Notes: generated by a model from the sequence alone, not told the origin. Positions 1 through 64,000 are shown, counted from the first letter of the stretch. The stretch is 64,000 nt of DNA from a virus (IMGVR_UViG_3300032236_000971:1-64000); one strand, 5' to 3'. Numbers and translations are program-made.

Positions 1-254
1 ATTTGCTTGCCTTGATGAAGGACAAAAACTTCACTGAGGTTCGCAAGTGGGTTAAGAACAACGTTGATTCAGACGTCAATATGCTGTATACAACCTTTTA
101 TGATACAGCATATGATTATTTTGAACCGCAGTTTATCCCTGCTCTTGTTGTGCTTATCGGTAAGTATCAGTATCAGAACGCTTTCGCTGCTAATAGCGAA
201 ATCAATTTTGCTTCGTTCTGCGCCGAGGTTATGATTGAATTGAGTATCAAGTAA
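1..254 (+). CDS. 44: Clamp-loader large subunit gp44, C-terminal part (truncated by window edge)
   Basis: Only the last 84 or so codons are present; the gene enters from the left edge in frame 3. The residues match the C-terminal helical collar domain of the T4 gp44 family, recognisable by stretches such as KWVKNNVDSD, PALVVLIGKYQ and EINFASFCAEVM. gp44 is the AAA+ ATPase subunit that, with gp62, opens the sliding clamp and loads it on DNA. The stop overlaps the next start by one base (TAATG), so gp44 and gp62 are probably translationally coupled. The Walker motifs lie outside the window. Confidence 0.88.
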   Translation, partial: LLALMKDKNFTEVRKWVKNNVDSDVNMLYTTFYDTAYDYFEPQFIPALVVLIGKYQYQNAFAANSEINFASFCAEVMIELSIK

Positions 255-664
255 TGGCAGAAAAGTATAACTGGGAGTGGGAAAATAACATAAACTCAGG
301 CAAAGAACTCATTGATATTGATTCACCGCAAGAGCACAAATATAATGCTTGGAGGACTAACAGTTCTCTAAGCAACTTTAGAGACACTATCTTTCAAGCT
401 AATAAGATGAATATCAATCATCATCTCACTAGCAAACTTCAGTATCATTATCTTTTTCATTCTATTCGTAAACAAAAGCGTTTCGGTAAAAAGAAAACCG
501 ATGAGGATAAGCGCATCGAGAAGGAGTTGAAGGTAGAGCAAGAGCTAATCACCTTAGTTCAAGAACATTATAAATATAATATTGTCAGAGCTAAAGAAGC
601 CCTGAAAATTCTGTCAAAAGAACAGATAGATATTATTAGAAAAAAACAAGAAAAAGGTGGATAG
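254..664 (+). CDS. 62: Clamp-loader small subunit gp62
   Basis: A 136-residue protein in the position where T4 has gp62, directly after gp44 and before regA. It is shorter than T4 gp62 (about 187 aa) but keeps the lysine-rich centre with YHYLFHSIRKQKR (about residues 65-77) and a charged helical C-terminus. In T4 it is the non-ATPase arm that completes the gp44/62 clamp loader. Function is assigned from synteny plus family resemblance; the N-terminal half is divergent. Confidence 0.85.
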   Translation: MAEKYNWEWENNINSGKELIDIDSPQEHKYNAWRTNSSLSNFRDTIFQANKMNINHHLTSKLQYHYLFHSIRKQKRFGKKKTDEDKRIEKELKVEQELITLVQEHYKYNIVRAKEALKILSKEQIDIIRKKQEKGG

Positions 665-666
665 TT

Positions 667-1062
667 ATGGTTGTAGATTCCTTAATTGAGGTGAAAATTG
701 CTGAAGAAGAAGATTTCCTAAAGATTAAGGAAACGCTCACGAGAATCGGGGTGGCATCCCGCAAAGATCAAAAGCTTTATCAATCCTGTCATATTCTGCA
801 TAAGCAGGGTAAGTACTATATCGTTCATTTCAAAGAGTTGTTTGCATTAGACGGTAAGCCATCTGACTTCACATCTGAGGATAAAGGTCGTCGTAATACG
901 ATCATTCAGTTGCTTGAAGAATGGGGGTTGATTAAGGTAGTTGAATCAGCTACAATTGCTGATCCAAAAGCACCTATGTCTCAGGTAAAAATTATTCCGC
1001 ACAAGGATAAGTCAAACTGGACACTTGAAGCTAAATATAACATTGGACGAAAGAAGAAGTAA
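667..1062 (+). CDS. regA: RegA translational repressor
   Basis: A 131-residue close relative of T4 RegA (122 aa), which binds mRNA around start codons of early phage genes and represses translation. Conserved stretches include EDFLKIKETLTRIG (about 15-28), YQSCHILHKQGKYYIVHFKEL (about 38-58, the most conserved part of the family) and EEWGLIKVV. It sits in the T4 order 44-62-regA, but here the polymerase gene 43 is not next; it lies near 24 kb. The start is preceded by AAAGGTGG at 654-661. Confidence 0.95.
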   Translation: MVVDSLIEVKIAEEEDFLKIKETLTRIGVASRKDQKLYQSCHILHKQGKYYIVHFKELFALDGKPSDFTSEDKGRRNTIIQLLEEWGLIKVVESATIADPKAPMSQVKIIPHKDKSNWTLEAKYNIGRKKK

Positions 1063-1418
1063 TGTTCAAAATCTTTGCTATGAAAACAAAGCCGAAAACC
1101 TCGGCTGATGAAAAAATTGAACAAATTATCAACTTACTGTTTCCACCTCTTGAACTTCAAACTGACAAGAATGGAGACAAATTTCATATCGACTACTCAA
1201 TCGATACGAACCTAGAAGCTGCTCTGATGGACCTCGAAGATGGTCATAACGATGCTGCAAGCCAAAAAACTATCAGGAATTGTACTGATAGGATCATTAA
1301 AGTAAGACAACTTTTGGAAGCATATCGCGAAATTGACGATGAGGTAAAGTACTTCATCGCTGACGATCTTGAGGAGAACAAAATTGAGAAAATTCAGGCT
1401 TCAGGCGGACAATATTGA
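1062..1418 (+). CDS. Conserved phage protein of unknown function
   Basis: A 118-residue acidic, helical protein beginning at the TAATG overlap with regA, so probably co-translated with it. No catalytic motif or membrane segment is visible. The lysine-rich start (MFKIFAMKTKPK) is followed by a hydrophobic stretch IEQIINLLFPPLEL and then long charged helices. By position it belongs to the replication operon. I do not recognise its family. Confidence 0.75.
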   Translation: MFKIFAMKTKPKTSADEKIEQIINLLFPPLELQTDKNGDKFHIDYSIDTNLEAALMDLEDGHNDAASQKTIRNCTDRIIKVRQLLEAYREIDDEVKYFIADDLEENKIEKIQASGGQY

Positions 1419-1599
1419 CGCATTCATAACATCACTCGAAGAAATGATCGATGCCCGTGATGATATGTGGCAGGAAGAGAAATTTTGTAATTATAAGCAG
1501 ATGGTGAAAATCGAAGAGAAACGATATCATCCAGCAAAGAAGGCTATGCGTGAGGCGCTTCATGCTTTCATTATCGAAGTGATCGAAGAAGAATCTTGA
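1384..1599 (+). CDS. Small hypothetical protein, TTG start
   Basis: A 71-residue helical, charged protein overlapping the previous gene by 35 bases in another frame. The best start is TTG at 1384: GAGGAG at 1371-1376 sits eight bases before it, while an upstream in-frame TTG at 1369 has no ribosome site. Aromatic and charged residues alternate as in a coiled helix (EEMIDARDDMWQEEKF). Last gene of the regA transcription unit; a new promoter follows at once. Function unknown. Confidence 0.65.
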   Translation: MRKFRLQADNIDAFITSLEEMIDARDDMWQEEKFCNYKQMVKIEEKRYHPAKKAMREALHAFIIEVIEEES

Positions 1600-1620
1600 G
1601 CTTGACTTTGAAAATAGTTG

Positions 1621-1649
1621 TTGACTTCTCCTTCTAGGTGGGGTACAAT
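1621..1649 (+). promoter_or_regulatory. Sigma70-type promoter
   Basis: TTGACT at 1621-1626, 17-base spacer, TACAAT at 1644-1649. It lies directly ahead of the small gene at 1676. A second TTGACT at 1602-1607 has no suitable -10 box. Confidence 0.8.
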
Positions 1650-1675
1650 AATAGAGTTGAAACAGGAGCTAAAAA

Positions 1676-1843
1676 ATGACCCTCACTTCTCTTTTTGCCG
1701 AGTTCAAGTCTCTCCCCTCCGCTGAAGCTAAGGTTGAGTACCTTCGCTCATTAGCTACGCTTAACCTCCCCTACGACATTAATTACGAAGCTCTAGTCGC
1801 CGCCTGGGAACGCATAGCTCGAGTTGAAGTCGCTAAAGCTTAA
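1676..1843 (+). CDS. Small hypothetical early protein
   Basis: A 55-residue protein (start MTLTSLFAEFKSL, end RIARVEVAKA) with AGGAG at 1664-1668 before the ATG and a promoter immediately upstream. Codon use is C-rich at third positions, like the neighbouring small genes and unlike the structural genes further right. It looks like a small helical early protein; no family recognised. Confidence 0.72.
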   Translation: MTLTSLFAEFKSLPSAEAKVEYLRSLATLNLPYDINYEALVAAWERIARVEVAKA

Positions 1844-1857
1844 CAATAAAAAAAATA

Positions 1858-1881
1858 AAAAAATCTGTTGTCTAGCTACGA
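1858..1881 (+). repeat. 24-base sequence repeated upstream of two early promoters
   Basis: Bases 1858-1881 are identical to 15112-15135. It consists of an A-run followed by CTGTTGTCTAGCTACGA. Each copy ends seven bases before the -35 box of a strong promoter. It could be an UP element plus a regulator-binding site, or a duplicated promoter module. Confidence 0.75.
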
Positions 1882-1888
1882 AAGCTGG

Positions 1889-1917
1889 TTGACTTCCTCG
1901 ACTGACGCTAGTATACT
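1889..1917 (+). promoter_or_regulatory. Strong early promoter
   Basis: TTGACT at 1889-1894, 17-base spacer, TATACT at 1912-1917 followed by ATATGTA. Near-identical cores occur at 2543-2571 and 15143-15171, defining an early promoter class TTGACTT...TATACTATATGTA. Confidence 0.85.
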
Positions 1918-1965
1918 ATATGTATGGTTGGTTGAGGTTGTCACCTCATTTACAGGAGCTGAGCA

Positions 1966-2157
1966 ATGAAAACTTTCACTGTGTACGGTTCGTTCTACGG
2001 CTCTGACGAGCTTCCCGAGGCGATTGCCTCTTTCCCTACCTACCTTGAGGCGGAGATTTTCGTTCGCGATTATCCCGACTCTGACCCTCTCGTTGAGTAC
2101 GATCGTTACCTGATTGAGATGACCGTTGGTGGCGCTCGTTTCGCTACCTACGCCTAA
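1966..2157 (+). CDS. Small hypothetical early protein
   Basis: A 63-residue acidic protein, first gene behind the promoter at 1889, with AGGAGCT ten bases before the ATG. It resembles a small alpha/beta domain (MKTFTVYGSFYGSDELPEA, then a helix with YLEAEIFVRDYP). Pattern and size are close to the next gene, so the two may be paralogues. Function unknown; likely a host-takeover gene by position. Confidence 0.72.
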   Translation: MKTFTVYGSFYGSDELPEAIASFPTYLEAEIFVRDYPDSDPLVEYDRYLIEMTVGGARFATYA

Positions 2158-2170
2158 TAGGAGCTTGACT

Positions 2171-2344
2171 ATGACTGTATACGTTCTTCTCGTCGGCTAT
2201 GAATATGAGGGGCATGCGTGCCTCGGTGTTTACTCGTCCGCCCAGGAAGCGCAGGAAGCTTTCGCAGCCGCTGACTGGCTGGGTGGCTACCCTGTGATCG
2301 AGGAACGAGTCCTCGGCGTCCCTGCAGAAGCTATCGACCTCTAG
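2171..2344 (+). CDS. Small hypothetical early protein
   Basis: A 57-residue protein, MTVYVLLVGYEYEG..., start set by AGGAGC at 2159-2164. The layout beta strand, glycine turn, then SSAQEAQEAFAAADW helix resembles its upstream neighbour (a data-entry-like fold of strand plus helix). The gene is part of the same three-gene cassette. No family recognised. Confidence 0.7.
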   Translation: MTVYVLLVGYEYEGHACLGVYSSAQEAQEAFAAADWLGGYPVIEERVLGVPAEAIDL

Positions 2345-2353
2345 GAGACAACC

Positions 2354-2536
2354 ATGTTCGTAGCAATTCTCACGAATTTCGGTAACACCATCTATAGCGG
2401 TAACGACCTGTCGGCTGCTATTGCTAAGGTTGAGGCTGCTGGCTTTGAAGCCACGGTCCAGTTGTTCAAGCCCAACGCTCAATGTGGGCTTATGAGTTTC
2501 AGTCCGATCGGCGGCTGGAGGACAATTATCGCATAA
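2354..2536 (+). CDS. Small hypothetical early protein
   Basis: A 60-residue protein, third of the cassette (MFVAILTNFGNTIYSGNDLSAAIAKVEAAGFEATVQLF...). AGGAGA at 2343-2348 precedes the ATG. Strand, helix, strand order is again like the two upstream genes, which supports an old tandem duplication. Function unknown. Confidence 0.7.
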   Translation: MFVAILTNFGNTIYSGNDLSAAIAKVEAAGFEATVQLFKPNAQCGLMSFSPIGGWRTIIA

Positions 2537-2542
2537 AGTTGG

Positions 2543-2571
2543 TTGACTTCCTCGTCGTTGTGTAGTATACT
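2543..2571 (+). promoter_or_regulatory. Strong early promoter
   Basis: TTGACT at 2543-2548, 17-base spacer, TATACT at 2566-2571, then ATATGTA. Drives the cassette from 2600 to 3819. Confidence 0.85.
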
Positions 2572-2599
2572 ATATGTAAGGTTGAAAGAGGAGCTTCTG

Positions 2600-2701
2600 A
2601 TGTCTACGGTTGATACCCTGATTGTGTTCGGACCACTTATCATGATGGCGCTCGGTATGGCGCTTGGGCTTGTCATTTACACTATCCGTGAGGTGCGCTA
2701 A
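2600..2701 (+). CDS. 33-residue single-pass membrane peptide
   Basis: A tiny gene with AGGAGC at 2588-2593. The peptide is nearly all one transmembrane helix (FGPLIMMALGMALGLVIYTI) with a short charged tail REVR. Its stop overlaps the next ATG (TAATG). Possible role at the host inner membrane; function unknown. Confidence 0.6.
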   Translation: MSTVDTLIVFGPLIMMALGMALGLVIYTIREVR

Positions 2702-3060
2702 TGTCTAGTATTGAGCTTTTGATCTCTGATAATCGTGGTATCTATATCCCTCGCGATTTCGCCCTGTATCACGAAGATATGTCTAATGTTTCAGCCGAAA
2801 ATATAGAAATTCTAAAAGCTGGTCCAAATCATGAACATTACTGGGAAGCTTGGGATGCAGTTACTCGTGATGCTTACCATACAGACGCCCAAGGTAATAT
2901 TTGGCGGCTCTGGCAAAACGGCGACCTCTGGGTTTACTGCGAAGCTTTGATGACCGACGAAGAGTACTACAACTTTTTTGGCGATCATCGTTACGAGCTT
3001 GACTCAGATTCTCGTTTGGAAACTGACAACTGGTACGACACTTCTGCGGAGCTTTGCTAA
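2701..3060 (+). CDS. Hypothetical phage protein
   Basis: A 119-residue acidic protein rich in tryptophan and tyrosine (HYWEAWDAV, WRLWQNGDLWVYCEAL). The middle reads like a small beta-rich domain. It is coupled by TAATG overlaps to genes on both sides. No catalytic motif seen; family not recognised. Confidence 0.75.
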   Translation: MSSIELLISDNRGIYIPRDFALYHEDMSNVSAENIEILKAGPNHEHYWEAWDAVTRDAYHTDAQGNIWRLWQNGDLWVYCEALMTDEEYYNFFGDHRYELDSDSRLETDNWYDTSAELC

Positions 3061-3275
3061 TGTCTGATACGTTCTTTTCTCGACCAGCTGACGTAAAGCT
3101 TCAAGAGCTGATTGATGAGTTGTATAAGCGACTCAGAGACAGCCGTCGTCTGTTAGCTATGTATGATCAAGACCCTGATCTTGATCGTCGTGGTCACGAC
3201 AAAGGTTACGCTCAGGGCGTTCGCGAGGAAATTGGTTACCTCGTTCGTTTACTCGACAAATATGAGCGTAGCTAA
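3060..3275 (+). CDS. Small hypothetical protein
   Basis: A 71-residue charged helical protein. The start at the TAATG overlap (3060) is chosen over one two codons upstream. The segment LQELIDELYKRLRDSRRLLAMYD looks like a coiled coil, and HDKGYAQGVREEIGYLVRLLD resembles a helix of MazG-like or phage replication accessory proteins, but that is not enough to name it. Confidence 0.7.
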   Translation: MSDTFFSRPADVKLQELIDELYKRLRDSRRLLAMYDQDPDLDRRGHDKGYAQGVREEIGYLVRLLDKYERS

Positions 3276-3646
3276 TGACTATGCATCTGTTGCCTGCGTT
3301 CGTTTCAACAACGAATATTCGTAAGCGCAAGTCAAAGCTTACGGGTAAGGCGAAACTTCAACTTGCGGCGCATCAGCAGTGGGTTGAAAAAATGACCAAA
3401 GGTATGACGTCAGATAAAAAAGTCCTTGACAAAGCCTGGCGAAAAGAGTATACTAGTTCTATGGCTGTTGATCGTTCGGCATTTCAGAAGTCAGGTATGG
3501 CTCCTGGTGTTTGTGCGAAGCCAGAGGAAAAGGTTTACTCGGGTGAACGTAAGCTGCTAGGTATTGCTACGATGCACAAGTCCAATATGGTTCCTGTGTT
3601 CGCTAAGCAAGATGCCGAAGATATCGCTAGGATGAGGAGAGGCTAA
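3275..3646 (+). CDS. Conserved phage hypothetical protein
   Basis: A 123-residue basic protein. The C-terminal segment GERKLLGIATMHKSNMVPVF (about 90-109) is a signature I know from many tailed-phage genomes in proteins of unknown function. A near-consensus promoter lies inside the gene (3426-3454) and an in-frame ATG follows at 3461, so a shorter product starting MAVDRSAFQKSG may also be made. Confidence 0.78.
   Translation: MTMHLLPAFVSTTNIRKRKSKLTGKAKLQLAAHQQWVEKMTKGMTSDKKVLDKAWRKEYTSSMAVDRSAFQKSGMAPGVCAKPEEKVYSGERKLLGIATMHKSNMVPVFAKQDAEDIARMRRG
3426..3454 (+). promoter_or_regulatory. Intragenic promoter
   Basis: TTGACA at 3426-3431, 17-base spacer, TATACT at 3449-3454, all within coding sequence. 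This is the closest match to the sigma70 consensus in the window. It would drive the 3' part of this gene and the next one. Confidence 0.6.
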
Positions 3647-3819
3647 TGAGTGACGTTCAGATTCAAGCCCAAGATACGACAGGTAACTGGCGTACCTACC
3701 TAATCGTGGCAAATCAGTCACAAAGAATTTTGAGTGAGATGCGTTCTTTGCAATCTCGCTATCCGGACTACCGCATTCGTGCGATAGACAGTGATGGTCG
3801 TGTTGTTGACATCCTGTAA
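3646..3819 (+). CDS. Small hypothetical protein
   Basis: A 57-residue protein starting at a TAATG overlap (MSDVQIQAQDTTGNW...). It has strand-helix-strand character with QSQRILSEMRSLQSRYPDYRIRAID in the middle, typical of small phage adaptor-like domains. Last gene of the cassette; another promoter follows nine bases after the stop. Confidence 0.68.
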   Translation: MSDVQIQAQDTTGNWRTYLIVANQSQRILSEMRSLQSRYPDYRIRAIDSDGRVVDIL

Positions 3820-3827
3820 AATAGTGG

Positions 3828-3856
3828 TTGACTTTTGTAAAAAAAGTCAGTATGAT
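3828..3856 (+). promoter_or_regulatory. Sigma70-type promoter
   Basis: TTGACT at 3828-3833, 17-base spacer, TATGAT at 3851-3856. Drives the HTH gene at 3907. Confidence 0.8.
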
Positions 3857-3906
3857 ATGAAAGTTGGTCATTCGACTGACTAAATAGAGTGAAACTGGAG
3901 AATCTG

Positions 3907-4188
3907 ATGACTAAGACTGCTAATGTTTTGAATGCTTTTATGAACGGCGAGAAGCTTACTGCAAAGCAGATTGCTGCTCGTTTCGGCGTGGGTAACCCTC
4001 ATCGTGTCGTTCATTATCTTCGTGAGCAGGGATATGCGATTTACCTCAACTATCACACTGATACGAAGGGTCGCGTAAAGTCGAAGTACCGCCTTGGTAC
4101 ACCTTCTCGCGCCATTGTCGCTGCTGGTATCGCGGCTCTTGGTGGAGAAGCTCTAGGACCAAACGCTCGTGCGGTGGGTTCCGTCTAA
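3907..4188 (+). CDS. Small winged-helix/HTH-like DNA-binding protein
   Basis: A 93-residue basic protein with a helix-turn-helix near the N-terminus: LTAKQIAARFGVGNPHRVVHYLREQGY (about 17-43), followed by a beta hairpin ending in KYRLGTPSR, as in winged-helix domains. ATG at 3907 follows TGGAG and is preferred over a GTG at 3889. It has its own promoter and terminator, so it is a single-gene unit. A transcriptional regulator is plausible; no targets can be read from sequence. Confidence 0.72.
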   Translation: MTKTANVLNAFMNGEKLTAKQIAARFGVGNPHRVVHYLREQGYAIYLNYHTDTKGRVKSKYRLGTPSRAIVAAGIAALGGEALGPNARAVGSV

Positions 4189-4211
4189 TCGGTAGAGAAA
4201 TCTACTAGCTA

Positions 4212-4241
4212 GGCGGGGTCCGAAAGGTTCCCGCCTTTTTT
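4212..4241 (+). terminator. Rho-independent terminator
   Basis: Stem GGCGGG/CCCGCC with a 12-base loop, followed by seven T. Ends the HTH gene transcript just before the promoter of the tRNA region. Confidence 0.9.
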
Positions 4242-4246
4242 TATGG

Positions 4247-4275
4247 TTGACTTTTGTATCATAGTCAGCTATACT
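4247..4275 (+). promoter_or_regulatory. Promoter of the ncRNA/tRNA operon
   Basis: TTGACT at 4247-4252, 17-base spacer, TATACT at 4270-4275. Transcription would begin near 4282 and run through the structured RNA into the tRNA array. Confidence 0.82.
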
Positions 4276-4282
4276 AAGTTAA

Positions 4283-4649
4283 GAATAAAGACTACGCTGT
4301 TTGACATTGTTGGAAGCAGAAGCAATCGAAAGGTTGTTTCTTCACGGATATACAGAGCGACGCAAGATACCTTAGTGGTTGTCGGCATAACATGCGGTCT
4401 TGGTAGTGTTATGTACTGTAGGCATACAGGCTGTATATCTTTGAAGAAACAACTTATTAGGTGTGGTGTTATGGAAAATTGCAGTGTTCCTGCACAGCGC
4501 ACAGTCAATGGGTCCTCTGTCCTGCAGGCACGGCCAATACTGAGTTGTAATCGAAATAGGAGTCATGACCTGAAATAAGATTACAGAGTAAAGCGAACGG
4601 TATGGCGGTCTATCCATATCCATAACATGACATCACTCCTAATAAGTTT
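4283..4649 (+). ncRNA. Structured non-coding RNA leader of the tRNA array, family unknown
   Basis: About 370 bases between a promoter and tRNA-Lys with no credible gene. Two large stem-closed domains are visible. In domain 1, 4333-4343 pairs with 4443-4453 (11 bp) and 4347-4355 with 4431-4439 (9 bp), with an inner hairpin CATAACA/TGTTATG at 4386-4392 and 4407-4413. In domain 2, 4451-4461 pairs with 4638-4648 (11 bp), with TAGGAGT/ACTCCTA at 4557-4563 and 4635-4641 as a competing inner stem. The two outer stems share bases 4451-4453. I do not see RNase P, tmRNA or group I core motifs. It could be a stable phage ncRNA cut out with the tRNAs. Confidence 0.65.
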
Positions 4650-4726
4650 GGACCCTTAGCTCAGTTGGTTAGAGCATCGGACTTTTAATCCGCGTGTCCT
4701 GGGTTCGAGTCCCAGAGGGTTCACCA
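4650..4726 (+). tRNA. tRNA-Lys(TTT)
   Basis: Full cloverleaf with encoded CCA. Acceptor GGACCCT, anticodon loop CTTTTAA, T-loop TTCGAGT. First tRNA of the array. Confidence 0.96.
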
Positions 4727-4728
4727 AA

Positions 4729-4801
4729 TTGCTTGTAGGGAGAGCCGAGTCGCTCCCGTATGTATTGGAGAGGCGTAAGCCTGGCGGTATACAACAAGCA
4801 A
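4729..4801 (+). ncRNA. Small structured inter-tRNA RNA
   Basis: A perfect 8-bp stem TTGCTTGT/ACAAGCAA (4729-4736 and 4794-4801) closes two inner hairpins, GGGAG/CTCCC and GGC-GTAA-GCC within GTAT/ATAC. It is the size of a tRNA but lacks the T-loop and anticodon arm. It may be a degenerate tRNA or a small stable RNA released by tRNA processing. Confidence 0.45.
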
Positions 4802-4809
4802 ACTAATTT

Positions 4810-4884
4810 TGGCGTATAGCTCAGTGGTAGAGCACTGTCCTGATAAGACAGGGGTCGATGGATCGTAACCATCTATGCCAACCA
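4810..4884 (+). tRNA. tRNA-Ile(GAT)
   Basis: Acceptor TGGCGTA/TATGCCA, anticodon loop CTGATAA, encoded CCA. The T-loop reads ATCGTAA instead of the usual TTCRANY, as also in tRNA-His at 7712. Confidence 0.93.
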
Positions 4885-4888
4885 ATAA

Positions 4889-4965
<77 letters not shown>

Positions 4966-4971
4966 AATAAC

Positions 4972-5064
4972 GGAAGAATGGCAGAGTCTGGCTTATTGCA
5001 CTTGTCTTGAAAACAAGCGTACGTTTGTAGCGTACCGTGGGTTCAAATCCTACTTCTTCCGCCA
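4972..5064 (+). tRNA. tRNA-Ser(TGA)
   Basis: 93 bases, class II with a long variable arm, anticodon loop CTTGAAA, encoded GCCA end. The anticodon loop is the same as in scaffold RNA unit G near 10.5 kb. Confidence 0.95.
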
Positions 5065-5193
5065 CTACAGGCTCGTTCTCGTGGTTCTCGAGATAAACGA
5101 AACGAGGATTGTCATCGGTGCATTTAGCCGTGTGTTAGCCGATGTAAAAGAAGCCGGTTGGCGAGTCAGGAGCCAGTTAACGGTGAGAAATTT
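5065..5193 (+). other. Inter-tRNA spacer with hairpins
   Basis: Non-coding. Local pairings seen are CTCGTT/AACGAG and CATCGG/CCGATG. No tRNA or gene recognised. Confidence 0.4.
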
Positions 5194-5271
5194 CCTCTGT
5201 TGGTGTAGCGGTCAAACATACCCGCCTTTCAAGCGCGGAGATCATCGGTTCAAATCCGATACAGAGGACCA
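5194..5271 (+). tRNA. tRNA-Glu(TTC)
   Basis: Acceptor CCTCTGT/ACAGAGG, anticodon loop CTTTCAA, T-loop TTCAAAT, encoded CCA. The anticodon stem has one mismatch or bulge. Confidence 0.9.
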
Positions 5272-5276
5272 AATAC

Positions 5277-5352
5277 GGACCATTAGCTCAGCTGGTAGAG
5301 CAGGAGACTCTTAATCTCTTTGTCGAAAGTTCGAATCTTTCATGGTTCACCA
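5277..5352 (+). tRNA. tRNA-Lys(CTT)
   Basis: Acceptor GGACCAT, anticodon loop CTCTTAA, encoded CCA. Second lysine isoacceptor. Confidence 0.94.
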
Positions 5353-5361
5353 ATAAAGTGC

Positions 5362-5390
5362 TTGACTTCAGGTGCTAAATAAAGTATGAT
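5362..5390 (+). promoter_or_regulatory. Sigma70-type promoter
   Basis: TTGACT at 5362-5367, 17-base spacer, TATGAT at 5385-5390. Ahead of the lipoprotein gene and the next tRNA group. Confidence 0.82.
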
Positions 5391-5413
5391 ATAATCTAAG
5401 TTGGAGATTCGTT

Positions 5414-5701
5414 ATGCATAAGCTTTTGATCGTTGCGGTTAGTGCAGCTGCATTAGCTGGTTGTACAGCTAGAGAACAGCAGGTGTTGACGGCTGGAGCT
5501 GTTGGTGCAGTTGCTGGTGCTGTGATTGTTAATGAAATGAATCAGCCTCGTTCTGTTTATGTTGAGCAGCGTTATGATCGTCCTCATCCTAGATACGAAC
5601 ATCATTACGTACCTGTTCCTCCTCGTCGCCCTCGTTGTTTTACAACTTGGGAAAATACACATCGTGGTATGATCGAACGTAGAGTTTGTGATCGTTACTA
5701 A
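5414..5701 (+). CDS. Small lipoprotein
   Basis: A 95-residue protein with a lipoprotein signal peptide and lipobox LAGC (Cys17). A glycine/alanine-rich hydrophobic segment follows (LTAGAVGAVAGAVIVNEM), like glycine-zipper outer-membrane lipoproteins. The C-terminal half is rich in Arg, His, Pro and Tyr and has two cysteines. Likely anchored in the outer membrane; a role in surface exclusion or envelope stress is only a guess. It interrupts the tRNA array but has its own promoter. Confidence 0.78.
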   Translation: MHKLLIVAVSAAALAGCTAREQQVLTAGAVGAVAGAVIVNEMNQPRSVYVEQRYDRPHPRYEHHYVPVPPRRPRCFTTWENTHRGMIERRVCDRY

Positions 5702-5708
5702 AGTTTAT

Positions 5709-5784
5709 TCCTCTGTAGCTCAGTTGGTAGAGCATGGTGCTGTTAACACCAGGGTCGTTCGTTCGAGCCGAACCGGAGGAGCCA
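5709..5784 (+). tRNA. tRNA-Asn(GTT)
   Basis: Acceptor TCCTCTG, anticodon loop CTGTTAA, T-loop TTCGAGC, encoded GCCA. Confidence 0.95.
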
Positions 5785-5789
5785 AATAT

Positions 5790-5865
5790 GCCCGATTAGC
5801 TCAGCGGTAGTAGCGCCTCCTTTACACGGAGATTGTCGGCGGTTCAATCCCGTCATCGGGTACCA
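5790..5865 (+). tRNA. tRNA-Val(TAC)
   Basis: Acceptor GCCCGAT/ATCGGGT, anticodon loop TTTACAC, encoded CCA. Confidence 0.94.
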
Positions 5866-5870
5866 TTATT

Positions 5871-5946
5871 GGGGGATTAGCTCAGTTGGGAGAGCGACTG
5901 CTTTGCACGCAGTAGGTCATCGGTTCGATCCCGGTATCCTCCACCA
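5871..5946 (+). tRNA. tRNA-Ala(TGC)
   Basis: Acceptor GGGGGAT/ATCCTCC, anticodon TGC, encoded CCA. Confidence 0.95.
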
Positions 5947-6147
5947 AGTTCAGAACTAACAGAGGAAGTGAATGGTTACCCTCTGTGAATGACAACAAGA
6001 TGCTGGGAAACCCGATAAATCTAACCATAGAGTGCATCTAGTCAAGATTCTGAAAAGTGTGTTTGTGGGTGACGAGCTAGTGAAACCCTCAACGGTTGGT
6101 CGCGTAATAGACTCGCGGGATACCATGGTCAGTATCCCACCAGTTTC
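5947..6147 (+). ncRNA. Structured inter-tRNA RNA with potential pseudoknots
   Basis: 200 non-coding bases. Perfect pairings: TTCAGAA/TTCTGAA (5949-5955, 6048-6054), ACAGAGG/CCTCTGT (5959-5965, 5979-5985), ATGGTTA/TAACCAT (5972-5978, 6022-6028; it crosses the previous hairpin as an H-type pseudoknot) and AGATGC/GCATCT (5998-6003, 6034-6039). The 3' end is a 7-bp hairpin GGGATAC/GTATCCC followed by ACCA, like a free acceptor stem. No known family recognised. Confidence 0.5.
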
Positions 6148-6223
6148 GCCCGTATAGCTCATCAGGTAGAGCAGTTGATTTGTAATCATCAGGCGGTGGG
6201 TTCGAGTCCTGCTGCGGGCACCA
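6148..6223 (+). tRNA. tRNA-Thr(TGT)
   Basis: Acceptor GCCCGTA, anticodon loop TTTGTAA, encoded CCA. The 14 bases TTGATTTGTAATCA of its anticodon arm recur exactly in scaffold RNA unit E near 10.35 kb. Confidence 0.95.
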
Positions 6224-6229
6224 GTTTAT

Positions 6230-6304
6230 AGCAGAGTGGAGCAGTAGTAGCTCGTTTGGCTCATACCCAAAAGGACGATGGTGCAATTCCATCCTCTGCA
6301 ACCA
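6230..6304 (+). tRNA. tRNA-Met(CAT)
   Basis: Anticodon loop CTCATAC with stem TTTGG/CCAAA, T-arm GATGG/CCATC with loop TGCAATT, encoded CCA. Initiator, elongator or Ile2 identity cannot be settled by eye. Confidence 0.85.
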
Positions 6305-6307
6305 TTT

Positions 6308-6378
6308 GCTCACATCTACTAAGCGTAAGTAATCCCGTTTGAGGGAGGATGTAGGTTCAAGCCCTACTGTGAGCTCCT
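6308..6378 (+). tRNA. tRNA-like sequence with aberrant anticodon arm
   Basis: Perfect acceptor GCTCACA/TGTGAGC, D-stem TACT/AGTA and T-arm GTAGG-TTCAAGC-CCTAC, but no GG in the D-loop, an anticodon stem TCCC/GGGA with a six-base loop, and no CCA (TCCT instead). Either a decaying tRNA or a tRNA mimic. It sits directly before a 22-bp inverted repeat. Confidence 0.6.
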
Positions 6379-6379
6379 A

Positions 6380-6597
6380 AATTAATATTACGCCAGCATA
6401 GTTGCTAACGATATGGCGTAATTAACCAGAAGCGTAAGAAGCAGTTGGTATACCCCAATCTGAATACGGGTTCGAATCCTGTAGTCTCTAACGAGTAGCC
6501 GAAGGGTGGATGTTAGAGGTGTAAAATGGTCGAAGGTGCGGGCATGTTGGGTTCGTTTCCCATGGCATTCTGTAGCTATGCTGGCGTAATATTAATT
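6380..6597 (+). ncRNA. 218-base RNA closed by a 22-bp perfect inverted repeat, tRNA-like parts inside
   Basis: 6380-6401 is the exact reverse complement of 6576-6597 (22 bp; extendable to about 26 with wobbles). Inside are two T-arm-like hairpins, ACGGG-TTCGAAT-CCTGT (6466-6482) and TGGG-TTCGTTT-CCCA (6548-6562), and an acceptor-like stem CTCTAAC/GTTAGAG (6486-6492, 6512-6518) whose 3' strand lies upstream, as in a circularly permuted tRNA. The 5' arm can instead form a local hairpin using GGCGTAAT at 6414-6421. The 3' arm ends exactly where tRNA-Asp begins. Confidence 0.6.
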
Positions 6598-6672
6598 GAT
6601 CCTGTACGCATCTGGTGAGGCGACCCCTCTGTCTAAGGGGCGAGGAGGGTTCGATTCCCTTCAGGATCGCCA
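6598..6672 (+). tRNA. tRNA-Asp(GTC)
   Basis: Acceptor GATCCTG/CAGGATC, anticodon loop CTGTCTA with stem CCCCT/AGGGG, encoded GCCA. Confidence 0.94.
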
Positions 6673-6680
6673 CTAAATAT

Positions 6681-6756
6681 TGGGGATTAGTTCAGTTGGT
6701 AGAACGCAGGATTCTGAATCCTGATGTCCGAGGTTCGAGTCCTTGATCCCCAGCCA
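6681..6756 (+). tRNA. tRNA-Gln(CTG)
   Basis: Acceptor TGGGGAT/ATCCCCA, anticodon loop TTCTGAA, encoded GCCA. Confidence 0.94.
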
Positions 6757-6898
6757 ATACGTGGTAAGGAAAGCCTAGAGCGTCGCAGCTGCAGCAAGCG
6801 ACAAAGTAGGATCGGTTCGATCGACCGATAAGAGGAGCATGGGCAAGTCAGAGGGAGCTAAACCGATGACTGGATACCGCACCTGCCACATTTAATTT
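6757..6898 (+). ncRNA. Structured inter-tRNA RNA
   Basis: 142 non-coding bases closed by GTGGTA/TGCCAC. Inner hairpins GTCGC/GCGAC and ATCGGT/ACCGAT (loop TCGATCG), plus a competing long-range match ATCGGTT/AACCGAT. The arrangement recalls the spacer at 5947-6147. No known family recognised. Confidence 0.42.
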
Positions 6899-6973
6899 GG
6901 TGCCTGAGGTAGATGGTAAATCGCGGGACTGCAAATCCTTGAGAACCCAGTTCGATTCTGGGAGGCACCTCCA
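6899..6973 (+). tRNA. tRNA-Cys(GCA)
   Basis: Acceptor GGTGCCT/AGGCACC, anticodon loop CTGCAAA, encoded TCCA. Confidence 0.94.
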
Positions 6974-7081
6974 CCTAGTAGCTGGAATATTCGAGACAAT
7001 GGGGATGACCCAAGGATTAACAAGCGGAGTAGCTACCGCCTCTGATAGTAACCTAGACGATATTTTGGCGGATCCAATAAT
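6974..7081 (+). other. Inter-tRNA spacer with alternative pairings
   Basis: Non-coding, 108 bases. A hairpin GCGG/CCGC (7024-7039) contains AGCTAC, which could instead pair with GTAGCT at 6978-6983. No gene or tRNA recognised. Confidence 0.35.
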
Positions 7082-7158
7082 GGTTGAATAGCTCAACTGG
7101 ATAGAGCATCGGTCTACGAAACCGAAGGTTGAAGGTTCGAATCCTTCTTCGACCACCA
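7082..7158 (+). tRNA. tRNA-Arg(ACG)
   Basis: Acceptor GGTTGAA/TTCGACC, anticodon loop CTACGAA, encoded CCA. The only arginine tRNA of the window; A34 needs deamination to inosine to read CGC and CGA. Confidence 0.95.
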
Positions 7159-7163
7159 TTAAT

Positions 7164-7294
7164 GGGCTGACAAAGCTCTTTATTTTCTACCTAGAAACAA
7201 TAGATGAATTTATAAATTCTATTGGGTTCCTCTAGATGCGGTAAAGAGACGGTGCATACTAGTTAGATGGGTTCGAATCCCATTCAGTCCACCA
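7164..7294 (+). ncRNA. tRNA-like RNA with a long arm in place of the anticodon arm
   Basis: Acceptor GGGCTGA/TCAGTCC with ACCA end and a perfect T-arm ATGGG-TTCGAAT-CCCAT, but no normal D or anticodon arm. In their place is a long nested arm: CTCTTTA/TAAAGAG (7176-7182, 7242-7248), CTAGA/TCTAG (7191-7195, 7231-7235) and CAATAGA/TCTATTG (7198-7204, 7218-7224). This layout resembles the tRNA-like domain of tmRNA more than an intron-bearing tRNA. No tag-coding frame was recognised. Confidence 0.6.
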
Positions 7295-7301
7295 TTATAA
7301 T

Positions 7302-7376
7302 GCGGTCATAGCTCAGGGGTAGAGCACTTCGTTGCCAACGAAGATGTCGTCGGTTCGATCCCGACTGGCCGCTCCA
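7302..7376 (+). tRNA. tRNA-Gly(GCC)
   Basis: Acceptor GCGGTCA, anticodon loop TTGCCAA with stem CTTCG/CGAAG, encoded TCCA. Confidence 0.95.
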
Positions 7377-7393
7377 TTACTATATAATATCAT

Positions 7394-7467
7394 GCGGGGT
7401 TGGTATATAGATTGTGCCCTAGCCTTCCAAGCTAGTGAAACGGGTTTGAGTCCCGTACCCCGCTCCA
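7394..7467 (+). tRNA. tRNA-Gly(TCC)
   Basis: Acceptor GCGGGGT/ACCCCGC, anticodon loop CTTCCAA with stem CTAGC/GCTAG, encoded TCCA. Confidence 0.95.
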
Positions 7468-7472
7468 TTAAT

Positions 7473-7549
7473 GCCCGAGTAGTCCAATTGGCAGAGGCGT
7501 CCGCCTTAGAAGCGGAATGTTGGGGGTTCAAATCCCTCCTCGGGCACCA
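7473..7549 (+). tRNA. tRNA-Leu(TAG), short variable loop
   Basis: Acceptor GCCCGAG/CTCGGGC, anticodon loop CTTAGAA, encoded CCA. The variable region is only ATGTTG, whereas bacterial leucine tRNAs are class II with a long variable arm. Confidence 0.9.
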
Positions 7550-7556
7550 AAATAAT

Positions 7557-7632
7557 GCTGCTTTAGCTCAGTTGGTAGAGCACCTGATTAGTAATCAGGT
7601 TGTCGGGAGTTCGACCCTCTCAAGCAGCACCA
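7557..7632 (+). tRNA. tRNA-Thr(AGT)
   Basis: Acceptor GCTGCTT/AAGCAGC, anticodon loop TTAGTAA with stem CCTGA/TCAGG, encoded CCA. A34 in a threonine tRNA is unusual for bacteria and their phages. Confidence 0.9.
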
Positions 7633-7709
7633 GCCCATATGGTCCAATTGGAAGAGGCGTCGGCTTCAAACTCCGAATGTTGTAGGTTCGAGTCCTACTA
7701 TGGGCACCA
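7633..7709 (+). tRNA. tRNA-Leu(CAA), short variable loop
   Basis: Starts on the base after the previous tRNA. Aligned base for base with tRNA-Leu(TAG), the loop is TTCAAAC, so the anticodon is CAA; pair 31-39 is C-T. Read one base differently it would be TCA, which I consider less likely. Variable region ATGTTG. Confidence 0.82.
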
Positions 7710-7711
7710 AT

Positions 7712-7785
7712 GCTACCTTAGTGTAATGGGAGCACAAGAGTTTGTGGCACTCTTAGCACTGGATCGTAACCAGTAGGTAGTACCA
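7712..7785 (+). tRNA. tRNA-His(GTG)
   Basis: Acceptor GCTACCT/AGGTAGT, anticodon loop TTGTGGC with stem AGAGT/ACTCT, encoded CCA. T-loop ATCGTAA is non-canonical, as in tRNA-Ile. Confidence 0.9.
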
Positions 7786-7798
7786 ATAAATAAAGTTT

Positions 7799-7889
7799 AG
7801 GTGGGCTGCAGAGACGGTGGTTCTGCGACGGACTGTAAATCCGTTCCTTAATGGTAACACTGGGGGTTCGAATCCCTCCCCACCTACCA
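7799..7889 (+). tRNA. tRNA-Tyr(GTA)
   Basis: Class II with long variable arm, acceptor AGGTGGG/CCCACCT, anticodon loop CTGTAAA, encoded CCA. Confidence 0.95.
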
Positions 7890-7913
7890 TTTTCTTAACC
7901 TTGGAGATAAACA

Positions 7914-8075
7914 ATGAAGTTTGAATTTACTATTGAAGAAATTAATACTGTTATGGCGGCTCTTGGTCGCATGCCTTATGAGCAGGTATTTCAGCTTGTA
8001 GAAAAGATCCGTCAGCAAGCTGCTCCTCAGTTGCAGGAAGCTCAGGCAGCACAGGCGGCTGAACAGTCAGAATAA
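7914..8075 (+). CDS. Small conserved phage protein, 53 residues
   Basis: A short gene between tRNA-Tyr and tRNA-Met with TTGGAG upstream. MKFEFTIEEINTVMAALGRMPYEQVFQLVEKIRQQA is an amphipathic helical pattern I have seen in other phage genomes as an uncharacterised small protein; the tail is rich in Gln and Ala. Function unknown. Confidence 0.75.
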   Translation: MKFEFTIEEINTVMAALGRMPYEQVFQLVEKIRQQAAPQLQEAQAAQAAEQSE

Positions 8076-8077
8076 CT

Positions 8078-8152
8078 GCCGATGTAGCTCAGTGGTAGAG
8101 CATTCGCTTCATACGCGACTGGTCGCTGGTTCAAGTCCAGCTTTCGGCACCA
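8078..8152 (+). tRNA. tRNA-Met(CAT)
   Basis: Anticodon loop TTCATAC with stem TCGC/GCGA, D-arm GCTC/GAGC, encoded CCA. The acceptor has a mismatch near its base (GCCGATG/TTTCGGC). Begins three bases after the stop of the small gene. Confidence 0.88.
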
Positions 8153-8206
8153 ATCCACGCCATCCCGATACGTCGGTTGGCACCTCCAGTTTCCGGACTG
8201 GAGACT

Positions 8207-8282
8207 GCTCCTCTGGTATAGCTGGTGCGTACGCCTGTCTGAAGAACAGGAAGATGCAGTTCGATTCTGTGGGGGAGCACCA
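8207..8282 (+). tRNA. tRNA-Phe(GAA)
   Basis: Acceptor GCTCCTC, anticodon loop CTGAAGA with stem CCTGT/ACAGG, encoded CCA. The spacer before it holds a 7-bp hairpin CTCCAGT/ACTGGAG. Confidence 0.94.
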
Positions 8283-8312
8283 TTATATAAATACCTCAAA
8301 AAGAGGTAGATA

Positions 8313-8423
8313 ATGTATAAAGCATACATACTAGCGATTGATAACATAAACAAATTAGTTTGGTTGGTACTGATGCTACATTGGTTAGCTGACGGTACGA
8401 AGATAGTTGATATCTTCAAATGA
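8313..8423 (+). CDS. 36-residue membrane-like peptide
   Basis: Short ORF starting MYKAYILAIDNINK with a hydrophobic stretch LVWLVLMLHWLA, AGAGG upstream, and an ATGA overlap with the next start. The overlap supports translation. Function unknown. Confidence 0.5.
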   Translation: MYKAYILAIDNINKLVWLVLMLHWLADGTKIVDIFK

Positions 8424-9061
8424 AAACCATCGCTCTCTTCAACCATCATCCTGAATGTTCTGATCAGTGTTGTAAGGGTATGATGAGAGCATTAGAACCT
8501 CACTACAAAATAAAATGGTTTACTGTTCGTGATGATATCAAAGAGGTAGTTAAGAATGTTGATTGTATTGCTTTCCCTGGCGGGATTGGTGACTCTGATA
8601 GCTTTTTTGACTACTTTTCTCGCACACGTTCTAATGTTATTTCCTCGTTCATTGACGATGGGGGTAAATATCTTGGTATATGCATGGGGGCTTACTGGGC
8701 TGGGTCTCGTTACTTTGATATTCTTGACAACGTTAATTGCGTTCAATACATTAAGCGTCCTACCGCTGAGATAAGAAGAAGTTACGGAACAGTAGCTGAT
8801 ATTGAGTGGCTAGGTCAAAGAGAAAAGATGTTCTTTTATGACGGATGTACATTCGTTGGTTCCGGACGATATGATACAATTGCTAAGTACGCTAATGATG
8901 AGCCGATGGCAATAATTCAGGGTAATGTAGGTATCATAGGTTGTCATCCTGAAAGCGAAGAGTTTTGGTATGAAGAACCGTACAAATACCTCAGCGGTTA
9001 TTATCATGACGGTAGGCATCATAACCTACTACTTGAGTTTGTAGATAAATTATGGAAATAG
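8420..9061 (+). CDS. BPL_N-type glutamine amidotransferase-like protein
   Basis: A 213-residue protein of the class I glutamine amidotransferase fold, closest in pattern to the N-terminal domain of eukaryotic biotin-protein ligase (BPL_N family). Seen: early FNHH strand, AFPGG, nucleophile elbow GICMGAYWAG (Cys about 94) and a late CHPES with a candidate catalytic His. The substrate is unknown. Together with the oxygenase gene it overlaps, it forms a small enzymatic island inside the tRNA array, so a role in nucleic acid or tRNA modification is possible but unproven. Confidence 0.72.
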   Translation: MKTIALFNHHPECSDQCCKGMMRALEPHYKIKWFTVRDDIKEVVKNVDCIAFPGGIGDSDSFFDYFSRTRSNVISSFIDDGGKYLGICMGAYWAGSRYFDILDNVNCVQYIKRPTAEIRRSYGTVADIEWLGQREKMFFYDGCTFVGSGRYDTIAKYANDEPMAIIQGNVGIIGCHPESEEFWYEEPYKYLSGYYHDGRHHNLLLEFVDKLWK

Positions 9062-9642
9062 TTGAAAACTATATACACGTTGTTAAGCTAGGATTAGATA
9101 TTAAAGCTATTACTCATAGCTGTGATAGAATGTACGAATTTATTAAAACACAATTCAATGATAAACCAAAGTGGGCAGTAGCTGGTTCAACATATACAAC
9201 TAGCCTCTTTAACGAATATAATTTGTTTTTGTATCCGTTGCCTGAATTTCATAAATTATATAACGAGATAAAAACGTATTTTCATTCGGTGAAAGATAAT
9301 CCTAACGAGAAATATTATATTCAGTGTTGGTTAAATTATTATCAATTTGGCGAGTATATAGATTGGCATAATCATTGGCCTCCTGAAGTTAAATCATGGC
9401 ATGGATTTTATTGTGTATCTGGGGAAGGTTCTTATACTTCATATAAGCTCCCTCCTGATATGAAAGAAGTTGTTATACCAACGGTAACAGATCAACTTGT
9501 TTTAAGTAAAAGTGACGGGGATTTTCACCGCTCTTCTGAGTGGAATGGACAAACTCCGAGGGTAACGATAGCATTTGATATCGTGCCTCAAACTTTTTTC
9601 AATGCCCCTTTTGATATTATTAATCATTGGGTGCCTATTTAA
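9052..9642 (+). CDS. Putative 2-oxoglutarate/Fe(II) dioxygenase
   Basis: A 196-residue protein overlapping the upstream gene by 10 bases. Double-stranded beta-helix hallmarks: YQFGEYIDWHNHWPP (about 100-115, first metal His and an acidic-position Asn), then DGDFHRSSEWNG with the distal His, and a late PRVTIAFDI Arg that would bind 2-oxoglutarate. Phage members of this superfamily hydroxylate nucleobases, proteins or tRNA. The stop abuts tRNA-Ser. Confidence 0.65.
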   Translation: MEIVENYIHVVKLGLDIKAITHSCDRMYEFIKTQFNDKPKWAVAGSTYTTSLFNEYNLFLYPLPEFHKLYNEIKTYFHSVKDNPNEKYYIQCWLNYYQFGEYIDWHNHWPPEVKSWHGFYCVSGEGSYTSYKLPPDMKEVVIPTVTDQLVLSKSDGDFHRSSEWNGQTPRVTIAFDIVPQTFFNAPFDIINHWVPI

Positions 9643-9732
9643 GGAGGGTTGGCTGAGTGGTCTAAAGCACTCGTTTGCTAAATGAGCGAACCTTAATCGG
9701 TTCCGTGAGTTCGAATCTCACACTCTCCGCCA
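9643..9732 (+). tRNA. tRNA-Ser(GCT)
   Basis: Class II, long variable arm, acceptor GGAGGGT, anticodon loop TTGCTAA, encoded GCCA. Starts right after the oxygenase stop codon. Confidence 0.95.
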
Positions 9733-9733
9733 T

Positions 9734-9807
9734 ATCGGTGTGATGTAATGGTAACATGACGGTCTCCAAAACCGTTCTTCCGGGTTCGAGTCCTGGCACC
9801 GGTGCCA
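9734..9807 (+). tRNA. tRNA-Trp(CCA)
   Basis: Acceptor ATCGGTG/CACCGGT, anticodon loop CTCCAAA with stem ACGGT/ACCGT, encoded GCCA. Confidence 0.93.
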
Positions 9808-9811
9808 TTTT

Positions 9812-9928
9812 AGGTTGTGTTCAGCATACAATGGATGAACCAGTCGGTCGTGGGTTCAATCCCCACCAGGAGCTCTTTGCTTCTGTAGCTCAGTGGTAGA
9901 GCAACTGCCAAAAAGTACAACCTGTTGA
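9812..9928 (+). ncRNA. Scaffold RNA unit A: circularly permuted tRNA head (Y-RNA-like)
   Basis: First of seven units with one scaffold: 7-bp stem P1 (9812-9818/9917-9923), an 11-base bulge GTTCAGCATAC, and a 3' GTTGA that can pair with TCAGC in the bulge. The head is a permuted tRNA: T-arm GTGGG-TTCAATC-CCCAC (9850-9866), acceptor 3' strand CAGGAGC, loop TCTTT, acceptor 5' strand GCTTCTG (9879-9885), D-arm GCTC-AGTGGTA-GAGC, then ACTG pairing back to CAGT at 9841-9844. The ends lie where the anticodon loop would be. This matches the tRNA-mimic idea published for bacterial YrlA Y RNAs. Confidence 0.8.
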
Positions 9929-9937
9929 ATTTAGTGC

Positions 9938-9966
9938 TTGACTTATTCGTAGATAAAGCGTATTAT
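9938..9966 (+). promoter_or_regulatory. Promoter of the scaffold RNA array and Ro60-like gene
   Basis: TTGACT at 9938-9943, 17-base spacer, TATTAT at 9961-9966. The start point would be near 9973, just before unit B. Confidence 0.8.
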
Positions 9967-9982
9967 ATGTTTATTGAGTTTG

Positions 9983-10107
9983 AGATTGACCGTTCAGCAA
10001 ACAACATTTAGCATCGCGCTAAGTATGACTGGCTTTATAACTGGTCCAGGTGGTTATTTCTTCGGGCTTCCACCGTAAAAAAATGAAAGAAGAAGTCAAT
10101 CTGTTGA
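9983..10107 (+). ncRNA. Scaffold RNA unit B: cloverleaf-like head
   Basis: P1 AGATTGAC/GTCAATCT (9983-9990, 10095-10102), bulge ending TTCAGCAAAC, 3' GTTGA. Head: hairpins TTAGC/GCTAA (10008-10022), GACTGG/CTGGTC with loop CTTTATAA (10027-10046) and GGTGG/CCACC (10049-10074), closed by CATTT/AAATG. The order is that of a normal tRNA (D, anticodon, T), but without a canonical T-loop. Confidence 0.7.
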
Positions 10108-10112
10108 GTTTT

Positions 10113-10206
10113 AGGAAGCTTTCGGCAAACAATTATTGATTGGTTCAACTCCAATACCAGCCCCTGGGCTAGTACGCCTCGTGTGAGGCAAATTGCTTCC
10201 TGTCTA
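10113..10206 (+). ncRNA. Scaffold RNA unit C: permuted tRNA head
   Basis: P1 AGGAAGC/GCTTCCT (10113-10119, 10195-10201), 11-base bulge TTTCGGCAAAC. Head: AATT/AATT, T-arm ATTGG-TTCAACT-CCAAT (10139-10155), acceptor-like stem ACCAGCCC/GGGCTAGT with one mismatch and a very short cap, D-arm-like GCCTC-GTGT-GAGGC. T-arm before D-arm means permuted, like unit A. The bulge TCGGC and 3' GTCTA differ from the other units, with one compensating change (A-U to G-C) and one mismatch. Confidence 0.72.
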
Positions 10207-10211
10207 GTTTT

Positions 10212-10306
10212 AGGATACCTTCAGCAAACATAACTTGATATTGGTTATCAATCTGACTTTTAATCAGACTTAGCGGTTCGAATCCGCAGTTAGTGTATCC
10301 TGTTGA
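10212..10306 (+). ncRNA. Scaffold RNA unit D: mini-tRNA head with Lys(TTT) anticodon loop
   Basis: P1 AGGATAC/GTATCCT (10212-10218, 10295-10301), bulge CTTCAGCAAAC, 3' GTTGA. The head is a compact, unpermuted cloverleaf: 5-bp stem TAACT/AGTTA, hairpin TGATA-TTGGT-TATCA, anticodon arm TCTGA-CTTTTAA-TCAGA (10252-10268), T-arm GCGG-TTCGAAT-CCGC (10273-10287). The anticodon loop equals that of tRNA-Lys(TTT). No CCA; the would-be acceptor end is locked inside P1. Confidence 0.78.
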
Positions 10307-10317
10307 GTTAGAGTTCT

Positions 10318-10380
10318 AGGATTGTTACAGCATAAATGCACTTGATTTGTAATCAAACCCGCAAAGGGCAATCCTGTTGA
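10318..10380 (+). ncRNA. Scaffold RNA unit E: Thr(TGT) anticodon-arm mimic
   Basis: P1 AGGATTG/CAATCCT (10318-10324, 10369-10375), bulge TTACAGCATAA, 3' GTTGA. The head is a 4-bp, 7-base-loop hairpin TTGA-TTTGTAA-TCAA (10342-10356) plus a small hairpin CCC-GCAAA-GGG. Fourteen bases match the anticodon arm of this phage's own tRNA-Thr(TGT) exactly. Confidence 0.75.
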
Positions 10381-10391
10381 GTTAGAGTTTA

Positions 10392-10462
10392 AGGGTCAGT
10401 TCAGCAAACAAAACGACGCTAACATCGCATAAATGCCTAGCGGCACAAGTTGACCCTGTTGA
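10392..10462 (+). ncRNA. Scaffold RNA unit F: simple hairpin head
   Basis: P1 AGGGTCA/TGACCCT (10392-10398, 10451-10457), bulge GTTCAGCAAAC, 3' GTTGA. Head: CGCTA/TAGCG (10417-10421, 10438-10442) with inner GCAT/ATGC. The inner CGCATAA is one base from a CAT-type anticodon loop, which may be chance. Confidence 0.7.
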
Positions 10463-10466
10463 GTTT

Positions 10467-10524
10467 AGATTCAGTTCCGCAACCAATCAAATCGACTTGA
10501 AATCGACCAAAGTGAATCTGTTGA
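10467..10524 (+). ncRNA. Scaffold RNA unit G: Ser(TGA) anticodon-arm mimic
   Basis: P1 AGATTCA/TGAATCT (10467-10473, 10513-10519), bulge GTTCCGCAACC, 3' GTTGA. The head is a hairpin TCGA-CTTGAAA-TCGA (10492-10506); the loop equals that of tRNA-Ser(TGA). GTTGA runs directly into the ribosome binding site of the Ro60-like gene, so folding of this unit could affect its translation. Confidence 0.72.
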
Positions 10525-10538
10525 AAAGGAGAAGTGAA

Positions 10539-11972
10539 ATGAATACCTTTGTAAATGCCGTTGTTAATCAGTCTGCTCGTACCGAAAATGGTATGAAGGC
10601 TCGTCAGTCCACTGCTAATGCATTGACTGATCTGTTCTTCAAGATCGGTGCTATGCGTGGCCAGAATGTTATCCCTGCATGGACTGCTGCTTACGTTCAG
10701 GACGCTAAACTTGCTGCACGTATTGCTCTTTGGGCTCGCGATGTTCGTGGTGGTGCTGGTGAGCGTAAGATCTTCCGCGACATCCTTGTTGATCTTGCCA
10801 AGACCGATCCTTTTTATGGGGTAGGTCTTGCTCGTAAGATCCCTGAGTTGGGTCGTTGGGATGACTTCCTTGTTTTTGTTGGAACCCATCTTGAGGTTTA
10901 TGCTTTCGAAACTATTCGCGAAGCTCTTGAAGCTGGTGACGGTCTCTGCGCAAAGTGGATGCCTCGTCAGGGCGACGTAGCTGTAAAGCTCCGTAAGTAC
11001 CTTGGTTGGACTCCTAAGTTTTATCGCAAGCGTCTGGTTGAATTGACCAAGGTCGTTGAAACTCAGATGTGTGCTAACGACTGGGATAACATCAATTTTA
11101 ACCATGTTCCTTCTGTTGCTTCTGGTCGTTACAAGAAGGCGTTCTCTCGTCATACTGAAAAGTATAAGGAATGGACTGCTGCTCTTGTTTCTACTGATCC
11201 AAAGGTTAAGGAAACTGTGAAGGTTAACGCTGGTGCGGTCTATCCGTACGATGTGTTGAAGGGTGTAATCAACCACTATGGCCAGTACAACACCTCTAAC
11301 CTTCAGCATATTCAGGCTCAGTGGGATGCGCTTCCTAACTTCGTTGGTAATGCTAACATCCTTCCGCTTGTTGACGTTTCTGGTTCAATGACTTCGAAGG
11401 CTGGTGGTTATCAGTCAAAGTCAGAAGTAACCTGCCTTGATGTTGCTGTGTCTCTTGGTTTGTATCTCGCAGACAAGAACACTGGTAAGAAGTTCAAGAA
11501 TACGTTCTTGACTTTTTCTAGCAAGCCTTCGCTGCTTCATCTTCAGGGCAACATCCTTGATAAGGTAAAGCAGATGGTTACTTCAAAGTGGGAAATGTCA
11601 ACTAACTTGCACCTTGCTTTTGAAAAAATATTGTATGTTGCTCTTGAGTGGAAGGTTCCTCAGTCAGAAATGCCAGAAGTGTTGTTGATCCTTTCTGATA
11701 TGCAGTTTGATCAGTGCGCTCGTTACGACGACTCTGCTATGGAAATGATTAAGCGTAAGTATACTGAAGCAGGTTACGATGTACCTAACATTGTGTTCTG
11801 GAATCTCAATGCTCACGATAATGTTCCTGTCAAGTATGACACTCGTGGTGCTGCTCTTGTTTCTGGTTTCTCTCCTTCCATTGTTAAGGCTGTTTTACAG
11901 GCTGAAATGGGTAACTTTACGCCAGAGGCTATCATGATGCAGACTATCATGAACCCACGTTACGATTACTAA
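10539..11972 (+). CDS. Ro60-like TROVE/vWA RNA-binding protein (DUF2828-type)
   Basis: A 477-residue protein. The N-terminal 260 residues are a helical-repeat TROVE-type ring domain (start MNTFVNAVVNQSARTENG, then KLAARIALWARDVRGGAGERKIFRD, typical of Ro60 and DUF2828 proteins). The C-terminal part is a von Willebrand A domain with a MIDAS motif DVSGSM (Asp279, Ser281, Ser283). Ro60 proteins bind misfolded RNAs in the ring cavity and Y RNAs on the outside, and work with nucleases in RNA quality control. ATG at 10539 follows AAGGAGAAG. It is the last gene after seven scaffold RNAs and ends at a strong terminator, so RNA array and protein form one unit. Confidence 0.87.
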   Translation: MNTFVNAVVNQSARTENGMKARQSTANALTDLFFKIGAMRGQNVIPAWTAAYVQDAKLAARIALWARDVRGGAGERKIFRDILVDLAKTDPFYGVGLARKIPELGRWDDFLVFVGTHLEVYAFETIREALEAGDGLCAKWMPRQGDVAVKLRKYLGWTPKFYRKRLVELTKVVETQMCANDWDNINFNHVPSVASGRYKKAFSRHTEKYKEWTAALVSTDPKVKETVKVNAGAVYPYDVLKGVINHYGQYNTSNLQHIQAQWDALPNFVGNANILPLVDVSGSMTSKAGGYQSKSEVTCLDVAVSLGLYLADKNTGKKFKNTFLTFSSKPSLLHLQGNILDKVKQMVTSKWEMSTNLHLAFEKILYVALEWKVPQSEMPEVLLILSDMQFDQCARYDDSAMEMIKRKYTEAGYDVPNIVFWNLNAHDNVPVKYDTRGAALVSGFSPSIVKAVLQAEMGNFTPEAIMMQTIMNPRYDY

Positions 11973-11977
11973 ATAAC

Positions 11978-12010
11978 AGTGGCGGGATTTTTGTCCCGCC
12001 ACTTCTTTGT
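11978..12010 (+). terminator. Rho-independent terminator
   Basis: Perfect 10-bp stem AGTGGCGGGA/TCCCGCCACT with loop TTTTTG, then a T-rich tail. Ends the Ro60-like operon. Confidence 0.92.
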
Positions 12011-12056
12011 TATGCTTCTGATGACGATTTCATTAATCCATCAAAAGGAGTGTAAT

Positions 12057-14087
12057 ATGAAAAGAATTTTAACCGCAATAGCTATGCTATTTGCATTAGT
12101 TACAACTGCATACGCAGACAGCGTTCTTATTATCGACGCAGGTTACAGTAATGTTACAGCAAACGTAAAAGGTCGTATCGAGGCGGCTGGTCATACTGTT
12201 ACTGTTACAACCGACGTTTCCCTTATTCCAACTAATAAGAACACATATCAACAGGTATGGGACCTTAGATATAGTGCAGCTTTGACAGCTGGTGAACAAA
12301 CAAGTTATACATCATTCGTCACATCTGGTGGTTTCGCTTATTTTGTAACTGAAAATCCTGGCTGTTGTATGAACCGCAACAATTCAGTTGCTGCTTTGAT
12401 TACTTCACTTGGTGGTGGTGCAACTACGATTGGTGCAAATTATAATACTGCTGCTGACGTAGAAAGTAATGTCAATACGAAGTATATGACTTCCGGTATC
12501 ACCGTTAACTACGCTGCTGTTTCCACAATCATAAACAACCAAGGTATTCCACTTATCTCAGACTCCAATAATGAAGTTTCTGGTATGAGTTGGATTGGTC
12601 GTGCAGGTGCATTAGGTCAGGGTGTAACAGGAACTATCGTTACTGTTGCGGATACTAACTGGCTTGACAGCGTTCGTTTCAGTACAGCACAAAACGCAAC
12701 TGTTGCTCAACAACAAAACGTAACTGCTCTTGACGACATCATTCGTGGTATCGTTGCTGGTACTGTTTCTGGTACGATCAGCGCGAATGGTAATGGAAAC
12801 GGCGTCGGCGCTAATGCTCCGCCTCCACCTCCAACTATTGTATCAACTGTCCCAGGAACACCAAAAGTTACATCTAGTTCTGCTAATGGAACTGCTGTTG
12901 TTTCTTCTGCTTCTACAAGAGGTACAACTGTTACTGTTTCTAATGTAACAACTGCGCCAACTGTGTATGTTGCTAGTGCTAAAGATGCAGCTGTAAATAA
13001 TTCAAAAACAATTGAAGTGACAAGAACAACAACGGTTGTTGGTACTACACCAAGAACGACTGTTAACACAGCTACAACACCAGTTACTACGGTTACAACA
13101 ACTACAACTCCAAGAACAACTACAACTGTCACAACTCCTGTTACGGTTACAACTTATTCTGATGGCTCTACAACTTCAGCTGATGGTACGCCAGTAACAA
13201 CTACATCAACAACTAACACAAGCACTCAAACAACTTCAACAACAAATGAAGTCGTAACAACCACGATTAAAGATGCGATAGTTAAGTCAGCTTCTTCAGA
13301 TGAGAAAGCTTCTGTATCAGCAACTGGTTTAAAAGATGCTCTTGCTGTTCGCAGATTTAATCCATTCATAGTAGACGCATTGTCAACTAAGGATGGTGCT
13401 TGGGCAACTCCAATGATGGGTTATGCAAAAACAGGAGACGGTTCATTTAGAACTAGTGCTCTTGGATTTGGTGCTCAATCAACTGTTGATGAAAATACTT
13501 TTGGTATTGCTGGTACATTTAGTAAACAAAACAGCCACGGTTATTTAAATTCATCTTCTGGTGCTGATTCATATGGAGCTACTGCTTATGTTCTATCAAA
13601 GCAAAGCGACGTTTGGGTGAAGGGGTCTGTTGGTTTTGATGTTTCTGAATATAACACAACCACTTCACTTCCAATTTTCGCCCTTGCTAATCAGAGCAAA
13701 GTGAAAGCTAAAAACTACTATGCTGATGTAACTTTCTATACAGCGCAGGAATTTTATGGCTTTAGACCATTAGCTGGCGTTGTTGTTACAAATTCAACCA
13801 TTGATTCTAAAGTTGAATCTGGTTCGCCTCTGCTTTCAACATTACCTCAGGATGATAGAGTTATTCAGGCTCGTCCATACGCTGGTGTAAGATATGACTT
13901 CAATGATAACATTGGCCTTGAAACAAGAATAACACAATCAAAAGATTTCAAAACAGTTGGACAGGCTCGTTTGACTGCTAACCAAGAAATGTTTAAAGAC
14001 GTGTTTTTCAACATTCAAGCTGGATTTGATAGAGGTTCAAATTACACTGCAGCTGTTGGAATGATTGGGTTGAAGATCAACTTTTAA
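12057..14087 (+). CDS. Large secreted outer-membrane beta-barrel (autotransporter-like) protein
   Basis: A 676-residue protein with a cleavable signal peptide (MKRILTAIAMLFALVTTAYA). Residues 21 to about 240 form a globular exported domain. A 160-residue Thr/Val-rich linker follows (imperfect TTT and VTT repeats, about 255-415). The last 250 residues show alternating beta strands with aromatic girdles and a terminal Phe, as in autotransporter barrels. AAGGAG at 12045-12050 sets the start; an upstream in-frame ATG is rejected because it lacks a signal peptide. Phages rarely encode such proteins. It may be inserted in the host outer membrane for adhesion, receptor masking or superinfection exclusion. 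Confidence 0.75.
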   Translation: MKRILTAIAMLFALVTTAYADSVLIIDAGYSNVTANVKGRIEAAGHTVTVTTDVSLIPTNKNTYQQVWDLRYSAALTAGEQTSYTSFVTSGGFAYFVTENPGCCMNRNNSVAALITSLGGGATTIGANYNTAADVESNVNTKYMTSGITVNYAAVSTIINNQGIPLISDSNNEVSGMSWIGRAGALGQGVTGTIVTVADTNWLDSVRFSTAQNATVAQQQNVTALDDIIRGIVAGTVSGTISANGNGNGVGANAPPPPPTIVSTVPGTPKVTSSSANGTAVVSSASTRGTTVTVSNVTTAPTVYVASAKDAAVNNSKTIEVTRTTTVVGTTPRTTVNTATTPVTTVTTTTTPRTTTTVTTPVTVTTYSDGSTTSADGTPVTTTSTTNTSTQTTSTTNEVVTTTIKDAIVKSASSDEKASVSATGLKDALAVRRFNPFIVDALSTKDGAWATPMMGYAKTGDGSFRTSALGFGAQSTVDENTFGIAGTFSKQNSHGYLNSSSGADSYGATAYVLSKQSDVWVKGSVGFDVSEYNTTTSLPIFALANQSKVKAKNYYADVTFYTAQEFYGFRPLAGVVVTNSTIDSKVESGSPLLSTLPQDDRVIQARPYAGVRYDFNDNIGLETRITQSKDFKTVGQARLTANQEMFKDVFFNIQAGFDRGSNYTAAVGMIGLKINF

Positions 14088-14088
14088 G

Positions 14089-14117
14089 TTGACTTCCTAA
14101 CCTATTTTAGGTATAAT
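14089..14117 (+). promoter_or_regulatory. Sigma70-type promoter
   Basis: TTGACT at 14089-14094, 17-base spacer, TATAAT at 14112-14117. Starts directly after the barrel gene. Confidence 0.85.
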
Positions 14118-14138
14118 ATATTTGTTATGGAGATCGAT

Positions 14139-14366
14139 ATGGGTAAAGTTATATCTATTCAGAATCGCAAAGAAATCGAACTGTTCAATGGTAGGTTGGT
14201 AACACAGCCTACCACTGGAGTTGAGTATCTGTTCCTTTGCAAAGAACATTTAACGATTGAAGATTATGAAGAAGTAGTTTTGTCTATTATGGATGAAGAT
14301 TATTTTAGGAAGGCTGATTCGCAGCTACAAGCAATCGCTAAAGGATATTTTAGTTTTAATAAATAG
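14139..14366 (+). CDS. Small hypothetical protein
   Basis: A 75-residue acidic protein (MGKVISIQNRKEIELFNGR...). ATG at 14139 is chosen because the one at 14127 would sit almost on the transcription start and TATGGAG lies between them. The C-terminal half is helical (IEDYEEVVLSIMDEDYFRKAD). Function unknown. Confidence 0.7.
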   Translation: MGKVISIQNRKEIELFNGRLVTQPTTGVEYLFLCKEHLTIEDYEEVVLSIMDEDYFRKADSQLQAIAKGYFSFNK

Positions 14367-14375
14367 AGTTTCATT

Positions 14376-14471
14376 ATGCTTTTCCGTGAGATTATATATG
14401 CCTTGATTATGTGTAACTGGATGGCAATTATCGTCGGTTTTTTATTGGTGGTTATCATCTATCTTGATTGA
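14376..14471 (+). CDS. 31-residue single-pass membrane peptide
   Basis: Short ORF MLFREIIYALIMCNW followed by a strong hydrophobic segment MAIIVGFLLVVIIYLD. The ribosome site is weak. Comparable tiny membrane peptides are common in this genome. Confidence 0.42.
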   Translation: MLFREIIYALIMCNWMAIIVGFLLVVIIYLD

Positions 14472-14498
14472 ATATAAAACAAACAAAGGAGTAACAAA

Positions 14499-15050
14499 AT
14501 GCAAAAGACTATCGTAACGGCGCTTGCCGTTCTTGCTACAACGACTGTAGCTTTGGCTACTGACATACCTAGCAAGACTTCAGCACCAACTGCGCCAGCC
14601 GCATCCTTCACACAGGGATATTATGCTGGTATCAATGTTGGTGGTGATATGAACAAGGCAACCGTCTATTCTGGTGGTGCTGTTGCTGGGTGGAACGCCC
14701 TACCGTTCCTCGCAGTAGAAGGTACATACGACTTTGCCCGTCCACAGGCAAAGGTTGGAAAGAAGTTCAACTACGAAAACACTGTAGCTTTGAATGTTGT
14801 GCCTCAATACAAGGTTCCAATGACTGATTTCACCGCATATGGCGTTGGCGGTCTTGGATATCGTTTCGACAGCGTTTCAACTGTATCAGATCATGCCGTA
14901 TACAACTACGGTGCTGGTTTGAAGTATGATTTCGCCAAGAACCTTGAATTCGACGCACGCTACACACGTATCGAAGACGTGAAGAAGAAGTACAAGGCAT
15001 CTTCCCCAGCGGAAGATCGCGCAACGGTTGGTGTGAACTACAAGTTCTAA
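14499..15050 (+). CDS. Omp25/OmpA-like 8-stranded outer membrane protein
   Basis: A 183-residue protein with a signal peptide (MQKTIVTALAVLATTTVALA) and AAGGAG upstream. The mature part is a small beta-barrel: YYAGINVGGD start, alternating strands (AVYNYGAGLKYDF, LEFDARYTRIEDVKK) and C-terminal Phe in VGVNYKF. This is the pattern of the Omp25/Omp31 proteins abundant in Rhizobiales. Codon use is more C-rich than in its upstream neighbour, which suggests recent acquisition from a host. It could alter the host surface to block other phages. Confidence 0.8.
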   Translation: MQKTIVTALAVLATTTVALATDIPSKTSAPTAPAASFTQGYYAGINVGGDMNKATVYSGGAVAGWNALPFLAVEGTYDFARPQAKVGKKFNYENTVALNVVPQYKVPMTDFTAYGVGGLGYRFDSVSTVSDHAVYNYGAGLKYDFAKNLEFDARYTRIEDVKKKYKASSPAEDRATVGVNYKF

Positions 15051-15069
15051 TCTAACTTTAGCTTAACAA

Positions 15070-15110
15070 TAAGAGGGGTAGCTACTTAACCGTAGCTACT
15101 CTTTTTTTTT
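15070..15110 (+). terminator. Rho-independent terminator
   Basis: Stem AGAG..GTAGCTAC / GTAGCTACTCT with a six-base loop, followed by nine T. Ends the Omp gene. Confidence 0.85.
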
Positions 15111-15111
15111 G

Positions 15112-15135
15112 AAAAAATCTGTTGTCTAGCTACGA
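15112..15135 (+). repeat. Second copy of the 24-base promoter-upstream repeat
   Basis: Identical to 1858-1881 and placed at the same distance from a -35 box. Confidence 0.75.
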
Positions 15136-15142
15136 TAGGTGG

Positions 15143-15171
15143 TTGACTTATTCGAAGATCGGGCGTATACT
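15143..15171 (+). promoter_or_regulatory. Strong early promoter
   Basis: TTGACT at 15143-15148, 17-base spacer, TATACT at 15166-15171, then ATATGTA; same class as 1889 and 2543. Confidence 0.85.
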
Positions 15172-15198
15172 ATATGTATGATAAGAAAGGAGCTGAGA

Positions 15199-15408
15199 AT
15201 GACCCGTCATAATCCCCGCCTCGTACCCGAGTTCCTCGCCCGCCACCCCAGCGTCGATGGCTACACCCTAATTGCCGTGCTTGAGCACATTTCCCGTCTG
15301 GTTCATACCTCTCGTGATTCGCTTCTCGCTACTGCTCTGGTCGACTCGAATGCGGCTCAGTACCTGGTTCGTACCTGCCTTCGCTTTCAAAATGAGGGCT
15401 TGACTTAA
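15199..15408 (+). CDS. Small hypothetical early protein
   Basis: A 69-residue basic helical protein (MTRHNPRLVPEFLARHPSVDG...). AAAGGAGC at 15187-15194 sets the start. High third-position C content, as in other early cassettes. Its end overlaps the next promoter (TTGACT begins eight bases before the stop is complete). Function unknown. Confidence 0.7.
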   Translation: MTRHNPRLVPEFLARHPSVDGYTLIAVLEHISRLVHTSRDSLLATALVDSNAAQYLVRTCLRFQNEGLT

Positions 15409-15428
15409 TCGCCGTTCCGCGCTATAAT
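15400..15428 (+). promoter_or_regulatory. Sigma70-type promoter overlapping a stop codon
   Basis: TTGACT at 15400-15405, 17-base spacer, TATAAT at 15423-15428. Confidence 0.85.
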
Positions 15429-15455
15429 ATATCTATGGTTGAACAGGAGAGAAAA

Positions 15456-15713
15456 ATGAACCCCACTTATACGAAAATCCCCCTCGAGAAACTCGACGAA
15501 GTTCGTACGGTTCTTAATGCCCAGCTAAAGTTGCGTACTTTGGTTACTGGCGTTCGTTATAAAACTCGTACCTTCTACTTTGGAAAGCGTTCTGGCTCTA
15601 ATCGTCAGTACACTTTGAAGTCTGATGCTACCGCTGCGAAAATCGGTATCTATGAGGAAAATCCTAGCTACGGCTACCGCTCTGGTTCCTTTGATCTCGC
15701 TTATTACGTTTGA
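15456..15713 (+). CDS. Small hypothetical early protein
   Basis: An 85-residue basic protein, start after CAGGAGAG. Contains YKTRTFYFGKRSGSNRQYTLKSDA, a beta-rich basic patch that could bind nucleic acid. First gene of a long run of overlapping small genes. No family recognised. Confidence 0.7.
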   Translation: MNPTYTKIPLEKLDEVRTVLNAQLKLRTLVTGVRYKTRTFYFGKRSGSNRQYTLKSDATAAKIGIYEENPSYGYRSGSFDLAYYV

Positions 15714-15721
15714 GGTGAAAT

Positions 15722-15994
15722 ATGAAACTCGATGAACACAGCTTTGAACAGACCGCTCGTGCCGTTTACCTAATGAATCCCTATGCCAGGGAGAAGTACG
15801 ATAACTGGCTAGAGCTTGAAGAGTTTATGCGCTGGATGGCGTATCAGTATTCTCACGAGAGCAACTCTTTCGGTACTGGTGGGTTCCAGCTCACAGCGTT
15901 CAATCAGCAGGATGGCGAACGTTGCGTTCATGCTTCTGTCCAAGCTTATACCGCTCTGAAGTACGCCGAACAATTCGAAACGGAGAACGCATAA
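15722..15994 (+). CDS. Small hypothetical protein
   Basis: A 90-residue protein (MKLDEHSFEQTARAVYLMNPYAREKYDNWLEL...). Aromatic-rich and acidic, with AGGTGA just upstream. Stop overlaps the next start (TAATG). Function unknown. Confidence 0.7.
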   Translation: MKLDEHSFEQTARAVYLMNPYAREKYDNWLELEEFMRWMAYQYSHESNSFGTGGFQLTAFNQQDGERCVHASVQAYTALKYAEQFETENA

Positions 15995-16182
15995 TGATGT
16001 ACGTTGCCAAGCCTAACCTGAATAACTCACTCGGTCAAAAGACCTTCAGCGATATCAAGTCGGCTGTTGACTACCTAGAGGAAAAGACTGGCCACAAGAT
16101 GGACTATGTAGTAGACAAACGTACCAAGGAGAAAACCTATGACTGGGAACTCATCGGTAAACTCAAGCGTATCAAAGCGTAA
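15994..16182 (+). CDS. Small hypothetical protein
   Basis: A 62-residue basic protein, start at the TAATG overlap (a second ATG follows at once). TFSDIKSAVDYLEEKTGHKMDYVVDKRTKEK reads as a helix-strand unit. Overlaps the next gene by 44 bases in another frame. Confidence 0.68.
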   Translation: MMYVAKPNLNNSLGQKTFSDIKSAVDYLEEKTGHKMDYVVDKRTKEKTYDWELIGKLKRIKA

Positions 16183-16282
16183 CCCATACGCTCGGGAGCT
16201 AGCAGATGCTAAGTTCCGTCGCCGTATTGTGAAAGCCCGTAAGGGCAAAGGTTCATATTCGCGTAAGCGAGTGAAACTGTAG
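16139..16282 (+). CDS. Very basic 47-residue protein in an overlapping frame
   Basis: Found by reading the frame: AAGGAG at 16126-16131 stands seven bases before ATG 16139. The product has NPYARELADAKFRRRIVKARKGKG (about 15-38), a motif I know from small conserved phage proteins. High Lys/Arg content suggests RNA or DNA contact. It overlaps the previous gene's end. Confidence 0.65.
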   Translation: MTGNSSVNSSVSKRNPYARELADAKFRRRIVKARKGKGSYSRKRVKL

Positions 16283-16288
16283 GAGATT

Positions 16289-16495
16289 ATGATGTGGGAT
16301 ATGGAAAAGCTAGAGTTGTACACGCAGTATCTGACTGCGCAGGAACAAGCTGTTCTCGAGGCGATTAGCAATGGAATCGAATCCCTCGACCAGGTTAAGG
16401 TATTTGTGGCTACTAAACTTGATGATGACATCGATCAGGACTACGTCGCCGCAGTATGGACTCAAAATATGGAGGCTCCATATGTCAGTCTTTAA
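16289..16495 (+). CDS. Small hypothetical protein
   Basis: A 68-residue acidic helical protein after AGGAG. LTAQEQAVLEAISNGIESLDQVKVFVATKLDD resembles a small helical DNA-binding or anti-regulator fold. Overlaps the next start. Function unknown. Confidence 0.68.
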   Translation: MMWDMEKLELYTQYLTAQEQAVLEAISNGIESLDQVKVFVATKLDDDIDQDYVAAVWTQNMEAPYVSL

Positions 16496-16796
16496 TTTTG
16501 CCATGGGTAAAAACATGGTCAAGTTGACGTTGATCACGATTGCCTCGCTATCTAGCACGCTCGGTCTTCGCACTGAGCTCGCTATCATTTTTGGTGACAT
16601 TTTCTGGGCAACTTGGTTTGCTATCTCTTGGGTGGGTATCATTATCGCTGTGCTTTCATATTACAAAGCCAAGCAGGATATCGATCTGATGGAACTGCGT
16701 GAGTTCAAAGAGCATCGCCGTATGCTAGGTGTGATTGATACTCAACCTAAAACTACTTCAACAGCTGTCTTGCTAAATGAAACGAAAGGTGAATAA
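16482..16796 (+). CDS. Small membrane protein with two transmembrane helices
   Basis: A 104-residue protein, start after ATGGAGG. Two hydrophobic segments (about 13-30 and 36-60, WFAISWVGIIIAVLSYY) are followed by a charged cytoplasmic tail. The layout resembles short phage inner-membrane proteins. Function unknown. Confidence 0.68.
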   Translation: MSVFNFAMGKNMVKLTLITIASLSSTLGLRTELAIIFGDIFWATWFAISWVGIIIAVLSYYKAKQDIDLMELREFKEHRRMLGVIDTQPKTTSTAVLLNETKGE

Positions 16797-16797
16797 C

Positions 16798-17307
16798 ATG
16801 ATTAAGTATATGATGGTTGCTGGTCTCGCAGTTGGTCTGGCTGGTTGTCAAGATGTAAAGCCTAGCTCTGATCAGGTTCAGCGTCAGCAGCAAGAACAGC
16901 TGTCGATGCAAGGTGTAATGTCCGTTGGTATGCCAGCTGTTACTCGTTTCGCCGAAAAGCGGATGATGAAGGATATTATCGAGATGCGTGATCAGATGCA
17001 TCCGACATATACCTATCTGGTTGGCGAGATGAACGGTACGATTGGCGAGAAGGTTTGTGACTCGCTTGGTTACGGTCTCTCTGGCGCTACTCAGTACACC
17101 AATCCTCAGAAGATCGAGTGGCGCACCTCTGGAAGTGCATATGCTTCTGGCGTTCTTCCTCAGGCAGATCCTAATGGTCTGTTCTCTCCTGCTACGACAG
17201 AAGGCACTTGGGTGATGTGTAAGGTTCCTGGATCTGATAAGATCATGCCGCAGTACATCGAGCCTCGTGTTATCGTGTTGACGTTCCCCAAAGAAGCGAG
17301 GAAGTGA
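16798..17307 (+). CDS. Lipoprotein
   Basis: A 169-residue protein with signal peptide and lipobox GLAGC (Cys17). Then a Gln-rich linker and a compact domain with two further cysteines (about 85 and 142) that may form a disulfide. AAAGGTGAA precedes ATG 16798. Probably periplasmic and outer-membrane anchored; a role in receptor masking or lysis control is only a guess. Confidence 0.75.
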   Translation: MIKYMMVAGLAVGLAGCQDVKPSSDQVQRQQQEQLSMQGVMSVGMPAVTRFAEKRMMKDIIEMRDQMHPTYTYLVGEMNGTIGEKVCDSLGYGLSGATQYTNPQKIEWRTSGSAYASGVLPQADPNGLFSPATTEGTWVMCKVPGSDKIMPQYIEPRVIVLTFPKEARK

Positions 17308-17537
17308 TGAGATACTTCTGTTTCAATGAACCTGGTGGTGAACGTGGTGAAACCAATATAGTTGTCACCATGTCCGAAGAAGAGATTCGTGAAGACTATT
17401 GGGATCACTGGTATTTTCTGATGTGTAAGAAGTTTGGTAAAGAGCATGTAGATACTACTTACACATTCGAAGACTGTCTCGTTGATTGGCAAGTGGTGCA
17501 TTGGGCGTGGGAAGTTAAAGATGACTCAGATCGTTGA
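17307..17537 (+). CDS. Small hypothetical protein
   Basis: A 76-residue acidic, tryptophan-rich protein. ATG at 17307 overlaps the upstream stop (TGATG). ETNIVVTMSEEEIREDYWDHWYF is a recurrent pattern of small T4-type phage proteins. Function unknown. Confidence 0.68.
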   Translation: MRYFCFNEPGGERGETNIVVTMSEEEIREDYWDHWYFLMCKKFGKEHVDTTYTFEDCLVDWQVVHWAWEVKDDSDR

Positions 17538-17883
17538 TAAAATCAAAGCGATTGAATTGAATGAGCGTAGCATTTCACAATGGGTAGATATAAAATCTAC
17601 CTTTTCTGTTGCTAATGATAGTTTTGGCACTCGTATAGACACTCTTTATAACTATGATATTGGGATAAAACTTGGCGCAAGGGTTGTCGTAGATCATTTA
17701 CATAACTCCGATCATATCGGTAGCATGGTTACCAATGTCAAGCGTGCAGTAATTGAAGAACTGTACGGTGAGTTTCGTAAACCTCTAATTGAATTAGAGA
17801 TCGTTATCGCAGAAGGTCGTCAGCAAGAAGCACTAAAAAAAGTTCGTAATATGCATCGTACTATGTTTGGATTGGAGGGTTAG
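17521..17883 (+). CDS. Hypothetical protein
   Basis: A 120-residue helical protein, start inside the end of its upstream neighbour (17-base overlap). Mixed alpha/beta pattern with LIELEIVIAEGRQQEALKKVRNMHR near the C-terminus. Function unknown. Confidence 0.68.
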   Translation: MTQIVDKIKAIELNERSISQWVDIKSTFSVANDSFGTRIDTLYNYDIGIKLGARVVVDHLHNSDHIGSMVTNVKRAVIEELYGEFRKPLIELEIVIAEGRQQEALKKVRNMHRTMFGLEG

Positions 17884-17885
17884 TG

Positions 17886-18239
17886 ATGATCGATATCAAC
17901 AAAAAGTATCGCACTCGTGATGGTCGTGAAGTCCGCATCTATGCGACGGATGGGGGTGGCGCATATCCTGTTCATGGTGCAGTTCTTGGAACCAATTTCT
18001 GGTCTGCAACAAATTGGTCCCAAAATGGGTCTTACAGAATAAACCATGACGACCATGAACTTGACCTCATCGAAGTCCGCCCTCGTATCAAGCGGTCATA
18101 TTGGGTAAACTTATATCCATCGAGTAGCTGGACTCTAGACCTATTTGATACTAGAGAAAAAGCCGATGGACATGCAGGTTCTTCTCGTGTCGCCTGTGTA
18201 CGTCTCGAGATTGACTGTGAACATGGAGAGGGATTGTGA
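17886..18239 (+). CDS. Hypothetical phage protein
   Basis: A 117-residue protein starting MIDINKKYRTRDGREVRIYATDGGG. The N-terminus is a beta-rich pattern common in small T4-type phage proteins and looks like an SH3-like barrel (KYRTRDGREVRIYA, then VHGAVLGTNFWSATNW). GTG at 17883 is a possible alternative start. Confidence 0.72.
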   Translation: MIDINKKYRTRDGREVRIYATDGGGAYPVHGAVLGTNFWSATNWSQNGSYRINHDDHELDLIEVRPRIKRSYWVNLYPSSSWTLDLFDTREKADGHAGSSRVACVRLEIDCEHGEGL

Positions 18240-18595
18240 GCTACAAGAGTGATTTGAAAGAAACAGCACAGTTTACCACGATCTTTGGTTTTGGTATCTG
18301 GATGTTCACGTTAGTTATCCTGCCGCTGATTGGTGGACTTGGTTATATCTCGTACATGGCATATGCGTTCTATGCTCCCAAGTACGAGCAGGTTCGCTAT
18401 GATACATTCAAGCAGAGCCAGACGTACAATGATGGTATGCTTCGTGATCTGCAGGACTTGAAGATGGAATATATCAAGGCGAATGACGAGCAGAAGGCAG
18501 CACTGAAGGCGATTGTTATTCATCGCTTTTCTGTCTATGAAGTTGATCGTTTGCCTTATGATCTTCGTGCGTTCTATATGGAGGTATCAAAGTGA
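18236..18595 (+). CDS. Membrane protein, GTG start
   Basis: A 119-residue protein with a GTGA overlap and GGAGAGG upstream. Two transmembrane helices (about 15-37 and 40-53) are followed by a charged helical tail. Similar small membrane proteins occur next to the same downstream partner in other T4-type phages, from memory. Function unknown. Confidence 0.7.
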   Translation: MSYKSDLKETAQFTTIFGFGIWMFTLVILPLIGGLGYISYMAYAFYAPKYEQVRYDTFKQSQTYNDGMLRDLQDLKMEYIKANDEQKAALKAIVIHRFSVYEVDRLPYDLRAFYMEVSK

Positions 18596-19191
18596 AGGTA
18601 AACATTGGTCCATATAAGACCTACTACGGTCCGTATCAGCTCGTTGACAAGATTTTCTTTTGGATTGATCGCAAGGGCATTTTCCTTGATGATGATCCCC
18701 GTCATGAGCGTTGGGATTACAGGGCGGCTGAATGGTTTGGTGATAAGCTAGCTGACACTTGGGTTTCTGATTTTTGTAATTGGATTTATTCTAAGCGTCT
18801 ACGCAAGATTAGCATTCGTATCGACGAATACGACACTTGGTCTATGGACCATACGTTGTCTATGATCATTCATCCTATGCTTGTACAACTTAAAGAAACC
18901 AAGCATGGCGCTCCTTGGGTTGATGATGAAGATGTCCCCGAGGAACTGCGTTCAACGGCTGCGCCGGAGTTGACTGAAGAGCAGAAGAGCTACGGCGAAA
19001 CAGACGGTAATTTCTTCAAACGTTGGGATTGGGTCATGGATGAAATGATCTTTGCTCATGCGTCTCAGTTCAACGATTGGGAAGACGAGTACTTTGAACG
19101 TAAGGATTATGATGGTATGCGTGTTGTTCAAGCACGTATTGCTAATGGTTACAAGTTGTTTGGTAAATATTATCAGGGTCTTTGGGACTAG
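18592..19191 (+). CDS. Conserved T4-type phage protein of unknown function
   Basis: A 199-residue protein with GTGA overlap start. Contains segments I recognise from an uncharacterised but widespread phage family: KTYYGPYQ (about 8-15), DTWSMDHTLSMIIHPMLVQL and LKETKHGAPWVDDEDVP (about 103-119). Rich in Trp and acidic residues. Probably a soluble early protein; no enzymatic motif is obvious. Confidence 0.82.
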   Translation: MKVNIGPYKTYYGPYQLVDKIFFWIDRKGIFLDDDPRHERWDYRAAEWFGDKLADTWVSDFCNWIYSKRLRKISIRIDEYDTWSMDHTLSMIIHPMLVQLKETKHGAPWVDDEDVPEELRSTAAPELTEEQKSYGETDGNFFKRWDWVMDEMIFAHASQFNDWEDEYFERKDYDGMRVVQARIANGYKLFGKYYQGLWD

Positions 19192-19200
19192 GAGGATAAA

Positions 19201-19389
19201 ATGATTTCACTTGGAGATATCGTTGAGTTGATCGACGAAAATACGCATGACGGTGACTATCGTGGTCGTATGACCGTCGTTGGGTTTGACCTCGCAAAGG
19301 ATAACGTTGTAATTTGCGAGCATTATGACTATGATGATTACGTAGAGTTTACAGAAGATGAATTGGTTGTGATGGAGGAAGCTCGATGA
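19201..19389 (+). CDS. Small hypothetical protein
   Basis: A 62-residue acidic protein with GGAGGA upstream. VEFTEDELVV and an N-terminal SLGDIVELIDENTHDG suggest a small SH3-like barrel. Coupled to the next gene by ATGA. Confidence 0.68.
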   Translation: MISLGDIVELIDENTHDGDYRGRMTVVGFDLAKDNVVICEHYDYDDYVEFTEDELVVMEEAR

Positions 19390-19607
19390 CTGACGGTAAG
19401 TACAAGTGCACATACACTTTTCAATGCGAGTATGAAAATGTTGATTTGCTTCACGAGCCAACACATAGCTTGACACATGTTGTGTTCGATGGTACTGATG
19501 CACATATTCAAACAGTAGTCAACCAGTTTGTTACCTTTCTGAAAGCATCTGGTTACGTTTTCCAGGATTTGGAGATCATCAAAGATGTTAATTCCTACAA
19601 AGTATAG
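19386..19607 (+). CDS. Small hypothetical protein
   Basis: A 73-residue protein, start by ATGA overlap. Strands around a helix IQTVVNQFVTFLKASGY. Overlaps the next start by 23 bases. Function unknown. Confidence 0.66.
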   Translation: MTDGKYKCTYTFQCEYENVDLLHEPTHSLTHVVFDGTDAHIQTVVNQFVTFLKASGYVFQDLEIIKDVNSYKV

Positions 19608-19938
19608 CATTGGTTACACCTATTGGGTGCCTCGTGTTTACAAACAGTTCGTGCGTACAGAAACTCTTTGCTACGAAGGCGAAGAGTGGAATCGTGATGT
19701 GTATGAAATGAAAGCCTTCGCTAAACAGAAGGTTGTTCGCTGTATGGAAATCAAAGTACATAAAGATGGTACATTCAATGTTATGTATGGCGTAGAAAAT
19801 ATCACTGATGCAGGTGTAAGTATGTTTCAATGGTATCCAGAAGCGAACATTCCTGATAGCAATACAGAAGAAATTGCTCAGGCTTTTGCTGAAGGTTATC
19901 TGAAAGACAATCCAGACAAAGAATACTTTGGAAATTAA
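19585..19938 (+). CDS. Hypothetical protein
   Basis: A 117-residue acidic protein (MLIPTKYSIGYTYWVPRVYKQF...). Beta-rich first half, then an acidic helix EEIAQAFAEGYLKDNP. Last gene of the early run that began near 15.4 kb. Function unknown. Confidence 0.68.
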   Translation: MLIPTKYSIGYTYWVPRVYKQFVRTETLCYEGEEWNRDVYEMKAFAKQKVVRCMEIKVHKDGTFNVMYGVENITDAGVSMFQWYPEANIPDSNTEEIAQAFAEGYLKDNPDKEYFGN

Positions 19939-19971
19939 ACTATAATAAGTAGTGGTGTTGTTAAAGGTTAT

Positions 19972-20047
19972 TCGGGGTTAGTTCAATTGGTAGAACTACA
20001 GACTTTGAATCTGTGTGTTGGTGGTTCGAGCCCATCACCCCGAACCA
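19972..20047 (+). tRNA. tRNA-Gln(TTG)
   Basis: Isolated tRNA between small genes: acceptor TCGGGGT/ACCCCGA, anticodon loop CTTTGAA, T-loop TTCGAGC, encoded CCA. Confidence 0.95.
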
Positions 20048-20060
20048 ACTTTGGAGATAT

Positions 20061-20237
20061 ATGATGAACGATAAGTTGATAGCAGAACCTGACTTGACAA
20101 AAATTCAGCTCGCTTGGTCTCAAGATATCCTGGCTAGAATTAAAACAATCCTCGATTCAAAAGGTTGGACCGAGGATCAGAAGCTTGTAAGTATCGCTTG
20201 GTTGGTGAAGCAGGCACTTAAGCCAAATGAAGATTAA
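20061..20237 (+). CDS. Small hypothetical protein
   Basis: A 58-residue protein with TTGGAG upstream of a double ATG (20061/20064). Helical, with a C-terminal LVSIAWLVKQALK. Converges with the minus-strand spanin genes. Function unknown. Confidence 0.65.
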   Translation: MMNDKLIAEPDLTKIQLAWSQDILARIKTILDSKGWTEDQKLVSIAWLVKQALKPNED

Positions 20238-20521
20238 TTCTTCTTCTCAGTGCGCTTCTTCGCCTCGTCAAGCGTCTTATACAATGCATTCATGTTCTTC
20301 TGACACTCAGTATTCTTTGAATGTAATTCTACCAGAAGTTTTGCAACCTGAACGTCTGTTAAAGTTTCAGAATTTGGAAATCGTCTTACGTTTTGACAGT
20401 AAAACATCGACTTGTCTGGGACAAATACCTGTAATTCTGTTTTAGTTAGAACTTGTGGCGGCAGTGGCTTGGCACAACCAGACAATCCTATCACTGCAAT
20501 TGACGCTAATAACAATTTCAT
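20234..20521 (-). CDS. Outer-membrane spanin subunit (o-spanin, Rz1-like lipoprotein)
   Basis: A 95-residue protein on the minus strand with a lipoprotein signal and lipobox LSGC (Cys16), followed by a proline-containing KPLPPQVL and a charged helix. It overlaps the i-spanin gene by four bases. The pair of a single-pass membrane protein and a small lipoprotein is the two-component spanin layout that fuses inner and outer membranes at lysis. Confidence 0.75.
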   Translation of the reverse strand: MKLLLASIAVIGLSGCAKPLPPQVLTKTELQVFVPDKSMFYCQNVRRFPNSETLTDVQVAKLLVELHSKNTECQKNMNALYKTLDEAKKRTEKKN

Positions 20522-20871
20522 TTCACAACATCCTTTAGCTTGTTCACTGTTTTCTTCAACACTTCTGAAGCTTGCCTATCGTTCGCCTGAGTTTCTTTTG
20601 AGTTTAAATCAGTGTTGATAACATCCATCTGTTCCTTGAACTTTTTCTTGACTTCAGCATTCTCTGCTTCGATCTCTTTCTTTTTTGCGTTGATATCATC
20701 TAGCTGTTGACGTAGAATCTCTTTGTCCTTGAGATCCTGTTCAATCTGCTTCTGATTATATTCAAGGAGAGCTTCGCGCTCAATCCCTTTGCGCCAGGTA
20801 TAATACCCAGCAGACATAGCACCAAAAAGAAAGATACCAATTACAATATATAACTGTAGACGTCCAAACAT
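20518..20871 (-). CDS. Inner-membrane spanin subunit (i-spanin, Rz-like)
   Basis: A 117-residue protein: N-terminal transmembrane helix (YIVIGIFLFGAMSAGYYTW) and a long Lys/Glu/Gln-rich coiled coil (about 30-115). The start is the second of two ATGs because GGAGGTT lies between them. Encoded opposite to nearly all surrounding genes, so expression must come from a separate promoter to the right. Confidence 0.77.
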   Translation of the reverse strand: MFGRLQLYIVIGIFLFGAMSAGYYTWRKGIEREALLEYNQKQIEQDLKDKEILRQQLDDINAKKKEIEAENAEVKKKFKEQMDVINTDLNSKETQANDRQASEVLKKTVNKLKDVVK

Positions 20872-20917
20872 AACAACCTCCATCGATACAGATTATTTAT
20901 ACAAACAGGAAGCACAA

Positions 20918-21142
20918 ATGGATCAATATCCAACACTAAAAGGTTTAAGCGTAATCCCAGAAGACATAGTTCAATTTTGCGCAAGTCAATTTGGACCCGA
21001 TGAAGATAACTCGTTCAAAAATATATTGAACGCTGCCGATGAATTTAGAGAGGCAGGATTGACGCCTTTGTTTCTATGCACGAAAACTCTTCAGGATATT
21101 TTTGTAACAACAGTTGAGAAACTACAAAAAAAATATCACTGA
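20918..21142 (+). CDS. Small hypothetical protein
   Basis: A 74-residue acidic protein (MDQYPTLKGLSVIPEDIVQFC...). Divergent from the spanins. No motif recognised. Confidence 0.62.
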   Translation: MDQYPTLKGLSVIPEDIVQFCASQFGPDEDNSFKNILNAADEFREAGLTPLFLCTKTLQDIFVTTVEKLQKKYH

Positions 21143-21234
21143 CCCCTTTAAAAATATTGCGTCGCAACCTATATAATATGTGAGATGCCTGACGGGTCTC
21201 ACAATTATCAACTCTCGCTTAACAGGAGATTACA

Positions 21235-21744
21235 ATGAATACACCATATCGTTTTGACCACACCTTTTCAGACCTTGCCAAGTTTGATAAATTTTTTGTT
21301 GGCTCGGATAAGTTCCTTTCAAAGGTTCAAGAAACTGCTGAGTATCTTGCTAATACAGCTGCGCACTCAGGTTATCCTCCGTTTAATTTGAAAAAGACAG
21401 ACGACAATGTCTATGTTATTGAGATGGCTGTTGCTGGTTTCGGTAAGCAAGACATTGAACTTACACTTGAAGATAACAAGCTAAAGATTGCTGGTCATAC
21501 AACTCTTGATACTATCACAGAAGATGGTTTAAATCAGCACTTCCTTCATAAAGGAATTAGCGACCGTCCATTCACTCGTACGTTTACCCTTGCCGATAAT
21601 GTTGTTGTTAACAACGCAAAGATGGTAAACGGACTACTTAAGATCTGGCTTGAGCATGTTATCCCAGAAGATAAGAAGCCAAAGAAGATCGACATCGAAT
21701 CAGAAGAGGAAGCAACTACTTCAAAGAGAGTTGCTAAGAAATAA
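21235..21744 (+). CDS. Small heat shock protein Hsp20/IbpA-like
   Basis: A 169-residue alpha-crystallin-domain chaperone. Core: YPPFNLKKTDDNVYVIEMAVAG (about 47-68), then strands of the ACD sandwich and the VVNNAKMVNGLLKIWLEHVIP end. A C-terminal charged tail follows. Hsp20 proteins hold unfolded proteins; they are a known accessory gene of T4-like cyanophages. AACAGGAG precedes the ATG, and a TATAATATG box lies about 70 bases upstream. Confidence 0.92.
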   Translation: MNTPYRFDHTFSDLAKFDKFFVGSDKFLSKVQETAEYLANTAAHSGYPPFNLKKTDDNVYVIEMAVAGFGKQDIELTLEDNKLKIAGHTTLDTITEDGLNQHFLHKGISDRPFTRTFTLADNVVVNNAKMVNGLLKIWLEHVIPEDKKPKKIDIESEEEATTSKRVAKK

Positions 21745-21939
21745 ATGTTTGAACTTTTTAACTACTATGTCGACAGATCAATGATCTGGCTGAAGAGAAG
21801 CTTTGCTTATAATAATGCAGCTTCGGAGCTTTTGAATCTGTCTGATAGGGAGCTTGCCGACTTGGGTATTTACCGTTGTGATATACATAATGTTGTTGCG
21901 GATACTTTGAGACAGCGAATACCTAGTCGGTCTTTTTAA
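21745..21939 (+). CDS. DUF1127 (YjiS-like) small protein
   Basis: A 64-residue basic protein starting on the base after the Hsp20 stop. AASELLNLSDRELADLGIYRCDIHNVV (about 25-51) is the DUF1127 signature. These small basic proteins are abundant in alphaproteobacteria, where reported roles include phosphate/carbon physiology and RNA maturation. A phage copy may mimic or interfere with host regulation; that is an inference. Confidence 0.85.
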   Translation: MFELFNYYVDRSMIWLKRSFAYNNAASELLNLSDRELADLGIYRCDIHNVVADTLRQRIPSRSF

Positions 21940-21948
21940 CACTAAATA

Positions 21949-21978
21949 ACGGGGAAGCAATTCCCCGTTTTCTTTTTT
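21949..21978 (+). terminator. Rho-independent terminator
   Basis: 8-bp stem ACGGGGAA/TTCCCCGT with loop GCAA, then a T-rich run. Confidence 0.92.
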
Positions 21979-21991
21979 ATGGAGCTATATT

Positions 21992-23377
21992 ATGGACAAC
22001 GTTTTCCTTCAGCTATTAGATCATCTCGAAGATTCCAACAAGCCAGTTTTTTACGACAATGACTATCCTATTTCTGGCAAACAATACAGAAATTTAATTA
22101 TCAGTTTTGCTCTCCATATGAAAAAGCATGGAGTCACGCAAAGCTCTGTAGTTGCTCTTGATGTGTATGGCGTTGTGGTTGGCACTGCTCTTAGTGTTGC
22201 TTGCGGCTTGATCGGTTGCTCTTGGATTAAGTATTCAATTGATTCAGCCAAGGCGGCTGACGAACTAAAATTGACTCACGTGTTTCATGAGTCGCCTCTT
22301 CAAGTTGAAGTCGATATTCCTTGTATCGAGCTAGATAACAGCTGGAACAAAGCGCCAGAAGGTATTGACCCTAATAGGCATATGTTTTTCAGCTATGACG
22401 ATGAAAACAAGCCATTTTTGATTGCTCACTCGTCTGGCACAACAGGTAACGTAAAGTTTATCCCTATCTCTTACAGAGAATATTTTGAACGAGTTCATAA
22501 CAACTTTGATATTCAGTTTCAAAACGCAAGGTACGGATGTTTTCTATTCCAGCCGCTGAAGTCGACAACTCAGTATAAAGCTGTCGCACTTATGTTGAAT
22601 GATATTCCTATCGTTCATAATATGACCTACGAGCAGCTGTCAAAATATCCAAGAGTTCATATTATTGGTTCGCATGGTCAGTTTGATTTCTTCATTAGGG
22701 GTAAAGAGCCTCCAACCAAGCCATACAAAGCGACGGCTGATCTATCGGGGTCAGCAACAACCGTAAAGTACCTTGAGAACATTTTCAAACATGTTGATCA
22801 GGTCAATATTGGTTATGGCGCTACCGAAACATCAAGAACTGCTAACAAAAGATTGTATTCAGTTGCTGACTTCAACGGGTCTTCTGGTTACCCATTTGAT
22901 GACGTTGAATTTAAAATTGAGCCTGATGGCACAGTTCTTGTTAAAACACCAAGATCTTATGATGAAGATGGAGATTGGTTTGCGCCAGGTGATCTCGGAT
23001 ATATGGAAAACGGCGAACTGTTCATCACAGGTAGAAAGAAAGAACAGATTAACGTTGGCGGTGTGAAAATTGATCCTGTGTCAATCGAAGAAGAAATCAG
23101 AAAAGTTGATGGTGTGTATGATTGTATGGTGTTTCAGGATGATAGACAACACGTTGAATATCAGCTGAGTGTTCTTATTGTCGCAGAAAAAAATAGGGCA
23201 GTGGCAATTGACGTTCACGCAGCCTGTAAAGAAAAGTTTGGTATGTCAAAGATACCGCAAAACTTATATTATGTAGATGAGCTACCTAAAACAGAAGGCG
23301 GTAAAGTGTCAAGAAAGCTTGCTATAGATATTGTGAAAGAATTTAAACATACAAAATACGTTTACGTTTTAAACTAG
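21992..23377 (+). CDS. ANL-superfamily adenylating enzyme (acyl/aryl-CoA ligase-like)
   Basis: A 461-residue AMP-forming enzyme. Motif A3 is AHSSGTTGNVKF (145-156), A5 GYGATET (274-280), A7 GDLGYMENGELFITGRKK (333-350), hinge and A8 region INVGGVKIDP, and A10 lysine in PKTEGGKVSRK near 440. It has all parts needed to adenylate a carboxylate; the acceptor (CoA, carrier protein, other) cannot be read. A short N-terminal domain makes it smaller than the typical 500-600 aa. Phages rarely carry such enzymes. Confidence 0.85.
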   Translation: MDNVFLQLLDHLEDSNKPVFYDNDYPISGKQYRNLIISFALHMKKHGVTQSSVVALDVYGVVVGTALSVACGLIGCSWIKYSIDSAKAADELKLTHVFHESPLQVEVDIPCIELDNSWNKAPEGIDPNRHMFFSYDDENKPFLIAHSSGTTGNVKFIPISYREYFERVHNNFDIQFQNARYGCFLFQPLKSTTQYKAVALMLNDIPIVHNMTYEQLSKYPRVHIIGSHGQFDFFIRGKEPPTKPYKATADLSGSATTVKYLENIFKHVDQVNIGYGATETSRTANKRLYSVADFNGSSGYPFDDVEFKIEPDGTVLVKTPRSYDEDGDWFAPGDLGYMENGELFITGRKKEQINVGGVKIDPVSIEEEIRKVDGVYDCMVFQDDRQHVEYQLSVLIVAEKNRAVAIDVHAACKEKFGMSKIPQNLYYVDELPKTEGGKVSRKLAIDIVKEFKHTKYVYVLN

Positions 23378-23386
23378 GAGATAGAT

Positions 23387-23998
23387 ATGAAAGTTACACT
23401 CGACCAACTATGGAATTTCTTCGAAGACACAGATGACTTCGTTTTGGAAAAGTTTGTTGATCCAATCAATAAGGTAATTGAAGAGTTTGAAATCAATACA
23501 CCCAATCGTATCTCAATGTTCCTTGCTCAGATCGGTCATGAGTCTGGCGGCTTGACGAAGCTTCATGAAAACCTAAACTACAAGCCAGCTCGCTTGCTTC
23601 AGATTTTCCCAAAGTATTTTAGAGATGTTGATCCAGAAGATTACAACACCCCTGAAAAGATTGCTAATCGTGTTTATGCTAATCGTATGGGTAATGGCAA
23701 CGAAGCTTCTGGTGATGGATACCGTTTCCGTGGGCGTGGTGCTGTTCAGCTGACTGGTAAGTCAAACTACCTTGCTTGTGGCGAAGACCTTGAAGTTGAT
23801 TTGGTTGCTACCCCAGACTACCTTGAAACGCCAGAAGGCGCTATTCGTTCTGCTGCTTGGTTCTGGGATCAGCATGACCTCAATGATTGGGCTGACAAGA
23901 AGGATGTTACTACTGTTACAAAGAAAATCAACGGTGGTACTATCGGTCTTGAAGAGCGTAGAGAACTATTCGAAGAAGCACTCACAATTTTCACTTGA
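23387..23998 (+). CDS. GH19-type endolysin
   Basis: A 203-residue glycoside hydrolase of the chitinase class I/GH19 fold, used by many phages as endolysin. IGHESGG (Glu52 as the expected acid) and YRFRGRGAVQLTGKSNY (about 108-124) are hallmark motifs. No signal peptide or SAR segment, so export would need a holin. The spanins lie 3 kb away on the other strand. Confidence 0.9.
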   Translation: MKVTLDQLWNFFEDTDDFVLEKFVDPINKVIEEFEINTPNRISMFLAQIGHESGGLTKLHENLNYKPARLLQIFPKYFRDVDPEDYNTPEKIANRVYANRMGNGNEASGDGYRFRGRGAVQLTGKSNYLACGEDLEVDLVATPDYLETPEGAIRSAAWFWDQHDLNDWADKKDVTTVTKKINGGTIGLEERRELFEEALTIFT

Positions 23999-24023
23999 TA
24001 TTCTCCTTGCAATAAGGTATTAT
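23995..24023 (+). promoter_or_regulatory. Promoter of DNA polymerase gene
   Basis: TTGATA at 23995-24000, 17-base spacer, TATTAT at 24018-24023. Confidence 0.72.
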
Positions 24024-24049
24024 AAACGTATTGCAATTTAGGAGTTACT

Positions 24050-26512
24050 ATGAAGTTTTACACAAACGTTTATCAACGTGGTGATAGAGTATATTTGCGT
24101 GGGTATAACGAAGGTCAGCTTGTAGAGGAAATTATTCCCTACAAGCCTTATCTTTTTCTACCTAAGAAAGACGGTTTTTATCGTACGCTTGACGGTAAAG
24201 CGTGTGATAAAATGCAGTTTGAGAGCATTTCAGACGCCAAAGACTTTTGCGAAAAGTATAACGACGTTTCAAACTTCGAATACTTCGGTTTGACTCATTT
24301 TATGTACCTGTACATTTATGATAACTACCCTGGTGATATTCAATATGACCCGTCATTGGTTTCTGTAGTCAGTCTTGATATTGAGTGCGCGGCTGACGAG
24401 GGCTTCCCCGATATTCAAAAGGCAGATAAAGAGATTACAGCTATCACCATTCGCAAGAATGGTCGAAGTGTCGTATTCGGCTGCGGCGAGTTTGTAAGTG
24501 AAGATCCGTCAGTGACTTACGTCAAGTGCCCTGACGAGCAGACATTGCTATTCAAGTTTATTCAGGTTTGGAATCATCCTACTATGAAGCCAGACGTTAT
24601 GACTGGTTGGAATATCGAGTTCTTTGATATTCCTTATCTGATCAACCGTATGAAGCAGGTTATTGGAGAGCAGGAAACCAAGAAGCTTTCGCCTTGGAAG
24701 ATGCTTGACGAGCGTACTGTTGAGTTTAAAGGTAAAGAGAATCAGACATATAACATTATCGGCATCAACGTACTTGATTATTATCAGCTGTATCGTAAGT
24801 TCACGTTCGGCAATCAAGAGTCGTATAAGCTTGACTATATCTCGCAGATTGAACTTGGCGAACGTAAAATTGATTACTCTGAGTACGGCGACCTGTTGAG
24901 TTTGTATAAGAGCAACTTTCAAAAGTTCATTGAGTATAACATTCAGGATTGCGTGCTTGTTGATAGGCTAGATGAAAAGCTGAAGTTCATTGAGCAGGTC
25001 ATGGCGTTGGCGTATGACGCAAAGGTCAACTACAACGATACTATGACAACCGTTCGTCCATGGGATGTTATCATTCATAACTACCTGTTGGATCGTCGTA
25101 TTGTTATTCCTCAGTTCGAACCATCAAGGCAGCAGTTTGATCTTGTTGGCGGTCACGTTAAGGAAGTCAAGCCAGGTCTAAGCAAGTGGGTTGTTTCGTT
25201 TGACTTGAATAGTCTGTATCCGCATTTGATTATGCAGTACAACATAAGTCCAGAAACGTTTATCACTCGTTTACCTAACTTTAACTCTATTGATGAATTG
25301 CTTACTGGTGAAATGACACATAACTGTGAACACGCTATAGCGGCTAATGGATGTGTCTATCATAAAGACAAGCAAGGGTTTCTTCCTCAGCTTATGGAAA
25401 CAATGTATGATGACCGTACAAAGTATAAGAAGCTGATGATTGAAGCTAAGAAGCGATATGAACAAACTCACTCAAAAGAAGATGAGATGTTAATTGCTCG
25501 CTATCACAATATGCAGATGGCCAAAAAAATTCAGTTGAACTCAGCTTACGGCGCGATCGGTAACAGATACTTTCGTTGGTTTGACTTCAACAATGCTGAA
25601 GCTATCACTACATCTGGTCAGCTTTCTATCCGTTGGATTGAACGCAAAATGAATCAGTTTATGAACAAAATTTGTAAAACAAACGGCGTTGATTACGTTG
25701 TTGCTTCTGATACAGACTCTATCTACGTCACATTTGCTAAACTGATTCCAGAAGATGGAGACGAGCTTGAAGCTGTTAAGTTGATTGACAAGTTTTGCGA
25801 GAAAAAAATTCAACCATATATTGACAGTTGTTATGACGAGCTTGCGGGTATGATGAATGCATATCAACAGAAGATGCAAATGAAGCGTGAAACTATCGCT
25901 AACAAGGGCATCTGGAAAGCAAAGAAGATGTATATCCTCAACGCATGGAATGTTGAAGGTGTACAATATGATAAACCAAAGCTGAAAATTCAGGGTATTG
26001 AGGCTGTGCGTTCATCAACGCCTCATGTATGCCGTGAAAAGATTAAAGAAGCGTTGGCGATCATTATGAACGAGGATGAAGAAACATTACATCGGTTCAT
26101 TGAAAAGTTCCGTGAAGAGTTTCTTGAGTTACCGTTTGAACAAGTTGCGTTTCCTCGCGGAATTAAGGGTATAGATAAATATAAAGATGCCTCTGAAATC
26201 TATAAAAAAGGTACACCGATTCAGGTGAAGGGCGCTTTGCTTTTTAATAACCTATTGAAGCTTAAAAAGATAAAGTCTATACCGCCGATTGTTGATGGTG
26301 ATAAGATTAAGTTTGCTTATCTAAAAATACCTAATCCAATTCATGATACAGTTATCGCTGTACCTGATGAAATGCCGAAAGAGTTTAATCTAGATAAGTA
26401 TGTTGATCGTGAATTACAGTTTTCGAAAACATTTCTAGAGCCGATCAACTCAATCACGGAAGTTATAAATTGGCATACAGAAAAAAAATCAACACTAGAG
26501 GAGTGGTTTTAA
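24050..26512 (+). CDS. 43: DNA polymerase gp43 (family B)
   Basis: An 820-residue T4-type replicative polymerase with 3'-5' exonuclease. Exo I: DIECA with Asp110 and Glu112. Polymerase motif A SFDLNSLYPHLI (about 384), motif B KKIQLNSAYGAIGN (about 493), motif C ASDTDSIYV (about 553). Slightly shorter than T4 gp43 (898 aa). TAGGAG before ATG. In T4 the gene follows regA; here it is displaced more than 20 kb and has its own promoter. It works with the gp44/62 loader and the clamp (not in the window). Confidence 0.97.
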   Translation: MKFYTNVYQRGDRVYLRGYNEGQLVEEIIPYKPYLFLPKKDGFYRTLDGKACDKMQFESISDAKDFCEKYNDVSNFEYFGLTHFMYLYIYDNYPGDIQYDPSLVSVVSLDIECAADEGFPDIQKADKEITAITIRKNGRSVVFGCGEFVSEDPSVTYVKCPDEQTLLFKFIQVWNHPTMKPDVMTGWNIEFFDIPYLINRMKQVIGEQETKKLSPWKMLDERTVEFKGKENQTYNIIGINVLDYYQLYRKFTFGNQESYKLDYISQIELGERKIDYSEYGDLLSLYKSNFQKFIEYNIQDCVLVDRLDEKLKFIEQVMALAYDAKVNYNDTMTTVRPWDVIIHNYLLDRRIVIPQFEPSRQQFDLVGGHVKEVKPGLSKWVVSFDLNSLYPHLIMQYNISPETFITRLPNFNSIDELLTGEMTHNCEHAIAANGCVYHKDKQGFLPQLMETMYDDRTKYKKLMIEAKKRYEQTHSKEDEMLIARYHNMQMAKKIQLNSAYGAIGNRYFRWFDFNNAEAITTSGQLSIRWIERKMNQFMNKICKTNGVDYVVASDTDSIYVTFAKLIPEDGDELEAVKLIDKFCEKKIQPYIDSCYDELAGMMNAYQQKMQMKRETIANKGIWKAKKMYILNAWNVEGVQYDKPKLKIQGIEAVRSSTPHVCREKIKEALAIIMNEDEETLHRFIEKFREEFLELPFEQVAFPRGIKGIDKYKDASEIYKKGTPIQVKGALLFNNLLKLKKIKSIPPIVDGDKIKFAYLKIPNPIHDTVIAVPDEMPKEFNLDKYVDRELQFSKTFLEPINSITEVINWHTEKKSTLEEWF

Positions 26513-26811
26513 TGAGCGCAGATGATGATTTTGGTTTTAGCCTTGTTTCTGAAAAGGAACTCAAGGCGCATGAAGAAATGCTTAAGAAGAAAGTTGAGGA
26601 ACAATCAAAGGTTGTTCATGAAGCCTCAGTTCAGCTTCAACTAACCGCTGAACAAGCACAACAGAAGCTCTATGGACTACGTGATATGATTATGCCGTTG
26701 CTAAAGAACCTAGCTGCTGACCCATCTAAGGAATATATCTTATGGCCAGATAGAGCTGCTAAGATTCAGGCTTTCATCAAGAAGGTCGATGACTTTGTGG
26801 TCAGTGAATGA
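26512..26811 (+). CDS. Conserved T4-type phage protein
   Basis: A 99-residue acidic protein, start by TAATG overlap with gp43. N-terminal coiled coil (EEMLKKKVEEQSKVVHEA), then LYGLRDMIMPLLKNLAADP and EYILWPDRAAKIQAFIKKVD (about 53-93), a segment I recognise from T4-like phages as an uncharacterised family. Its place between polymerase and UvsX suggests a replication accessory role. Confidence 0.78.
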   Translation: MSADDDFGFSLVSEKELKAHEEMLKKKVEEQSKVVHEASVQLQLTAEQAQQKLYGLRDMIMPLLKNLAADPSKEYILWPDRAAKIQAFIKKVDDFVVSE

Positions 26812-27617
26812 TTAACTACCTAGCACTGCTGGCGGCGCTTGCTGTTTCAGGAGTGTCTGCTTATTACTCAATCGTTGGTTTGACAGCTATATTTGCTTCG
26901 GCATTTACAGCCGTTGTTATCATGGGTGTTGCGTTAGAAATAGGAAAGTTGATTACAGTATCATGGCTTCACCAGAATTGGAGCACTTGCCCTGGTTTGT
27001 TGAAAGCATATCTAACTTCAGCTGTTATTATTTTGATGTTCATTTCAAGTATGGGTATCTTTGGGTTTCTATCAAGAGCTCATATTGAACAAACGTTAAA
27101 TATCAACACAGGTCAGGCTGATCAGGTTCAAATACTAGATCAAAAGATAAACTACCTGAAACAATCAATTGAAGACTTAGATAAACAGATAGCTCAAATT
27201 GATGCGGCTATAACAAAAATGACTGAAAAGGGTCAAGCATCAAACTCACTACAGGCTGCAGATAAACAAAGAAAAACAAGGGACAGCCTGATTAAAAAGA
27301 AGGCAGACTATGTCAAAGATATTTCCAATGCCACAACAGAAAGAGTTGGATTACAATCAGGAATCAAAAAGCTTGAAGCCGAAGTCGGACCCCTCAAATA
27401 TATCGCGGAGCTGGTCTATTCATCCGCTGGAGCCGACCAACTTGAAAGAGCTGTTAGAATGGTCATCATTCTTCTGGTTCTTGTTTTTGATCCTCTTGCT
27501 GTTCTCCTTCTACTTGCAGCTAACCATGGGCTTGGGAGATTAAAAAGCTTGACTAAACCTGAAGAAAGTAGTATACTTAAAATTGATGATACCGTGTTAG
27601 GAGAACATAATGTCTGA
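26808..27617 (+). CDS. Membrane protein with long coiled coil
   Basis: A 269-residue protein: three N-terminal transmembrane helices (about 2-90), a long coiled coil (about 105-200, Lys/Gln/Asp rich), and a C-terminal transmembrane helix (about 215-240). Similar proteins lie next to uvsX in other T4-type phages, from memory. The 3' end holds the uvsX promoter and overlaps its start by eight bases. Confidence 0.78.
   Translation: MINYLALLAALAVSGVSAYYSIVGLTAIFASAFTAVVIMGVALEIGKLITVSWLHQNWSTCPGLLKAYLTSAVIILMFISSMGIFGFLSRAHIEQTLNINTGQADQVQILDQKINYLKQSIEDLDKQIAQIDAAITKMTEKGQASNSLQAADKQRKTRDSLIKKKADYVKDISNATTERVGLQSGIKKLEAEVGPLKYIAELVYSSAGADQLERAVRMVIILLVLVFDPLAVLLLLAANHGLGRLKSLTKPEESSILKIDDTVLGEHNV
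27549..27577 (+). promoter_or_regulatory. Promoter of uvsX inside the upstream gene
   Basis: TTGACT at 27549-27554, 17-base spacer, TATACT at 27572-27577. Confidence 0.8.
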
Positions 27618-28653
27618 TTTGAAATCTCGTTTGATTAAGAATTCCACAATTGACTTGACTGCAACTCTCGAAGATAGTAAGATATTCACTAAGAAGGATA
27701 TGATCCCAACGTCTGTACCTATGATCAACGTTGCGTTGTCTGGGTCAGTTGACGGCGGTATCACTCCTGGTTTGACTATGTTGGCTGGCCCATCAAAGCA
27801 TTTCAAGACTGGATTTGCTTTGCTCCTTGCTTCCTCGTTCCTAAAGAAGTATAAAGATGGTATTATTCTGTTTTATGATTCTGAGTTTGGTACTCCTCAG
27901 TCTTATTTTCAAACGTTTAATATTCCTTTCGATTCTGTGGTGCATACACCTATCACTGATGTTGAAGAGTTGAAGTTTGATATTATGCAGCAGATGAAGG
28001 AATTAGGTCGTGATGATCATGTTATGATTATTATTGACTCGATTGGTAACCTTGCGTCTAAGAAAGAAGTTGACGATGCTCTTGATGGTAAGAGCGTTGC
28101 TGATATGACTCGCGCCAAGCAGCTGAAGTCATTGTTCCGTATGATCACACCTCACCTTTCGCTTAAGGATATTCCTATGGCTGTGATCAATCATACATAT
28201 AAAGAAATTGGTCTATACCCCAAGGACATCGTCGGTGGTGGTACAGGATCTTATTACGGTTCAGACAACATCTGGATCCTTGGTCGCCAACAGGAGAAAG
28301 ATTCAGATGGCATTTCCGGATATCACTTCGTTATTAATGTCGAAAAGTCAAGATACGTTCGAGAAAAATCAAAGATCCCAATCACCGTCAGTTTTGAAGG
28401 TGGTATTAACAGGTGGTCTGGTCTTCTTGATGTTGCTCTTGATGGCGGTTATTTGGTCAAGCCTAAAAACGGCTGGTATGCTACCGTAGACAAGGAAACT
28501 GGTGAAGTTCGTACGCCATCATTCCGTGCTGGTGATATTGTTGATAATGGCGAATTTTGGAAGAAAATGTTTATTGAAACTGACTTCGCAAAGTTCATTG
28601 AGAACAAATATAAGATGGCTACTGGCGCTATTATGGAGAGCGATGATGACTGA
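27610..28653 (+). CDS. uvsX: UvsX RecA-like recombinase
   Basis: A 347-residue strand-exchange ATPase. Walker A GPSKHFKT (60-67), Walker B HVMIIIDSIGNL (about 137-148), and DNA-binding loop region with VVGGGTGSYYGSDNIWILGR. T4 UvsX is 391 aa. It drives recombination-dependent replication with gp41 and gp43, both encoded nearby. TTAGGAG precedes the ATG. Confidence 0.95.
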   Translation: MSDLKSRLIKNSTIDLTATLEDSKIFTKKDMIPTSVPMINVALSGSVDGGITPGLTMLAGPSKHFKTGFALLLASSFLKKYKDGIILFYDSEFGTPQSYFQTFNIPFDSVVHTPITDVEELKFDIMQQMKELGRDDHVMIIIDSIGNLASKKEVDDALDGKSVADMTRAKQLKSLFRMITPHLSLKDIPMAVINHTYKEIGLYPKDIVGGGTGSYYGSDNIWILGRQQEKDSDGISGYHFVINVEKSRYVREKSKIPITVSFEGGINRWSGLLDVALDGGYLVKPKNGWYATVDKETGEVRTPSFRAGDIVDNGEFWKKMFIETDFAKFIENKYKMATGAIMESDDD

Positions 28654-28867
28654 TGTATGGAAAAATATCTCAACATTCTGGAGTCTAGATCACACTAAGA
28701 AAGCAAGAGTTAACGTTGACGGTTCTAGGTGTTGCTACTTTGTTGATTATTTCCTTGATGAAAAGCATATCAATACTATAGCCTATCCAGGTAAAAGTTT
28801 ATACTGGGTCGAAGATTGCGCTGAAAATTATACGCTAGGTATTTTAAATGTATCAGAAACAGCCTAG
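28646..28867 (+). CDS. Small hypothetical protein
   Basis: A 73-residue protein starting inside the uvsX end (8-base overlap): MTDVWKNISTFWSLDHTKKAR. Two adjacent cysteines in GSRCCYFVDYF. Probably translated by coupling to uvsX. Function unknown. Confidence 0.68.
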   Translation: MTDVWKNISTFWSLDHTKKARVNVDGSRCCYFVDYFLDEKHINTIAYPGKSLYWVEDCAENYTLGILNVSETA

Positions 28868-28963
28868 CTCTGTAAAGTTTGATTACACAGCCCCAATAAG
28901 ACCCTCGGTGGAAATTGGTTCACCGAGGATGGCGAAATTTGCAAAAGATGTAAGGGAGAATAG

Positions 28964-30397
28964 ATGGACATGGCGATTGAAAATGCGATTCTTGGGAATC
29001 TGGTATACAATGAAGAATACGCTCGCAAATGCATACCCTTTCTCAAAGAGGAATATTTCGTATCGCAGGATCAAAAAACTGTATTCCGACTCATCAAAGA
29101 ATATGTAGACAAGTATAATGCGTTCCCTTCTAAGGAAGCTCTGGCAATTGATCTATCGAACAAAGATGGCGTCAGTGAAGAGACTTTTAAATCATCTAAG
29201 GAAATAATCGGTGGGCTTGTACACGACTCAGAAACCCAAATTGATTGGCTCTTGGACCAGACAGAAAAGTTCTGCCAAGACAAAGCAATCTATAATGCGA
29301 TCATGGCGTCAATCGGGATTCTTGATGACAGTTCTGGAAAAACCTCAAAAGGCAGTATACCGCAGATCCTTTCGGACGCACTTGCTGTATCCTTTGACAC
29401 GCATATTGGTCATGACTTCATTGAAGATGCGGAGTCACGCTATGAGTTCTACCACACCAAGGAAATTAGAGTCCCGTTTGATCTCGACTACCTCAACAAA
29501 GCCACGCAAGGCGGTTTACCGAGAAAAACCCTCAACATCGCACTGGCTGGTACTGGGGTAGGCAAGTCACTCTTTATGTGCCACTGTGCGGCGTCTAATC
29601 TACTCAATGGATTGAACGTGCTGTACATTACGATGGAAATGGCGGAAGAAAAGATAGCAGAGCGTATTGACGCCAACCTGCTTGATACTCCTATTGATCA
29701 ACTAGCGTTATTGCCCAAAGATATCTACGATAAAAAGGTTGCGCGTATTCGTGGAAAAACTCAGGGTAAGTTGATCGTCAAGGAGTACCCTACAGCATGC
29801 GCAGGGTCTGCTAACTTCCGCCATCTCCTGAATGAACTTAAGTTGAAAAAGAACTTTGTACCGGATATTATTTACATTGATTACCTAAACATCTGCAGCT
29901 CGTCGAGGATTAAGCATGGAGCCAACGTCAATTCTTATACCCTTATCAAAGCGATCGCAGAAGAACTACGAGGACTTGCCGTGGAATTCAATGTACCTGT
30001 CGTCTCTGCGACTCAAACAACTCGAAGCGGATATTCGAACAGCGACGTGGGATTGGAAGATACATCAGAATCCTTCGGACTCCCAGCCACAGCTGATTTT
30101 ATGTTTGCACTCATCGCGTCCGAAGAGCTTAATGACCTCGGTCAAATTATGGTTAAGCAGCTCAAGAATCGCTATAACGATCCAGGGATGCATACTAAGT
30201 TTTGTGTTGGTGTGGATCGCAGCAAGATGCGGCTATACGATGTAGAGCAATCAGCTCAAGATGATCTTGTAGGTACTGCTAGGAAACGTCAGGAGGATAA
30301 ATCGGTATTTGATAGTAGTAAGTTTGGTAATGAAGATACAGAACGAAACAAACCAAAGTCTAAGTTCGATAAATCAAAATTTGCGGGGTTCAAATGA
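28964..30397 (+). CDS. 41: Replicative helicase gp41 (DnaB-like)
   Basis: A 477-residue hexameric helicase of the DnaB/T4 gp41 family. N-terminal domain (1-150) then RecA-type core: Walker A GTGVGKS (about 196-202), Walker B DIIYIDYLNIC (about 302-312), and SATQTTRSGYSNSD with the gamma-phosphate sensor Gln. C-terminal tail repeats KSKFDKSKFAG. AAGGGAG precedes ATG 28964. It unwinds DNA ahead of gp43 and binds the gp61 primase. Confidence 0.95.
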   Translation: MDMAIENAILGNLVYNEEYARKCIPFLKEEYFVSQDQKTVFRLIKEYVDKYNAFPSKEALAIDLSNKDGVSEETFKSSKEIIGGLVHDSETQIDWLLDQTEKFCQDKAIYNAIMASIGILDDSSGKTSKGSIPQILSDALAVSFDTHIGHDFIEDAESRYEFYHTKEIRVPFDLDYLNKATQGGLPRKTLNIALAGTGVGKSLFMCHCAASNLLNGLNVLYITMEMAEEKIAERIDANLLDTPIDQLALLPKDIYDKKVARIRGKTQGKLIVKEYPTACAGSANFRHLLNELKLKKNFVPDIIYIDYLNICSSSRIKHGANVNSYTLIKAIAEELRGLAVEFNVPVVSATQTTRSGYSNSDVGLEDTSESFGLPATADFMFALIASEELNDLGQIMVKQLKNRYNDPGMHTKFCVGVDRSKMRLYDVEQSAQDDLVGTARKRQEDKSVFDSSKFGNEDTERNKPKSKFDKSKFAGFK

Positions 30398-30606
30398 GCA
30401 AGCGTAAGATGGTATATAATCTGGTTGAAGGTCAAGATAAGTCTAAGTATGATGTACTAGAAGAAACAACTTCTCAGGTAATCAAGTCATTCCCTGGCGA
30501 TAGATTCTCCGAAGCACGTTCGTTTATGCGTCACTTAAACCTTGGTGGCGGGTTCGACGGCTGGACTCCTTCATTTTTATTGAAAAAAATTAAAATGCCC
30601 GCTTGA
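30394..30606 (+). CDS. Small conserved phage protein
   Basis: A 70-residue protein overlapping gp41 by ATGA. The pattern DRFSEARSFMRHLNLGGGFDGWTPSFLLKK (about 37-66) is one I have seen in T4-type phages, but no function is known. Ends the gp43-uvsX-41 operon. Confidence 0.75.
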   Translation: MSKRKMVYNLVEGQDKSKYDVLEETTSQVIKSFPGDRFSEARSFMRHLNLGGGFDGWTPSFLLKKIKMPA

Positions 30607-30635
30607 AAACTGTTGTCTCTTGTATAAATAATATC

Positions 30636-30784
30636 AGAGTGAATTATGTACGTGTCTGCGCAACACGAGAGGCAAGAATTAGTACGGTTCAGGAATAGTC
30701 GGGAATAACGGTGGGGTTCCGCCCGACCATAATTTCACTTAGGGAGTAGAGGGAGGCGGTCGTAGTGGACTGTCTCCCTTTTTT
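30636..30784 (+). ncRNA. Structured small RNA ending in a terminator hairpin
   Basis: Intergenic RNA candidate. P1: AGTGAATTATG (30638-30648) pairs with CATAATTTCACT (30728-30739), with one bulged T. It closes hairpins CGTGT-CTGCGCA-ACACG (30650-30666) and GTCGGG/CCCGAC (30698-30703, 30722-30727), giving a three-way junction. An 11-bp stem plus T-run follows as terminator (30751-30784). A weak promoter, TTGAAA at 30603-30608 with an AT-rich -10 near 30625, could drive it. No family recognised. Confidence 0.62.
30751..30784 (+). terminator. Rho-independent terminator
   Basis: Stem of 11 pairs, some G-T, from GGGAGGCGGTC to GACTGTCTCCC, followed by six T. Confidence 0.85.
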
Positions 30785-30819
30785 CGTTTTATAAATAGTA
30801 TAAAAACTATCGAGGAATC

Positions 30820-31827
30820 ATGGCTCTTTCACAAGCTACCGAATACATCAAATATATCGAAAAAGAATTGAAACAAGATGTGGTTTCGATGAAGGAGAAA
30901 GATATCCTTGTACAATCAAAGAACCGTGAAGAAGCTAAGAAAAAAGTAGAGAAATGGTTAAAAACTAAAAAAGTTCCATATAAGAGTGTATTCAAAAAAT
31001 CTAAATCAAGTTCATTGGATGTATTAACAGTTTCAAATTTTGATATAGTTTTTAAACCTATCATAGCAAAAGGTCAAGGTGGTAGAGATTTCGAACATCA
31101 ATTAGAAGCAGATCTTAACAATTATTTTAATGGTGTTGATATAGATAAGCTTACTCATGGTGATGTTATTACAGCGTTAGTTAAAGAAATAAAGCTTACA
31201 CCGACTAATAATTTATCAGCTATGAATGAAGGTTCGAAAAATCAAAAACGAGCTCTAACCTTTGATGGAAATAAGATAGAAATTAGTAACTCAACTGGTA
31301 AAACATTAACAGACGTAACGATAAATTGTAAAGCTGGTCCGCCTCCATTATATCTTTCCCTTAAAATGAGTCAATCATACTATACTTTATCGGCTTCGAT
31401 TGGTGCTTATTTCGCAGATAAAAAAACAAAAGTTGCTATCAATACTTTTTTTGGATTAAATGGTCAATGGATGGGTGGTTTTGGTAAAGAATATAGATGT
31501 GTTACACCTAAACCAAATTATACAGTTGTAGCTAAAAATTTAGCTAGTGTATTATCACAAGCTGTTGGAAAAAATGTTATCCTAGTTCATAAAAAAACAA
31601 CTAATGATGTTCTAGTTAAAAAAGTAGGTAATAGCAATAAAGTAACTGTAAGTTCAATAGATCAAAAATCATATTCATATCCTATATTCGGTGTTAGAAA
31701 ATACGCTAATATTAAATTTGATGCATCAATTAATGGCGTATCTTATAAAGTAAATTTTCAATTTAGAGGGACAACAGCTGCTGACGTTGGTCCAAAGTAC
31801 CTACGAATTTTATTAGAAAGAACCTAA
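30820..31827 (+). CDS. Hypothetical protein, AT-rich gene
   Basis: A 335-residue lysine-rich protein. N-terminal helical part (YIEKELKQDVVSMKEKD) then a mixed domain with GGRDFEHQLEADLNNYF (about 87-103), PPLYLSLKMSQSYYTLSASIG and late beta strands FGVRKYANIKFDASINGVSYKVNFQFRG. The middle recalls nuclease-like or restriction-enzyme-like folds but no certain active site is seen. Third positions are much more A/T-rich than in its neighbours, suggesting recent transfer. Confidence 0.7.
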   Translation: MALSQATEYIKYIEKELKQDVVSMKEKDILVQSKNREEAKKKVEKWLKTKKVPYKSVFKKSKSSSLDVLTVSNFDIVFKPIIAKGQGGRDFEHQLEADLNNYFNGVDIDKLTHGDVITALVKEIKLTPTNNLSAMNEGSKNQKRALTFDGNKIEISNSTGKTLTDVTINCKAGPPPLYLSLKMSQSYYTLSASIGAYFADKKTKVAINTFFGLNGQWMGGFGKEYRCVTPKPNYTVVAKNLASVLSQAVGKNVILVHKKTTNDVLVKKVGNSNKVTVSSIDQKSYSYPIFGVRKYANIKFDASINGVSYKVNFQFRGTTAADVGPKYLRILLERT

Positions 31828-31834
31828 ATATCAT

Positions 31835-34057
31835 ATGAATAAATTTACACAATACCTAGCAGAATCATTAGACGTCGAGAAGCTCAAACACCTTGAGCAT
31901 CTTGAGGATCATCTTATTCATGGCGGTCATGAAGGCGTAGCTCATGCCTCTGAAACGCTTGCTGATGTTGTGGCTATCCTTGAAGGTAAACCAAGAAAAA
32001 GTTTCGGTCAACAAACTAGAATCACAACCAAGTATGATGGTGCTCCGTCTATTGTATTCGGCATCAATCCAGAGAACGGTAAGTTCTTCGTAGCTACTAA
32101 GTCAGCATTCAATAAGAATCCAAAGCTAAACTATACCGAAAGAGACATTGAAGAGAACCACGGGCATGCACCTGGTCTTGTTGCTAAACTAAAAGAAGCA
32201 TTGAAAGAGCTACCTAAAATTATGCCTAGTGGGGGTGGTGTGTTTCAAGGCGACGTTATGTACAGTAAGAGCGATCTTGTTAAAAACAAAAATGGTTCAT
32301 ATAGCTTTACACCTAATACGATTACATACACAACAGATAGTCCTGAACAAACACGTAGTGCTGAAGTAGCTAACTTTGGCGTTGTTGTTCACTCACGTTA
32401 CGTTGGTAAAAAGCTAGAGGATGCGAAGGTTAGCTTTGATGTTGATCAGAGTCAATTCAAGCGCAATCCTGATGTTCATATGATTAATCCAGAAATATCT
32501 GGTGCTAATATTAAGCCGATCGAAAAGAAAAAGTATGAAACTGAACTTCAGCAAGCATTAGATATCTACACTGGAATGGACGATGATATTTTTAACGTTG
32601 TAGACGGTCATGATGCTACAATGAAAACGTATATTAATACTTGCGTTAGAGACGGTTCAACGCCTAGCGCAAAAGGGTATCTTGCTTACGTAAAAGGTAG
32701 AAACGTAAAAGATATTGAAAAGCTAAAATCACCAGAAGGTAAAGCTAAAAAGAAAACAGCTGCTGATGCTATTGAATCACATATCAAAAATCATATAGAG
32801 CAGTTCGATAAATTGTTTAGAATGCATAAGTGTATTCAAAATGCTAAGAATACTCTAACAACGGCATTGTCTAACACTGTTAACACTGGACTAAAAACGA
32901 CTATCGGTGGTGAACCGACTAAGCCAGAAGGTTTTGTTGCTATTCGCGGCGGTAGACCAACTAAGTTAGTTGATCGTGCTGAATTCTCTGCTGCTAACTT
33001 TGCTGGTGGTGCATTCCAAAAGGCAGCTAAAGAAGAACAAGCTGCAGCGGAAGATCTTAATCCTGTTGTCACTTCATATGGTAGAATGAACCCACCAACG
33101 TACCACGGACATGGTGCTGTTGTAGGTAAGGTATCAGAGTTAGCCAAAGAATTAAAAGCTCCTTCGGTTATCGCTCTTTCGCGTTCTGTTGATCCAGTGA
33201 AAAATCCACTTACTCCTGAACAAAAGTTAAAGCATGCTAAACGTATGTTCCCTGGCGCAGGTATTGAACTTGCTGATCAGGACGTACCAACTATCATTCA
33301 ACATTTGAAAAAGTTAAACCAAAAAGGTCATAAGCATCTTGTCCTTGTAGTTGGTTCTGATCGTGTTGAAGAAATGAAAAAGATGCTTGAGAATACAAAT
33401 GGAAGAGATTTCCTATTTAAAAAGATCGACGTTGTATCTTCTGGCGAACGTGATACAGATGCTGATGTTGATGAAGAAGATGAAAAGCCAGCTAAGAATG
33501 AAACATCAGAACAGAAGAAAGCTCGTGAAGAAAGAAAGCGTCGTGGTATGTCGGCATCAAAGATGCGCGCTCACGCTATCAGTGGGCGTTATAGCGAGTT
33601 CAAAGCGGGTATGCATCCAGAAGCAGATGAAGAACATACTAAAGAAATGTATCAAGAAGTTCGTCAGGGCATGGATATTAAGATTGGACCAGAGACACCT
33701 ATTAGAGCTTTATTGAATCACGCCAAACGTAAAGACCCAATCGGTGTTAAGGCTCGTAAAGAAGTTGCTCGACGTGAAGCTGTGAAAGAACAAGAAGCGA
33801 GAGTTAAGCAAGCTAAGAAACCTGTAAAGAAACTAGCAGCTAAACCTATTAGGGAAAATACTGTAGCATCTGTATCTGGTTTAGGTTTTAATACTGGTAA
33901 CCCAGCAGTAGATGATGAATACTTAGGTAATTATGTTGCGCAAAATACTGCTGACTCAGATCAAAAAAATAACATCCTTCACCTATGGATGAAGGGTGCT
34001 CAACTTCATAATAAACGTATTGGATTTAAAGAATTCAACCCTAAAAACAAAAAATAA
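31835..34057 (+). CDS. Ligase-like adenylation domain fused to HxGH nucleotidyltransferase
   Basis: A 740-residue two-domain protein. The N-terminal part has TTKYDGAPSIVFG with Lys66 in a K-x-D-G motif, the lysine adenylation motif of DNA/RNA ligases and capping enzymes, followed by VFQGDVMY. The second part starts GRMNPPTYHGHGAVV (about 416-430), an HxGH-type nucleotidyltransferase motif as in NMN adenylyl- or cytidylyltransferases, and ends with GMSASKMRAHA (about 571-581), the matching SxSxxR-like motif. The tail is charged. Possible roles are RNA end repair, nucleotide cofactor synthesis, or modification of a virion component. I know similar fusions in marine T4-like phages only as uncharacterised. 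Confidence 0.72.
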   Translation: MNKFTQYLAESLDVEKLKHLEHLEDHLIHGGHEGVAHASETLADVVAILEGKPRKSFGQQTRITTKYDGAPSIVFGINPENGKFFVATKSAFNKNPKLNYTERDIEENHGHAPGLVAKLKEALKELPKIMPSGGGVFQGDVMYSKSDLVKNKNGSYSFTPNTITYTTDSPEQTRSAEVANFGVVVHSRYVGKKLEDAKVSFDVDQSQFKRNPDVHMINPEISGANIKPIEKKKYETELQQALDIYTGMDDDIFNVVDGHDATMKTYINTCVRDGSTPSAKGYLAYVKGRNVKDIEKLKSPEGKAKKKTAADAIESHIKNHIEQFDKLFRMHKCIQNAKNTLTTALSNTVNTGLKTTIGGEPTKPEGFVAIRGGRPTKLVDRAEFSAANFAGGAFQKAAKEEQAAAEDLNPVVTSYGRMNPPTYHGHGAVVGKVSELAKELKAPSVIALSRSVDPVKNPLTPEQKLKHAKRMFPGAGIELADQDVPTIIQHLKKLNQKGHKHLVLVVGSDRVEEMKKMLENTNGRDFLFKKIDVVSSGERDTDADVDEEDEKPAKNETSEQKKAREERKRRGMSASKMRAHAISGRYSEFKAGMHPEADEEHTKEMYQEVRQGMDIKIGPETPIRALLNHAKRKDPIGVKARKEVARREAVKEQEARVKQAKKPVKKLAAKPIRENTVASVSGLGFNTGNPAVDDEYLGNYVAQNTADSDQKNNILHLWMKGAQLHNKRIGFKEFNPKNKK

Positions 34058-34129
34058 CTAAATAACAATGTCCGCAGAAAGCTACGGCAATCCTGCAGTT
34101 GTTCTTGGTTAAGCCTAAGGGAAACACCA

Positions 34130-34810
34130 ATGTTAAAAGATACAAGTCTCCACTCTAGTCCTCAGCTAGCTCTTGTAGAGCAACAAGGGGTTGCCGTAGT
34201 TCTTACCCCTAAGCAGGTCATATCATTATACAAAAAATCACAGTATTCTGAAATCCCTTTTGATACTTTAAAAGAAGTATATCAGAGGGGATATGCGGAA
34301 AGCTTATCCGAACAAGCAGCATTCAATAGAGTCAACTCATTCATCTATGGTGGTAAAGCAGCTGAGTTAGATGAAGACTTAAATGAAAAGCGTGGATTGT
34401 GGGATAATATCTGGGCAAAACGTCGTCGTATCGCCCATGGTTCTGGCGAGCATATGCGTAAGCCAGGTTCTAAAGGTGCACCGACCGCAGACGCATTAAA
34501 AAAATCGCAATCTGAAGAATATACAGGCGCTGAAAAAGTATCAAAGAATCCAAACGATGCATCAAATCGTTTTGTTGGAACAGATTCACTAACTGATACA
34601 TACAAGAAAATGACGCCAGGTTATACAAATACAGTAAAACGAGTTGTTAAAGAAATGACAGTTCGTGGGGTTACTGGTAAACTTGTTCCAATTAAAAAAG
34701 AAGTTTCACGTGGAGTTAATATGAAACTCCATAAAACATATCCAGGCAAAAGCTCCAGCTCCGGTGGAGGAGGTGGTGGCGGTGGTTCAGGAGGAGGCGC
34801 TGGTGATTAA
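34130..34810 (+). CDS. Phage protein, probably structural or packaging-associated
   Basis: A 226-residue basic protein. RGLWDNIWAKRRRIAHGSGEHMRKPGSKGAPT (about 87-118) is a conserved block found in uncharacterised T4-type phage proteins; GSGEHMRKPGSKGAP may bind nucleic acid. The C-terminus ends in a poly-glycine run. Followed with overlap by another conserved basic protein. Confidence 0.72.
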   Translation: MLKDTSLHSSPQLALVEQQGVAVVLTPKQVISLYKKSQYSEIPFDTLKEVYQRGYAESLSEQAAFNRVNSFIYGGKAAELDEDLNEKRGLWDNIWAKRRRIAHGSGEHMRKPGSKGAPTADALKKSQSEEYTGAEKVSKNPNDASNRFVGTDSLTDTYKKMTPGYTNTVKRVVKEMTVRGVTGKLVPIKKEVSRGVNMKLHKTYPGKSSSSGGGGGGGGSGGGAGD

Positions 34811-35099
34811 GTTTAGAGATTTTATTGTCGAAGATTGGTCGGCTGCGAAGTATAAGAATCCAAATGGTGGGTTGACTCAAGCTGGTGTTAATGCATATCG
34901 CCGTGAACATCCAGGTAGTAAGTTAAAAACTGCCGTTACAACTAAGCCATCAAAACTTAAAAAAGGTTCAAAGGCAGCTAATCGCCGTAAGTCATTCTGC
35001 GCTCGTATGAGTGGTATGAAAAAGCGTTTGACATCAGCTAAAACAGCTCATGATCCAGATTCACGTATTAATAAGTCACTACGTAAGTGGCATTGCTGA
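34803..35099 (+). CDS. Basic conserved phage protein, GTG start
   Basis: A 98-residue protein, GTG at 34803 inside the upstream gene's last codons, with GGAGGAGG in the glycine-codon run as ribosome site. Conserved block YKNPNGGLTQAGVNAYRREHPGSKLK, then KAANRRKSFCARMSGMKKRLTSAKTAHDPDSRINKSLRKWHC. Strongly basic with two conserved cysteines; I know the family in phages as DUF6321-like. Possibly a DNA-binding virion protein. Confidence 0.8.
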   Translation: MIKFRDFIVEDWSAAKYKNPNGGLTQAGVNAYRREHPGSKLKTAVTTKPSKLKKGSKAANRRKSFCARMSGMKKRLTSAKTAHDPDSRINKSLRKWHC

Positions 35100-35148
35100 A
35101 TATAAATATATCATCATTAACTATGATAAACACTGAAGGAGAAATATA

Positions 35149-35550
35149 ATGGAAGGTATTATTGGATTAGCCCTGTTGGCTTTGGTTGGATACGCAATTA
35201 TTAAGATGACAAGAAAAACACAAGCTGAACCGGAAGTGGTTCCTGAACCAGTTGTTGCTAAGGTTGAAGAAATTAAGCCTGCGCCAGTTGCTTCATTAGA
35301 ACCAGTTGTTAGTGTAGCTAGAGAAGAAGTCAAGGCTAATATCGACGCTAAGATTGAAGAAGCTTTTTTTAAGTCAATTCAAGAAGAAATTAAAAAGGTT
35401 GAAGTTATAGCTGAACCAGTTGTTGAAGAAGTTAAGGTGGCTACAAAAAAGGTTCGCGCTAAGGCAAAGGCTATTGAAGCTGCAGTTGAAGAAAAAGTTG
35501 AACAGTTAGAAGTAGCAGTAAAGAAAACAAGAGCAAAGAAAGCAAAGTAA
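35149..35550 (+). CDS. Membrane-anchored Lys/Glu/Val-rich protein
   Basis: A 133-residue protein with one N-terminal transmembrane helix (IIGLALLALVGYAIIK) and a low-complexity charged tail with EVV, EPV and KVEE repeats, ending in KKTRAKKAK. It resembles periplasmic or cytoplasmic linker tails. AAGGAG precedes the ATG; the next gene starts right after its stop. Confidence 0.65.
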   Translation: MEGIIGLALLALVGYAIIKMTRKTQAEPEVVPEPVVAKVEEIKPAPVASLEPVVSVAREEVKANIDAKIEEAFFKSIQEEIKKVEVIAEPVVEEVKVATKKVRAKAKAIEAAVEEKVEQLEVAVKKTRAKKAK

Positions 35551-35988
35551 ATGGATGAACTAATCGAACAAATGAAGGTGTCTCTTGCTAGCACCTTTGC
35601 TTTTTACTTAAAGGCTCATGGATTTCATTGGAACGTAGAAGGCGCAAACTTTCCACAGTATCATGAATTCCTCGGTGATCTTTGGGAAGAGACATTTGGC
35701 GCAGTTGACCCATTGGCGGAACACCTTCGCACTTTGAATTCATATGCACCAGCTTCATTTGCTCGATACGCAGATTTGTCTATCGTTAAGGATGAATTGA
35801 ATATTCCTCCTGCTATGTCTATGATGGTTAAGTTGACAGCAGATAATCAAGCTGTTATCGACCAGTTAACTAAAACACAGGCGCTAGCTGAATCAAACAA
35901 GAAAATGGGTTTAGCTAATTTCCTACAAGACCGCATCGACGCCCATGAGAAACATGGCTGGATGCTTCGTTCAATCACAAAGGCATAA
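35551..35988 (+). CDS. Dps/ferritin-like protein
   Basis: A 145-residue four-helix protein with the Dps signature: LKAHGFHWNVEGANFPQYHEF (about 20-40; His26 and the following acidic positions would form the ferroxidase site), DPLAEHLRTL, and a last helix with DAHEKHGWML. Dps proteins store iron and protect DNA from oxidants. Similar proteins occur in some T4-type phages. It starts on the base after the upstream stop. Confidence 0.85.
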   Translation: MDELIEQMKVSLASTFAFYLKAHGFHWNVEGANFPQYHEFLGDLWEETFGAVDPLAEHLRTLNSYAPASFARYADLSIVKDELNIPPAMSMMVKLTADNQAVIDQLTKTQALAESNKKMGLANFLQDRIDAHEKHGWMLRSITKA

Positions 35989-35992
35989 AGAA

Positions 35993-37126
35993 ATGGAATA
36001 CCGTAGCTTAGAACATAAAATTAGAGATCTTTGGATTGCTGAAGCGAATCGCAATACTGAAATTCGCCGTAAGGTTAAGAACGTTGGTCGTCCAAAAGAT
36101 AACGTCAAGGATGAAACTTCTAAGCTAGGTAAGCAGGGCGAGATCAAGACTAAGATTATCGATGAAGCTGCTGATGGTGACGTTGGTAACAAAGAGTCAG
36201 ATAAGAAAGCTAAAAAAGATGCTGAAATGGATGACATGGAAGCAAAGACTATCAAGGGCGGTAAAACAGAAGTAGATATTAACCCTAAGACAGATGATAG
36301 CACAGAGAATTCAACTGACGAAGATAAGAAGTCAAAGAAAGCTGCTAACAAAGAAAACAAACAAATTGGCGCCAAAGGTGTAAAGGAAGAAACAATGAAT
36401 AGTAAGCTAACTCTTGGCTCACCTGAGAGCCTAATCAATTCAATCGCAGAAGCAATGAAGTCTATGAAGGGTATTTGCCCTAAGTGTAAAAAAGCTAAGT
36501 GCATTTGTGAAGGCTGGAAGGAAGAAACAGAGCTTGAAGAAAAGCTTGTTGGTAAGCAGCATAAGATCGATGCTAATCATAACGGTAAGATAGACGCGCA
36601 GGACTTCAAGATTCTTAAGGGTAAAAAGAAGATGGAAGAAGAAGTCGAACAGATCGACGAACTTGATCGTGAAGGTATGGTAAAAAGATATGCTGATAAG
36701 GCTAGAAGGAAAGTAGAAACCGGCGAAGAATCACCTGAGAAGAGAGCTGCTGGTAGACTTATGGCTGGTAAAAAGCGTTGGGGCGGCACTGGCGGTATTC
36801 CAGCTGCTAAGGTTCCTGCTGTACAGAGAGAAGAAGTTGAACTGTCAGCAGACGAACTATCTCGCATCGAAGAAATTGCAAACAACCTTGATGAAGTAGT
36901 AACAGCACGTAAGCTTACTGCAGCTGATAAAGCTGCAAGAGCAAAGTATCTTGAAGGTCATAAGGCTAAAGTAGCTTCTTATGCTCCGCACGAAGTTAAA
37001 GCTTCAGCAAAGTCATTCAAAGATCGCAATACTGAAGTTGGTGATTATTCAAAAGAACCAAGCACGATGCATAAAACTGGTTTGATAAACACTTTATCAA
37101 AGCAAGATACTAAAGTTACAAAATGA
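35993..37126 (+). CDS. Charged phage protein with EF-hand-like and zinc-knuckle motifs
   Basis: A 377-residue Lys/Glu-rich protein. CPKCKKAKCIC (about 156-166) is a compact cysteine cluster. DANHNGKIDAQDF (about 187-199) fits a calcium-binding EF-hand loop (D-x-N-x-N-G-x-I-D-x-x-D). Low-complexity charged stretches lie on both sides. Probably a virion or core-associated protein, given the neighbours; function unknown. Confidence 0.7.
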   Translation: MEYRSLEHKIRDLWIAEANRNTEIRRKVKNVGRPKDNVKDETSKLGKQGEIKTKIIDEAADGDVGNKESDKKAKKDAEMDDMEAKTIKGGKTEVDINPKTDDSTENSTDEDKKSKKAANKENKQIGAKGVKEETMNSKLTLGSPESLINSIAEAMKSMKGICPKCKKAKCICEGWKEETELEEKLVGKQHKIDANHNGKIDAQDFKILKGKKKMEEEVEQIDELDREGMVKRYADKARRKVETGEESPEKRAAGRLMAGKKRWGGTGGIPAAKVPAVQREEVELSADELSRIEEIANNLDEVVTARKLTAADKAARAKYLEGHKAKVASYAPHEVKASAKSFKDRNTEVGDYSKEPSTMHKTGLINTLSKQDTKVTK

Positions 37127-37791
37127 AAAATTTCCGTAATTGGCTAGAAGAAAAAAAGAAAAGTAGTAGACAGCCAATGCCTACTACACCTACTTCTGCG
37201 CCATTACGTGGACAGAATCAAGATTATTCTGGTTGTAATTGTAAAAACAATGTAGCTGATTATACTATTTCAGATGAGACTGTTCCTGATAGTTGGGAAC
37301 AAAATACTCCAGCGAAGCGTATTAAAACAGTTAAAGATTTAATTAAGCTTAACACTCGTCATGGTGCTGTTCATATGCCTCATTCTGCTATTAAAGAAGA
37401 AGAGATTAATGAACTATCACCGGAGCTTGTAGGTAAAGTTAATAAAGCTCGTACAGTTGGTGGTAAGCCAAGCAAGACAGATGTAGCTAAAAGAACGTTA
37501 CAGAAAGCTGTAAACAAAGCTTGGGTTAAAACTAAAGTTGGTGTAGTAAAAGAAATGATTGCTGGTGTTGGTGCTAATCGTATTAAACCAGTTAATATGG
37601 GTCAAACTACAGGTGGCCAGAAAAAAGAACCTAATGCGCCTTCAAATGTAAATAGATTACAAGCAGCTGCTAATTCTAGAGTTTCTGCTTTAGATCAGGC
37701 TGCTCAAAAGCAAAAAGAATTACAACAGAAAAACAAAGAAGACGAAATTAAAAGGCGTCAGGCAGCTGCTAAGAAAAATCAGAGTGAGTAA
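37123..37791 (+). CDS. Hypothetical basic protein
   Basis: A 222-residue Lys/Gln/Ala-rich protein, ATGA overlap start (MKNFRNWLEEKKK...). GCNCKN cysteine pair near residue 38, then HGAVHMPHSAIKEEEINELSPELVGKVNKAR, which resembles small proteins near phage scaffold genes. The C-terminal third is a low-complexity helix. Confidence 0.68.
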   Translation: MKNFRNWLEEKKKSSRQPMPTTPTSAPLRGQNQDYSGCNCKNNVADYTISDETVPDSWEQNTPAKRIKTVKDLIKLNTRHGAVHMPHSAIKEEEINELSPELVGKVNKARTVGGKPSKTDVAKRTLQKAVNKAWVKTKVGVVKEMIAGVGANRIKPVNMGQTTGGQKKEPNAPSNVNRLQAAANSRVSALDQAAQKQKELQQKNKEDEIKRRQAAAKKNQSE

Positions 37792-37982
37792 TGACTGAAG
37801 AAGAAAAACTAGCTGCAGCAATTAGACCTATAATTAAAAATACCGGTAATCCACAACCGGAGCCAGAAATAGTTCCTATACCGTCAAAGCCAAAGGTTGT
37901 AGTTGTAAACCAAGACATTTTACCTAAACATAAAATCGTCCGTCGTTCGCAATATATGCGCGATATGTTGACTGTTGAATAA
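37791..37982 (+). CDS. Small hypothetical protein
   Basis: A 63-residue protein, start by TAATG overlap. Proline-rich middle (EPEIVPIPSKPKVVVV) and a basic end KHKIVRRSQYMRDML. Function unknown. Confidence 0.65.
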   Translation: MTEEEKLAAAIRPIIKNTGNPQPEPEIVPIPSKPKVVVVNQDILPKHKIVRRSQYMRDMLTVE

Positions 37983-38023
37983 TAATAAATAAGAAAAAAG
38001 ACTTTCCTAGGAGGATTAAACTA

Positions 38024-38728
38024 ATGGCACAATGGGGTAGAAACGACAAGTCTGTTACTGTTACAACCAGTACGACTAAAGAGACATCAAACGGCGCACC
38101 AATGGGAACTTATACGCTCGTTAAGGGCGGTGGCGGAGCTAATGCTCACTTAGGTAACACATCTGGTACTCGCGCATTTACAGACCTTCGTATGTTTGGA
38201 AATACAACTCAGAGCGCATTTATTCCTGGTAAAGCAGTTGGTGTATTCGGTGTTGATCCAGTTGAAATGGAAGTGCTTGTTGCTGATGCTGCTAATAAGC
38301 CAGCTCATGCTGGTTGGGTTCTTCGTAACGTAGGTAGTGGCGGTATTGTTAATGCAAGTTATACAGGAACTGCAACTGGTTATAATAATACAGACGTTGT
38401 AACTGTAAGCTCTATTTTTGGTACTAATGCAACTATTCATTTTACAACAAATGCTACTGGCGGCGCTCTTAAATTAACAATCACTGAACAAGGTTCTGGT
38501 TTTGTAACTGTCGATAATCCAGGTACAATAACTATCGCAAATTCTACTGGCGGTTCTACATCTGGTTCTGGTGCAACTTTCCATGCAAAAGCTGGTGGAC
38601 GTGCAGGACGTATTCAGTATGAAACACTTGTAGCAATGGGTTCACTTGGTCAAACAGATGGTAAGTATGGTACACCTGCTACAACACCAGACGCTTCAGA
38701 CGACGCAATTCTTCCAGATTCAGTTTAA
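38024..38728 (+). CDS. Structural protein, Gly/Thr-rich beta protein
   Basis: A 234-residue protein. MAQWGRNDKSVTVTTSTTKETSNGAPMGTY and the block NAHLGNTSGTRAF are conserved in marine T4-like phages in virion-associated proteins of unknown position. The rest is beta-rich, with repeated TGGA/TGGS turns, and resembles fibre or decoration proteins. CTAGGAGG precedes the ATG. Confidence 0.75.
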   Translation: MAQWGRNDKSVTVTTSTTKETSNGAPMGTYTLVKGGGGANAHLGNTSGTRAFTDLRMFGNTTQSAFIPGKAVGVFGVDPVEMEVLVADAANKPAHAGWVLRNVGSGGIVNASYTGTATGYNNTDVVTVSSIFGTNATIHFTTNATGGALKLTITEQGSGFVTVDNPGTITIANSTGGSTSGSGATFHAKAGGRAGRIQYETLVAMGSLGQTDGKYGTPATTPDASDDAILPDSV

Positions 38729-38746
38729 AAATTAGGAGCTATTTAA

Positions 38747-39715
38747 ATGACAACCTCAAATAAAACATTTAGAGTATTCGTAGACAAGCTTGGCGGAACA
38801 CATGCCGATTCATATAAGGCTGATGCTGGTGAACTTTTCTATGATCCAGAATCAACTACCCTTCGTATTGGTGATGGCAACGCTGGCGGTATGGTTATCA
38901 GCCAACCAACGTACGTTAACGAAGTAGCAATTGGCGCTTACGCTGGTCAAACTGATCAAGCAGGTTACGCTATCGCTATTGGTAAATACGCCGGGCAGCA
39001 AAATCAAAATGAATATGCTGTTGCTATTGGCTATAACGCTCAAAATCAGGGTCGTACAGGCGGCGGTCAGGGTTCTGAAACAATTGCTATCGGCATTGAA
39101 GCTGGTTACGAACAGCAGAAGTATCACGCTATTGCTATCGGCGCTCAGGCTGGTTACAATACTCAGGGTTGGGATTCTATTGCTATCGGTAGAGCAGCTG
39201 GTTATTATAACCAGGGTTATAACTCAGTGGCTATCGGTCACCAGGCTGGCGACGAATACCAGGGCAATCAAGCAGTTTCTCTTGGCTATCAGGCTGGTTA
39301 TGTAGGTCAAGGAAATCAGGGTGTTGCTGTTGGTGCAGAAGCTGGTGCTTATTTGCAAAATTATCAAGCTGTAGCTATTGGATATCAGGCTGGTAATGAT
39401 ACTCAAGGTGCACATACTGTCGCAGTTGGTAAGCAAGCTGGATACACTCTTCAAAGCGAATATGGCGTTGCTATCGGTTATTACGCAGGTCATACAAACC
39501 AGGGCGTTGACTCTATCGCAATTGGTAGATATGCTGGTCAAACTAACCAACATGACCGCACAATCGTTATTGGCGCTGGTGGCGGAGAAATTAATACTGT
39601 TCAGGCAGATTCATTCTACGTAAATCCAGTTCGTAGCGTGTCAGAAATTACTGGTGATATGAGAACACTTCATTATAACGTTGTCACCAAAGAAATCGTA
39701 TACTACAACCCATAA
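38747..39715 (+). CDS. Fibre protein with YadA/Hep_Hag-like AIG..AG repeats
   Basis: A 322-residue protein. Residues about 60-280 are about 14 imperfect repeats of 15-16 residues, consensus A-I-G-x-x-A-G-x-x-x-Q-G, the left-handed beta-roll repeat of YadA/haemagglutinin heads. N-terminus FRVFVDKLGGTHADSYKADAGELFYDPESTTLRIGDG resembles virion-attachment domains of phage fibres; the C-terminus is a non-repeat cap. Likely a trimeric host-contact fibre or decoration protein. The codon-level repeats could promote recombination. Confidence 0.85.
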   Translation: MTTSNKTFRVFVDKLGGTHADSYKADAGELFYDPESTTLRIGDGNAGGMVISQPTYVNEVAIGAYAGQTDQAGYAIAIGKYAGQQNQNEYAVAIGYNAQNQGRTGGGQGSETIAIGIEAGYEQQKYHAIAIGAQAGYNTQGWDSIAIGRAAGYYNQGYNSVAIGHQAGDEYQGNQAVSLGYQAGYVGQGNQGVAVGAEAGAYLQNYQAVAIGYQAGNDTQGAHTVAVGKQAGYTLQSEYGVAIGYYAGHTNQGVDSIAIGRYAGQTNQHDRTIVIGAGGGEINTVQADSFYVNPVRSVSEITGDMRTLHYNVVTKEIVYYNP

Positions 39716-39732
39716 GATTGTAAGGAAGTAAA

Positions 39733-39933
39733 ATGCCACATTTTAATATCACTGCTACTTCAGAAAAAGCAAATACTACTGTAACTAACACTGATCCAAA
39801 GAGATTTAAATCTCCAGCTGAATTTGAAACTCAGGCTGATGCCGACAAAGAAGCAAAGAAGTATGCTTCTTCTCTAAACAAGGGCGATCACGTTGAAGTA
39901 TGGGACTGGGTAGGTAAGGCTACTCCGGTTTAA
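39733..39933 (+). CDS. Small hypothetical protein
   Basis: A 66-residue protein between two fibre-like genes (MPHFNITATSEKANTTVTNTDPKRF...). The end HVEVWDWVGKATPV reads as a beta strand pair. Possibly a virion accessory protein. Confidence 0.65.
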   Translation: MPHFNITATSEKANTTVTNTDPKRFKSPAEFETQADADKEAKKYASSLNKGDHVEVWDWVGKATPV

Positions 39934-39934
39934 T

Positions 39935-41059
39935 ATGTCAAACGACGCAAAAAGGATATCACAATTAGTACAAGCTACCTCCCTAGTCGCAACAGACAGG
40001 GTGGTAGTTCTGTCGAATATTGTTGAATCCGTAAACGTTAATACAATTACACTTCCTAATTTTGGCGCTTCTTTGGCTAATAATATGCCTATCGCCAATA
40101 CAACTCAGCTTGGTGTAATTAAAATTGGTGCTGGACTAGCTGTTGCCGCTAATGGAACGGTTACAGCACCACTTCCTGTTGCTAATGATACTGCACTTGG
40201 CGTTGTACAAATTGGAAGTGGGATAAATTTTAACGAAGATGGCGTTATCAGTGTCCCTGGTATTTCTAATACTGATGGGTCTATCGGTAGACTATATATG
40301 TCTAATGCTGATGGCGTTGGTAGTTGGAAAGCGTTCAGCGGTGTTCATCATTTAACAACAGTAAAGAATTCTGGTGCATCAATTTATCCAGTTGCTGCTA
40401 ATGATTCTGTTATATTTGTTAACCCAACAGCCGTTGGGGCAGACGTTAAAGTTATCCTTCCAATAACAGACGGTATTCTTGGTCAAGAAATCACAGTTAA
40501 AAATATCGACTCAGCAGCAACACCGACTCATAAAGTTACTGTTGTAACGGATCGCGAAACGTTTTCTTATCTACAAAACCCAATCGATGGTGTTTTCAAG
40601 CCAAGTTATATATTACCTAAAAACGAATCACAAACTTGGATTTTTGATTCAGATAGTTTATACAGTCATGTTGGAACAAATGCTCAGGGTTTAAAAACCA
40701 CTAGTGTTGATGTAAATTCTTCAACTATTGCTAATAGTATTAATTATCAGGTAGAAGCTACTCTATTATCATTAGAAACAAAAGTTCAAAAACTAGGTAC
40801 GGGTGGTGTAAATCAGCCCCATCATTATTATCTTCCTAATGGAAAAGATGGACAGTTAATGTATATAACTACAAAAACAGGCGATATGTCAGAAGATAAT
40901 ATTTTGATTTGGATGGATAATTTGCGTTTACCTTCCGGTGTAGTCATTGCTAATAGTTATTGGACATTTAATAGCGGTGGATGGGGGCGTTCGTTAGCTT
41001 CAACAATGTTTATTGACGGCGCTTGGAATATTGATGGTGGAAGCTGGGGTCCAGTATAA
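39935..41059 (+). CDS. Putative tail fibre/virion protein
   Basis: A 374-residue beta-rich protein. Repeated TTQLGVIKIGAGLAVAANGTVTAP and TALGVVQIGSGINFNEDGVISVP segments (about 57-110) are the collagen-free fibre repeats common in phage tail fibres. A later domain has ITVKNIDSA and a Trp/Gly-rich end (NSGGWGRSLA, GGSWGPV). Likely a receptor-contact or baseplate-linked fibre. Confidence 0.75.
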   Translation: MSNDAKRISQLVQATSLVATDRVVVLSNIVESVNVNTITLPNFGASLANNMPIANTTQLGVIKIGAGLAVAANGTVTAPLPVANDTALGVVQIGSGINFNEDGVISVPGISNTDGSIGRLYMSNADGVGSWKAFSGVHHLTTVKNSGASIYPVAANDSVIFVNPTAVGADVKVILPITDGILGQEITVKNIDSAATPTHKVTVVTDRETFSYLQNPIDGVFKPSYILPKNESQTWIFDSDSLYSHVGTNAQGLKTTSVDVNSSTIANSINYQVEATLLSLETKVQKLGTGGVNQPHHYYLPNGKDGQLMYITTKTGDMSEDNILIWMDNLRLPSGVVIANSYWTFNSGGWGRSLASTMFIDGAWNIDGGSWGPV

Positions 41060-41069
41060 AGTAAAATAA

Positions 41070-41471
41070 ATGATTTTTGAAAATTTGACTGATGAGAATT
41101 TTTTAATTTATTGTGCGAAACATTATGATAATCCTCAATGTCAATCGACAGAAGAGTTTTTAGAAGACCTACAACGCATAAAGTATATTAAGAAGTTGAT
41201 AACAAGATATGTAGAGAGTGGTGATTTGAAAGAGAGATTAATTCTCAATCATATCATCATTCTCTCAAATGTTTTTGGAGCTGATCATTTATCACGTATA
41301 TTATACCTTAAAATGAAGCCACAATACAAGTATATAAAACCATTCCTTGTACTATTAAATATGATGCCAGAGAGGTTGTTAAATATAAAAGATGAAAAGC
41401 TTATTGATACAAATATAATATCAATGGACGAAACGATTATTAAACAGCTAAGAAAATTGACTAATGGATAA
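41070..41471 (+). CDS. Conserved T4-type phage protein
   Basis: A 133-residue helical protein. NFLIYCAKHYDNPQCQSTEEFLEDLQRIKYIKKL (about 10-43) and LKERLILNHIIILSNVFG (about 53-70) are strongly conserved blocks of a family I know from T4-like phages, without function. Overlaps the metalloprotease-like gene by eight bases. Confidence 0.82.
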   Translation: MIFENLTDENFLIYCAKHYDNPQCQSTEEFLEDLQRIKYIKKLITRYVESGDLKERLILNHIIILSNVFGADHLSRILYLKMKPQYKYIKPFLVLLNMMPERLLNIKDEKLIDTNIISMDETIIKQLRKLTNG

Positions 41472-41976
41472 TCAAAAGTTAAAACAGTTTATTAAGTTTG
41501 CTGCGCATCAGTTAGGTCTCGAAAAGATTCCTGATGTACATTTCGTTGGTCATGAAGAAGATAAACATAATGCTTTTGGTCATTTTCAGCATTCAGATGA
41601 TGCTATTAAAGTTAGAACAATAGACCGTCACCCATTAGATGTCATGAGAACAGTTGCTCATGAAATGGCGCATTATAAGTGGAGACTCGAAGGTAAGGTT
41701 GGCGACAACGTTGCCGGTGGTGAATCAGAAAATTACGCACATGCTCGTGCGGGAGAAATAATGCGTAAATATGACAACTCACATCCATCAGAATTTAAAG
41801 ATAAACCACTAAAAGAAGATGGAGCAGTGGCGGTAAACGCTATGGGAACTTCAAGTTCAACAGCTGGTACTGGCGGTATTGATACTTTCGATCCTTTATT
41901 ACAGAAGCCAAAGAAAAAGCTTCGTGATGTTCTTTCACGTAAACTACCAGTTGGTTTAAATGGCTCCCGCAAGTGA
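41464..41976 (+). CDS. HExxH zinc metalloprotease-like protein
   Basis: A 170-residue protein with TVAHEMAHYKW (His66, Glu67, His70) and a downstream GGESENYAHARAGEIM carrying a candidate third zinc ligand. This arrangement fits SprT-like or minimal metallopeptidases of T4-type phages. The C-terminal third is low complexity (GTSSSTAGTGG). Substrate unknown; it could act in capsid maturation or on host protein. Confidence 0.72.
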   Translation: MDNQKLKQFIKFAAHQLGLEKIPDVHFVGHEEDKHNAFGHFQHSDDAIKVRTIDRHPLDVMRTVAHEMAHYKWRLEGKVGDNVAGGESENYAHARAGEIMRKYDNSHPSEFKDKPLKEDGAVAVNAMGTSSSTAGTGGIDTFDPLLQKPKKKLRDVLSRKLPVGLNGSRK

Positions 41977-42340
41977 TCGTATAGAAGCAGCAATAGAAAA
42001 ATTAACTAACGTTTCGGTAGAGTTGAAACAGATGTTGGCTGTTCATGAACAACGTATTACTCAGCAAGAAAAAAACTCAAATGATCTTCATGACATTGTT
42101 GAAAAACGTAGAGATGAATTGGACATTAAATTGAAAGATGTTTATAATACAATGCGCGATCAAGATAAAAGTATCGTCGAAGAAATAGCAAAGCTACGTA
42201 AAGAATCAACAGATCAACATAATATACTTCATTCAAAAATAAATCAACTCGAACGTTATATTTACCTAGCGATTGGTGGCGGTATAGTGATTACCTGGAT
42301 TCTAACCAACGCAGCAAATTATCTAAAAATCCTTCACTAA
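41960..42340 (+). CDS. Coiled-coil protein with C-terminal membrane anchor
   Basis: A 126-residue protein overlapping its neighbour by 17 bases. Start MAPASDRIEAAIEKLTNVSVELKQML is a conserved phage pattern. Long coiled coil, then one transmembrane helix near the C-terminus (YIYLAIGGGIVITWIL). Topology fits a tail-anchored membrane protein; a holin-like role is possible but not shown. Confidence 0.7.
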   Translation: MAPASDRIEAAIEKLTNVSVELKQMLAVHEQRITQQEKNSNDLHDIVEKRRDELDIKLKDVYNTMRDQDKSIVEEIAKLRKESTDQHNILHSKINQLERYIYLAIGGGIVITWILTNAANYLKILH

Positions 42341-42345
42341 TTCAT

Positions 42346-42373
42346 TTGACTTTTTCGCTAAATCAGGTATAAT
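42346..42373 (+). promoter_or_regulatory. Promoter of the primase operon
   Basis: TTGACT at 42346-42351, 16-base spacer, TATAAT at 42368-42373. Confidence 0.8.
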
Positions 42374-42401
42374 ATTACTGTGATTACGATGGAGGTTATT
42401 A

Positions 42402-43430
42402 ATGCTTTGGTTAGAACACAAATATGTTGGTTTGATTTCCAGTCACCTACGCAACTTCAAACGTAAATCCTCTGGTCTTTATAACTTTTCCTGCCCTATC
42501 TGCGGGGATAGTAACACCATAAAGAACAAAGCTAGAGGTTATATCTATGACAAGAAGGGTAAGATGCTCTTTCATTGTCATAACTGTAACGCCACTATGG
42601 CTGTTCCAAACTTCATCAAGATGGTCGATCAGAACCTCTATAACGAGTTTGTTATGGAGAAGTTAAAGGATAACAAGACACCTGAACAGGTAGAGCTTGA
42701 ATCATTCGTTGATAAGATGAAGAAGCCGATCTTTCTGAAGGAAGGTCCGTTGAAGGGGTTGAAGAAGGTTTCTCAGCTATCACCAGATCATCGAGTGAAG
42801 AAGCTTGTCGATTCAAGAAAGATACCTACTCCCTATCACGCCAAGCTTTTCAGCTGCCCGAACTTCAAAAAGTTTACGAACGATTTGGTTCCTCATAAGT
42901 TTACAGAGGAATCGTTGGCGCATGATGAGACTAGGCTTCTTATTCCCTTCATTGATTCTACTAAAAAAGTACATGCATTTCAAGGACGAGCTTTGGGCGA
43001 ATCAAAGGTTAAGTACATCACTATCATACTTGATGAGTCAGTTCCAAAGGTGTATGGTCTAGATACAGTCAACTTCAACAGACCAGTTTATGTGACGGAG
43101 GGTCCAATTGATTCTATGTTTATCGATAATAGTATTGCTACTGCTGGCGGTGATCTTGTCTCTGCTCTTGGTCCTCTTCAGTCCTACAAATCTTCTATGG
43201 TGATCGTTTATGATAATGAACCAAGGTCGCGTGAGACAATAAAAAAGCTTGATAAAGCGATCATGCAGGGGTATAATATTGTAATATGGCCAGAGAACCT
43301 AGAGCATAAAGACATCAACGATATGGTTCTCGCAGGTATGAGTTCCGAGTTTATTACGCATATCCTGAAGACAAATACCTACCGAGATCTAGCTGCAAAA
43401 CTGGCACTGACTAAATGGAGCAAATTGTGA
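42402..43430 (+). CDS. 61: DNA primase gp61
   Basis: A 342-residue primase of the T4 gp61/DnaG type. N-terminal zinc finger CPICGDS (Cys31, Cys34) with FHCHNC (Cys59, Cys62). TOPRIM-type core: VTEGPIDSMFID (about 228-239) and VIVYDNEPRS. It makes RNA primers for the lagging strand with helicase gp41. ATGGAGG precedes the start. Confidence 0.93.
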   Translation: MLWLEHKYVGLISSHLRNFKRKSSGLYNFSCPICGDSNTIKNKARGYIYDKKGKMLFHCHNCNATMAVPNFIKMVDQNLYNEFVMEKLKDNKTPEQVELESFVDKMKKPIFLKEGPLKGLKKVSQLSPDHRVKKLVDSRKIPTPYHAKLFSCPNFKKFTNDLVPHKFTEESLAHDETRLLIPFIDSTKKVHAFQGRALGESKVKYITIILDESVPKVYGLDTVNFNRPVYVTEGPIDSMFIDNSIATAGGDLVSALGPLQSYKSSMVIVYDNEPRSRETIKKLDKAIMQGYNIVIWPENLEHKDINDMVLAGMSSEFITHILKTNTYRDLAAKLALTKWSKL

Positions 43431-43660
43431 TGGAAGAGCGAATTAAACAACTTGCTGAAGAAGCTGGTTTTCTCACCGAGAATGGTAAATTCTACGCTGA
43501 TTCTTTTGATGCAATCAATAACGAGGTTGAAGAATTTGCCAAGTTGATTATCGAAAAATGTATGGAAATTGCTGATATGGCATTTACAGAGCAGTATGAT
43601 TTATTTCTACCATCAGAGTTAATTGCTAAACATTTTGGCATGGAGGTTGAATATGAATGA
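43430..43660 (+). CDS. Small hypothetical protein
   Basis: A 76-residue acidic helical protein. ATG 43430 overlaps the primase stop (TGATG) and has GGAG nine bases upstream, so it is preferred over 43415. EEAGFLTENGKFYADSFDAINNEVEEFAKLII matches a small T4-type phage protein pattern. Function unknown. Confidence 0.7.
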   Translation: MEERIKQLAEEAGFLTENGKFYADSFDAINNEVEEFAKLIIEKCMEIADMAFTEQYDLFLPSELIAKHFGMEVEYE

Positions 43661-44060
43661 TGACATCGTTCAACGTATTGATAAGCTGATACTCGGCTGG
43701 GAACGCGAGTATGGTATCACCAACAAGACGATGGTCGATGCTATGCTAACAATCATTGATTTGCGTTCAAAGATGCCTGGATATGATGATCTTCATACGA
43801 TTATTAAAAAACAAGAAGAAGAGATTCATATGCTTCGTGCTCAGTGTCTTATTCGTAAAGATATGATTGAGAAACTAAAGTCTGGTCCTGGTGGTATTAT
43901 GGAAATGAAGCAGACTATTGCTAATTTAGAAAAGTACCGTGATCTTGTAGAGTATATCAATAGCGACTATGTCGAGTTAAGTTACGAGAAAGCGCAATGG
44001 CAACGTGATGATTGGCGCAAACGTTGTACTAAACTTATTATTGAGGATCATACTAAATGA
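43653..44060 (+). CDS. Coiled-coil hypothetical protein
   Basis: A 135-residue charged helical protein, start after TGGAGG. Two coiled-coil stretches (about 55-80 and 90-120). Coupled by short overlaps on both sides. Function unknown. Confidence 0.68.
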   Translation: MNDDIVQRIDKLILGWEREYGITNKTMVDAMLTIIDLRSKMPGYDDLHTIIKKQEEEIHMLRAQCLIRKDMIEKLKSGPGGIMEMKQTIANLEKYRDLVEYINSDYVELSYEKAQWQRDDWRKRCTKLIIEDHTK

Positions 44061-44338
44061 CTGGGTATCAATCAAAGAAGTTGATGGCTGAAATGCGATT
44101 TGAAAACGAAGATCCTAATATGTTCTACAACCTACGTCACCTGAAGCAGTTTCAGGAACGTACCAACTCGGACAAAACAAAATGGTTTTGTTCTTGGGAT
44201 AAAGAAAATATCATTATCTACGATAACAAAAACAATATCATTTGTAAGCTTGACGATATTGTTTTAGCCGAGTATATTACAAGCCTACATAATATGTCTA
44301 TTAGAATGATCAAAGAAGTGGAATCAAAATATGAATAA
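44057..44338 (+). CDS. Small hypothetical protein
   Basis: A 93-residue protein, ATGA overlap start. Mixed fold with KWFCSWDKENIIIYDNKNNIICKLDDI as a beta hairpin. Overlaps thyX by eight bases. Function unknown. Confidence 0.67.
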   Translation: MTGYQSKKLMAEMRFENEDPNMFYNLRHLKQFQERTNSDKTKWFCSWDKENIIIYDNKNNIICKLDDIVLAEYITSLHNMSIRMIKEVESKYE

Positions 44339-45047
44339 TGCTAAAATTATTGCTATCACACAACCATTGTTGCATAAAGGTGGTGATGTTATCTATGACG
44401 AATCTGGATTTATTATTGGCGAGGCTGATGGACCAAAACTTACTGTAGATGAGTTTATTGCTTATGTTGCTCGTGTATCTAATCCATCAAACCAAAACAA
44501 CACATTGACTGCACCAAAGCTGCTTCGTTATCTAGCCAAGCATAAGCACTGGTCGCCATTTGAGATGGTCAATGTGGTTATGGAAATAAATACTACTAGA
44601 GACATTGGTCGTCAGATCCTTCGTCACCGTTCCTTTACCTTTCAGGAGTTTAGTCAGCGCTATGCGGATCCAACCAAAGATATGGGTTTCGTCACTCGTG
44701 CCGCCCGTTTGCAAGATACAGCCAATCGCCAGAATTCCATCGAAACTACCGATGAAATACTACAGCAAAAGTGGACTGAGTATCAAGACTTCTTGTCGCA
44801 ACACTCACAGCAAGTTTACCAGTGGGCTATCAATAACGGTATAGCAAAGGAGCAAGCACGTGCGGTATTACCTGAAGGACTTATTCTTAGCCGCATGTAT
44901 ATGGCTGGCAGTCTTCGCTCTTGGATTCATTATTGCCAACTGAGGTCTGGCGTTGAGACTCAGAAAGAGCATCGCGAGATTGCTATTGATGCTTGGTATC
45001 AGATTATCGAGCATTTCCCATCTCTTAAAGATGCCCTCGATCTATAA
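44331..45047 (+). CDS. thyX: FAD-dependent thymidylate synthase ThyX
   Basis: A 238-residue flavin-dependent enzyme converting dUMP to dTMP. Signature RHRSFTFQEFSQRY (98-111) is the ThyX motif RHR-x7-8-S. Also AYVARVSNPSNQNN at the N-terminus and a late LRSWIHYCQLR. It supplies dTTP together with NrdA/NrdB encoded 8 kb downstream. Confidence 0.95.
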   Translation: MNNAKIIAITQPLLHKGGDVIYDESGFIIGEADGPKLTVDEFIAYVARVSNPSNQNNTLTAPKLLRYLAKHKHWSPFEMVNVVMEINTTRDIGRQILRHRSFTFQEFSQRYADPTKDMGFVTRAARLQDTANRQNSIETTDEILQQKWTEYQDFLSQHSQQVYQWAINNGIAKEQARAVLPEGLILSRMYMAGSLRSWIHYCQLRSGVETQKEHREIAIDAWYQIIEHFPSLKDALDL

Positions 45048-45070
45048 ATAGCGGGTAATGGAGATTAAAG

Positions 45071-45508
45071 ATGAAGAAATTAGCGTTTATACTATGCCTA
45101 ATTTCTTCTGCTTCTTTTGCTACTGAAGTTCAATTTGGGTTTAAGAGTCCGTCGTTTAACGGTAATGGTTACTCTTCTCATGTACTTACTATTGAGAATC
45201 TCGAAGCAACAAGAAAACAGAAGATATTAGACGACGCAAAGGCAGCGGCTGAGAAGGCAGCTTCCGATGCTAAGAACACGAACCTTGCTAAGTTTTTAAA
45301 CAACTTAGAGAGCCGTATTTACGCTACTATTTCTCAGAACATTGCTTCAGAGCTATTTAAGTCTGGTGGAGCTACTACGGGAGCGTTTGATATTCAGGGT
45401 AATCATTTACAGTGGGTATCAGACGGTTCAACTATAACATTAAACATTACAGATCCGGGTGGAAGTGTGACGCAGGTGGTTGTTCCTTATGGGAGTTTAG
45501 CATGGTAA
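45071..45508 (+). CDS. csgF: CsgF-like curli assembly factor
   Basis: A 145-residue secreted protein: signal peptide (MKKLAFILCLISSASFA), mature start TEVQFGFKSPSFNGNGY matching the CsgF N-terminus (in E. coli TMTFQFRNPNFGGNP), which plugs into the CsgG pore. The middle is a Lys/Ala helix and the C-terminal half has LQWVSDGSTITLNITDPGG. CsgF connects the CsgG channel to the growing fibre. Overlaps csgG by seven bases. TGGAGATTAAAG precedes the ATG. Confidence 0.85.
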   Translation: MKKLAFILCLISSASFATEVQFGFKSPSFNGNGYSSHVLTIENLEATRKQKILDDAKAAAEKAASDAKNTNLAKFLNNLESRIYATISQNIASELFKSGGATTGAFDIQGNHLQWVSDGSTITLNITDPGGSVTQVVVPYGSLAW

Positions 45509-46311
45509 AGTATGCGGCATTAGCATTAGCATTGTTACTTGGTGGGTGCACGGGTAAGCAGGTAACTCAGGCTGAGATTGAAAAGCAGATTGACGAGCCA
45601 GAGATCATTACGCACAAGCGTTTTAATGAGATAGTAAACATCACCCCTCCAGCCGAAGATCCTATTCCTATTGCTGTTTATCGCTTTCAGGATCTAACAG
45701 GTCAACGTAAGCCTAATAATAATTATGCTTCACTTAGCTCGGCAGTAACACAGGGCGCTGAAGTATTCCTTATTAAGGCATTAAAGGATGCAGGTAACGG
45801 TAAGTGGTTCCTTCCAGTTGAGCGTGTAGGACTTGAAAACCTAGTAAAGGAACGTCAGCTTATCCGTTCACAAAGAGAAACATATGAAAAGGATCAGGCA
45901 AAGCCTCTAGTTCCTTTAATTGTAGCAGGGAGTATGATTGATGGCGGTATTGTGGGATATGATACTGATATTGGGACTGGTGGTATTGGCGCTCGTTTTC
46001 TTGGTATTGGAGCCGATCAACAGTATAGAAAAGACGAAATCACGGTCATGGTCCGATTGATATCTGTAAATACAGGTGAAATACTACTATCTACAGGGGC
46101 TACTAAAACAATTTATTCTACTGGTACTAATTTAAATGTATTGAAGTTTGTTGATGCTGGTACTAAGTCAGTAGAGTTTGAAGCTGGTTCGTCTATTAAT
46201 GAACCTACTACCTATGCTGTAAGAATTGCTATTGAAGCAGCGATTGTTGATATGATTAAAGAGGGCGCAAAGAAGAAAATATGGTCGTTTAAAAAGGAAA
46301 AAAAGAAATGA
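45502..46311 (+). CDS. csgG: CsgG curli secretion channel
   Basis: A 269-residue outer-membrane lipoprotein: lipobox LGGC (Cys16), then the CsgG core: IAVYRFQDLTGQRKPNNN, SSAVTQGAEVFLIKALKDAG, WFLPVERVGLENLVKERQLIR, GSMIDGGIVGYDTDIGTGG, ARFLGIGADQQY, STGEILLSTGATKTI. CsgG nonamers form the diffusion channel that exports curli subunits. Size is close to E. coli CsgG (277 aa) and no key region is missing. It is surprising in a lytic-type phage genome. Confidence 0.95.
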   Translation: MVKYAALALALLLGGCTGKQVTQAEIEKQIDEPEIITHKRFNEIVNITPPAEDPIPIAVYRFQDLTGQRKPNNNYASLSSAVTQGAEVFLIKALKDAGNGKWFLPVERVGLENLVKERQLIRSQRETYEKDQAKPLVPLIVAGSMIDGGIVGYDTDIGTGGIGARFLGIGADQQYRKDEITVMVRLISVNTGEILLSTGATKTIYSTGTNLNVLKFVDAGTKSVEFEAGSSINEPTTYAVRIAIEAAIVDMIKEGAKKKIWSFKKEKKK

Positions 46312-46985
46312 AACTAGTAGCAAGGATGATCGCGTTTTTGACATTCTTGGTTATGATTCAGTATGCGCATGCGGGAAGTAATAATAGTATCTATATTGAT
46401 CAAATTGGTGATGGTTCTAATATAACTTTGACGCAAACTGGTAGTGGAAACGGAATCGGTTCATCATCAAATCGATCTTCGTTTAATGGCAATAACTTAA
46501 CGGTAACAGTATCTCAAATAGGTAATCAAAATAACCAACTAATCAACGTGGTTGGTGATGGTGTAACATTGAATTCAACTATCACTGGAAATACGAACCA
46601 GGTTGATATTGATTGTACATCTTGTACGGCTTCGTCTATAACTAGTTCGGTAACAGGTAGCAGTAACCTTGTTACTATAACTAATGAGAATTTAAACAAT
46701 ACAGCTTTAACAATTGAATCTGATAATAACACTGTAACATTAACTAATAATTCCACAGCGGTTGCTGGCGTGAATAATGTCATCAATATCTCTGGGGGTA
46801 ACGGTAACCAATTGATTTTAAGTCAGACTGGTCCAGCTGGCGCTCTTGGTCACAAAGTTGATTTAGCAGTAACTGGTGCACTTAATAATGTTCAAATAGG
46901 ACAAGGTGGATCAGTTGACTCAGTCGTTAATAGTACGATCACTGGCTCTAGCAACACTCTTATTATTAAGTCTAACCACAACTAA
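46308..46985 (+). CDS. Curlin-repeat secreted protein (CsgA/CsgB-like)
   Basis: A 225-residue secreted protein: signal peptide ending AHA, then curlin-type repeats starting SIYIDQIGDGSNITLTQTG and VSQIGNQNNQLINV. Repeat units follow N-x-x-x-I/V-x-Q-x-G-x-x-N and then decay into NTVTLTNNS-like beta-solenoid units; two cysteines at CTSC. It is a likely CsgG substrate and fibre subunit. ATGA overlap with csgG. Confidence 0.82.
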   Translation: MKLVARMIAFLTFLVMIQYAHAGSNNSIYIDQIGDGSNITLTQTGSGNGIGSSSNRSSFNGNNLTVTVSQIGNQNNQLINVVGDGVTLNSTITGNTNQVDIDCTSCTASSITSSVTGSSNLVTITNENLNNTALTIESDNNTVTLTNNSTAVAGVNNVINISGGNGNQLILSQTGPAGALGHKVDLAVTGALNNVQIGQGGSVDSVVNSTITGSSNTLIIKSNHN

Positions 46986-48021
46986 CGCTGAGGTTGGCAA
47001 GGTCACAGAGCAATCTGGACCTACTGAAATACGCAGAGATAAGAATTCTTTACCTAGCTCTATCTCTTCTGAGGTGGAGATGAACGACGTTATAACTACA
47101 GCTAATGCAAAAGCTGGTATTACGTTTAAAGACGATACAAAGGTACAGATAACCGAGCAGAGTAAACTTGTTATTGATACGTTTGTTTATGATGGTGAAA
47201 AGAAAACGGGTAAGCTCGGTATAAAAATGGCGCTTGGCACTATTAAGTACGCCAGTGGCCAAATAGCAAAGAATGATCCAACTCAGGTTATGGTTGAAAC
47301 GCCAACAGCAACGATTGGTGTAAGAGGCACAGATTTTTCAGGAACTGTAGATGAAACAGGAAGATCAACTATTATATTGCTACCTTCTTGCCCAAGCGGC
47401 TGGAAGAATATTGATCGCGATTGTGTCACTGGGAATATTAGCGTTACTACTATCATGGGTACTGTCTGGTTAACTAAACCGTTTGAGTCAGTTACAGTTA
47501 ATACAACTATCGCTCAACCTAAGTCAGCTATACTAAATCTTAGTTTAGATCAAATCAATAATATGCTGATCGTTACGCCGCCTAAAGAAGTAAGGGAAGA
47601 AAGAACTAGAACACAAACTAAAGCATTTAACTTCCTCGATCAAAACTTTCTTGATAAAGATTTATTAAAATATGATGGCCTTGATAATAATGCGTTGGAT
47701 AAACCGAATGTATTAGATAGAAACGCATTAGATAGTGATTACCTAATGAACGCATTAGACGTTATAGCTAATCAGTTTCTTAGTAACGAGCTTGATCAAT
47801 ATAACGCACTGCTGCCTAAATACGATAAATCAACTGGTTTGAAATTTACTGTTGATAGTGAAGTTTTAAATTTATATCGTGAAACAGTAAGTAACTACTA
47901 TGATATCAATTTAAATATCTATAGAAGTTTAACACTGAATCTTACTCAAGATAATTTGACAATTAAACAATTAGTAAATGGACCTGGTACTACTACGATA
48001 ACAATAAAGCAGGGCAACTGA
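46906..48021 (+). CDS. FecR-domain secreted protein, GTG start in overlapping frame
   Basis: A 371-residue protein. GTG 46906 opens a good signal peptide (LALATLLLLSLTTTNA) that is read out of frame from the last 80 bases of the curlin gene. The FecR domain spans about 30-190: GKVTEQSGPTEIRR, DVITTANAKAGITFKDDTKVQI, KLGIKMALGTIKYASGQ, ETPTATIGVRGTDF. The C-terminal third has five decayed FLD/ALD/LDK units (NFLDQNFLDKDLL...). FecR-domain proteins sense envelope or extracellular signals and often lie beside CHASE2 cyclases, as here. Confidence 0.82.
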   Translation: MDQLTQSLIVRSLALATLLLLSLTTTNAEVGKVTEQSGPTEIRRDKNSLPSSISSEVEMNDVITTANAKAGITFKDDTKVQITEQSKLVIDTFVYDGEKKTGKLGIKMALGTIKYASGQIAKNDPTQVMVETPTATIGVRGTDFSGTVDETGRSTIILLPSCPSGWKNIDRDCVTGNISVTTIMGTVWLTKPFESVTVNTTIAQPKSAILNLSLDQINNMLIVTPPKEVREERTRTQTKAFNFLDQNFLDKDLLKYDGLDNNALDKPNVLDRNALDSDYLMNALDVIANQFLSNELDQYNALLPKYDKSTGLKFTVDSEVLNLYRETVSNYYDINLNIYRSLTLNLTQDNLTIKQLVNGPGTTTITIKQGN

Positions 48022-48284
48022 TGAAAACATTACTCGCACTTCTATTAATGACAACACCTGCTTTCTCGCAGACAGTAAATAATGCAACCGTGAATTTACA
48101 AGGAGCTAATCAAAGTGTTAGTATTACTCAGTTTGGCAGTGATAAATCTGCTACCGTTACTTTTAATGGGTATGGGCTTAATGCAATTATCAGTCAATCG
48201 GGTTCTAATCCTCAGTCTTTTTCTTTATCTGTTACTTGTACTAGCTCTTGTCCTACTTCACCTTACATCATTAACCAATACTGA
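48021..48284 (+). CDS. Small curlin-like secreted protein
   Basis: An 87-residue protein: signal peptide (MKTLLALLLMTTPAFS), then a curlin-type repeat VNLQGANQSVSITQFGSDKSA and NAIISQSGSNPQ. Two cysteines form CTSSC near the end, comparable to the CTSC of the larger curlin protein, so they may share a cap. It may be the nucleator (CsgB role). ATGA overlap upstream and TGATG downstream. Confidence 0.75.
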   Translation: MKTLLALLLMTTPAFSQTVNNATVNLQGANQSVSITQFGSDKSATVTFNGYGLNAIISQSGSNPQSFSLSVTCTSSCPTSPYIINQY

Positions 48285-50341
48285 TGGAAACGCTAGGCAA
48301 ATATCTTACAAGCACATGGGCAGCTGCTATCAGCGCCTGTCTCCTGTTGATATTGTATGTAATCAATCCAAGCTTCATCCAAACACTACAATTGAAGACA
48401 TTCGATTACCTGATAACTTCGCTTGACAAAAAGCAATCAGAAGAGATTGTAATTGTTAACTTTGGCGAAAAGTCAGTAAAGCAATTTGGTCAGTGGCCAT
48501 TTGATCGCCGAGATATTGCTAAGACAATTGAAAAGCTTAAAGAACACGAAGCAGCCGTTATAGTTGCTCCTATATTATTTTCTGAAAAAGACAGAGCAGG
48601 TGGTGATGATGAATTGGCTAATAGTCTCGGAGGTGTTGTTATTGCTCAAACACCTACTACGCAAAATGTTCCACCTGACGCTGTACGTCGTGGGTTTGCT
48701 GCTATTGGTCCTGTTGATCCTATCAGCTATGTCTATCGTTGGAATGGTGGATTACGCCCTATTAATAAGCTGGCAGAATCTGCTGAAGGAGTCGGCGTTC
48801 TCGCCACTATCCCTGAAATCGATGGCGTTGTCCGTCGTGTCCCTCTACTTGTTAATATTGCAGGTAATCTTTATCCATCATTACCTCTTGAAACCCTTCG
48901 TGTCGCTGCTGGTGATCCTTCCTATCAAATTAAAACAGGTGATGCTGGGCTTGAGTTTGTGCGCATACCTGCTTTTCCTGCTGTTCCTGTCGACGAAAGA
49001 GGGCGTGTTTGGGCAACATGGAATACAAAGTTCGAAGAGGTAGAAGCAACGGAAATTGATGACAGAGTCAAAGGTAAGATAGTAGTTCTTGGCTTGACTA
49101 TTGAAGGCGTTGGCGGTATAATCAGTACTGCAATGGGTGAAAAATGGGCGCATTCGATACAGGCTAGTACGCTTCAAACACTTATTGATGGAACTTCTAT
49201 TTCTCGCCTATCCGTAGCAAGGCTATTAGAAGGAATACTAATACTAGGAATACTGCTCCTATTTCTGTATAGCGTTCCAAAAGTGTCTGTAAAGATGACA
49301 GTTCCATTTTATGCTCTCTTTATTGCGAGTATATCTTATGGCTCGTATTATTTATTTCAAACCCAGCTTCAGCTGTGGGATCCTAGCTATCTAATTCTAT
49401 CTGGATCAATACTATTTGCTCACCTAATATTCAATAACTTTGCTCGTGAGTTTAGATTAAAGCAACAGATCAAGAAGCAATTTGGTACATACTTATCGCC
49501 AGCATTAGTTGAAAAACTTCAAAAGAACCCTGAATTACTTAAATTGGGAGGAGAGACCCGTGAGTTATCGATCATGTTCACAGACGTTCGCGGCTTTACT
49601 AATATTAGTGAGCATTATGGAGCTGACGTACAAGGTCTTACTCAAATAATGAATCGCTATATGACAGCGATGACTGCTAAGATTATTCAGAACGAGGGCA
49701 CACTAGATAAGTATATCGGTGACGCTCAGATGGCATTTTGGAATGCGCCACTTGATGATAAAGAACACGCTAAACATGCAGTTAAAACAGCATTGGAGAT
49801 GTTAGATGACCTCAAAAGATTTAACACCGAGATTTTGGCTGAAGGTATCCCTGCCTTTGGTATGGGTCTTGGCATTAATACAGGTAGTGTCGTTGTGGGG
49901 AACATGGGATCTTCTCAGCGTTTTGATTACACCTGTCTTGGCGATTCTGTTAACCTGGCAAGTCGTTTGGAAGGACAATCAAAACCATACCATGTGAAAA
50001 TGGTTATTGGTCCTGAAACATATGAGTATGTTAAGGATGAATATCTATGCTTAGAGCTTGATTGTCTCGCTGTTAAGGGTAAGGCAATAGGTGTTAAAAT
50101 ATACACTATTGTTAATAAGAATGGTTTGAATATTGCAGCTTCGCGTTCGCATGCACAGTTTTTAGAATACTATCGTCAGATGGCATGGGGTAAAGCTCTT
50201 GAGTATATTCCTTACATAGAAAGAGCTTTTGAAGGTGAAATGAAAGAATACTATAAGATGATGGCTGAACGTATTGAAGAGTATAAAGTTAATCCGTTAC
50301 CAAAAGATTGGGATGGCGTATATAGGACAAACTCAAAATGA
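48284..50341 (+). CDS. CHASE2-sensor adenylate cyclase (class III)
   Basis: A 685-residue receptor cyclase. One N-terminal transmembrane helix, an extracellular CHASE2 domain (about 35-310; FDYLITSLDKKQSEEIVIVNFGE and IDGVVRRVPLLVNI are typical), three transmembrane helices (about 313-385), then the cyclase domain. Catalytic residues are intact: FTDVRGFT (about 432), DKYIGDAQM with the adenine-binding Lys, and DYTCLGDSVNLASRLE (about 548) with the Asp, Asn and Arg needed for ATP. It should make cAMP in the host in response to an outside signal, perhaps from the FecR and curlin proteins encoded upstream. Confidence 0.93.
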   Translation: METLGKYLTSTWAAAISACLLLILYVINPSFIQTLQLKTFDYLITSLDKKQSEEIVIVNFGEKSVKQFGQWPFDRRDIAKTIEKLKEHEAAVIVAPILFSEKDRAGGDDELANSLGGVVIAQTPTTQNVPPDAVRRGFAAIGPVDPISYVYRWNGGLRPINKLAESAEGVGVLATIPEIDGVVRRVPLLVNIAGNLYPSLPLETLRVAAGDPSYQIKTGDAGLEFVRIPAFPAVPVDERGRVWATWNTKFEEVEATEIDDRVKGKIVVLGLTIEGVGGIISTAMGEKWAHSIQASTLQTLIDGTSISRLSVARLLEGILILGILLLFLYSVPKVSVKMTVPFYALFIASISYGSYYLFQTQLQLWDPSYLILSGSILFAHLIFNNFAREFRLKQQIKKQFGTYLSPALVEKLQKNPELLKLGGETRELSIMFTDVRGFTNISEHYGADVQGLTQIMNRYMTAMTAKIIQNEGTLDKYIGDAQMAFWNAPLDDKEHAKHAVKTALEMLDDLKRFNTEILAEGIPAFGMGLGINTGSVVVGNMGSSQRFDYTCLGDSVNLASRLEGQSKPYHVKMVIGPETYEYVKDEYLCLELDCLAVKGKAIGVKIYTIVNKNGLNIAASRSHAQFLEYYRQMAWGKALEYIPYIERAFEGEMKEYYKMMAERIEEYKVNPLPKDWDGVYRTNSK

Positions 50342-51039
50342 TTTCATTTGTAATACCTTGCTATAACGAAGAAGCACATATTAAAGATTGTATTCGCTCT
50401 ATCAGAAAACATATATGGTATATACCTTATGAAATTATTGTAGTTGATAATAACTGTACAGATAGAACTGCTGAAATTGCGGAAGAAGAGCTTGCGAAAG
50501 TTGTTAAAGAAACACGTAAGGGTGTTGTATTTGCAAGACAAGCTGGTTACGAAGCTGCAACTGGTTGGCTGATTGCTAATATCGATGCTGATTCTAAGAT
50601 AACCGATGGATGGGTTTGGGAAGCAATGAGTATGTTATCAAACCATGATACTGTCGCAGTAACTGGTCCATTAGAATACGAAGGTGCTGGTTTAGGTTTA
50701 CGTATAATGACGAAGCTGTATTACCTGCTTGCTAAGTTTAGTAACGATCATATTGGCGTGTTTCTTCAAGGAGGCAACTGCATGATCAAGAAGAAAGCTT
50801 TAGATGAAGTTGGTGGTTACGATGGTACTATTATTTTCTACGGCGAAGATACGATGACTGCAAAACGCATACAGCACCTCGGTAAAGTTGTATTCAATAT
50901 GTATATGGTAACAACAACGTCACCAAGAAGGCTTAAAGAGCAAGGCGTCATAAAAACTACATGGTTATATCTTACTAATTATTTTTCTGTGACTTTCAAA
51001 AATAAATCTACAACTAACGACTATAAGGATTTTAGATGA
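50338..51039 (+). CDS. Glycosyltransferase family 2
   Basis: A 233-residue GT-A enzyme: SFVIPCYNEEAHIKDCIRSI, VVDNNCTDRTAEIAEEE, ANIDADSKITDGW (the D-x-D metal site, about 80-82) and GGYDGTIIFYGEDTMTAKRIQ with the catalytic acidic residues. Ends with a hydrophobic amphipathic segment (WLYLTNYFSV). ATGA-linked to the cyclase and the next gene. Likely transfers a sugar to an envelope lipid or polysaccharide. Confidence 0.87.
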   Translation: MISFVIPCYNEEAHIKDCIRSIRKHIWYIPYEIIVVDNNCTDRTAEIAEEELAKVVKETRKGVVFARQAGYEAATGWLIANIDADSKITDGWVWEAMSMLSNHDTVAVTGPLEYEGAGLGLRIMTKLYYLLAKFSNDHIGVFLQGGNCMIKKKALDEVGGYDGTIIFYGEDTMTAKRIQHLGKVVFNMYMVTTTSPRRLKEQGVIKTTWLYLTNYFSVTFKNKSTTNDYKDFR

Positions 51040-51764
51040 AGTCATACAAAACAGTATTCATATCAGATTTACATCTGGGTACAAAAATGAGTCAAGCAAA
51101 TAAGCTGCTTGATTTTATGAAAACATTCGAATGTGAAAAGATATATCTAGTAGGCGATATTGTTGATTGTTGGGCTATGTCAAGAAAAATGATATGGTCT
51201 CAATTTCATAATGACGTAATTCAAAAGCTACTCCGTAGAGCTAGAAAAGGTACTGAAATTGTTTATATTCCCGGAAATCACGATGACGTTATGCGCAACT
51301 ATTGTGATAACGAATTTGGTCATATTATCATGGTTAGGGAAGCCGTACATGTGGGAGTCGATGGCAGGATATATCTTGTTACTCATGGTGATCAGTTTGA
51401 TGTTGTAATTCGTAATGCCGAATGGCTTGCTCACCTTGGCGGCTGGGCATATGACCTTAGTATAAACATGAGTCGTTTCATCAATAAAATTAGGACCGTG
51501 TTTGGTTTAAAATACTGGTCATTGTCAGCTTATCTAAAGAACACAGTAAAAGAATCTGTAAACTTTATCGGTAATTATGAAGAAACACTATCGAAGTATG
51601 TGAAAGGTAAGAAGCTAGATGGAATTATATGCGGTCATATTCATCATGCTAACATTCGTGATATTGGCGGTATTAGATATATGAACTGCGGCGATTGGGT
51701 AGAGTCATGTACCGCCTTAGTAGAAAACCATGACGGTACATTTGAAATAGTTAAGTGGGTATAA
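51036..51764 (+). CDS. LpxH-like calcineurin metallophosphoesterase
   Basis: A 242-residue enzyme with the dinuclear metal motifs DLHLG (Asp11, His13), GDIVD (about 41), GNHDD (about 87), HGDQFD (about 117) and GHIHH (about 200). The order and spacing match UDP-2,3-diacylglucosamine hydrolase (LpxH) of lipid A synthesis and its alphaproteobacterial relatives. Together with the GT2 gene it suggests lipid A or glycolipid modification. Confidence 0.83.
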   Translation: MKSYKTVFISDLHLGTKMSQANKLLDFMKTFECEKIYLVGDIVDCWAMSRKMIWSQFHNDVIQKLLRRARKGTEIVYIPGNHDDVMRNYCDNEFGHIIMVREAVHVGVDGRIYLVTHGDQFDVVIRNAEWLAHLGGWAYDLSINMSRFINKIRTVFGLKYWSLSAYLKNTVKESVNFIGNYEETLSKYVKGKKLDGIICGHIHHANIRDIGGIRYMNCGDWVESCTALVENHDGTFEIVKWV

Positions 51765-52118
51765 TTACTTGTGTTTGCTGGCTAGTTCTTCAGCAGCCTT
51801 AACTTGTTTATCAGCAGCTTCAAGTTCGCGTTGTTGAGCTTTGGCTGCTGTTTCTACGTCATGTAAATGACGCTCTGATTCAATTTCTTTACCACGTAGC
51901 TGTAGTACAATATTAATTTTTTGATTAAGACGGATTAAATCATTGTCAAGCATGCGAATACGATCTATAAGAGCAATAAGTACCGTACTAGCTTCGCTGG
52001 TGACTGGTTTGATTTCTTTGGTTGCCCATGTCCATACATAATAAATCATATACCCCATACCGCCAGCGGCTACAATAGGGAATCCGTATTTGTTAATAAG
52101 TTCTGCTAACCCACCCAT
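51765..52118 (-). CDS. Small membrane protein with coiled coil, holin/BhlA-like
   Basis: A 117-residue minus-strand protein: one N-terminal transmembrane segment (YGFPIVAAGGMGYMIYYVW) and a Glu/Lys/Ala coiled coil. It looks like a paralogue of the next gene. It converges with the envelope operon. BhlA/UviB-type proteins are holin-like; the role here is not proven. Confidence 0.62.
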   Translation of the reverse strand: MGGLAELINKYGFPIVAAGGMGYMIYYVWTWATKEIKPVTSEASTVLIALIDRIRMLDNDLIRLNQKINIVLQLRGKEIESERHLHDVETAAKAQQRELEAADKQVKAAEELASKHK

Positions 52119-52399
52119 TAGTCTCTCCTTGCATCATTTTTGCCGTCAGCTCGGGCAATTCTATCAACGTCTGGCTTTACACCAAGCGCATTTGAAACTA
52201 ATGTGTCAATACGAATAACGTCATGATTCATTGTCTTCACACGATTATCAAGAGCAGTAATGATACCAGAAAGACTTTTAACAGAGCTCATAACACCAGC
52301 AAGGATAAACTTCATTGTAAGAAACACGAAATATCCACCAGCACACGCAGCTGCAATAGGGAAACCTACTTCTGCGACTAATTTAAACCATTCATCCAT
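52118..52399 (-). CDS. Small membrane protein, holin/BhlA-like
   Basis: A 93-residue minus-strand protein: MDEWFKLVAEVGFPIAAACAGGYFVFL, one transmembrane helix, then a charged tail with ITALDNRVKTMNHDVIRIDTLV. The N-terminus (FPIAAACAGGYFVF) resembles BhlA/UviB holin-like proteins. One-base overlap with its paralogue. Divergent from nrdA. Confidence 0.65.
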   Translation of the reverse strand: MDEWFKLVAEVGFPIAAACAGGYFVFLTMKFILAGVMSSVKSLSGIITALDNRVKTMNHDVIRIDTLVSNALGVKPDVDRIARADGKNDARRD

Positions 52400-52416
52400 A
52401 GTAACACCTTTTTAGT

Positions 52417-52445
52417 TTGACTAATTAGTAAAAATATAGTATATT
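52417..52445 (+). promoter_or_regulatory. Promoter of the nrd operon
   Basis: TTGACT at 52417-52422, 17-base spacer, TATATT at 52440-52445. Confidence 0.78.
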
Positions 52446-52468
52446 TATAATCAAGAGGAGAGATAACA

Positions 52469-54760
52469 ATGATGGCAAGTATTAATGTAACAAAGCGTAA
52501 CGGTAGCAGAGAACCTCTTGATCTGAATAAATTTCATAAAGTTGTAGCTTGGGCTTGTGAAGGGTTGAATTCTGTTTCAGAATCTGAAATTGAAATCAAG
52601 TCGCATATTCAGTTTTATGACGGTATCAAGACAACCGACATTCAAGAAACCTTGATCAAGGCGGCTGCTGATTTGATTAGCGAAGATTACCCTGCGTATC
52701 AGTATGTTGCTGGTCGCCTTATCAACTATCATCTAAGAAAGCAAGTTTATGGTGACTATAACATTCCTACTCTCGTTGCTCATATTGATCGTGTTATTGA
52801 TGCAGGATATTACGACAAGGATATTAAAGAATGGTATTCTGTTGACGATATGGTTATTCTTAATTCTTATATTGATCACAAGCGAGACTTTTCAATCGCT
52901 TATGTTGGTATGGAGCAGTTTCGCGGCAAATATCTAATTAAGAACAGAGCTACTGGTAAAATCTACGAAACACCTCAGTTTGCGTACATGCTTATAGCGA
53001 TGGTTCTCTTCCGCAATTATCCAAAAGAAACAAGACTAAAATGGGTAAAGGACTTATATGACGCAACTTCTACTTTTGAAATTTCGCTGCCGACTCCTAT
53101 TATGGCAGGTCTCCGCTCGCCTCAGAAGCAATTCTCTTCGTGCGTCCTTATCGAAACAGATGACAGCCTTGATTCAATTAATGCTACAGCTTCCGCAATC
53201 GTTAAGTATGTTTCTCAAAAAGCTGGTATCGGTATTAATGCTGGGCGTATTCGTGCTCTCGGCTCTCCTATTCGCGCTGGCGATACTACACATACTGGTG
53301 TTATTCCTTTCTACAAGCACTTTCAGTCTGCGGTTAAATCGTGCTCACAAGGCGGTGTCAGAGGCGGTGCAGCTACTCTTTACTACCCTATCTGGCATTT
53401 GGAAGTCGAAGATCTACTGGTACTAAAGAATAACAAGGGCACAGAAGATAATCGTATCCGTGGTCTTGACTATGGTGTTCAATTTAATAAGGTGATGTAT
53501 GAACGACTACTTTGCGGAGGTAATATCAGCCTCTTTTCGCCAAATGACGTTCCTGCTCTTTATGATGCTTTCTTTGTGGACGTGGATAAGTTTCGAACTC
53601 TTTACTTGGCAGCAGAAGCAGACCCAACAATCAGAAGAAAGTCAATCCCAGCCGTTGACCTCTTTTCAGCTTTTATGCAAGAGAGAAAAGACACAGGACG
53701 AATTTATCTGCAAAATGTAGATCACGCAAACGACCATGGAGCGTTCATCAAAGAACTAGCTCCTATTCATCAGTCTAATCTTTGCTGTGAGATTGATCTT
53801 CCTACAAAGCCACTAAATGATATTAATGATGAGAATGGAGAAATTTCACTATGCACACTAGCTGCCATCAACTGGGGGAAGATTCGTGAAACTTCTGATT
53901 TCGAGCGTCCTTGCACTCTTGCCGTACGTGCTTTGGATGAGTTACTTGACTATCAAGACTACCCAGTCCTCGCCGCAAAAAACTCCACAATGGCAAGGCG
54001 TCCTCTTGGCGTGGGTATTATTAATTTGGCTTATTGGCTTGCTCGTAATGATCTGAGTTACCAAGATATCGATCACGATGGGTTGAGTAAGCTTCATTCG
54101 TTTGCGGAGGCTTGGTCTTATTATCTTATCAAAGCATCAGTCGATCTAGCGGAGGAAAAAGGTGCGTGCCCGAAAAGTAATGAAACAAAATACAGCCAAG
54201 GTGCGTTCCCCATACACACCTACAAGAGAGAACTGGACGAAATCGTATCGCCTACGTATCGGATGGACTGGGTTTCGTTGGGCAATAAAGTTCAGCTTCA
54301 CGGCATCAGAAACTCAACGCTCATGGCTCTTATGCCATCAGAAACATCAGCACAGATTAGCAACGCAACGAATGGTATTGAACCGCCAAGATCGCTTGTA
54401 TCTGTTAAACAGAGTAAGGATGGAGTCCTTAAGCAAGTTGTACCCGAAGTTCGCAAACTTAAGAAAAAGTATGATCTTCTTTGGGATCAACAATCGCCAG
54501 AAGGATATCTTAAAATATGTGCCGTACTTCAGAAGTTCATCGATCAAGGAATATCCGTTAACACCTCGTACAACCCTAAGTTCTACGAAGATGAAAAGAT
54601 ACCGATGAGTGATATGATTGGGCATCTGTTGATGTTCTATAAGTATGGTGGAAAGCAGCTATACTACTTCAACACCAATGATGGTGCTGGAGAATATGAA
54701 GAAGCACCTTTGGCTGCTGGTGTTGTTGAAGATGAGGATTGCGAGTCATGCAAAATTTAA
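52469..54760 (+). CDS. nrdA: Ribonucleotide reductase alpha subunit NrdA (class Ia)
   Basis: A 763-residue large subunit with an N-terminal ATP cone (about 5-95). Core: SSCVLIETDDSLDSI, GIGINAGRIRALGSP, QSNLCCEIDLPT with the catalytic Cys and nearby Glu, NATNGIEPPRS, and a C-terminal CESCKI with the redox cysteines that receive electrons from glutaredoxin, encoded at 60 kb. GAGGAGAG precedes a double ATG; either could start. Confidence 0.96.
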   Translation: MMASINVTKRNGSREPLDLNKFHKVVAWACEGLNSVSESEIEIKSHIQFYDGIKTTDIQETLIKAAADLISEDYPAYQYVAGRLINYHLRKQVYGDYNIPTLVAHIDRVIDAGYYDKDIKEWYSVDDMVILNSYIDHKRDFSIAYVGMEQFRGKYLIKNRATGKIYETPQFAYMLIAMVLFRNYPKETRLKWVKDLYDATSTFEISLPTPIMAGLRSPQKQFSSCVLIETDDSLDSINATASAIVKYVSQKAGIGINAGRIRALGSPIRAGDTTHTGVIPFYKHFQSAVKSCSQGGVRGGAATLYYPIWHLEVEDLLVLKNNKGTEDNRIRGLDYGVQFNKVMYERLLCGGNISLFSPNDVPALYDAFFVDVDKFRTLYLAAEADPTIRRKSIPAVDLFSAFMQERKDTGRIYLQNVDHANDHGAFIKELAPIHQSNLCCEIDLPTKPLNDINDENGEISLCTLAAINWGKIRETSDFERPCTLAVRALDELLDYQDYPVLAAKNSTMARRPLGVGIINLAYWLARNDLSYQDIDHDGLSKLHSFAEAWSYYLIKASVDLAEEKGACPKSNETKYSQGAFPIHTYKRELDEIVSPTYRMDWVSLGNKVQLHGIRNSTLMALMPSETSAQISNATNGIEPPRSLVSVKQSKDGVLKQVVPEVRKLKKKYDLLWDQQSPEGYLKICAVLQKFIDQGISVNTSYNPKFYEDEKIPMSDMIGHLLMFYKYGGKQLYYFNTNDGAGEYEEAPLAAGVVEDEDCESCKI

Positions 54761-54900
54761 TTGAGAAATATGCAATCATTATGGCTCTTGGTAATAATGG
54801 TGGTGAATGGGCTACTCATTATACTGAGGAACAGAAAAATGTTTGGCGCAAACGTGTTGAACAACTTATTGAAGATATCAAGTTAGAGTTGGTTAAATGA
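54748..54900 (+). CDS. Small hypothetical protein, 50 residues
   Basis: Starts inside the last codons of nrdA (13-base overlap): MQNLIEKYAIIMALGNNGGEWATHYTEEQKNVWRKRVEQL. The helix-rich pattern with GGEWATHYTEEQK is one I know from small T4-type phage genes. ATGA overlap with the next gene. Confidence 0.68.
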   Translation: MQNLIEKYAIIMALGNNGGEWATHYTEEQKNVWRKRVEQLIEDIKLELVK

Positions 54901-55085
54901 AAGCTAAGAAAATGAAGTTGACTTTTGAAGAAATTTTCAGTAAGATAGAAAAATGCGAGTTTGTTATTGTGCATACAAAAGAGGAGATGAAACCTTACCT
55001 CCTCAATGCCAACGATAACACAATTTATACGATGCCAGAAGGATACCTTGAATATGACAAAAGGTTTTACTATCGCAAGTATTGA
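54897..55085 (+). CDS. Small hypothetical protein
   Basis: A 62-residue basic protein, ATGA overlap start. KLTFEEIFSKIEKCEFVIVHTKEEMKPYL reads as helix then strand. Overlaps the next gene by 32 bases. Function unknown. Confidence 0.65.
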   Translation: MKAKKMKLTFEEIFSKIEKCEFVIVHTKEEMKPYLLNANDNTIYTMPEGYLEYDKRFYYRKY

Positions 55086-55269
55086 TGGTCTAGGAATTGG
55101 TAAAAACGATAGAATCTATCACGATATGACAACTATGATAGATTCAAAATACAACGATAAGTATTTTGTTCATAGAGTGATTAGGTTTCTTCGCGATTAT
55201 CCTGAAAGAGCGCCAGACTATATAGATTTCGTGCCAGATTGGGAAACAAGGAATATAGATGACGTATAG
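55054..55269 (+). CDS. Small hypothetical protein
   Basis: A 71-residue protein: MTKGFTIASIDGLGIGKNDRIYHD. AAGGA at 55039-55043 supports ATG 55054. HRVIRFLRDYPERAPDYIDFVPDWE is aromatic and acidic. Overlaps nrdB by 11 bases. Function unknown. Confidence 0.65.
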   Translation: MTKGFTIASIDGLGIGKNDRIYHDMTTMIDSKYNDKYFVHRVIRFLRDYPERAPDYIDFVPDWETRNIDDV

Positions 55270-56377
55270 TGTATTCGATTCAAATAACAAGAAAGATGCA
55301 ACACAGGTAAGAGCATTCTTCGATGATGCTCCTACAATCGCACGTTATGATAAGCAGAAGTATGCTTGGATTGAAAAGCTTACAGATAAGCAGCTGGGTT
55401 TCTTCTGGCGACCTGAAGAGGTTGATATCTATAAAGATGCTAAAGATTTTAAGGATTTAACAGTTCATGAACAACACATATTCACATCAAACCTCAAGCG
55501 TCAGATACTCCTTGATTCTGTACAAGGAAGAGCACCAACAGCGGCATTTGGACCTATTTGTTCATTACCTGAACTCGAAACCTGGATCACAACTTGGGCT
55601 TTTTCAGAAACCATACACTCTAGATCATATACACACATCATACGAAACATATATCCCAACCCTTCTAAGATTTTCGACGAAATTACTGACATCCCAGAGA
55701 TCGTAGAATGTGCTGGTGATATCAGTAAGTATTATGATAATCTTATTTGGTGTAATACTAACTACAAGTACTCCGATGAATATGGTACTGGTCTACAGAA
55801 TGATTTGACTAGATATAATCATAAGAAAGCTCTCTGGCTCGCCTTAATGTCTGTTAATGTTCTTGAAGGAGTTAGGTTCTATGTATCTTTTGCATGCTCA
55901 TGGGCATTTGCGGAGGTCAAGAGGATGGAAGGTAATGCGAAAATCATTAAGTTTATCGCTCGTGACGAAAACTTGCATCTCGCTGGAACACAACAGCTAC
56001 TCAAGGCGCTACCGAAAGAAGATGCAGACTTCGCTAGAATTGCAGAAGAAACAAAAGATGGATGCATCAGTCTATTTGTGGGCGCTGTTGAACAAGAAAA
56101 GGCATGGGCAAGTTATCTATTCAGGGACGGGTCGATGGTTGGTCTCAACCAAGTCCTACTCTCAGAATACATCGAGTGGATCGCCAATAAGCGAATGACC
56201 GCTGTTGGATTGCCAACTACATATAAGGGTGGATCTAATCCATTGCCTTGGACGCAAAAGTGGATTTCTGGTGCAGAAGTTCAGGTAGCGCCGCAGGAAA
56301 CTGAAATTACCAGCTATGTTAATGGTGGTGTTAAGAAGGATGTTAATGGTGATACATTTAAGGGGTTCTCGCTATGA
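55259..56377 (+). CDS. nrdB: Ribonucleotide reductase beta subunit NrdB
   Basis: A 372-residue small subunit carrying the diiron-tyrosyl radical. Helical ferritin-like fold with WAFSETIHSRSYTHIIRN (about 118-135) and ARDENLHLAGTQQ (about 238-250), which provide metal ligands. C-terminal KGFSL tail for docking to NrdA. Co-transcribed with nrdA. Confidence 0.95.
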   Translation: MTYSVFDSNNKKDATQVRAFFDDAPTIARYDKQKYAWIEKLTDKQLGFFWRPEEVDIYKDAKDFKDLTVHEQHIFTSNLKRQILLDSVQGRAPTAAFGPICSLPELETWITTWAFSETIHSRSYTHIIRNIYPNPSKIFDEITDIPEIVECAGDISKYYDNLIWCNTNYKYSDEYGTGLQNDLTRYNHKKALWLALMSVNVLEGVRFYVSFACSWAFAEVKRMEGNAKIIKFIARDENLHLAGTQQLLKALPKEDADFARIAEETKDGCISLFVGAVEQEKAWASYLFRDGSMVGLNQVLLSEYIEWIANKRMTAVGLPTTYKGGSNPLPWTQKWISGAEVQVAPQETEITSYVNGGVKKDVNGDTFKGFSL

Positions 56378-56661
56378 GTGATGTAAGAAATGATGCAAAA
56401 ATGGCTCTTGCCAGATATGAGTCATCTTATGCTGCGTTCGGTGCAGAAGCTTGCTTTACACTGAAAGGTTTACGTGATGTGCAAAGATACATCGAAAAGC
56501 TGGAGGCGGCGCTGCGGGAGATTGAAGGCAAACTAAACGTCCTGCGCGACAACATAATAGATGATTACGAGCCTAAGTATCCGTACACCATAAGGTACGC
56601 CCAAAACACAGAGAGATGCGCAAAGATCGCCCGCAAAGCACTGGAGGGGAAAGATGACTGA
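56374..56661 (+). CDS. Small hypothetical protein
   Basis: A 95-residue helical protein, ATGA overlap with nrdB. LRDVQRYIEKLEAALREIEGKLNVLRDNI is a coiled coil. A G+C-rich stretch in the middle (about 56500-56600) contrasts with its flanks, hinting at a patch of foreign sequence. Function unknown. Confidence 0.66.
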   Translation: MSDVRNDAKMALARYESSYAAFGAEACFTLKGLRDVQRYIEKLEAALREIEGKLNVLRDNIIDDYEPKYPYTIRYAQNTERCAKIARKALEGKDD

Positions 56662-57019
56662 AGATTACAAACATAAGTATGATGCGCTTATGGAGCGTTG
56701 TGCTAAATTTATGTCAGAGTTTGCGCCACCATCACCTTATGAACTTGGTTTCAAAGCTGGTTGGGAAGCAGCAAAGCAAGAGTTTCATAAAGATAACACT
56801 TACGTTCCTGACACAACCAAGCCAGCAAAAACAATGGATATTCAATGGCCAAGAGATTACCCAAATACAACTAATCCTTGGCCACCACAAACCGTAGTTT
56901 ATCAAGCTTGCGGGGTTTGTGGTATAGGTGGTGATATAAATAAGGCAATGGCGTATGTCTGTAACAACCCACAATGTCCAACAAGAGTGACTTGTACAAC
57001 AACAGGAACAGCAACATGA
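56654..57019 (+). CDS. Hypothetical protein with C-terminal cysteine cluster
   Basis: A 121-residue protein with ACGVCGIGG (about 84-92) and YVCNNPQCPTRVTC (about 104-117), giving CxxC plus CxxxxC/CxxxxxC pairs that could bind zinc. The N-terminal half contains GWEAAKQEF, seen in other small phage proteins. Function unknown. Confidence 0.7.
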   Translation: MTEDYKHKYDALMERCAKFMSEFAPPSPYELGFKAGWEAAKQEFHKDNTYVPDTTKPAKTMDIQWPRDYPNTTNPWPPQTVVYQACGVCGIGGDINKAMAYVCNNPQCPTRVTCTTTGTAT

Positions 57020-57174
57020 GCAAAAAGTACGATATAGTTTGTGAAGAGTGCGATGCAAATTTTGATGTAATGTCTGACCTTATTGAGAGGGTTGATTATT
57101 GCCCGTTCTGTGGTGAGTTTATCCCTCTTGAAGAAGATGGATGGGATGACGAAGAGGCTGGTTTCGACGAGTAA
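57016..57174 (+). CDS. Small zinc-ribbon protein
   Basis: A 52-residue acidic protein, ATGA overlap start: CEECDANF and CPFCGEF give two CxxC knuckles (Cys9, Cys12, Cys29, Cys32), a typical zinc ribbon. Ends with an acidic tail. Possibly a transcription or protein-interaction adaptor. Confidence 0.78.
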   Translation: MSKKYDIVCEECDANFDVMSDLIERVDYCPFCGEFIPLEEDGWDDEEAGFDE

Positions 57175-57198
57175 TAAATATGGGGAGGAGGACTCCCC

Positions 57199-57609
57199 AT
57201 GTGGTTTTATAATGGTGAATATATTGACAAACCAGGCGATTACGTTGGGTTTGTATACATAATAACAAATCAGCTTACAAACCGAAAATATATCGGTAAA
57301 AAGAACTTTTACTTTTCAAGGTCAAAGCAAGTCAAGGGAAAAAAGAAACGTTTTAAGGTTGAGTCGGATTGGCTTGATTACTACGGTTCGAACAAAGAGC
57401 TACAACAAGACGTAGAAAAACTCGGTAAAGAAAACTTTAAACGGGAAATCGTCAGACTCTGTAAAACAAAAGCTGAGTTCGGCTACTATGAAGCCAAGCT
57501 ACAGTTTGATAATAACGTACTAGAATCAGATGACTGGTACAATACATGGATAATGTGCAGAGTGCATAAAAAACACTTGACTTTCCTCCGAAATGAGCGT
57601 AGTATATAA
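57199..57609 (+). CDS. GIY-YIG-like nuclease family protein
   Basis: A 136-residue protein. GFVYIITNQLTNRKYIGKKNF (about 17-37) is the GIY-YIG pattern (V-Y...Y-I-G). DWLDYYGSNKELQQDVEKLGKENFKREIV and EFGYYEAKLQFDN follow with the conserved Glu. Common in T4-type phages as a free-standing putative endonuclease. The promoter of tRNA-Leu lies in its 3' end. Confidence 0.8.
   Translation: MWFYNGEYIDKPGDYVGFVYIITNQLTNRKYIGKKNFYFSRSKQVKGKKKRFKVESDWLDYYGSNKELQQDVEKLGKENFKREIVRLCKTKAEFGYYEAKLQFDNNVLESDDWYNTWIMCRVHKKHLTFLRNERSI
57577..57605 (+). promoter_or_regulatory. Promoter of tRNA-Leu
   Basis: TTGACT at 57577-57582, 17-base spacer, TAGTAT at 57600-57605. Confidence 0.72.
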
Positions 57610-57614
57610 CTATT

Positions 57615-57692
57615 GCCCCAGTAGGCCAACAGGTTAGAGTCAACGGACTTAAAATCCGTACAGTGTCGGTTCGAATCCGACTTGGGGCACCA
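57615..57692 (+). tRNA. tRNA-Leu(TAA), short variable loop
   Basis: Acceptor GCCCCAG/TTGGGGC, anticodon loop CTTAAAA with stem ACGGA/TCCGT, encoded CCA. Again no long variable arm. Confidence 0.92.
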
Positions 57693-57711
57693 AACAACAA
57701 ATAGGTGAAAT

Positions 57712-58185
57712 ATGTCAAGAGAGTTTAATCTCGATGAAGTTAAAGAATTTATCCGTAGCACTTCAGATTCATCCAATATTTACATTGGAGCCGATTCTGA
57801 GCGGTATCGTGGTCGCGATAACCAGTGGTATGCTGACTACACAGTTGCTGTCGTTATTCATATTGATGGCTCACGTGGATGTAAGGTATTCGGACAAGTC
57901 ACTACTGAGCGCGATTATGACAAAAGGCATGACCGCCCAGCGTATCGCCTAATGAATGAAGTCTATAAAGCATCTCAGATGTACATTGACTTGTTCGAGG
58001 ATATCGGTGATCGTCATTGTGAAGTTCATCTTGACATTAACCCTGACGAAATGCACGGATCTTCTTGCGTTATTCAACAGGCAACTGGCTATATTCGTGG
58101 TATGTGTGGGTTTGCTCCCAAAGTGAAGCCAGAAGCTTTTGCAGCATCATACGCTGCTGATAGACTCAAGGAAATCCTTGCTTAA
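57712..58185 (+). CDS. RNase H-like protein (DUF458/YkuK-type)
   Basis: A 157-residue protein. NIYIGADSERYR (about 22-33; first acidic residue of an RNase H-like active site), a strand-rich core, VHLDINPDEMHGSSCVIQQATGYIRG (about 104-129; second acidic residue) and PKVKPEAFAASYAADRL. Matches the DUF458 pattern. Possibly a nuclease; activity unproven. Confidence 0.78.
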   Translation: MSREFNLDEVKEFIRSTSDSSNIYIGADSERYRGRDNQWYADYTVAVVIHIDGSRGCKVFGQVTTERDYDKRHDRPAYRLMNEVYKASQMYIDLFEDIGDRHCEVHLDINPDEMHGSSCVIQQATGYIRGMCGFAPKVKPEAFAASYAADRLKEILA

Positions 58186-58187
58186 AG

Positions 58188-58391
58188 ATGAAAGAAAATA
58201 CCCTCATCTTAGTTAAAACTATAACGTATAGGGTAACATCTAGCCTAGCAACGTTTATCATTGCTTGGTTAGCTACTGGTTCATATACAACTGGTGGTAT
58301 TGTAGCGATTTCTCGTGGATTGTTTGGTACTGTTTGGTACGCAGTTCACGAGAAAATTTGGTCAGTGATTAAAAAGAATAAGTGCTGGTAG
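58188..58391 (+). CDS. DUF2061 small membrane protein
   Basis: A 67-residue protein: KTITYRVTSSLATFIIAWLATGSYTTGGIVA and a second hydrophobic stretch, FGTVWYAVHEKIW. This is the DUF2061 pattern of small membrane proteins in bacteria and phages. Its 3' end overlaps the following tRNA by 10 bases. Function unknown. Confidence 0.82.
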   Translation: MKENTLILVKTITYRVTSSLATFIIAWLATGSYTTGGIVAISRGLFGTVWYAVHEKIWSVIKKNKCW

Positions 58392-58457
58392 CTTAGTGGC
58401 CAAAGCCGACCGCTCATAACGGTCCTATCGGGGGTTCGAGTCCCTCCCGGCACACCA
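58382..58457 (+). tRNA. tRNA with CAT anticodon (Met or Ile2)
   Basis: Acceptor GTGCTGG/CCGGCAC, anticodon loop CTCATAA with stem GACCG/CGGTC, encoded CCA. One of the three CAT tRNAs may be an AUA-reading Ile2. Confidence 0.92.
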
Positions 58458-58473
58458 CTTTCTGAGGTGTATA

Positions 58474-58680
58474 ATGGAAGATATCGAAAAACATTTTGAT
58501 AGAATGGAAGAGTTGTTTCAACCAATTGAACAACAAATATTAATGACTGACGATAAGAATGACCTTTTACTTCTATCAACAATTATGTTAACGACTGCTA
58601 AGAGAATATTTGAAGAACAATATGGTGAACAAGTTGGTCATATATTGATTGACAGAATCCTAAACACAAGGAGTACATAA
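58474..58680 (+). CDS. Small hypothetical protein
   Basis: A 68-residue acidic helical protein (MEDIEKHFDRMEELFQPIEQQIL...). TGAGGTG precedes the ATG. Stop overlaps the next start (TAATG). Function unknown. Confidence 0.66.
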   Translation: MEDIEKHFDRMEELFQPIEQQILMTDDKNDLLLLSTIMLTTAKRIFEEQYGEQVGHILIDRILNTRST

Positions 58681-58769
58681 TGGCACATCCGCATAAGAAT
58701 CGCCCTCGTAAGGGTCGTCGTAAGCTTGGTTCTAAGAAGCGTAAGCAGAGAAATAAGCGTAAGAAGTGA
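58680..58769 (+). CDS. Very basic 29-residue phage peptide
   Basis: MAHPHKNRPRKGRRKLGSKKRKQRNKRKK: a conserved arginine/lysine-rich mini protein seen in several T4-type phages. TAATG start and GTGA end overlaps support expression. It might bind nucleic acid. Confidence 0.7.
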   Translation: MAHPHKNRPRKGRRKLGSKKRKQRNKRKK

Positions 58770-59113
58770 GACTACTAGTAACCTTGTTTGCCCTGATACT
58801 TTCCACCAGTGCTATTGCTGATGATAAGTATCAGGGCAAAGCGTCTTGGTACAAAGGCGGAAAGAAAACAGCTCAGGGTAAAAAATTCGATCCAACTAAA
58901 TATTCAGTAGCACATCGTACTCTTCCTTTCGGTACGATGTTAAGATTAACGAATGTAAAAAACGGTAACACAATCGAAGCCGTTGTAAACGATAGAGGAC
59001 CATTCGTTAGAACAAGAGAACTCGATGTTTCGAGTAGTGCAGCGCAAGCATTAGGTTTTTTTCATAGCGGCACAGCGAAACTAGTAATCGAAGTTCTTGA
59101 CGGGAGAAAATAA
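58766..59113 (+). CDS. RlpA-like double-psi beta-barrel protein
   Basis: A 115-residue secreted protein, GTG start (GTGA overlap), signal peptide ending STSAIA. RlpA core: GKASWYKGGKKTAQGKKFDPTKYSVAHRTLPFGTMLRLTN and VNDRGPFVRTRELDVSSSAAQALG (double-psi beta-barrel with DRGPF). RlpA-type enzymes are lytic transglycosylases acting on denuded peptidoglycan. The catalytic Asp in DRGPF is present. A role in lysis or septum interference is likely. Confidence 0.9.
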   Translation: MRLLVTLFALILSTSAIADDKYQGKASWYKGGKKTAQGKKFDPTKYSVAHRTLPFGTMLRLTNVKNGNTIEAVVNDRGPFVRTRELDVSSSAAQALGFFHSGTAKLVIEVLDGRK

Positions 59114-59114
59114 A

Positions 59115-59912
59115 ATGTATAGATTTATTCTAGCTTTTATAGTTGCGTTAGGCATTATGGTTCCAGCTGCTTCTATAGCAGCACCAACTACCGAACAAAC
59201 TGTTCAGGTTAAGAAACAAACAGTCAAGAAGCATAAACGAAAGAGAACAAAGAAAAAACCTGTTAAGGTTGAAGAAGCTCGTAATCCTTTTGTTCGTTGT
59301 GAAAATGCTGACTGTAGCCCAAAGCCTGTTGTTACAGCTACGAATAATACTCAAGAGCAATCAGCTGCTGAGTTTTTTAGAGAAGATCAAGCTCGTACGC
59401 TTCAGCAGAAACTTATTCATAGCCCACTTCAATTAACACGTGATGAAAAGCGTCAACAGGTAGCCAGAGGATGCTCATGGTTTTCTTGTGATAATAAAGT
59501 TGTAATGGAAGCAAAACAATGGGAAGGTAAAACAGCAAAGAACGACCGTAAAGAGCTACGGAACTTATTCGCTAACGGTAATATGCCTCCTATTGATCCA
59601 GTAAGAACACCTTGGTGCGCTGCGTTTGCTAATGCTATTCTTTCGCGTAGTGGATACGAAACAACCAATAGCTTAATGGCTCGTTCATTTCTTTCTTGGG
59701 GCGTGAAGACAAAAGATCCTAAAGAAGGTGATATTGTTGTTCTAAAGCGTGGACGTGGTGGTACATTCGGTCATGTTGGTTTCTTTCAAGGATATGAAGT
59801 TATCGATGGCATAACGTATGTAAAGGTTCTTGGCGGTAATACAGATCATGCTGTCCAAGTAGGTTACTATCCAATTCAGAAAGTATTAGGTTTTAGAACA
59901 GCGGTAGTATAA
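59115..59912 (+). CDS. Secreted CHAP/NlpC-like peptidoglycan hydrolase (TIGR02594-type)
   Basis: A 265-residue protein: signal peptide (VALGIMVPAASIA), a Lys-rich linker (KKHKRKRTKKKP), then a C-terminal catalytic domain with TPWCAAFANAILSRSGY (catalytic Cys about 171), SFLSWG, GDIVVLKRG and FGHVGFFQGYE with the His, as in TIGR02594/CHAP amidases. Acts on peptidoglycan from the periplasm. ATG 59115 after GGGAGAAA. Confidence 0.82.
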   Translation: MYRFILAFIVALGIMVPAASIAAPTTEQTVQVKKQTVKKHKRKRTKKKPVKVEEARNPFVRCENADCSPKPVVTATNNTQEQSAAEFFREDQARTLQQKLIHSPLQLTRDEKRQQVARGCSWFSCDNKVVMEAKQWEGKTAKNDRKELRNLFANGNMPPIDPVRTPWCAAFANAILSRSGYETTNSLMARSFLSWGVKTKDPKEGDIVVLKRGRGGTFGHVGFFQGYEVIDGITYVKVLGGNTDHAVQVGYYPIQKVLGFRTAVV

Positions 59913-60067
59913 TGTGGAGATTATGGGCTAAGGCGCTTGGTGAAAAATTTGGTAATACGAATGAAGAAGCTGATAAAATTGCTTGTATTCGCACCATTAT
60001 TGTAGTATCATATATAATAACAAATTTGTTCATAGTTGCAGGTGTAATACGTCATTGGAACAGCTAA
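59912..60067 (+). CDS. Small conserved membrane protein, 51 residues
   Basis: MWRLWAKALGEKFGNTNEEADKIACIRT followed by one hydrophobic helix (IIVVSYIITNLFIVAGVI). The N-terminus WAKALGEK with an E-A-D pattern is conserved in T4-type phages in a membrane protein of unknown role. TAATG start overlap. Confidence 0.72.
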   Translation: MWRLWAKALGEKFGNTNEEADKIACIRTIIVVSYIITNLFIVAGVIRHWNS

Positions 60068-60078
60068 AGGAGAAAAGT

Positions 60079-60189
60079 ATGAGTGATATATACTTAGAAG
60101 ATATGATTATGGCTGATATGATTATCAACGGCTATGATCCAACAGACCCACTAGATATTGAAACTTACTGGGATATGAGGTTGTCATGA
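60079..60189 (+). CDS. Small acidic peptide, 36 residues
   Basis: MSDIYLEDMIMADMIINGYDPTDPLDIETYWDMRLS after AAAGGAGAAAAG; ATGA overlap with the glutaredoxin gene. No family recognised. Confidence 0.62.
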   Translation: MSDIYLEDMIMADMIINGYDPTDPLDIETYWDMRLS

Positions 60190-60458
60190 TTGGTCACGTA
60201 GAAATCTGGTCTAAGCCAGACTGTCCTTATTGCTCTAGAGCAAAGAACGTATTGCGTTCGAATAATATCAATTTCACGGAAAAGATGTTGAACCGTGACT
60301 TTACGAGAGAAATTCTTCAGGAAACATACCCATCCGCCAAAACGTTTCCTGTTGTAGTAGTTGATGGTTTTTATATTGGCGGATACACACAACTAGCTGA
60401 AAAGCTAAACCAGCAAAACAACTCAACTCAACAACTTCTAAATGAACAGGTGATGTAA
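60186..60458 (+). CDS. nrdC: Glutaredoxin
   Basis: A 90-residue thioredoxin-fold protein with active site CPYC (Cys13, Cys16) and TFPVVVVDGFYIGGY (cis-Pro loop and glutathione-binding GG). It would reduce NrdA, as T4 nrdC does. Divergent Gln/Asn-rich tail. Confidence 0.92.
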   Translation: MIGHVEIWSKPDCPYCSRAKNVLRSNNINFTEKMLNRDFTREILQETYPSAKTFPVVVVDGFYIGGYTQLAEKLNQQNNSTQQLLNEQVM

Positions 60459-60733
60459 TGTTATATGATCGCGCAACACTAATGGAAGACCTTCGGCATT
60501 CGGTCGCTGAAGTAACATTCACTAAGGTAAATGGCGAACGCCGTATTATGCGTTGTACTCTTGACCCTCGTTATCTTCCTAAGATGACAACTGAACAAAC
60601 GGATCATTTGGAAGAACAACACAAGCGTGTAGAAAATCAGGAAGTTATCGCTTGTTGGGATCTTCAGGCTAATGGTTGGCGTTCTTTCAGAGTTGATTCG
60701 GTTCAATACGTTCAGCAAATCGACGGATACTAA
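60458..60733 (+). CDS. DUF2693-like SH3-fold protein
   Basis: A 91-residue protein. SVAEVTFTKVNGERRIMRCTLDPRYLP (about 15-41) matches DUF2693 phage proteins; ACWDLQANGWRSFRVDSVQYV resembles the paired beta strands of its SH3-like barrel. Known only as a phage domain; function unknown. Confidence 0.8.
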   Translation: MLYDRATLMEDLRHSVAEVTFTKVNGERRIMRCTLDPRYLPKMTTEQTDHLEEQHKRVENQEVIACWDLQANGWRSFRVDSVQYVQQIDGY

Positions 60734-60734
60734 A

Positions 60735-61043
60735 ATGAAAAAGCTTGTTATGGTTGACTGTCTCTCGCAGTTTCGTATTCGTTACTGTGTTGAGGTAGAA
60801 GATGATATTGATCATGCTCTTGATGAGATCGTTTGTAACTATGGTGAAATGGAGTTTCATGAGTTTTCACAAGAACATTTACTTCCTAGTCCTATCTTTA
60901 TCTCGCATAGAGAGATAACCAAGGAAGAGTATCTTCGTATGTTTGATGAAGATAACAACTACCTAAAGGATTGGACTGAAGAACAAAAGTTGAAGTTCAT
61001 CAATAAAGTAAACTATGAAAAGCCAGAACTCGCTGGCGGTTGA
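60735..61043 (+). CDS. Hypothetical protein
   Basis: A 102-residue acidic protein (MKKLVMVDCLSQFRIRYCVEVEDDIDHALDEIVC...). Alpha/beta pattern typical of small phage proteins. Linked by close spacing to the neighbouring genes. Function unknown. Confidence 0.68.
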   Translation: MKKLVMVDCLSQFRIRYCVEVEDDIDHALDEIVCNYGEMEFHEFSQEHLLPSPIFISHREITKEEYLRMFDEDNNYLKDWTEEQKLKFINKVNYEKPELAGG

Positions 61044-61054
61044 AGGGATATACA

Positions 61055-61870
61055 ATGGGTGTGACATACACTATTATCGAACATGAAGAAAATAACGAAA
61101 ATGCTTTTTGGACAGAAACCAAAAAGAAGTTGATGGCTGAAACTGATTTGTCAGTTTTTAAAACTTGGGCTACTGTTCGTAGTATTCCTATCTATAATCC
61201 AAATGAGTTTTTTGAAAATTATTGCCCTGAAGTCGAAGCTTTGATTGATGGGCGTACTGATGTTGACCTTTGGAAATCTATTCTCAAGGAACCTTTCTAT
61301 GGTCATACTGAAGAAAGTTATGAGGAAGCTAAACAGTTCTCGTTTGAGGGAACGGTTGAATGCACCCCTTGGACCCTTAAGTCGGCTCATCATATACTTA
61401 CATTTGAGAAGATTATGGGTAAAAGCATTCTTGATTACGATCAGATTGTAGACTTTGGTTCAGGTATCGGCGAAACAGCAAGAATGATCCTTGACTTAGG
61501 CTTCAAAGGGGAGTATTATTTGTATGACCTTCCCGAGACAGTTCGTATTCCGTTAGCATATTTGAAGAACTATTCAAATGTTAAAGCTGTAGAAAATTAT
61601 GATGATATTCCTTGGGGTAAAAAGACTCTGTTCATCGGTACTTGGAGTCTATCAGAAGTTCCTTACAAGTATCGCGCAGAGATTGCTAAATATTTTGCTG
61701 GTCAAGATTTTCTAATTATCTTTCAGAACCAGGTATTCAAGTACAACAACCTAAACTACTTCCTGTTCGATTTTCCAATCGAGTCAGAAACGTTCATTCG
61801 CCTTGAGCAGATTAAGTGGCATGGCGGCGGTAACGGAAACTTCTATCTAATCGGCACTAAGCCATACTGA
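61055..61870 (+). CDS. SAM-dependent methyltransferase-like protein
   Basis: A 271-residue protein. IVDFGSGIGETARMILDLGFKGEYYLYDLPE (about 131-161) is the Rossmann SAM-binding motif I and strand 2 with its acidic residue. The rest resembles sugar O-methyltransferases. AAGGGAT supports ATG 61055. Next to glycosyltransferase, peroxiredoxin and SpeD genes, so small-molecule or glycan methylation is possible. Confidence 0.75.
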   Translation: MGVTYTIIEHEENNENAFWTETKKKLMAETDLSVFKTWATVRSIPIYNPNEFFENYCPEVEALIDGRTDVDLWKSILKEPFYGHTEESYEEAKQFSFEGTVECTPWTLKSAHHILTFEKIMGKSILDYDQIVDFGSGIGETARMILDLGFKGEYYLYDLPETVRIPLAYLKNYSNVKAVENYDDIPWGKKTLFIGTWSLSEVPYKYRAEIAKYFAGQDFLIIFQNQVFKYNNLNYFLFDFPIESETFIRLEQIKWHGGGNGNFYLIGTKPY

Positions 61871-61882
61871 GGAGAATATAGA

Positions 61883-62248
61883 ATGGCATACTGGGGTTTT
61901 CATCTAATGCTTGATTGCGCTGAACTTGATCATGCGTGTATCACTAGCGAAAATACTATCTACAACTTCGTGAAGCGTCTTGTTGCTGATATCGACATGG
62001 TCGCTTATGGAGAACCGCAGATTGTAAACTTTGGGTCTGGCAATAAGGCTGGCTACACTCTTGTCCAGCTCATTGAAACATCTAACATCTGCGCTCACTT
62101 TGTGCCTGATGATGGAATGGGCGGCAACGCTATGTATCTCGATGTGTTTTCTTGTAAGGAATATGATGATCAAGTAGTCATCAAGCTTGTCAAGGAATTC
62201 TTTGGTGCTAAGTACATTCGTCCTAACTATCTAACTCGACAGGCTTAA
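61883..62248 (+). CDS. speD: S-adenosylmethionine decarboxylase proenzyme SpeD-like
   Basis: A 121-residue protein. GYTLVQLIETSNICAHFVPDDG (about 58-79) contains the Ser67 that would become the pyruvoyl group after self-cleavage and a conserved His72; MYLDVFSCKEYD follows. It supplies aminopropyl groups for polyamines. SpeD is a known accessory gene of T4-like cyanophages. Slightly shorter than bacterial type 1B SpeD. Confidence 0.88.
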   Translation: MAYWGFHLMLDCAELDHACITSENTIYNFVKRLVADIDMVAYGEPQIVNFGSGNKAGYTLVQLIETSNICAHFVPDDGMGGNAMYLDVFSCKEYDDQVVIKLVKEFFGAKYIRPNYLTRQA

Positions 62249-62252
62249 TACA

Positions 62253-62834
62253 ATGATTAATTATGTAAGTTCAGCAACGTTCGTTGGAGCTGCGGTTCCT
62301 TTCGTGACGTTTAAGACTCGTGTTCGTGATGACTCTATTGGTGGTCCTAATCCCTATCGCTGGCAGGATGTAACCACTGACGATTACTTTCATGGCAAGC
62401 GAGTAATTCTTTTCTCGCTTCCTGGCGCTTTCACTCCTACTTGTTCAACGTTTCAGCTTCCTGGCTTTGAAGAAATGTTTAATGAGTTTCAAGAAATTCA
62501 TGGGATCGACGAAATTTACTGTATGTCAGTAAATGATGCGTTTGTTATGAATGCCTGGGCAAAGCAGCAGGAAATCAAGAACATCAAGGTTATTCCTGAC
62601 GGTAACGGTCAGTTCACCATGGCGATGGGTATGCTTGTGAACAAGTACAACCTTGGTTTCGGTCGTCGTTCTTGGCGTTATGCTGCGGTTGTTAATGATG
62701 GATTGATTGAAGCTTGGTTTGAAGAGCCAGGTTATGTTGATAACGCAGAAGATGATCCATATGGTGTTTCTTCTCCAGAAAATATTATGGCGTACCTTAA
62801 CGCAAAGGCGACTGAACAGGAGCGTGGTCAGTGA
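62253..62834 (+). CDS. Peroxiredoxin (Prx5-type)
   Basis: A 193-residue thioredoxin-fold peroxidase. FSLPGAFTPTCSTFQLPGF (Cys64 as peroxidatic Cys in P-x-x-x-T-x-x-C), CMSVNDAFVMNAWAK, IPDGNGQFTMAMGM and RRSWRYAAVVNDG match the Prx5/AhpE type. It detoxifies peroxides during infection or protects virion-bound components. Confidence 0.92.
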   Translation: MINYVSSATFVGAAVPFVTFKTRVRDDSIGGPNPYRWQDVTTDDYFHGKRVILFSLPGAFTPTCSTFQLPGFEEMFNEFQEIHGIDEIYCMSVNDAFVMNAWAKQQEIKNIKVIPDGNGQFTMAMGMLVNKYNLGFGRRSWRYAAVVNDGLIEAWFEEPGYVDNAEDDPYGVSSPENIMAYLNAKATEQERGQ

Positions 62835-63826
62835 GTGGTTTTGAAGAGAACGAAATCTCTATTAACTCTAATGGCGGTACTGAGCTATCAAAGCGCAGTA
62901 TCGCCGCTAATATTCCTGAAGAGCTTTCTAATGAGTTTCAGGTTGTTGCTTCTAGAATGCGTGACCTTCAAGAAGATAAGATTCGTGTCTATTGGATTCA
63001 TGATCTTGCTGAAGACCCAGAGCTTTCTCACCTCAAGGATGAAAACAGCCGTAACAGATTTCATAAGATTGTTTTCGTTTCTCACTGGCAGATGAATGAG
63101 TTCATCACGAAGCTTGGTATTCCTTGGTCTGATCAGCTCTGTGTAATCGAAAATCCAATCGATCCTTTTCCAACACATGAAAAGCCAACGGATAAGATCA
63201 ACCTCATCTATTTTTCAACTCCTCAGCGTGGGTTGGAATTGCTTGTTCCTACTTTCGAAGCTCTTGCTAATAAGTACGATAACATTCACTTGAATGTATA
63301 CTCAAGCTTTAAAATTTATGGCTGGGCGGAAGCTGATCAGCATTTTGAACCTCTTTATGAAAAGATTCGTAATCACCCTCAGATGACGTATCATGGATTT
63401 GCTGCTCAGAAAGAACTACGTCAAGCTGTTATTGATTCTCATATCCTAGCGTACCCATCAATGTGGGCTGAAACTTCCTGTAGAGTTTTGATGGAATCTA
63501 TGTCGGGCGGTCTTATGTGTGTTCATTCGAACCTTGCTGCTCTTCCAGAAACATCTGGTGGCTTGACTACAATGTATCAATTTAACAAGGATCCGCAGAT
63601 TCATGTTAATACATTCTATCAGTATTTGGAACATGCTATTAAAACTGTAGGAAATCCTGAGTCAAAGAACTACTTTAATTTTGTAAAATCCTACGCAGAT
63701 ACTAGATACAATACAACCAAGATCAGCAACCATTGGGAGATCCTTATGAAAGAGCTCCTACAGAAATATCCAACAGCTGAGTCACGTAAAATTCCAGCGA
63801 AACAATTCATTTACAGAACGTCATAA
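62831..63826 (+). CDS. Glycosyltransferase, GT4-like (GT-B fold)
   Basis: A 331-residue protein, GTGA start. ISINSNGGTELSKRSI (about 9-24) and RVYWIHDLAEDPE resemble GT4 N-domains; KIVFVSHWQMNEFITKLGI, PQRGLELLVPTFEAL and YPSMWAETSCRVLMESMSGGLMCVHSNLAALPE are donor-binding E-x7-E-type motifs. It probably modifies a glycan or DNA; the acceptor is unknown. Confidence 0.87.
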   Translation: MSGFEENEISINSNGGTELSKRSIAANIPEELSNEFQVVASRMRDLQEDKIRVYWIHDLAEDPELSHLKDENSRNRFHKIVFVSHWQMNEFITKLGIPWSDQLCVIENPIDPFPTHEKPTDKINLIYFSTPQRGLELLVPTFEALANKYDNIHLNVYSSFKIYGWAEADQHFEPLYEKIRNHPQMTYHGFAAQKELRQAVIDSHILAYPSMWAETSCRVLMESMSGGLMCVHSNLAALPETSGGLTTMYQFNKDPQIHVNTFYQYLEHAIKTVGNPESKNYFNFVKSYADTRYNTTKISNHWEILMKELLQKYPTAESRKIPAKQFIYRTS

Positions 63827-63831
63827 ATAGT

Positions 63832-63860
63832 TTGACTAATTTGTAATTTTAAGGTATAGT
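63832..63860 (+). promoter_or_regulatory. Sigma70-type promoter
   Basis: TTGACT at 63832-63837, 17-base spacer, TATAGT at 63855-63860. The predicted start point (about 63867) falls on the base before the next ATG. Confidence 0.8.
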
Positions 63861-63867
63861 TATCTTT

Positions 63868-64000
63868 ATGAAAAAACAGTCTGATAACGTCATTATGTTC
63901 CCGTCAAGAGGTAATCCGCCTCAACAAGTTTCCAATGAAAAAATCAAAGTTGATATGAAAATGGTTAAGTTCAACCATATCAACGAAGCGTTGGAAACAA
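63868..64000 (+). CDS. Hypothetical protein, 5' part, cut by window end
   Basis: 44 codons present: MKKQSDNVIMFPSRGNPPQQVSNEKIKVDMKMVKFNHINEALET. The pattern FPSRGNPPQ...VKFNHINEALE is known from T4-type phages without function. No ribosome site precedes the ATG, and the promoter leaves almost no leader. Confidence 0.75.
   Translation, partial: MKKQSDNVIMFPSRGNPPQQVSNEKIKVDMKMVKFNHINEALET

What the first reader, a model, noticed from the sequence alone, without database searches (positions are those of the whole stretch)
9812..11972. Seven tandem scaffold RNAs with tRNA-like heads co-transcribed with a Ro60-like protein
Seven units share a 7-8 bp stem (always starting AG and ending CT, otherwise different in sequence but always complementary), an 11-13 base bulge around TTCAGCAAAC and a 3' GTTGA that can pair with the bulge. 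Seven independently compensated stems are strong evidence for functional RNA. The heads differ: two are permuted tRNAs, two are cloverleaf-like, three are small hairpins, two of them with anticodon-like loops. Six units follow one promoter and run into the ribosome site of a TROVE/vWA protein. From established knowledge, bacterial Ro60 proteins bind Y RNAs whose modules mimic tRNA, usually one or two per genome. A diversified array of seven in a phage is, to my knowledge, not described. It may be a set of adaptors or decoys for RNA quality control, nucleases or anticodon-cutting defences.
Basis: partly seen in the sequence, partly recalled or inferred. Interest (0 to 1): 0.95.

Follow-up and report, generated by a model that had tools for sequence, protein, structure and literature searches.

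The report
Phage Ro60-like protein's tRNA-mimic RNAs
Beside a phage gene for a relative of the human autoantigen Ro60 lie seven small RNA units with one constant stem-and-motif and interchangeable tRNA-like tops; the same RNA module sits beside this gene in very different phages and in some bacteria, and matches an RNA class thought to exist only in social amoebae.

Summary
Seven units (9812-10524) share AG-stem(7-8 bp)-TTCAGCAAAC-head-stem'-CT-GTTGA; all seven stems pair, with compensatory changes. Six follow a sigma70-like promoter and end at the ribosome site of a gene (10539-11972). The protein is DUF2828+DUF7788, not Pfam TROVE, but its AlphaFold model matches Ro60 over its full length.

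The array is not unique. The module (stem, 3-nt linker, CAGCAA, head, stem', G) lies beside this gene in phages of Listeria, Bacillus, Enterococcus, Staphylococcus, Campylobacter, Mycobacterium, Fusobacterium, cyanobacteria and Felix O1 relatives, and in bacterial assemblies. A sequence-only permutation test gives 144 real stems against 6 expected, and none of 222 sites on the other strand. Arrays of 3-9 are common. Heads mimic tRNA: T-arms, permuted tRNAs with intact acceptor stems, anticodon arms.

A model built only from Dictyostelium Class I RNAs picks out the same phage units, and led to arrays I had missed. In ten bacterial loci RtcB follows directly.

Best reading: a second Ro60/Y-RNA system for tRNA damage and repair, probably self-regulated through the last unit. 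Binding, expression and function are untested.

The parts
9734..9807 (+). tRNA-Trp immediately upstream; U1 probably belongs to the tRNA transcript
   Evidence: ARAGORN, Rfam
9812..9928 (+). U1: stem AGGTTGTG/TACAACCT, core TTCAGCATAC, head = circularly permuted tRNA (T-arm, 3' acceptor, short loop, 5' acceptor, D-arm), tail GTTGA
   Evidence: YrlA RF02553 36.9 bits; 7/7 acceptor pairs
9938..9966 (+). sigma70-like promoter TTGACT-17-TATTAT in front of U2-U7 and the gene
   Evidence: 10/12 matches
9983..10107 (+). U2: stem AGATTGAC/GTCAATCT, three-hairpin head
10113..10206 (+). U3: stem AGGAAGC/GCTTCCT, core TTCGGCAAAC, degenerate permuted tRNA head, tail GTCTA
10212..10306 (+). U4: stem AGGATAC/GTATCCT, cloverleaf head with anticodon-like loop CTTTTAA (UUU)
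   Evidence: (tRNA 29.4 bits; Dicty_Class_I 24.2 bits)
10318..10380 (+). U5: stem AGGATTG/CAATCCT, small head with anticodon-like hairpin TTGA[TTTGTAA]TCAA (UGU)
10392..10462 (+). U6: stem AGGGTCAG/TTGACCCT, small hairpin head
10467..10524 (+). U7: stem AGATTCA/TGAATCT, head with anticodon-like hairpin TCGA[CTTGAAA]TCGA (UGA); ends just before the Shine-Dalgarno
10525..10530 (+). Shine-Dalgarno AAGGAG
   Evidence: sequence
10539..11972 (+). Ro60-like RNA-binding protein (DUF2828 + DUF7788 vWA, phrog_850), 477 aa
11978..12003 (+). intrinsic terminator of the operon

Best explanation
This is an RNA-protein system of the Ro60/Y-RNA type built on a separate branch of the protein family (DUF2828/DUF7788) and on its own RNA module. 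Each RNA has a constant end, a 7-bp closing stem plus a single-stranded ACAGCAA-like motif, which is most likely where the ring-shaped protein holds it (inferred). Each RNA also has an exchangeable tRNA-like top: permuted tRNA, cloverleaf, or a lone anticodon arm. The closed or missing acceptor end means the tops cannot work as tRNAs; they most likely engage proteins that normally handle tRNAs, either recruiting repair enzymes such as RtcB and RNA ligases to the ring or occupying enzymes that cut tRNAs at the anticodon during infection (inferred). The unit that abuts the ribosome site in the leader most likely lets the protein limit its own synthesis when free RNA runs short (inferred). Shown here: the module, its conservation and link to the gene, the tRNA mimicry, the Ro60 fold, the leader position, and the RtcB neighbours in bacteria. 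Not shown: expression, binding, function.
For: Module and pairing. Link to the gene: 70 of 80 relative loci by the strict scanner, 13 of 18 reference phages at score 12 or more within 5-8 kb, 33 of 42 bacterial loci; in the 30 full-length relative loci all 73 units lie upstream and none in or after the gene; a protein-independent pattern scan found the gene at 2 of 9 stem-bearing sites and 0 of 111 stemless sites. Ro60 fold: top six PDB hits all Ro60/TROVE, E 7e-8 to 4e-5; vWA MIDAS residues invariant. tRNA mimicry: T-arm in 60/289 heads against 0.2 shuffled, T-then-D order 25 against 0, anticodon arms with YTNNNAA loops and 5-bp stems 45 against 1.9, acceptor stems at least 6/7 in 24 of 25 permuted heads. 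Leader: last stem ends 10-30 nt before the start codon in 60 of 90 loci. Repair link: RtcB directly downstream in 10 bacterial loci, control 0/118; metallophosphoesterase in 34 loci, control 1/118.
Against: No expression or binding data for any of these RNAs. The window's own 107.9-kb record has neither RtcB nor an RNA ligase domain, though it may be a fragment. RNA ligase presence in phages with the gene (17/30) does not clearly exceed phages without it (2/8). Many heads (161 of 289) have no tRNA feature that my simple tests recognise. Some phages carry the units far from the gene, and one (Milchi) shows none. Scanner-selected units are biased towards pairing, so only the permutation, strand and shuffle controls count.
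Confidence: 0.62

Rival explanations
1. Decoys only: the tRNA-like heads are baits for host anticodon nucleases and other tRNA-targeting defences, and the protein merely stabilises them.
For: Heads include complete anticodon arms, 51 of 54 loops with A or U at position 36, many different triplets; phages face tRNA-cutting defences (PMC10264068, PMC12409363, abstracts); the authors of PMC7790460 suggest YrlA may inhibit an anticodon nuclease.
Against: The same system occurs in bacterial assemblies directly before RtcB, which fits repair better; many heads have no anticodon loop; the A/U bias may reflect AT-rich genomes.
Confidence: 0.25
2. Quality-control scaffold: as for Deinococcus Rsr with PNPase, the RNAs tether the Ro-like ring to host exonucleases or gate the ring, and the heads only add stability.
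For: Deinococcus Rsr is tethered by Y RNA to PNPase (PMC7790460); Ro60 fold.
Against: Would not predict such varied, repeatedly tRNA-like heads, nor many RNAs per genome.
Confidence: 0.3
3. Pure cis-regulation: the units are mRNA leader elements controlling the gene, not free RNAs.
For: Last unit abuts the ribosome site in most loci.
Against: Units also lie 0.5-4 kb upstream, downstream of the gene (Lolly9, S-CoN_Ph8, L227), inside tRNA clusters and up to about 200 kb away, and inside tRNA anticodon loops.
Confidence: 0.08
4. Debris of tRNA genes: the heads are decayed tRNAs lying between chance hairpins.
For: Arrays sit in tRNA clusters; some heads still score as tRNA.
Against: Stems are maintained by compensation in many phyla; permuted heads keep acceptor pairing; strand bias is absolute in the permutation test.
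Confidence: 0.02

Closest known systems
Bacterial Y RNA YrlA (Rfam RF02553) with Rsr, Salmonella rsr-yrlBA-rtcBA operon
   Same: End-closing stem, permuted tRNA head, Ro60-fold partner, RtcB neighbour in bacteria
   Different: The Rfam YrlA consensus shows no CAGCAA motif and a different closing stem; no unit reaches the YrlA gathering score (best 47.8 of 69); partner is DUF2828/DUF7788, not TROVE; often 3-9 RNAs with diverse heads
Dictyostelid Class I RNA (Rfam RF01414)
   Same: Short closing stem, AG start, CUG(U) end, conserved 11-nt motif (Rfam consensus CCUUACAGCAA) next to the 5' stem, variable rest (PMC7919456); its model finds phage units as best hits
   Different: Best phage score 34.8 of gathering 41.5; reported only in dictyostelids; known partner is the RRM protein Rnp1A; no tRNA-like heads mentioned in what I read
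Deinococcus radiodurans Rsr (2nvo), human Ro60 (9nen, 9nep), Thermus phage phiLo Ro60 (9l5y)
   Same: Full-length fold match: helical repeats plus vWA with MIDAS
   Different: 11-16% identity; different Pfam families; sequence search of the PDB only marginal (E 0.09)
Mycobacteriophage 'Ro-like RNA binding protein' and phage Y RNAs (cited in PMC12282133, as predicted earlier)
   Same: Same protein family; Lolly9 carries three units including a permuted tRNA
   Different: I could not read the original paper; the shared module, small anticodon heads and wide spread are not mentioned in what I could read
Listeria phage cka15 CKA15_055
   Same: Same gene with three units directly upstream; its authors proposed that nearby abundant RNAs may be Y RNAs
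   Different: Their most transcribed region is a ROOL-like RNA, not these units

Membership tests
Ro60/TROVE proteins | Ro60 fold: helical-repeat ring plus vWA | tested here: met
   Foldseek top six all Ro60, E 7e-8 to 4e-5, TM 0.41-0.58, whole length; model pLDDT 78
Ro60/TROVE proteins | Pfam TROVE PF05731 / vWA_Ro60 match | tested here: not met
   Hits DUF2828 and DUF7788 only; PF05731 absent from 15 records; vWA_Ro60 in 1 of 21 at E 0.13
Ro60/TROVE proteins | vWA MIDAS motif (DxSGS, T, D) | tested here: met
   D279, S281, S283, T355, D387 invariant in 21 sequences
Ro60/TROVE proteins | Binds Y RNA and misfolded RNA | not testable with these tools
   needs biochemistry
YrlA Y RNAs (RF02553) | Score above gathering cut-off | tested here: not met
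   36.9 bits for U1, best 47.8, cut-off 69
YrlA Y RNAs (RF02553) | 5'-3' closing stem plus permuted tRNA domain | tested here: met
   for U1 and 24 other heads; most units have other heads
Dictyostelid Class I RNA (RF01414) | Short closing stem, AG...CUG(U) ends, conserved motif at 5' stem | tested here: met
   layout against PMC7919456; 14 of 15 hits with E <= 0.02 are scanner units
Dictyostelid Class I RNA (RF01414) | Score above gathering cut-off | tested here: not met
   best 34.8 of 41.5 bits; one T4 hit of 24.3 bits without the module
Dictyostelid Class I RNA (RF01414) | Partner protein Rnp1A, DUSE promoter | not tested
   eukaryotic features; no eukaryote data on hand
tRNA | Free acceptor end able to carry CCA and an amino acid | tested here: not met
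   permuted heads close the acceptor stem with a loop; small heads have none

The most novel reading that the evidence does not exclude
Phage, bacterial and dictyostelid RNAs form one ancient RNA class defined by a closing stem plus ACAGCAA, whose true partner is the DUF2828/DUF7788 branch of Ro60; the abundant Dictyostelium Class I RNAs, long of unknown function, would then be eukaryotic members of a phage-borne tRNA-mimic RNP system.
Probability: 0.45. Interest if true: 0.95.

Novelty: new variant of a known kind. Interest (0 to 1): 0.88.

Why it matters
It gives a widespread phage 'RNA-binding protein of unknown function' (682 GenBank phage records) a specific RNA partner with a readable layout: constant end, swappable tRNA-like head. 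It makes the role of Ro60-type particles in the fight over tRNAs directly testable in laboratory phages, and it offers a first lead on the partner and function of Dictyostelium Class I RNAs.

Tried and rejected
1) GTTGA pairing with the bulge: GTTG occurs in only 87 of 289 units; the position tested covaries weakly (T with A 33, T with T 15; A with T 17, A with A 14). Not adopted. 2) The cka15 highly transcribed region as Y RNA: it is ROOL-like; I could not place the paper's other active promoters on the three units. 3) T4 stable RNAs C and D as members: no module, and T4 has no DUF7788. 4) TROVE as the partner in contigs with units but no DUF7788: none found. 5) Derivation of the heads from the phage's own tRNAs: resemblance only, no copy. 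6) RNA ligase as a phage-wide companion: not clear. 7) Most pattern-scan hits are chance matches without stems or inside genes. 8) Chen et al. 2014 and the 2020 Ro60 review are not held, so priority for mycobacteriophage Y RNAs could not be checked.

Full report
What is there. The window is part of a 107,889-base virus record with a large tRNA cluster (29 tRNAs in the window). Directly after tRNA-Trp lies U1; after a sigma70-like promoter (9938-9966) lie U2-U7, then the Shine-Dalgarno and the gene at 10539-11972, then a terminator. All seven units have a stem starting AG and ending CT, a motif at or near TTCAGCAAAC and a 3' tail GTTGA (GTCTA in U3). On the aligned scaffolds all 48 cells pair and 14 cells carry changes on both sides, far above shuffles and above slid versions. 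Because the units were first recognised by their pairing, this count alone is partly circular; the tests below are not.

The protein. Pfam gives DUF7788 (1.9e-46) and DUF2828 (5.3e-18) and no TROVE; PHROGs gives phrog_850, 'RNA-binding protein'. A model built from 21 relatives (pLDDT 78) has Ro60/TROVE structures as its six best PDB matches over the full length: a TROVE domain (9kop), Ro60 of Thermus phage phiLo (9l5y), Deinococcus Rsr (2nvo) and human Ro60 (9nen, 9nep). The MIDAS residues of the vWA domain are invariant. So it is a separate branch of the Ro60 fold. Homologues occur in 682 phage records.

The module is general. On 80 viral contigs with the gene, a strict scanner found 193 units on the gene's strand, 9 on the other and 4.5 in shuffles; 70 contigs had at least one. 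A looser scanner, score 12 or more, gave 190/2/2 for these, 38/0/0 for 18 named reference phages and 21/0/0 for nine distant contigs (forward/reverse/shuffled). The cleanest test starts from sequence alone: at every CAGCAA, does the 7-mer starting ten bases upstream have its reverse complement followed by G within 20-270 bases? Own 7-mers: 144 of 317; permuted 7-mers: mean 6.0, maximum 13; other strand 0 of 222. In reference and distant phages: 52 of 150 against 1.4 (maximum 5); other strand 0 of 86. The signal is sharp at offset -10, and about 94% of stems are followed by G when this is not required. In the 30 full-length contigs all 73 units lie upstream of the gene. The reference phages infect Listeria, Bacillus, Enterococcus, Staphylococcus, Campylobacter, Mycobacterium, Fusobacterium, Sinorhizobium, Vibrio, Cronobacter, Synechococcus and E. 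coli. Bacterial assemblies with the gene, including Brachyspira, Enterococcus and many Clostridia, give 69 forward against 3 reverse units in 33 of 42 loci; whether each is chromosomal or prophage was not settled.

The heads. Of 289 distinct units, 60 contain a T-arm (0.2 in shuffles) and 25 have the T-arm before the D-arm, the permuted order (0 in shuffles). In 24 of these 25 the two halves of the acceptor stem pair at 6 or 7 of 7 positions (12% in shuffles), closed by a short loop, so no acceptor end is left. Another 45 heads have a 5-bp stem with an anticodon-like 7-base loop YTNNNAA (1.9 in shuffles, maximum 3); 51 of 54 loops found with a 4-bp stem have A or U at position 36, with UGU, GUU, GAA, UUU and UGA the most frequent triplets. 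Three phages show the reverse construction: an intact tRNA whose anticodon loop holds the module with its ends joined by a short loop (S13, BUCT-ZZ01, Ci1). Both constructions place the module at the anticodon end of a tRNA.

The leader. In 60 of 90 loci the last unit ends 10-30 bases before the start codon. In many the G after the stem lies in or beside the Shine-Dalgarno. This suggests that the protein can shut off its own translation when free RNA is in short supply; it is an inference.

Neighbours. In ten bacterial loci a RtcB gene begins just after the DUF2828 gene, as in the Salmonella rsr-yrlBA-rtcBA operon (PMC7790460). RtcB and an RNA ligase also lie near the gene in Listeria phage cka15, and an RNA ligase near it in phage CBB. 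A metallophosphoesterase lies near the gene in 34 loci against 1 of 118 control loci. In mycobacteriophage LeBron the Ro-like protein, an RNA ligase and a polynucleotide kinase are each toxic when overproduced (PMC13148394). The cka15 protein was found in purified virions (PMC12282133).

Dictyostelium. Class I RNAs of social amoebae start AAG, end CUGU, have a short stem and an 11-nt motif beside its 5' strand, and were reported in no other organism (PMC7919456). The Rfam consensus motif is CCUUACAGCAA. Run on phage genomes, this model's best hits are the units: of 15 hits with E <= 0.02, 14 coincide with scanner units. In four phages where I had found few or no units near the gene, hits of this model led to units or arrays about 10-200 kb away (OC, CBB, DLP6, Ci1), whereas none of five hits opened in genomes without the gene had the module, including one T4 hit of E 0.0024. 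All scores stay below the family's cut-off, so this is shared design, by descent or by convergence, not formal membership.

Mechanism. Shown: constant module, its link to a Ro60-fold protein, tRNA-mimic heads, leader position, repair neighbours. Inferred: the module is the protein's binding site; heads bring tRNA-handling enzymes to the particle or keep tRNA-cutting enzymes busy; the leader unit regulates. I rate the RNP pairing at about 0.85, a role in tRNA damage or repair at about 0.55, and autoregulation at about 0.45.

Novelty. It works like a Ro60/Y-RNA particle, but protein branch, RNA module, number of RNAs and variety of heads differ; hence a new variant of a known kind.

Noticed in passing
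L201 6470-7021 (Listeria phage cka15, record 26195-26746): The most transcribed unexplained noncoding region of cka15 (PMC12282133) matches Rfam ROOL RNA, 90.1 bits (gathering 99.1), E 8e-17.
   Followed up: partly
L204 8896-9138, L205 8580-8830, L209 7012-7125: tRNAs of 113-121 nt, annotated as odd or pseudo tRNAs or not at all, carry the module in inverted order inside the anticodon loop.
   Followed up: partly
L243-L257: Operon of module RNAs, DUF2828 Ro-like gene and RtcB in rumen Clostridia and relatives.
   Followed up: partly
L261-L266, L270: Brachyspira species share a module RNA with a T-arm just upstream of the gene, in one case on a 2.6-Mb contig.
   Followed up: no
window 5194-5271: tRNA called SeC with anticodon TCA in a phage tRNA cluster; may be an opal-reading tRNA.
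   Followed up: no
window 12057-14084: 676-aa protein after the operon with no Pfam match; Thr-rich repetitive middle, looks like a secreted beta-barrel protein.
   Followed up: no
window 8420-9058, 14499-15047, 21235-21741, 21992-23374: Phage genes for a BPL_N/GATase-like protein, an OmpA-like barrel, Hsp20 and an AMP-binding enzyme.
   Followed up: no
L286 2909-3172: T4 stable RNAs C and D, annotated only as small stable RNAs, lack the module.
   Followed up: yes
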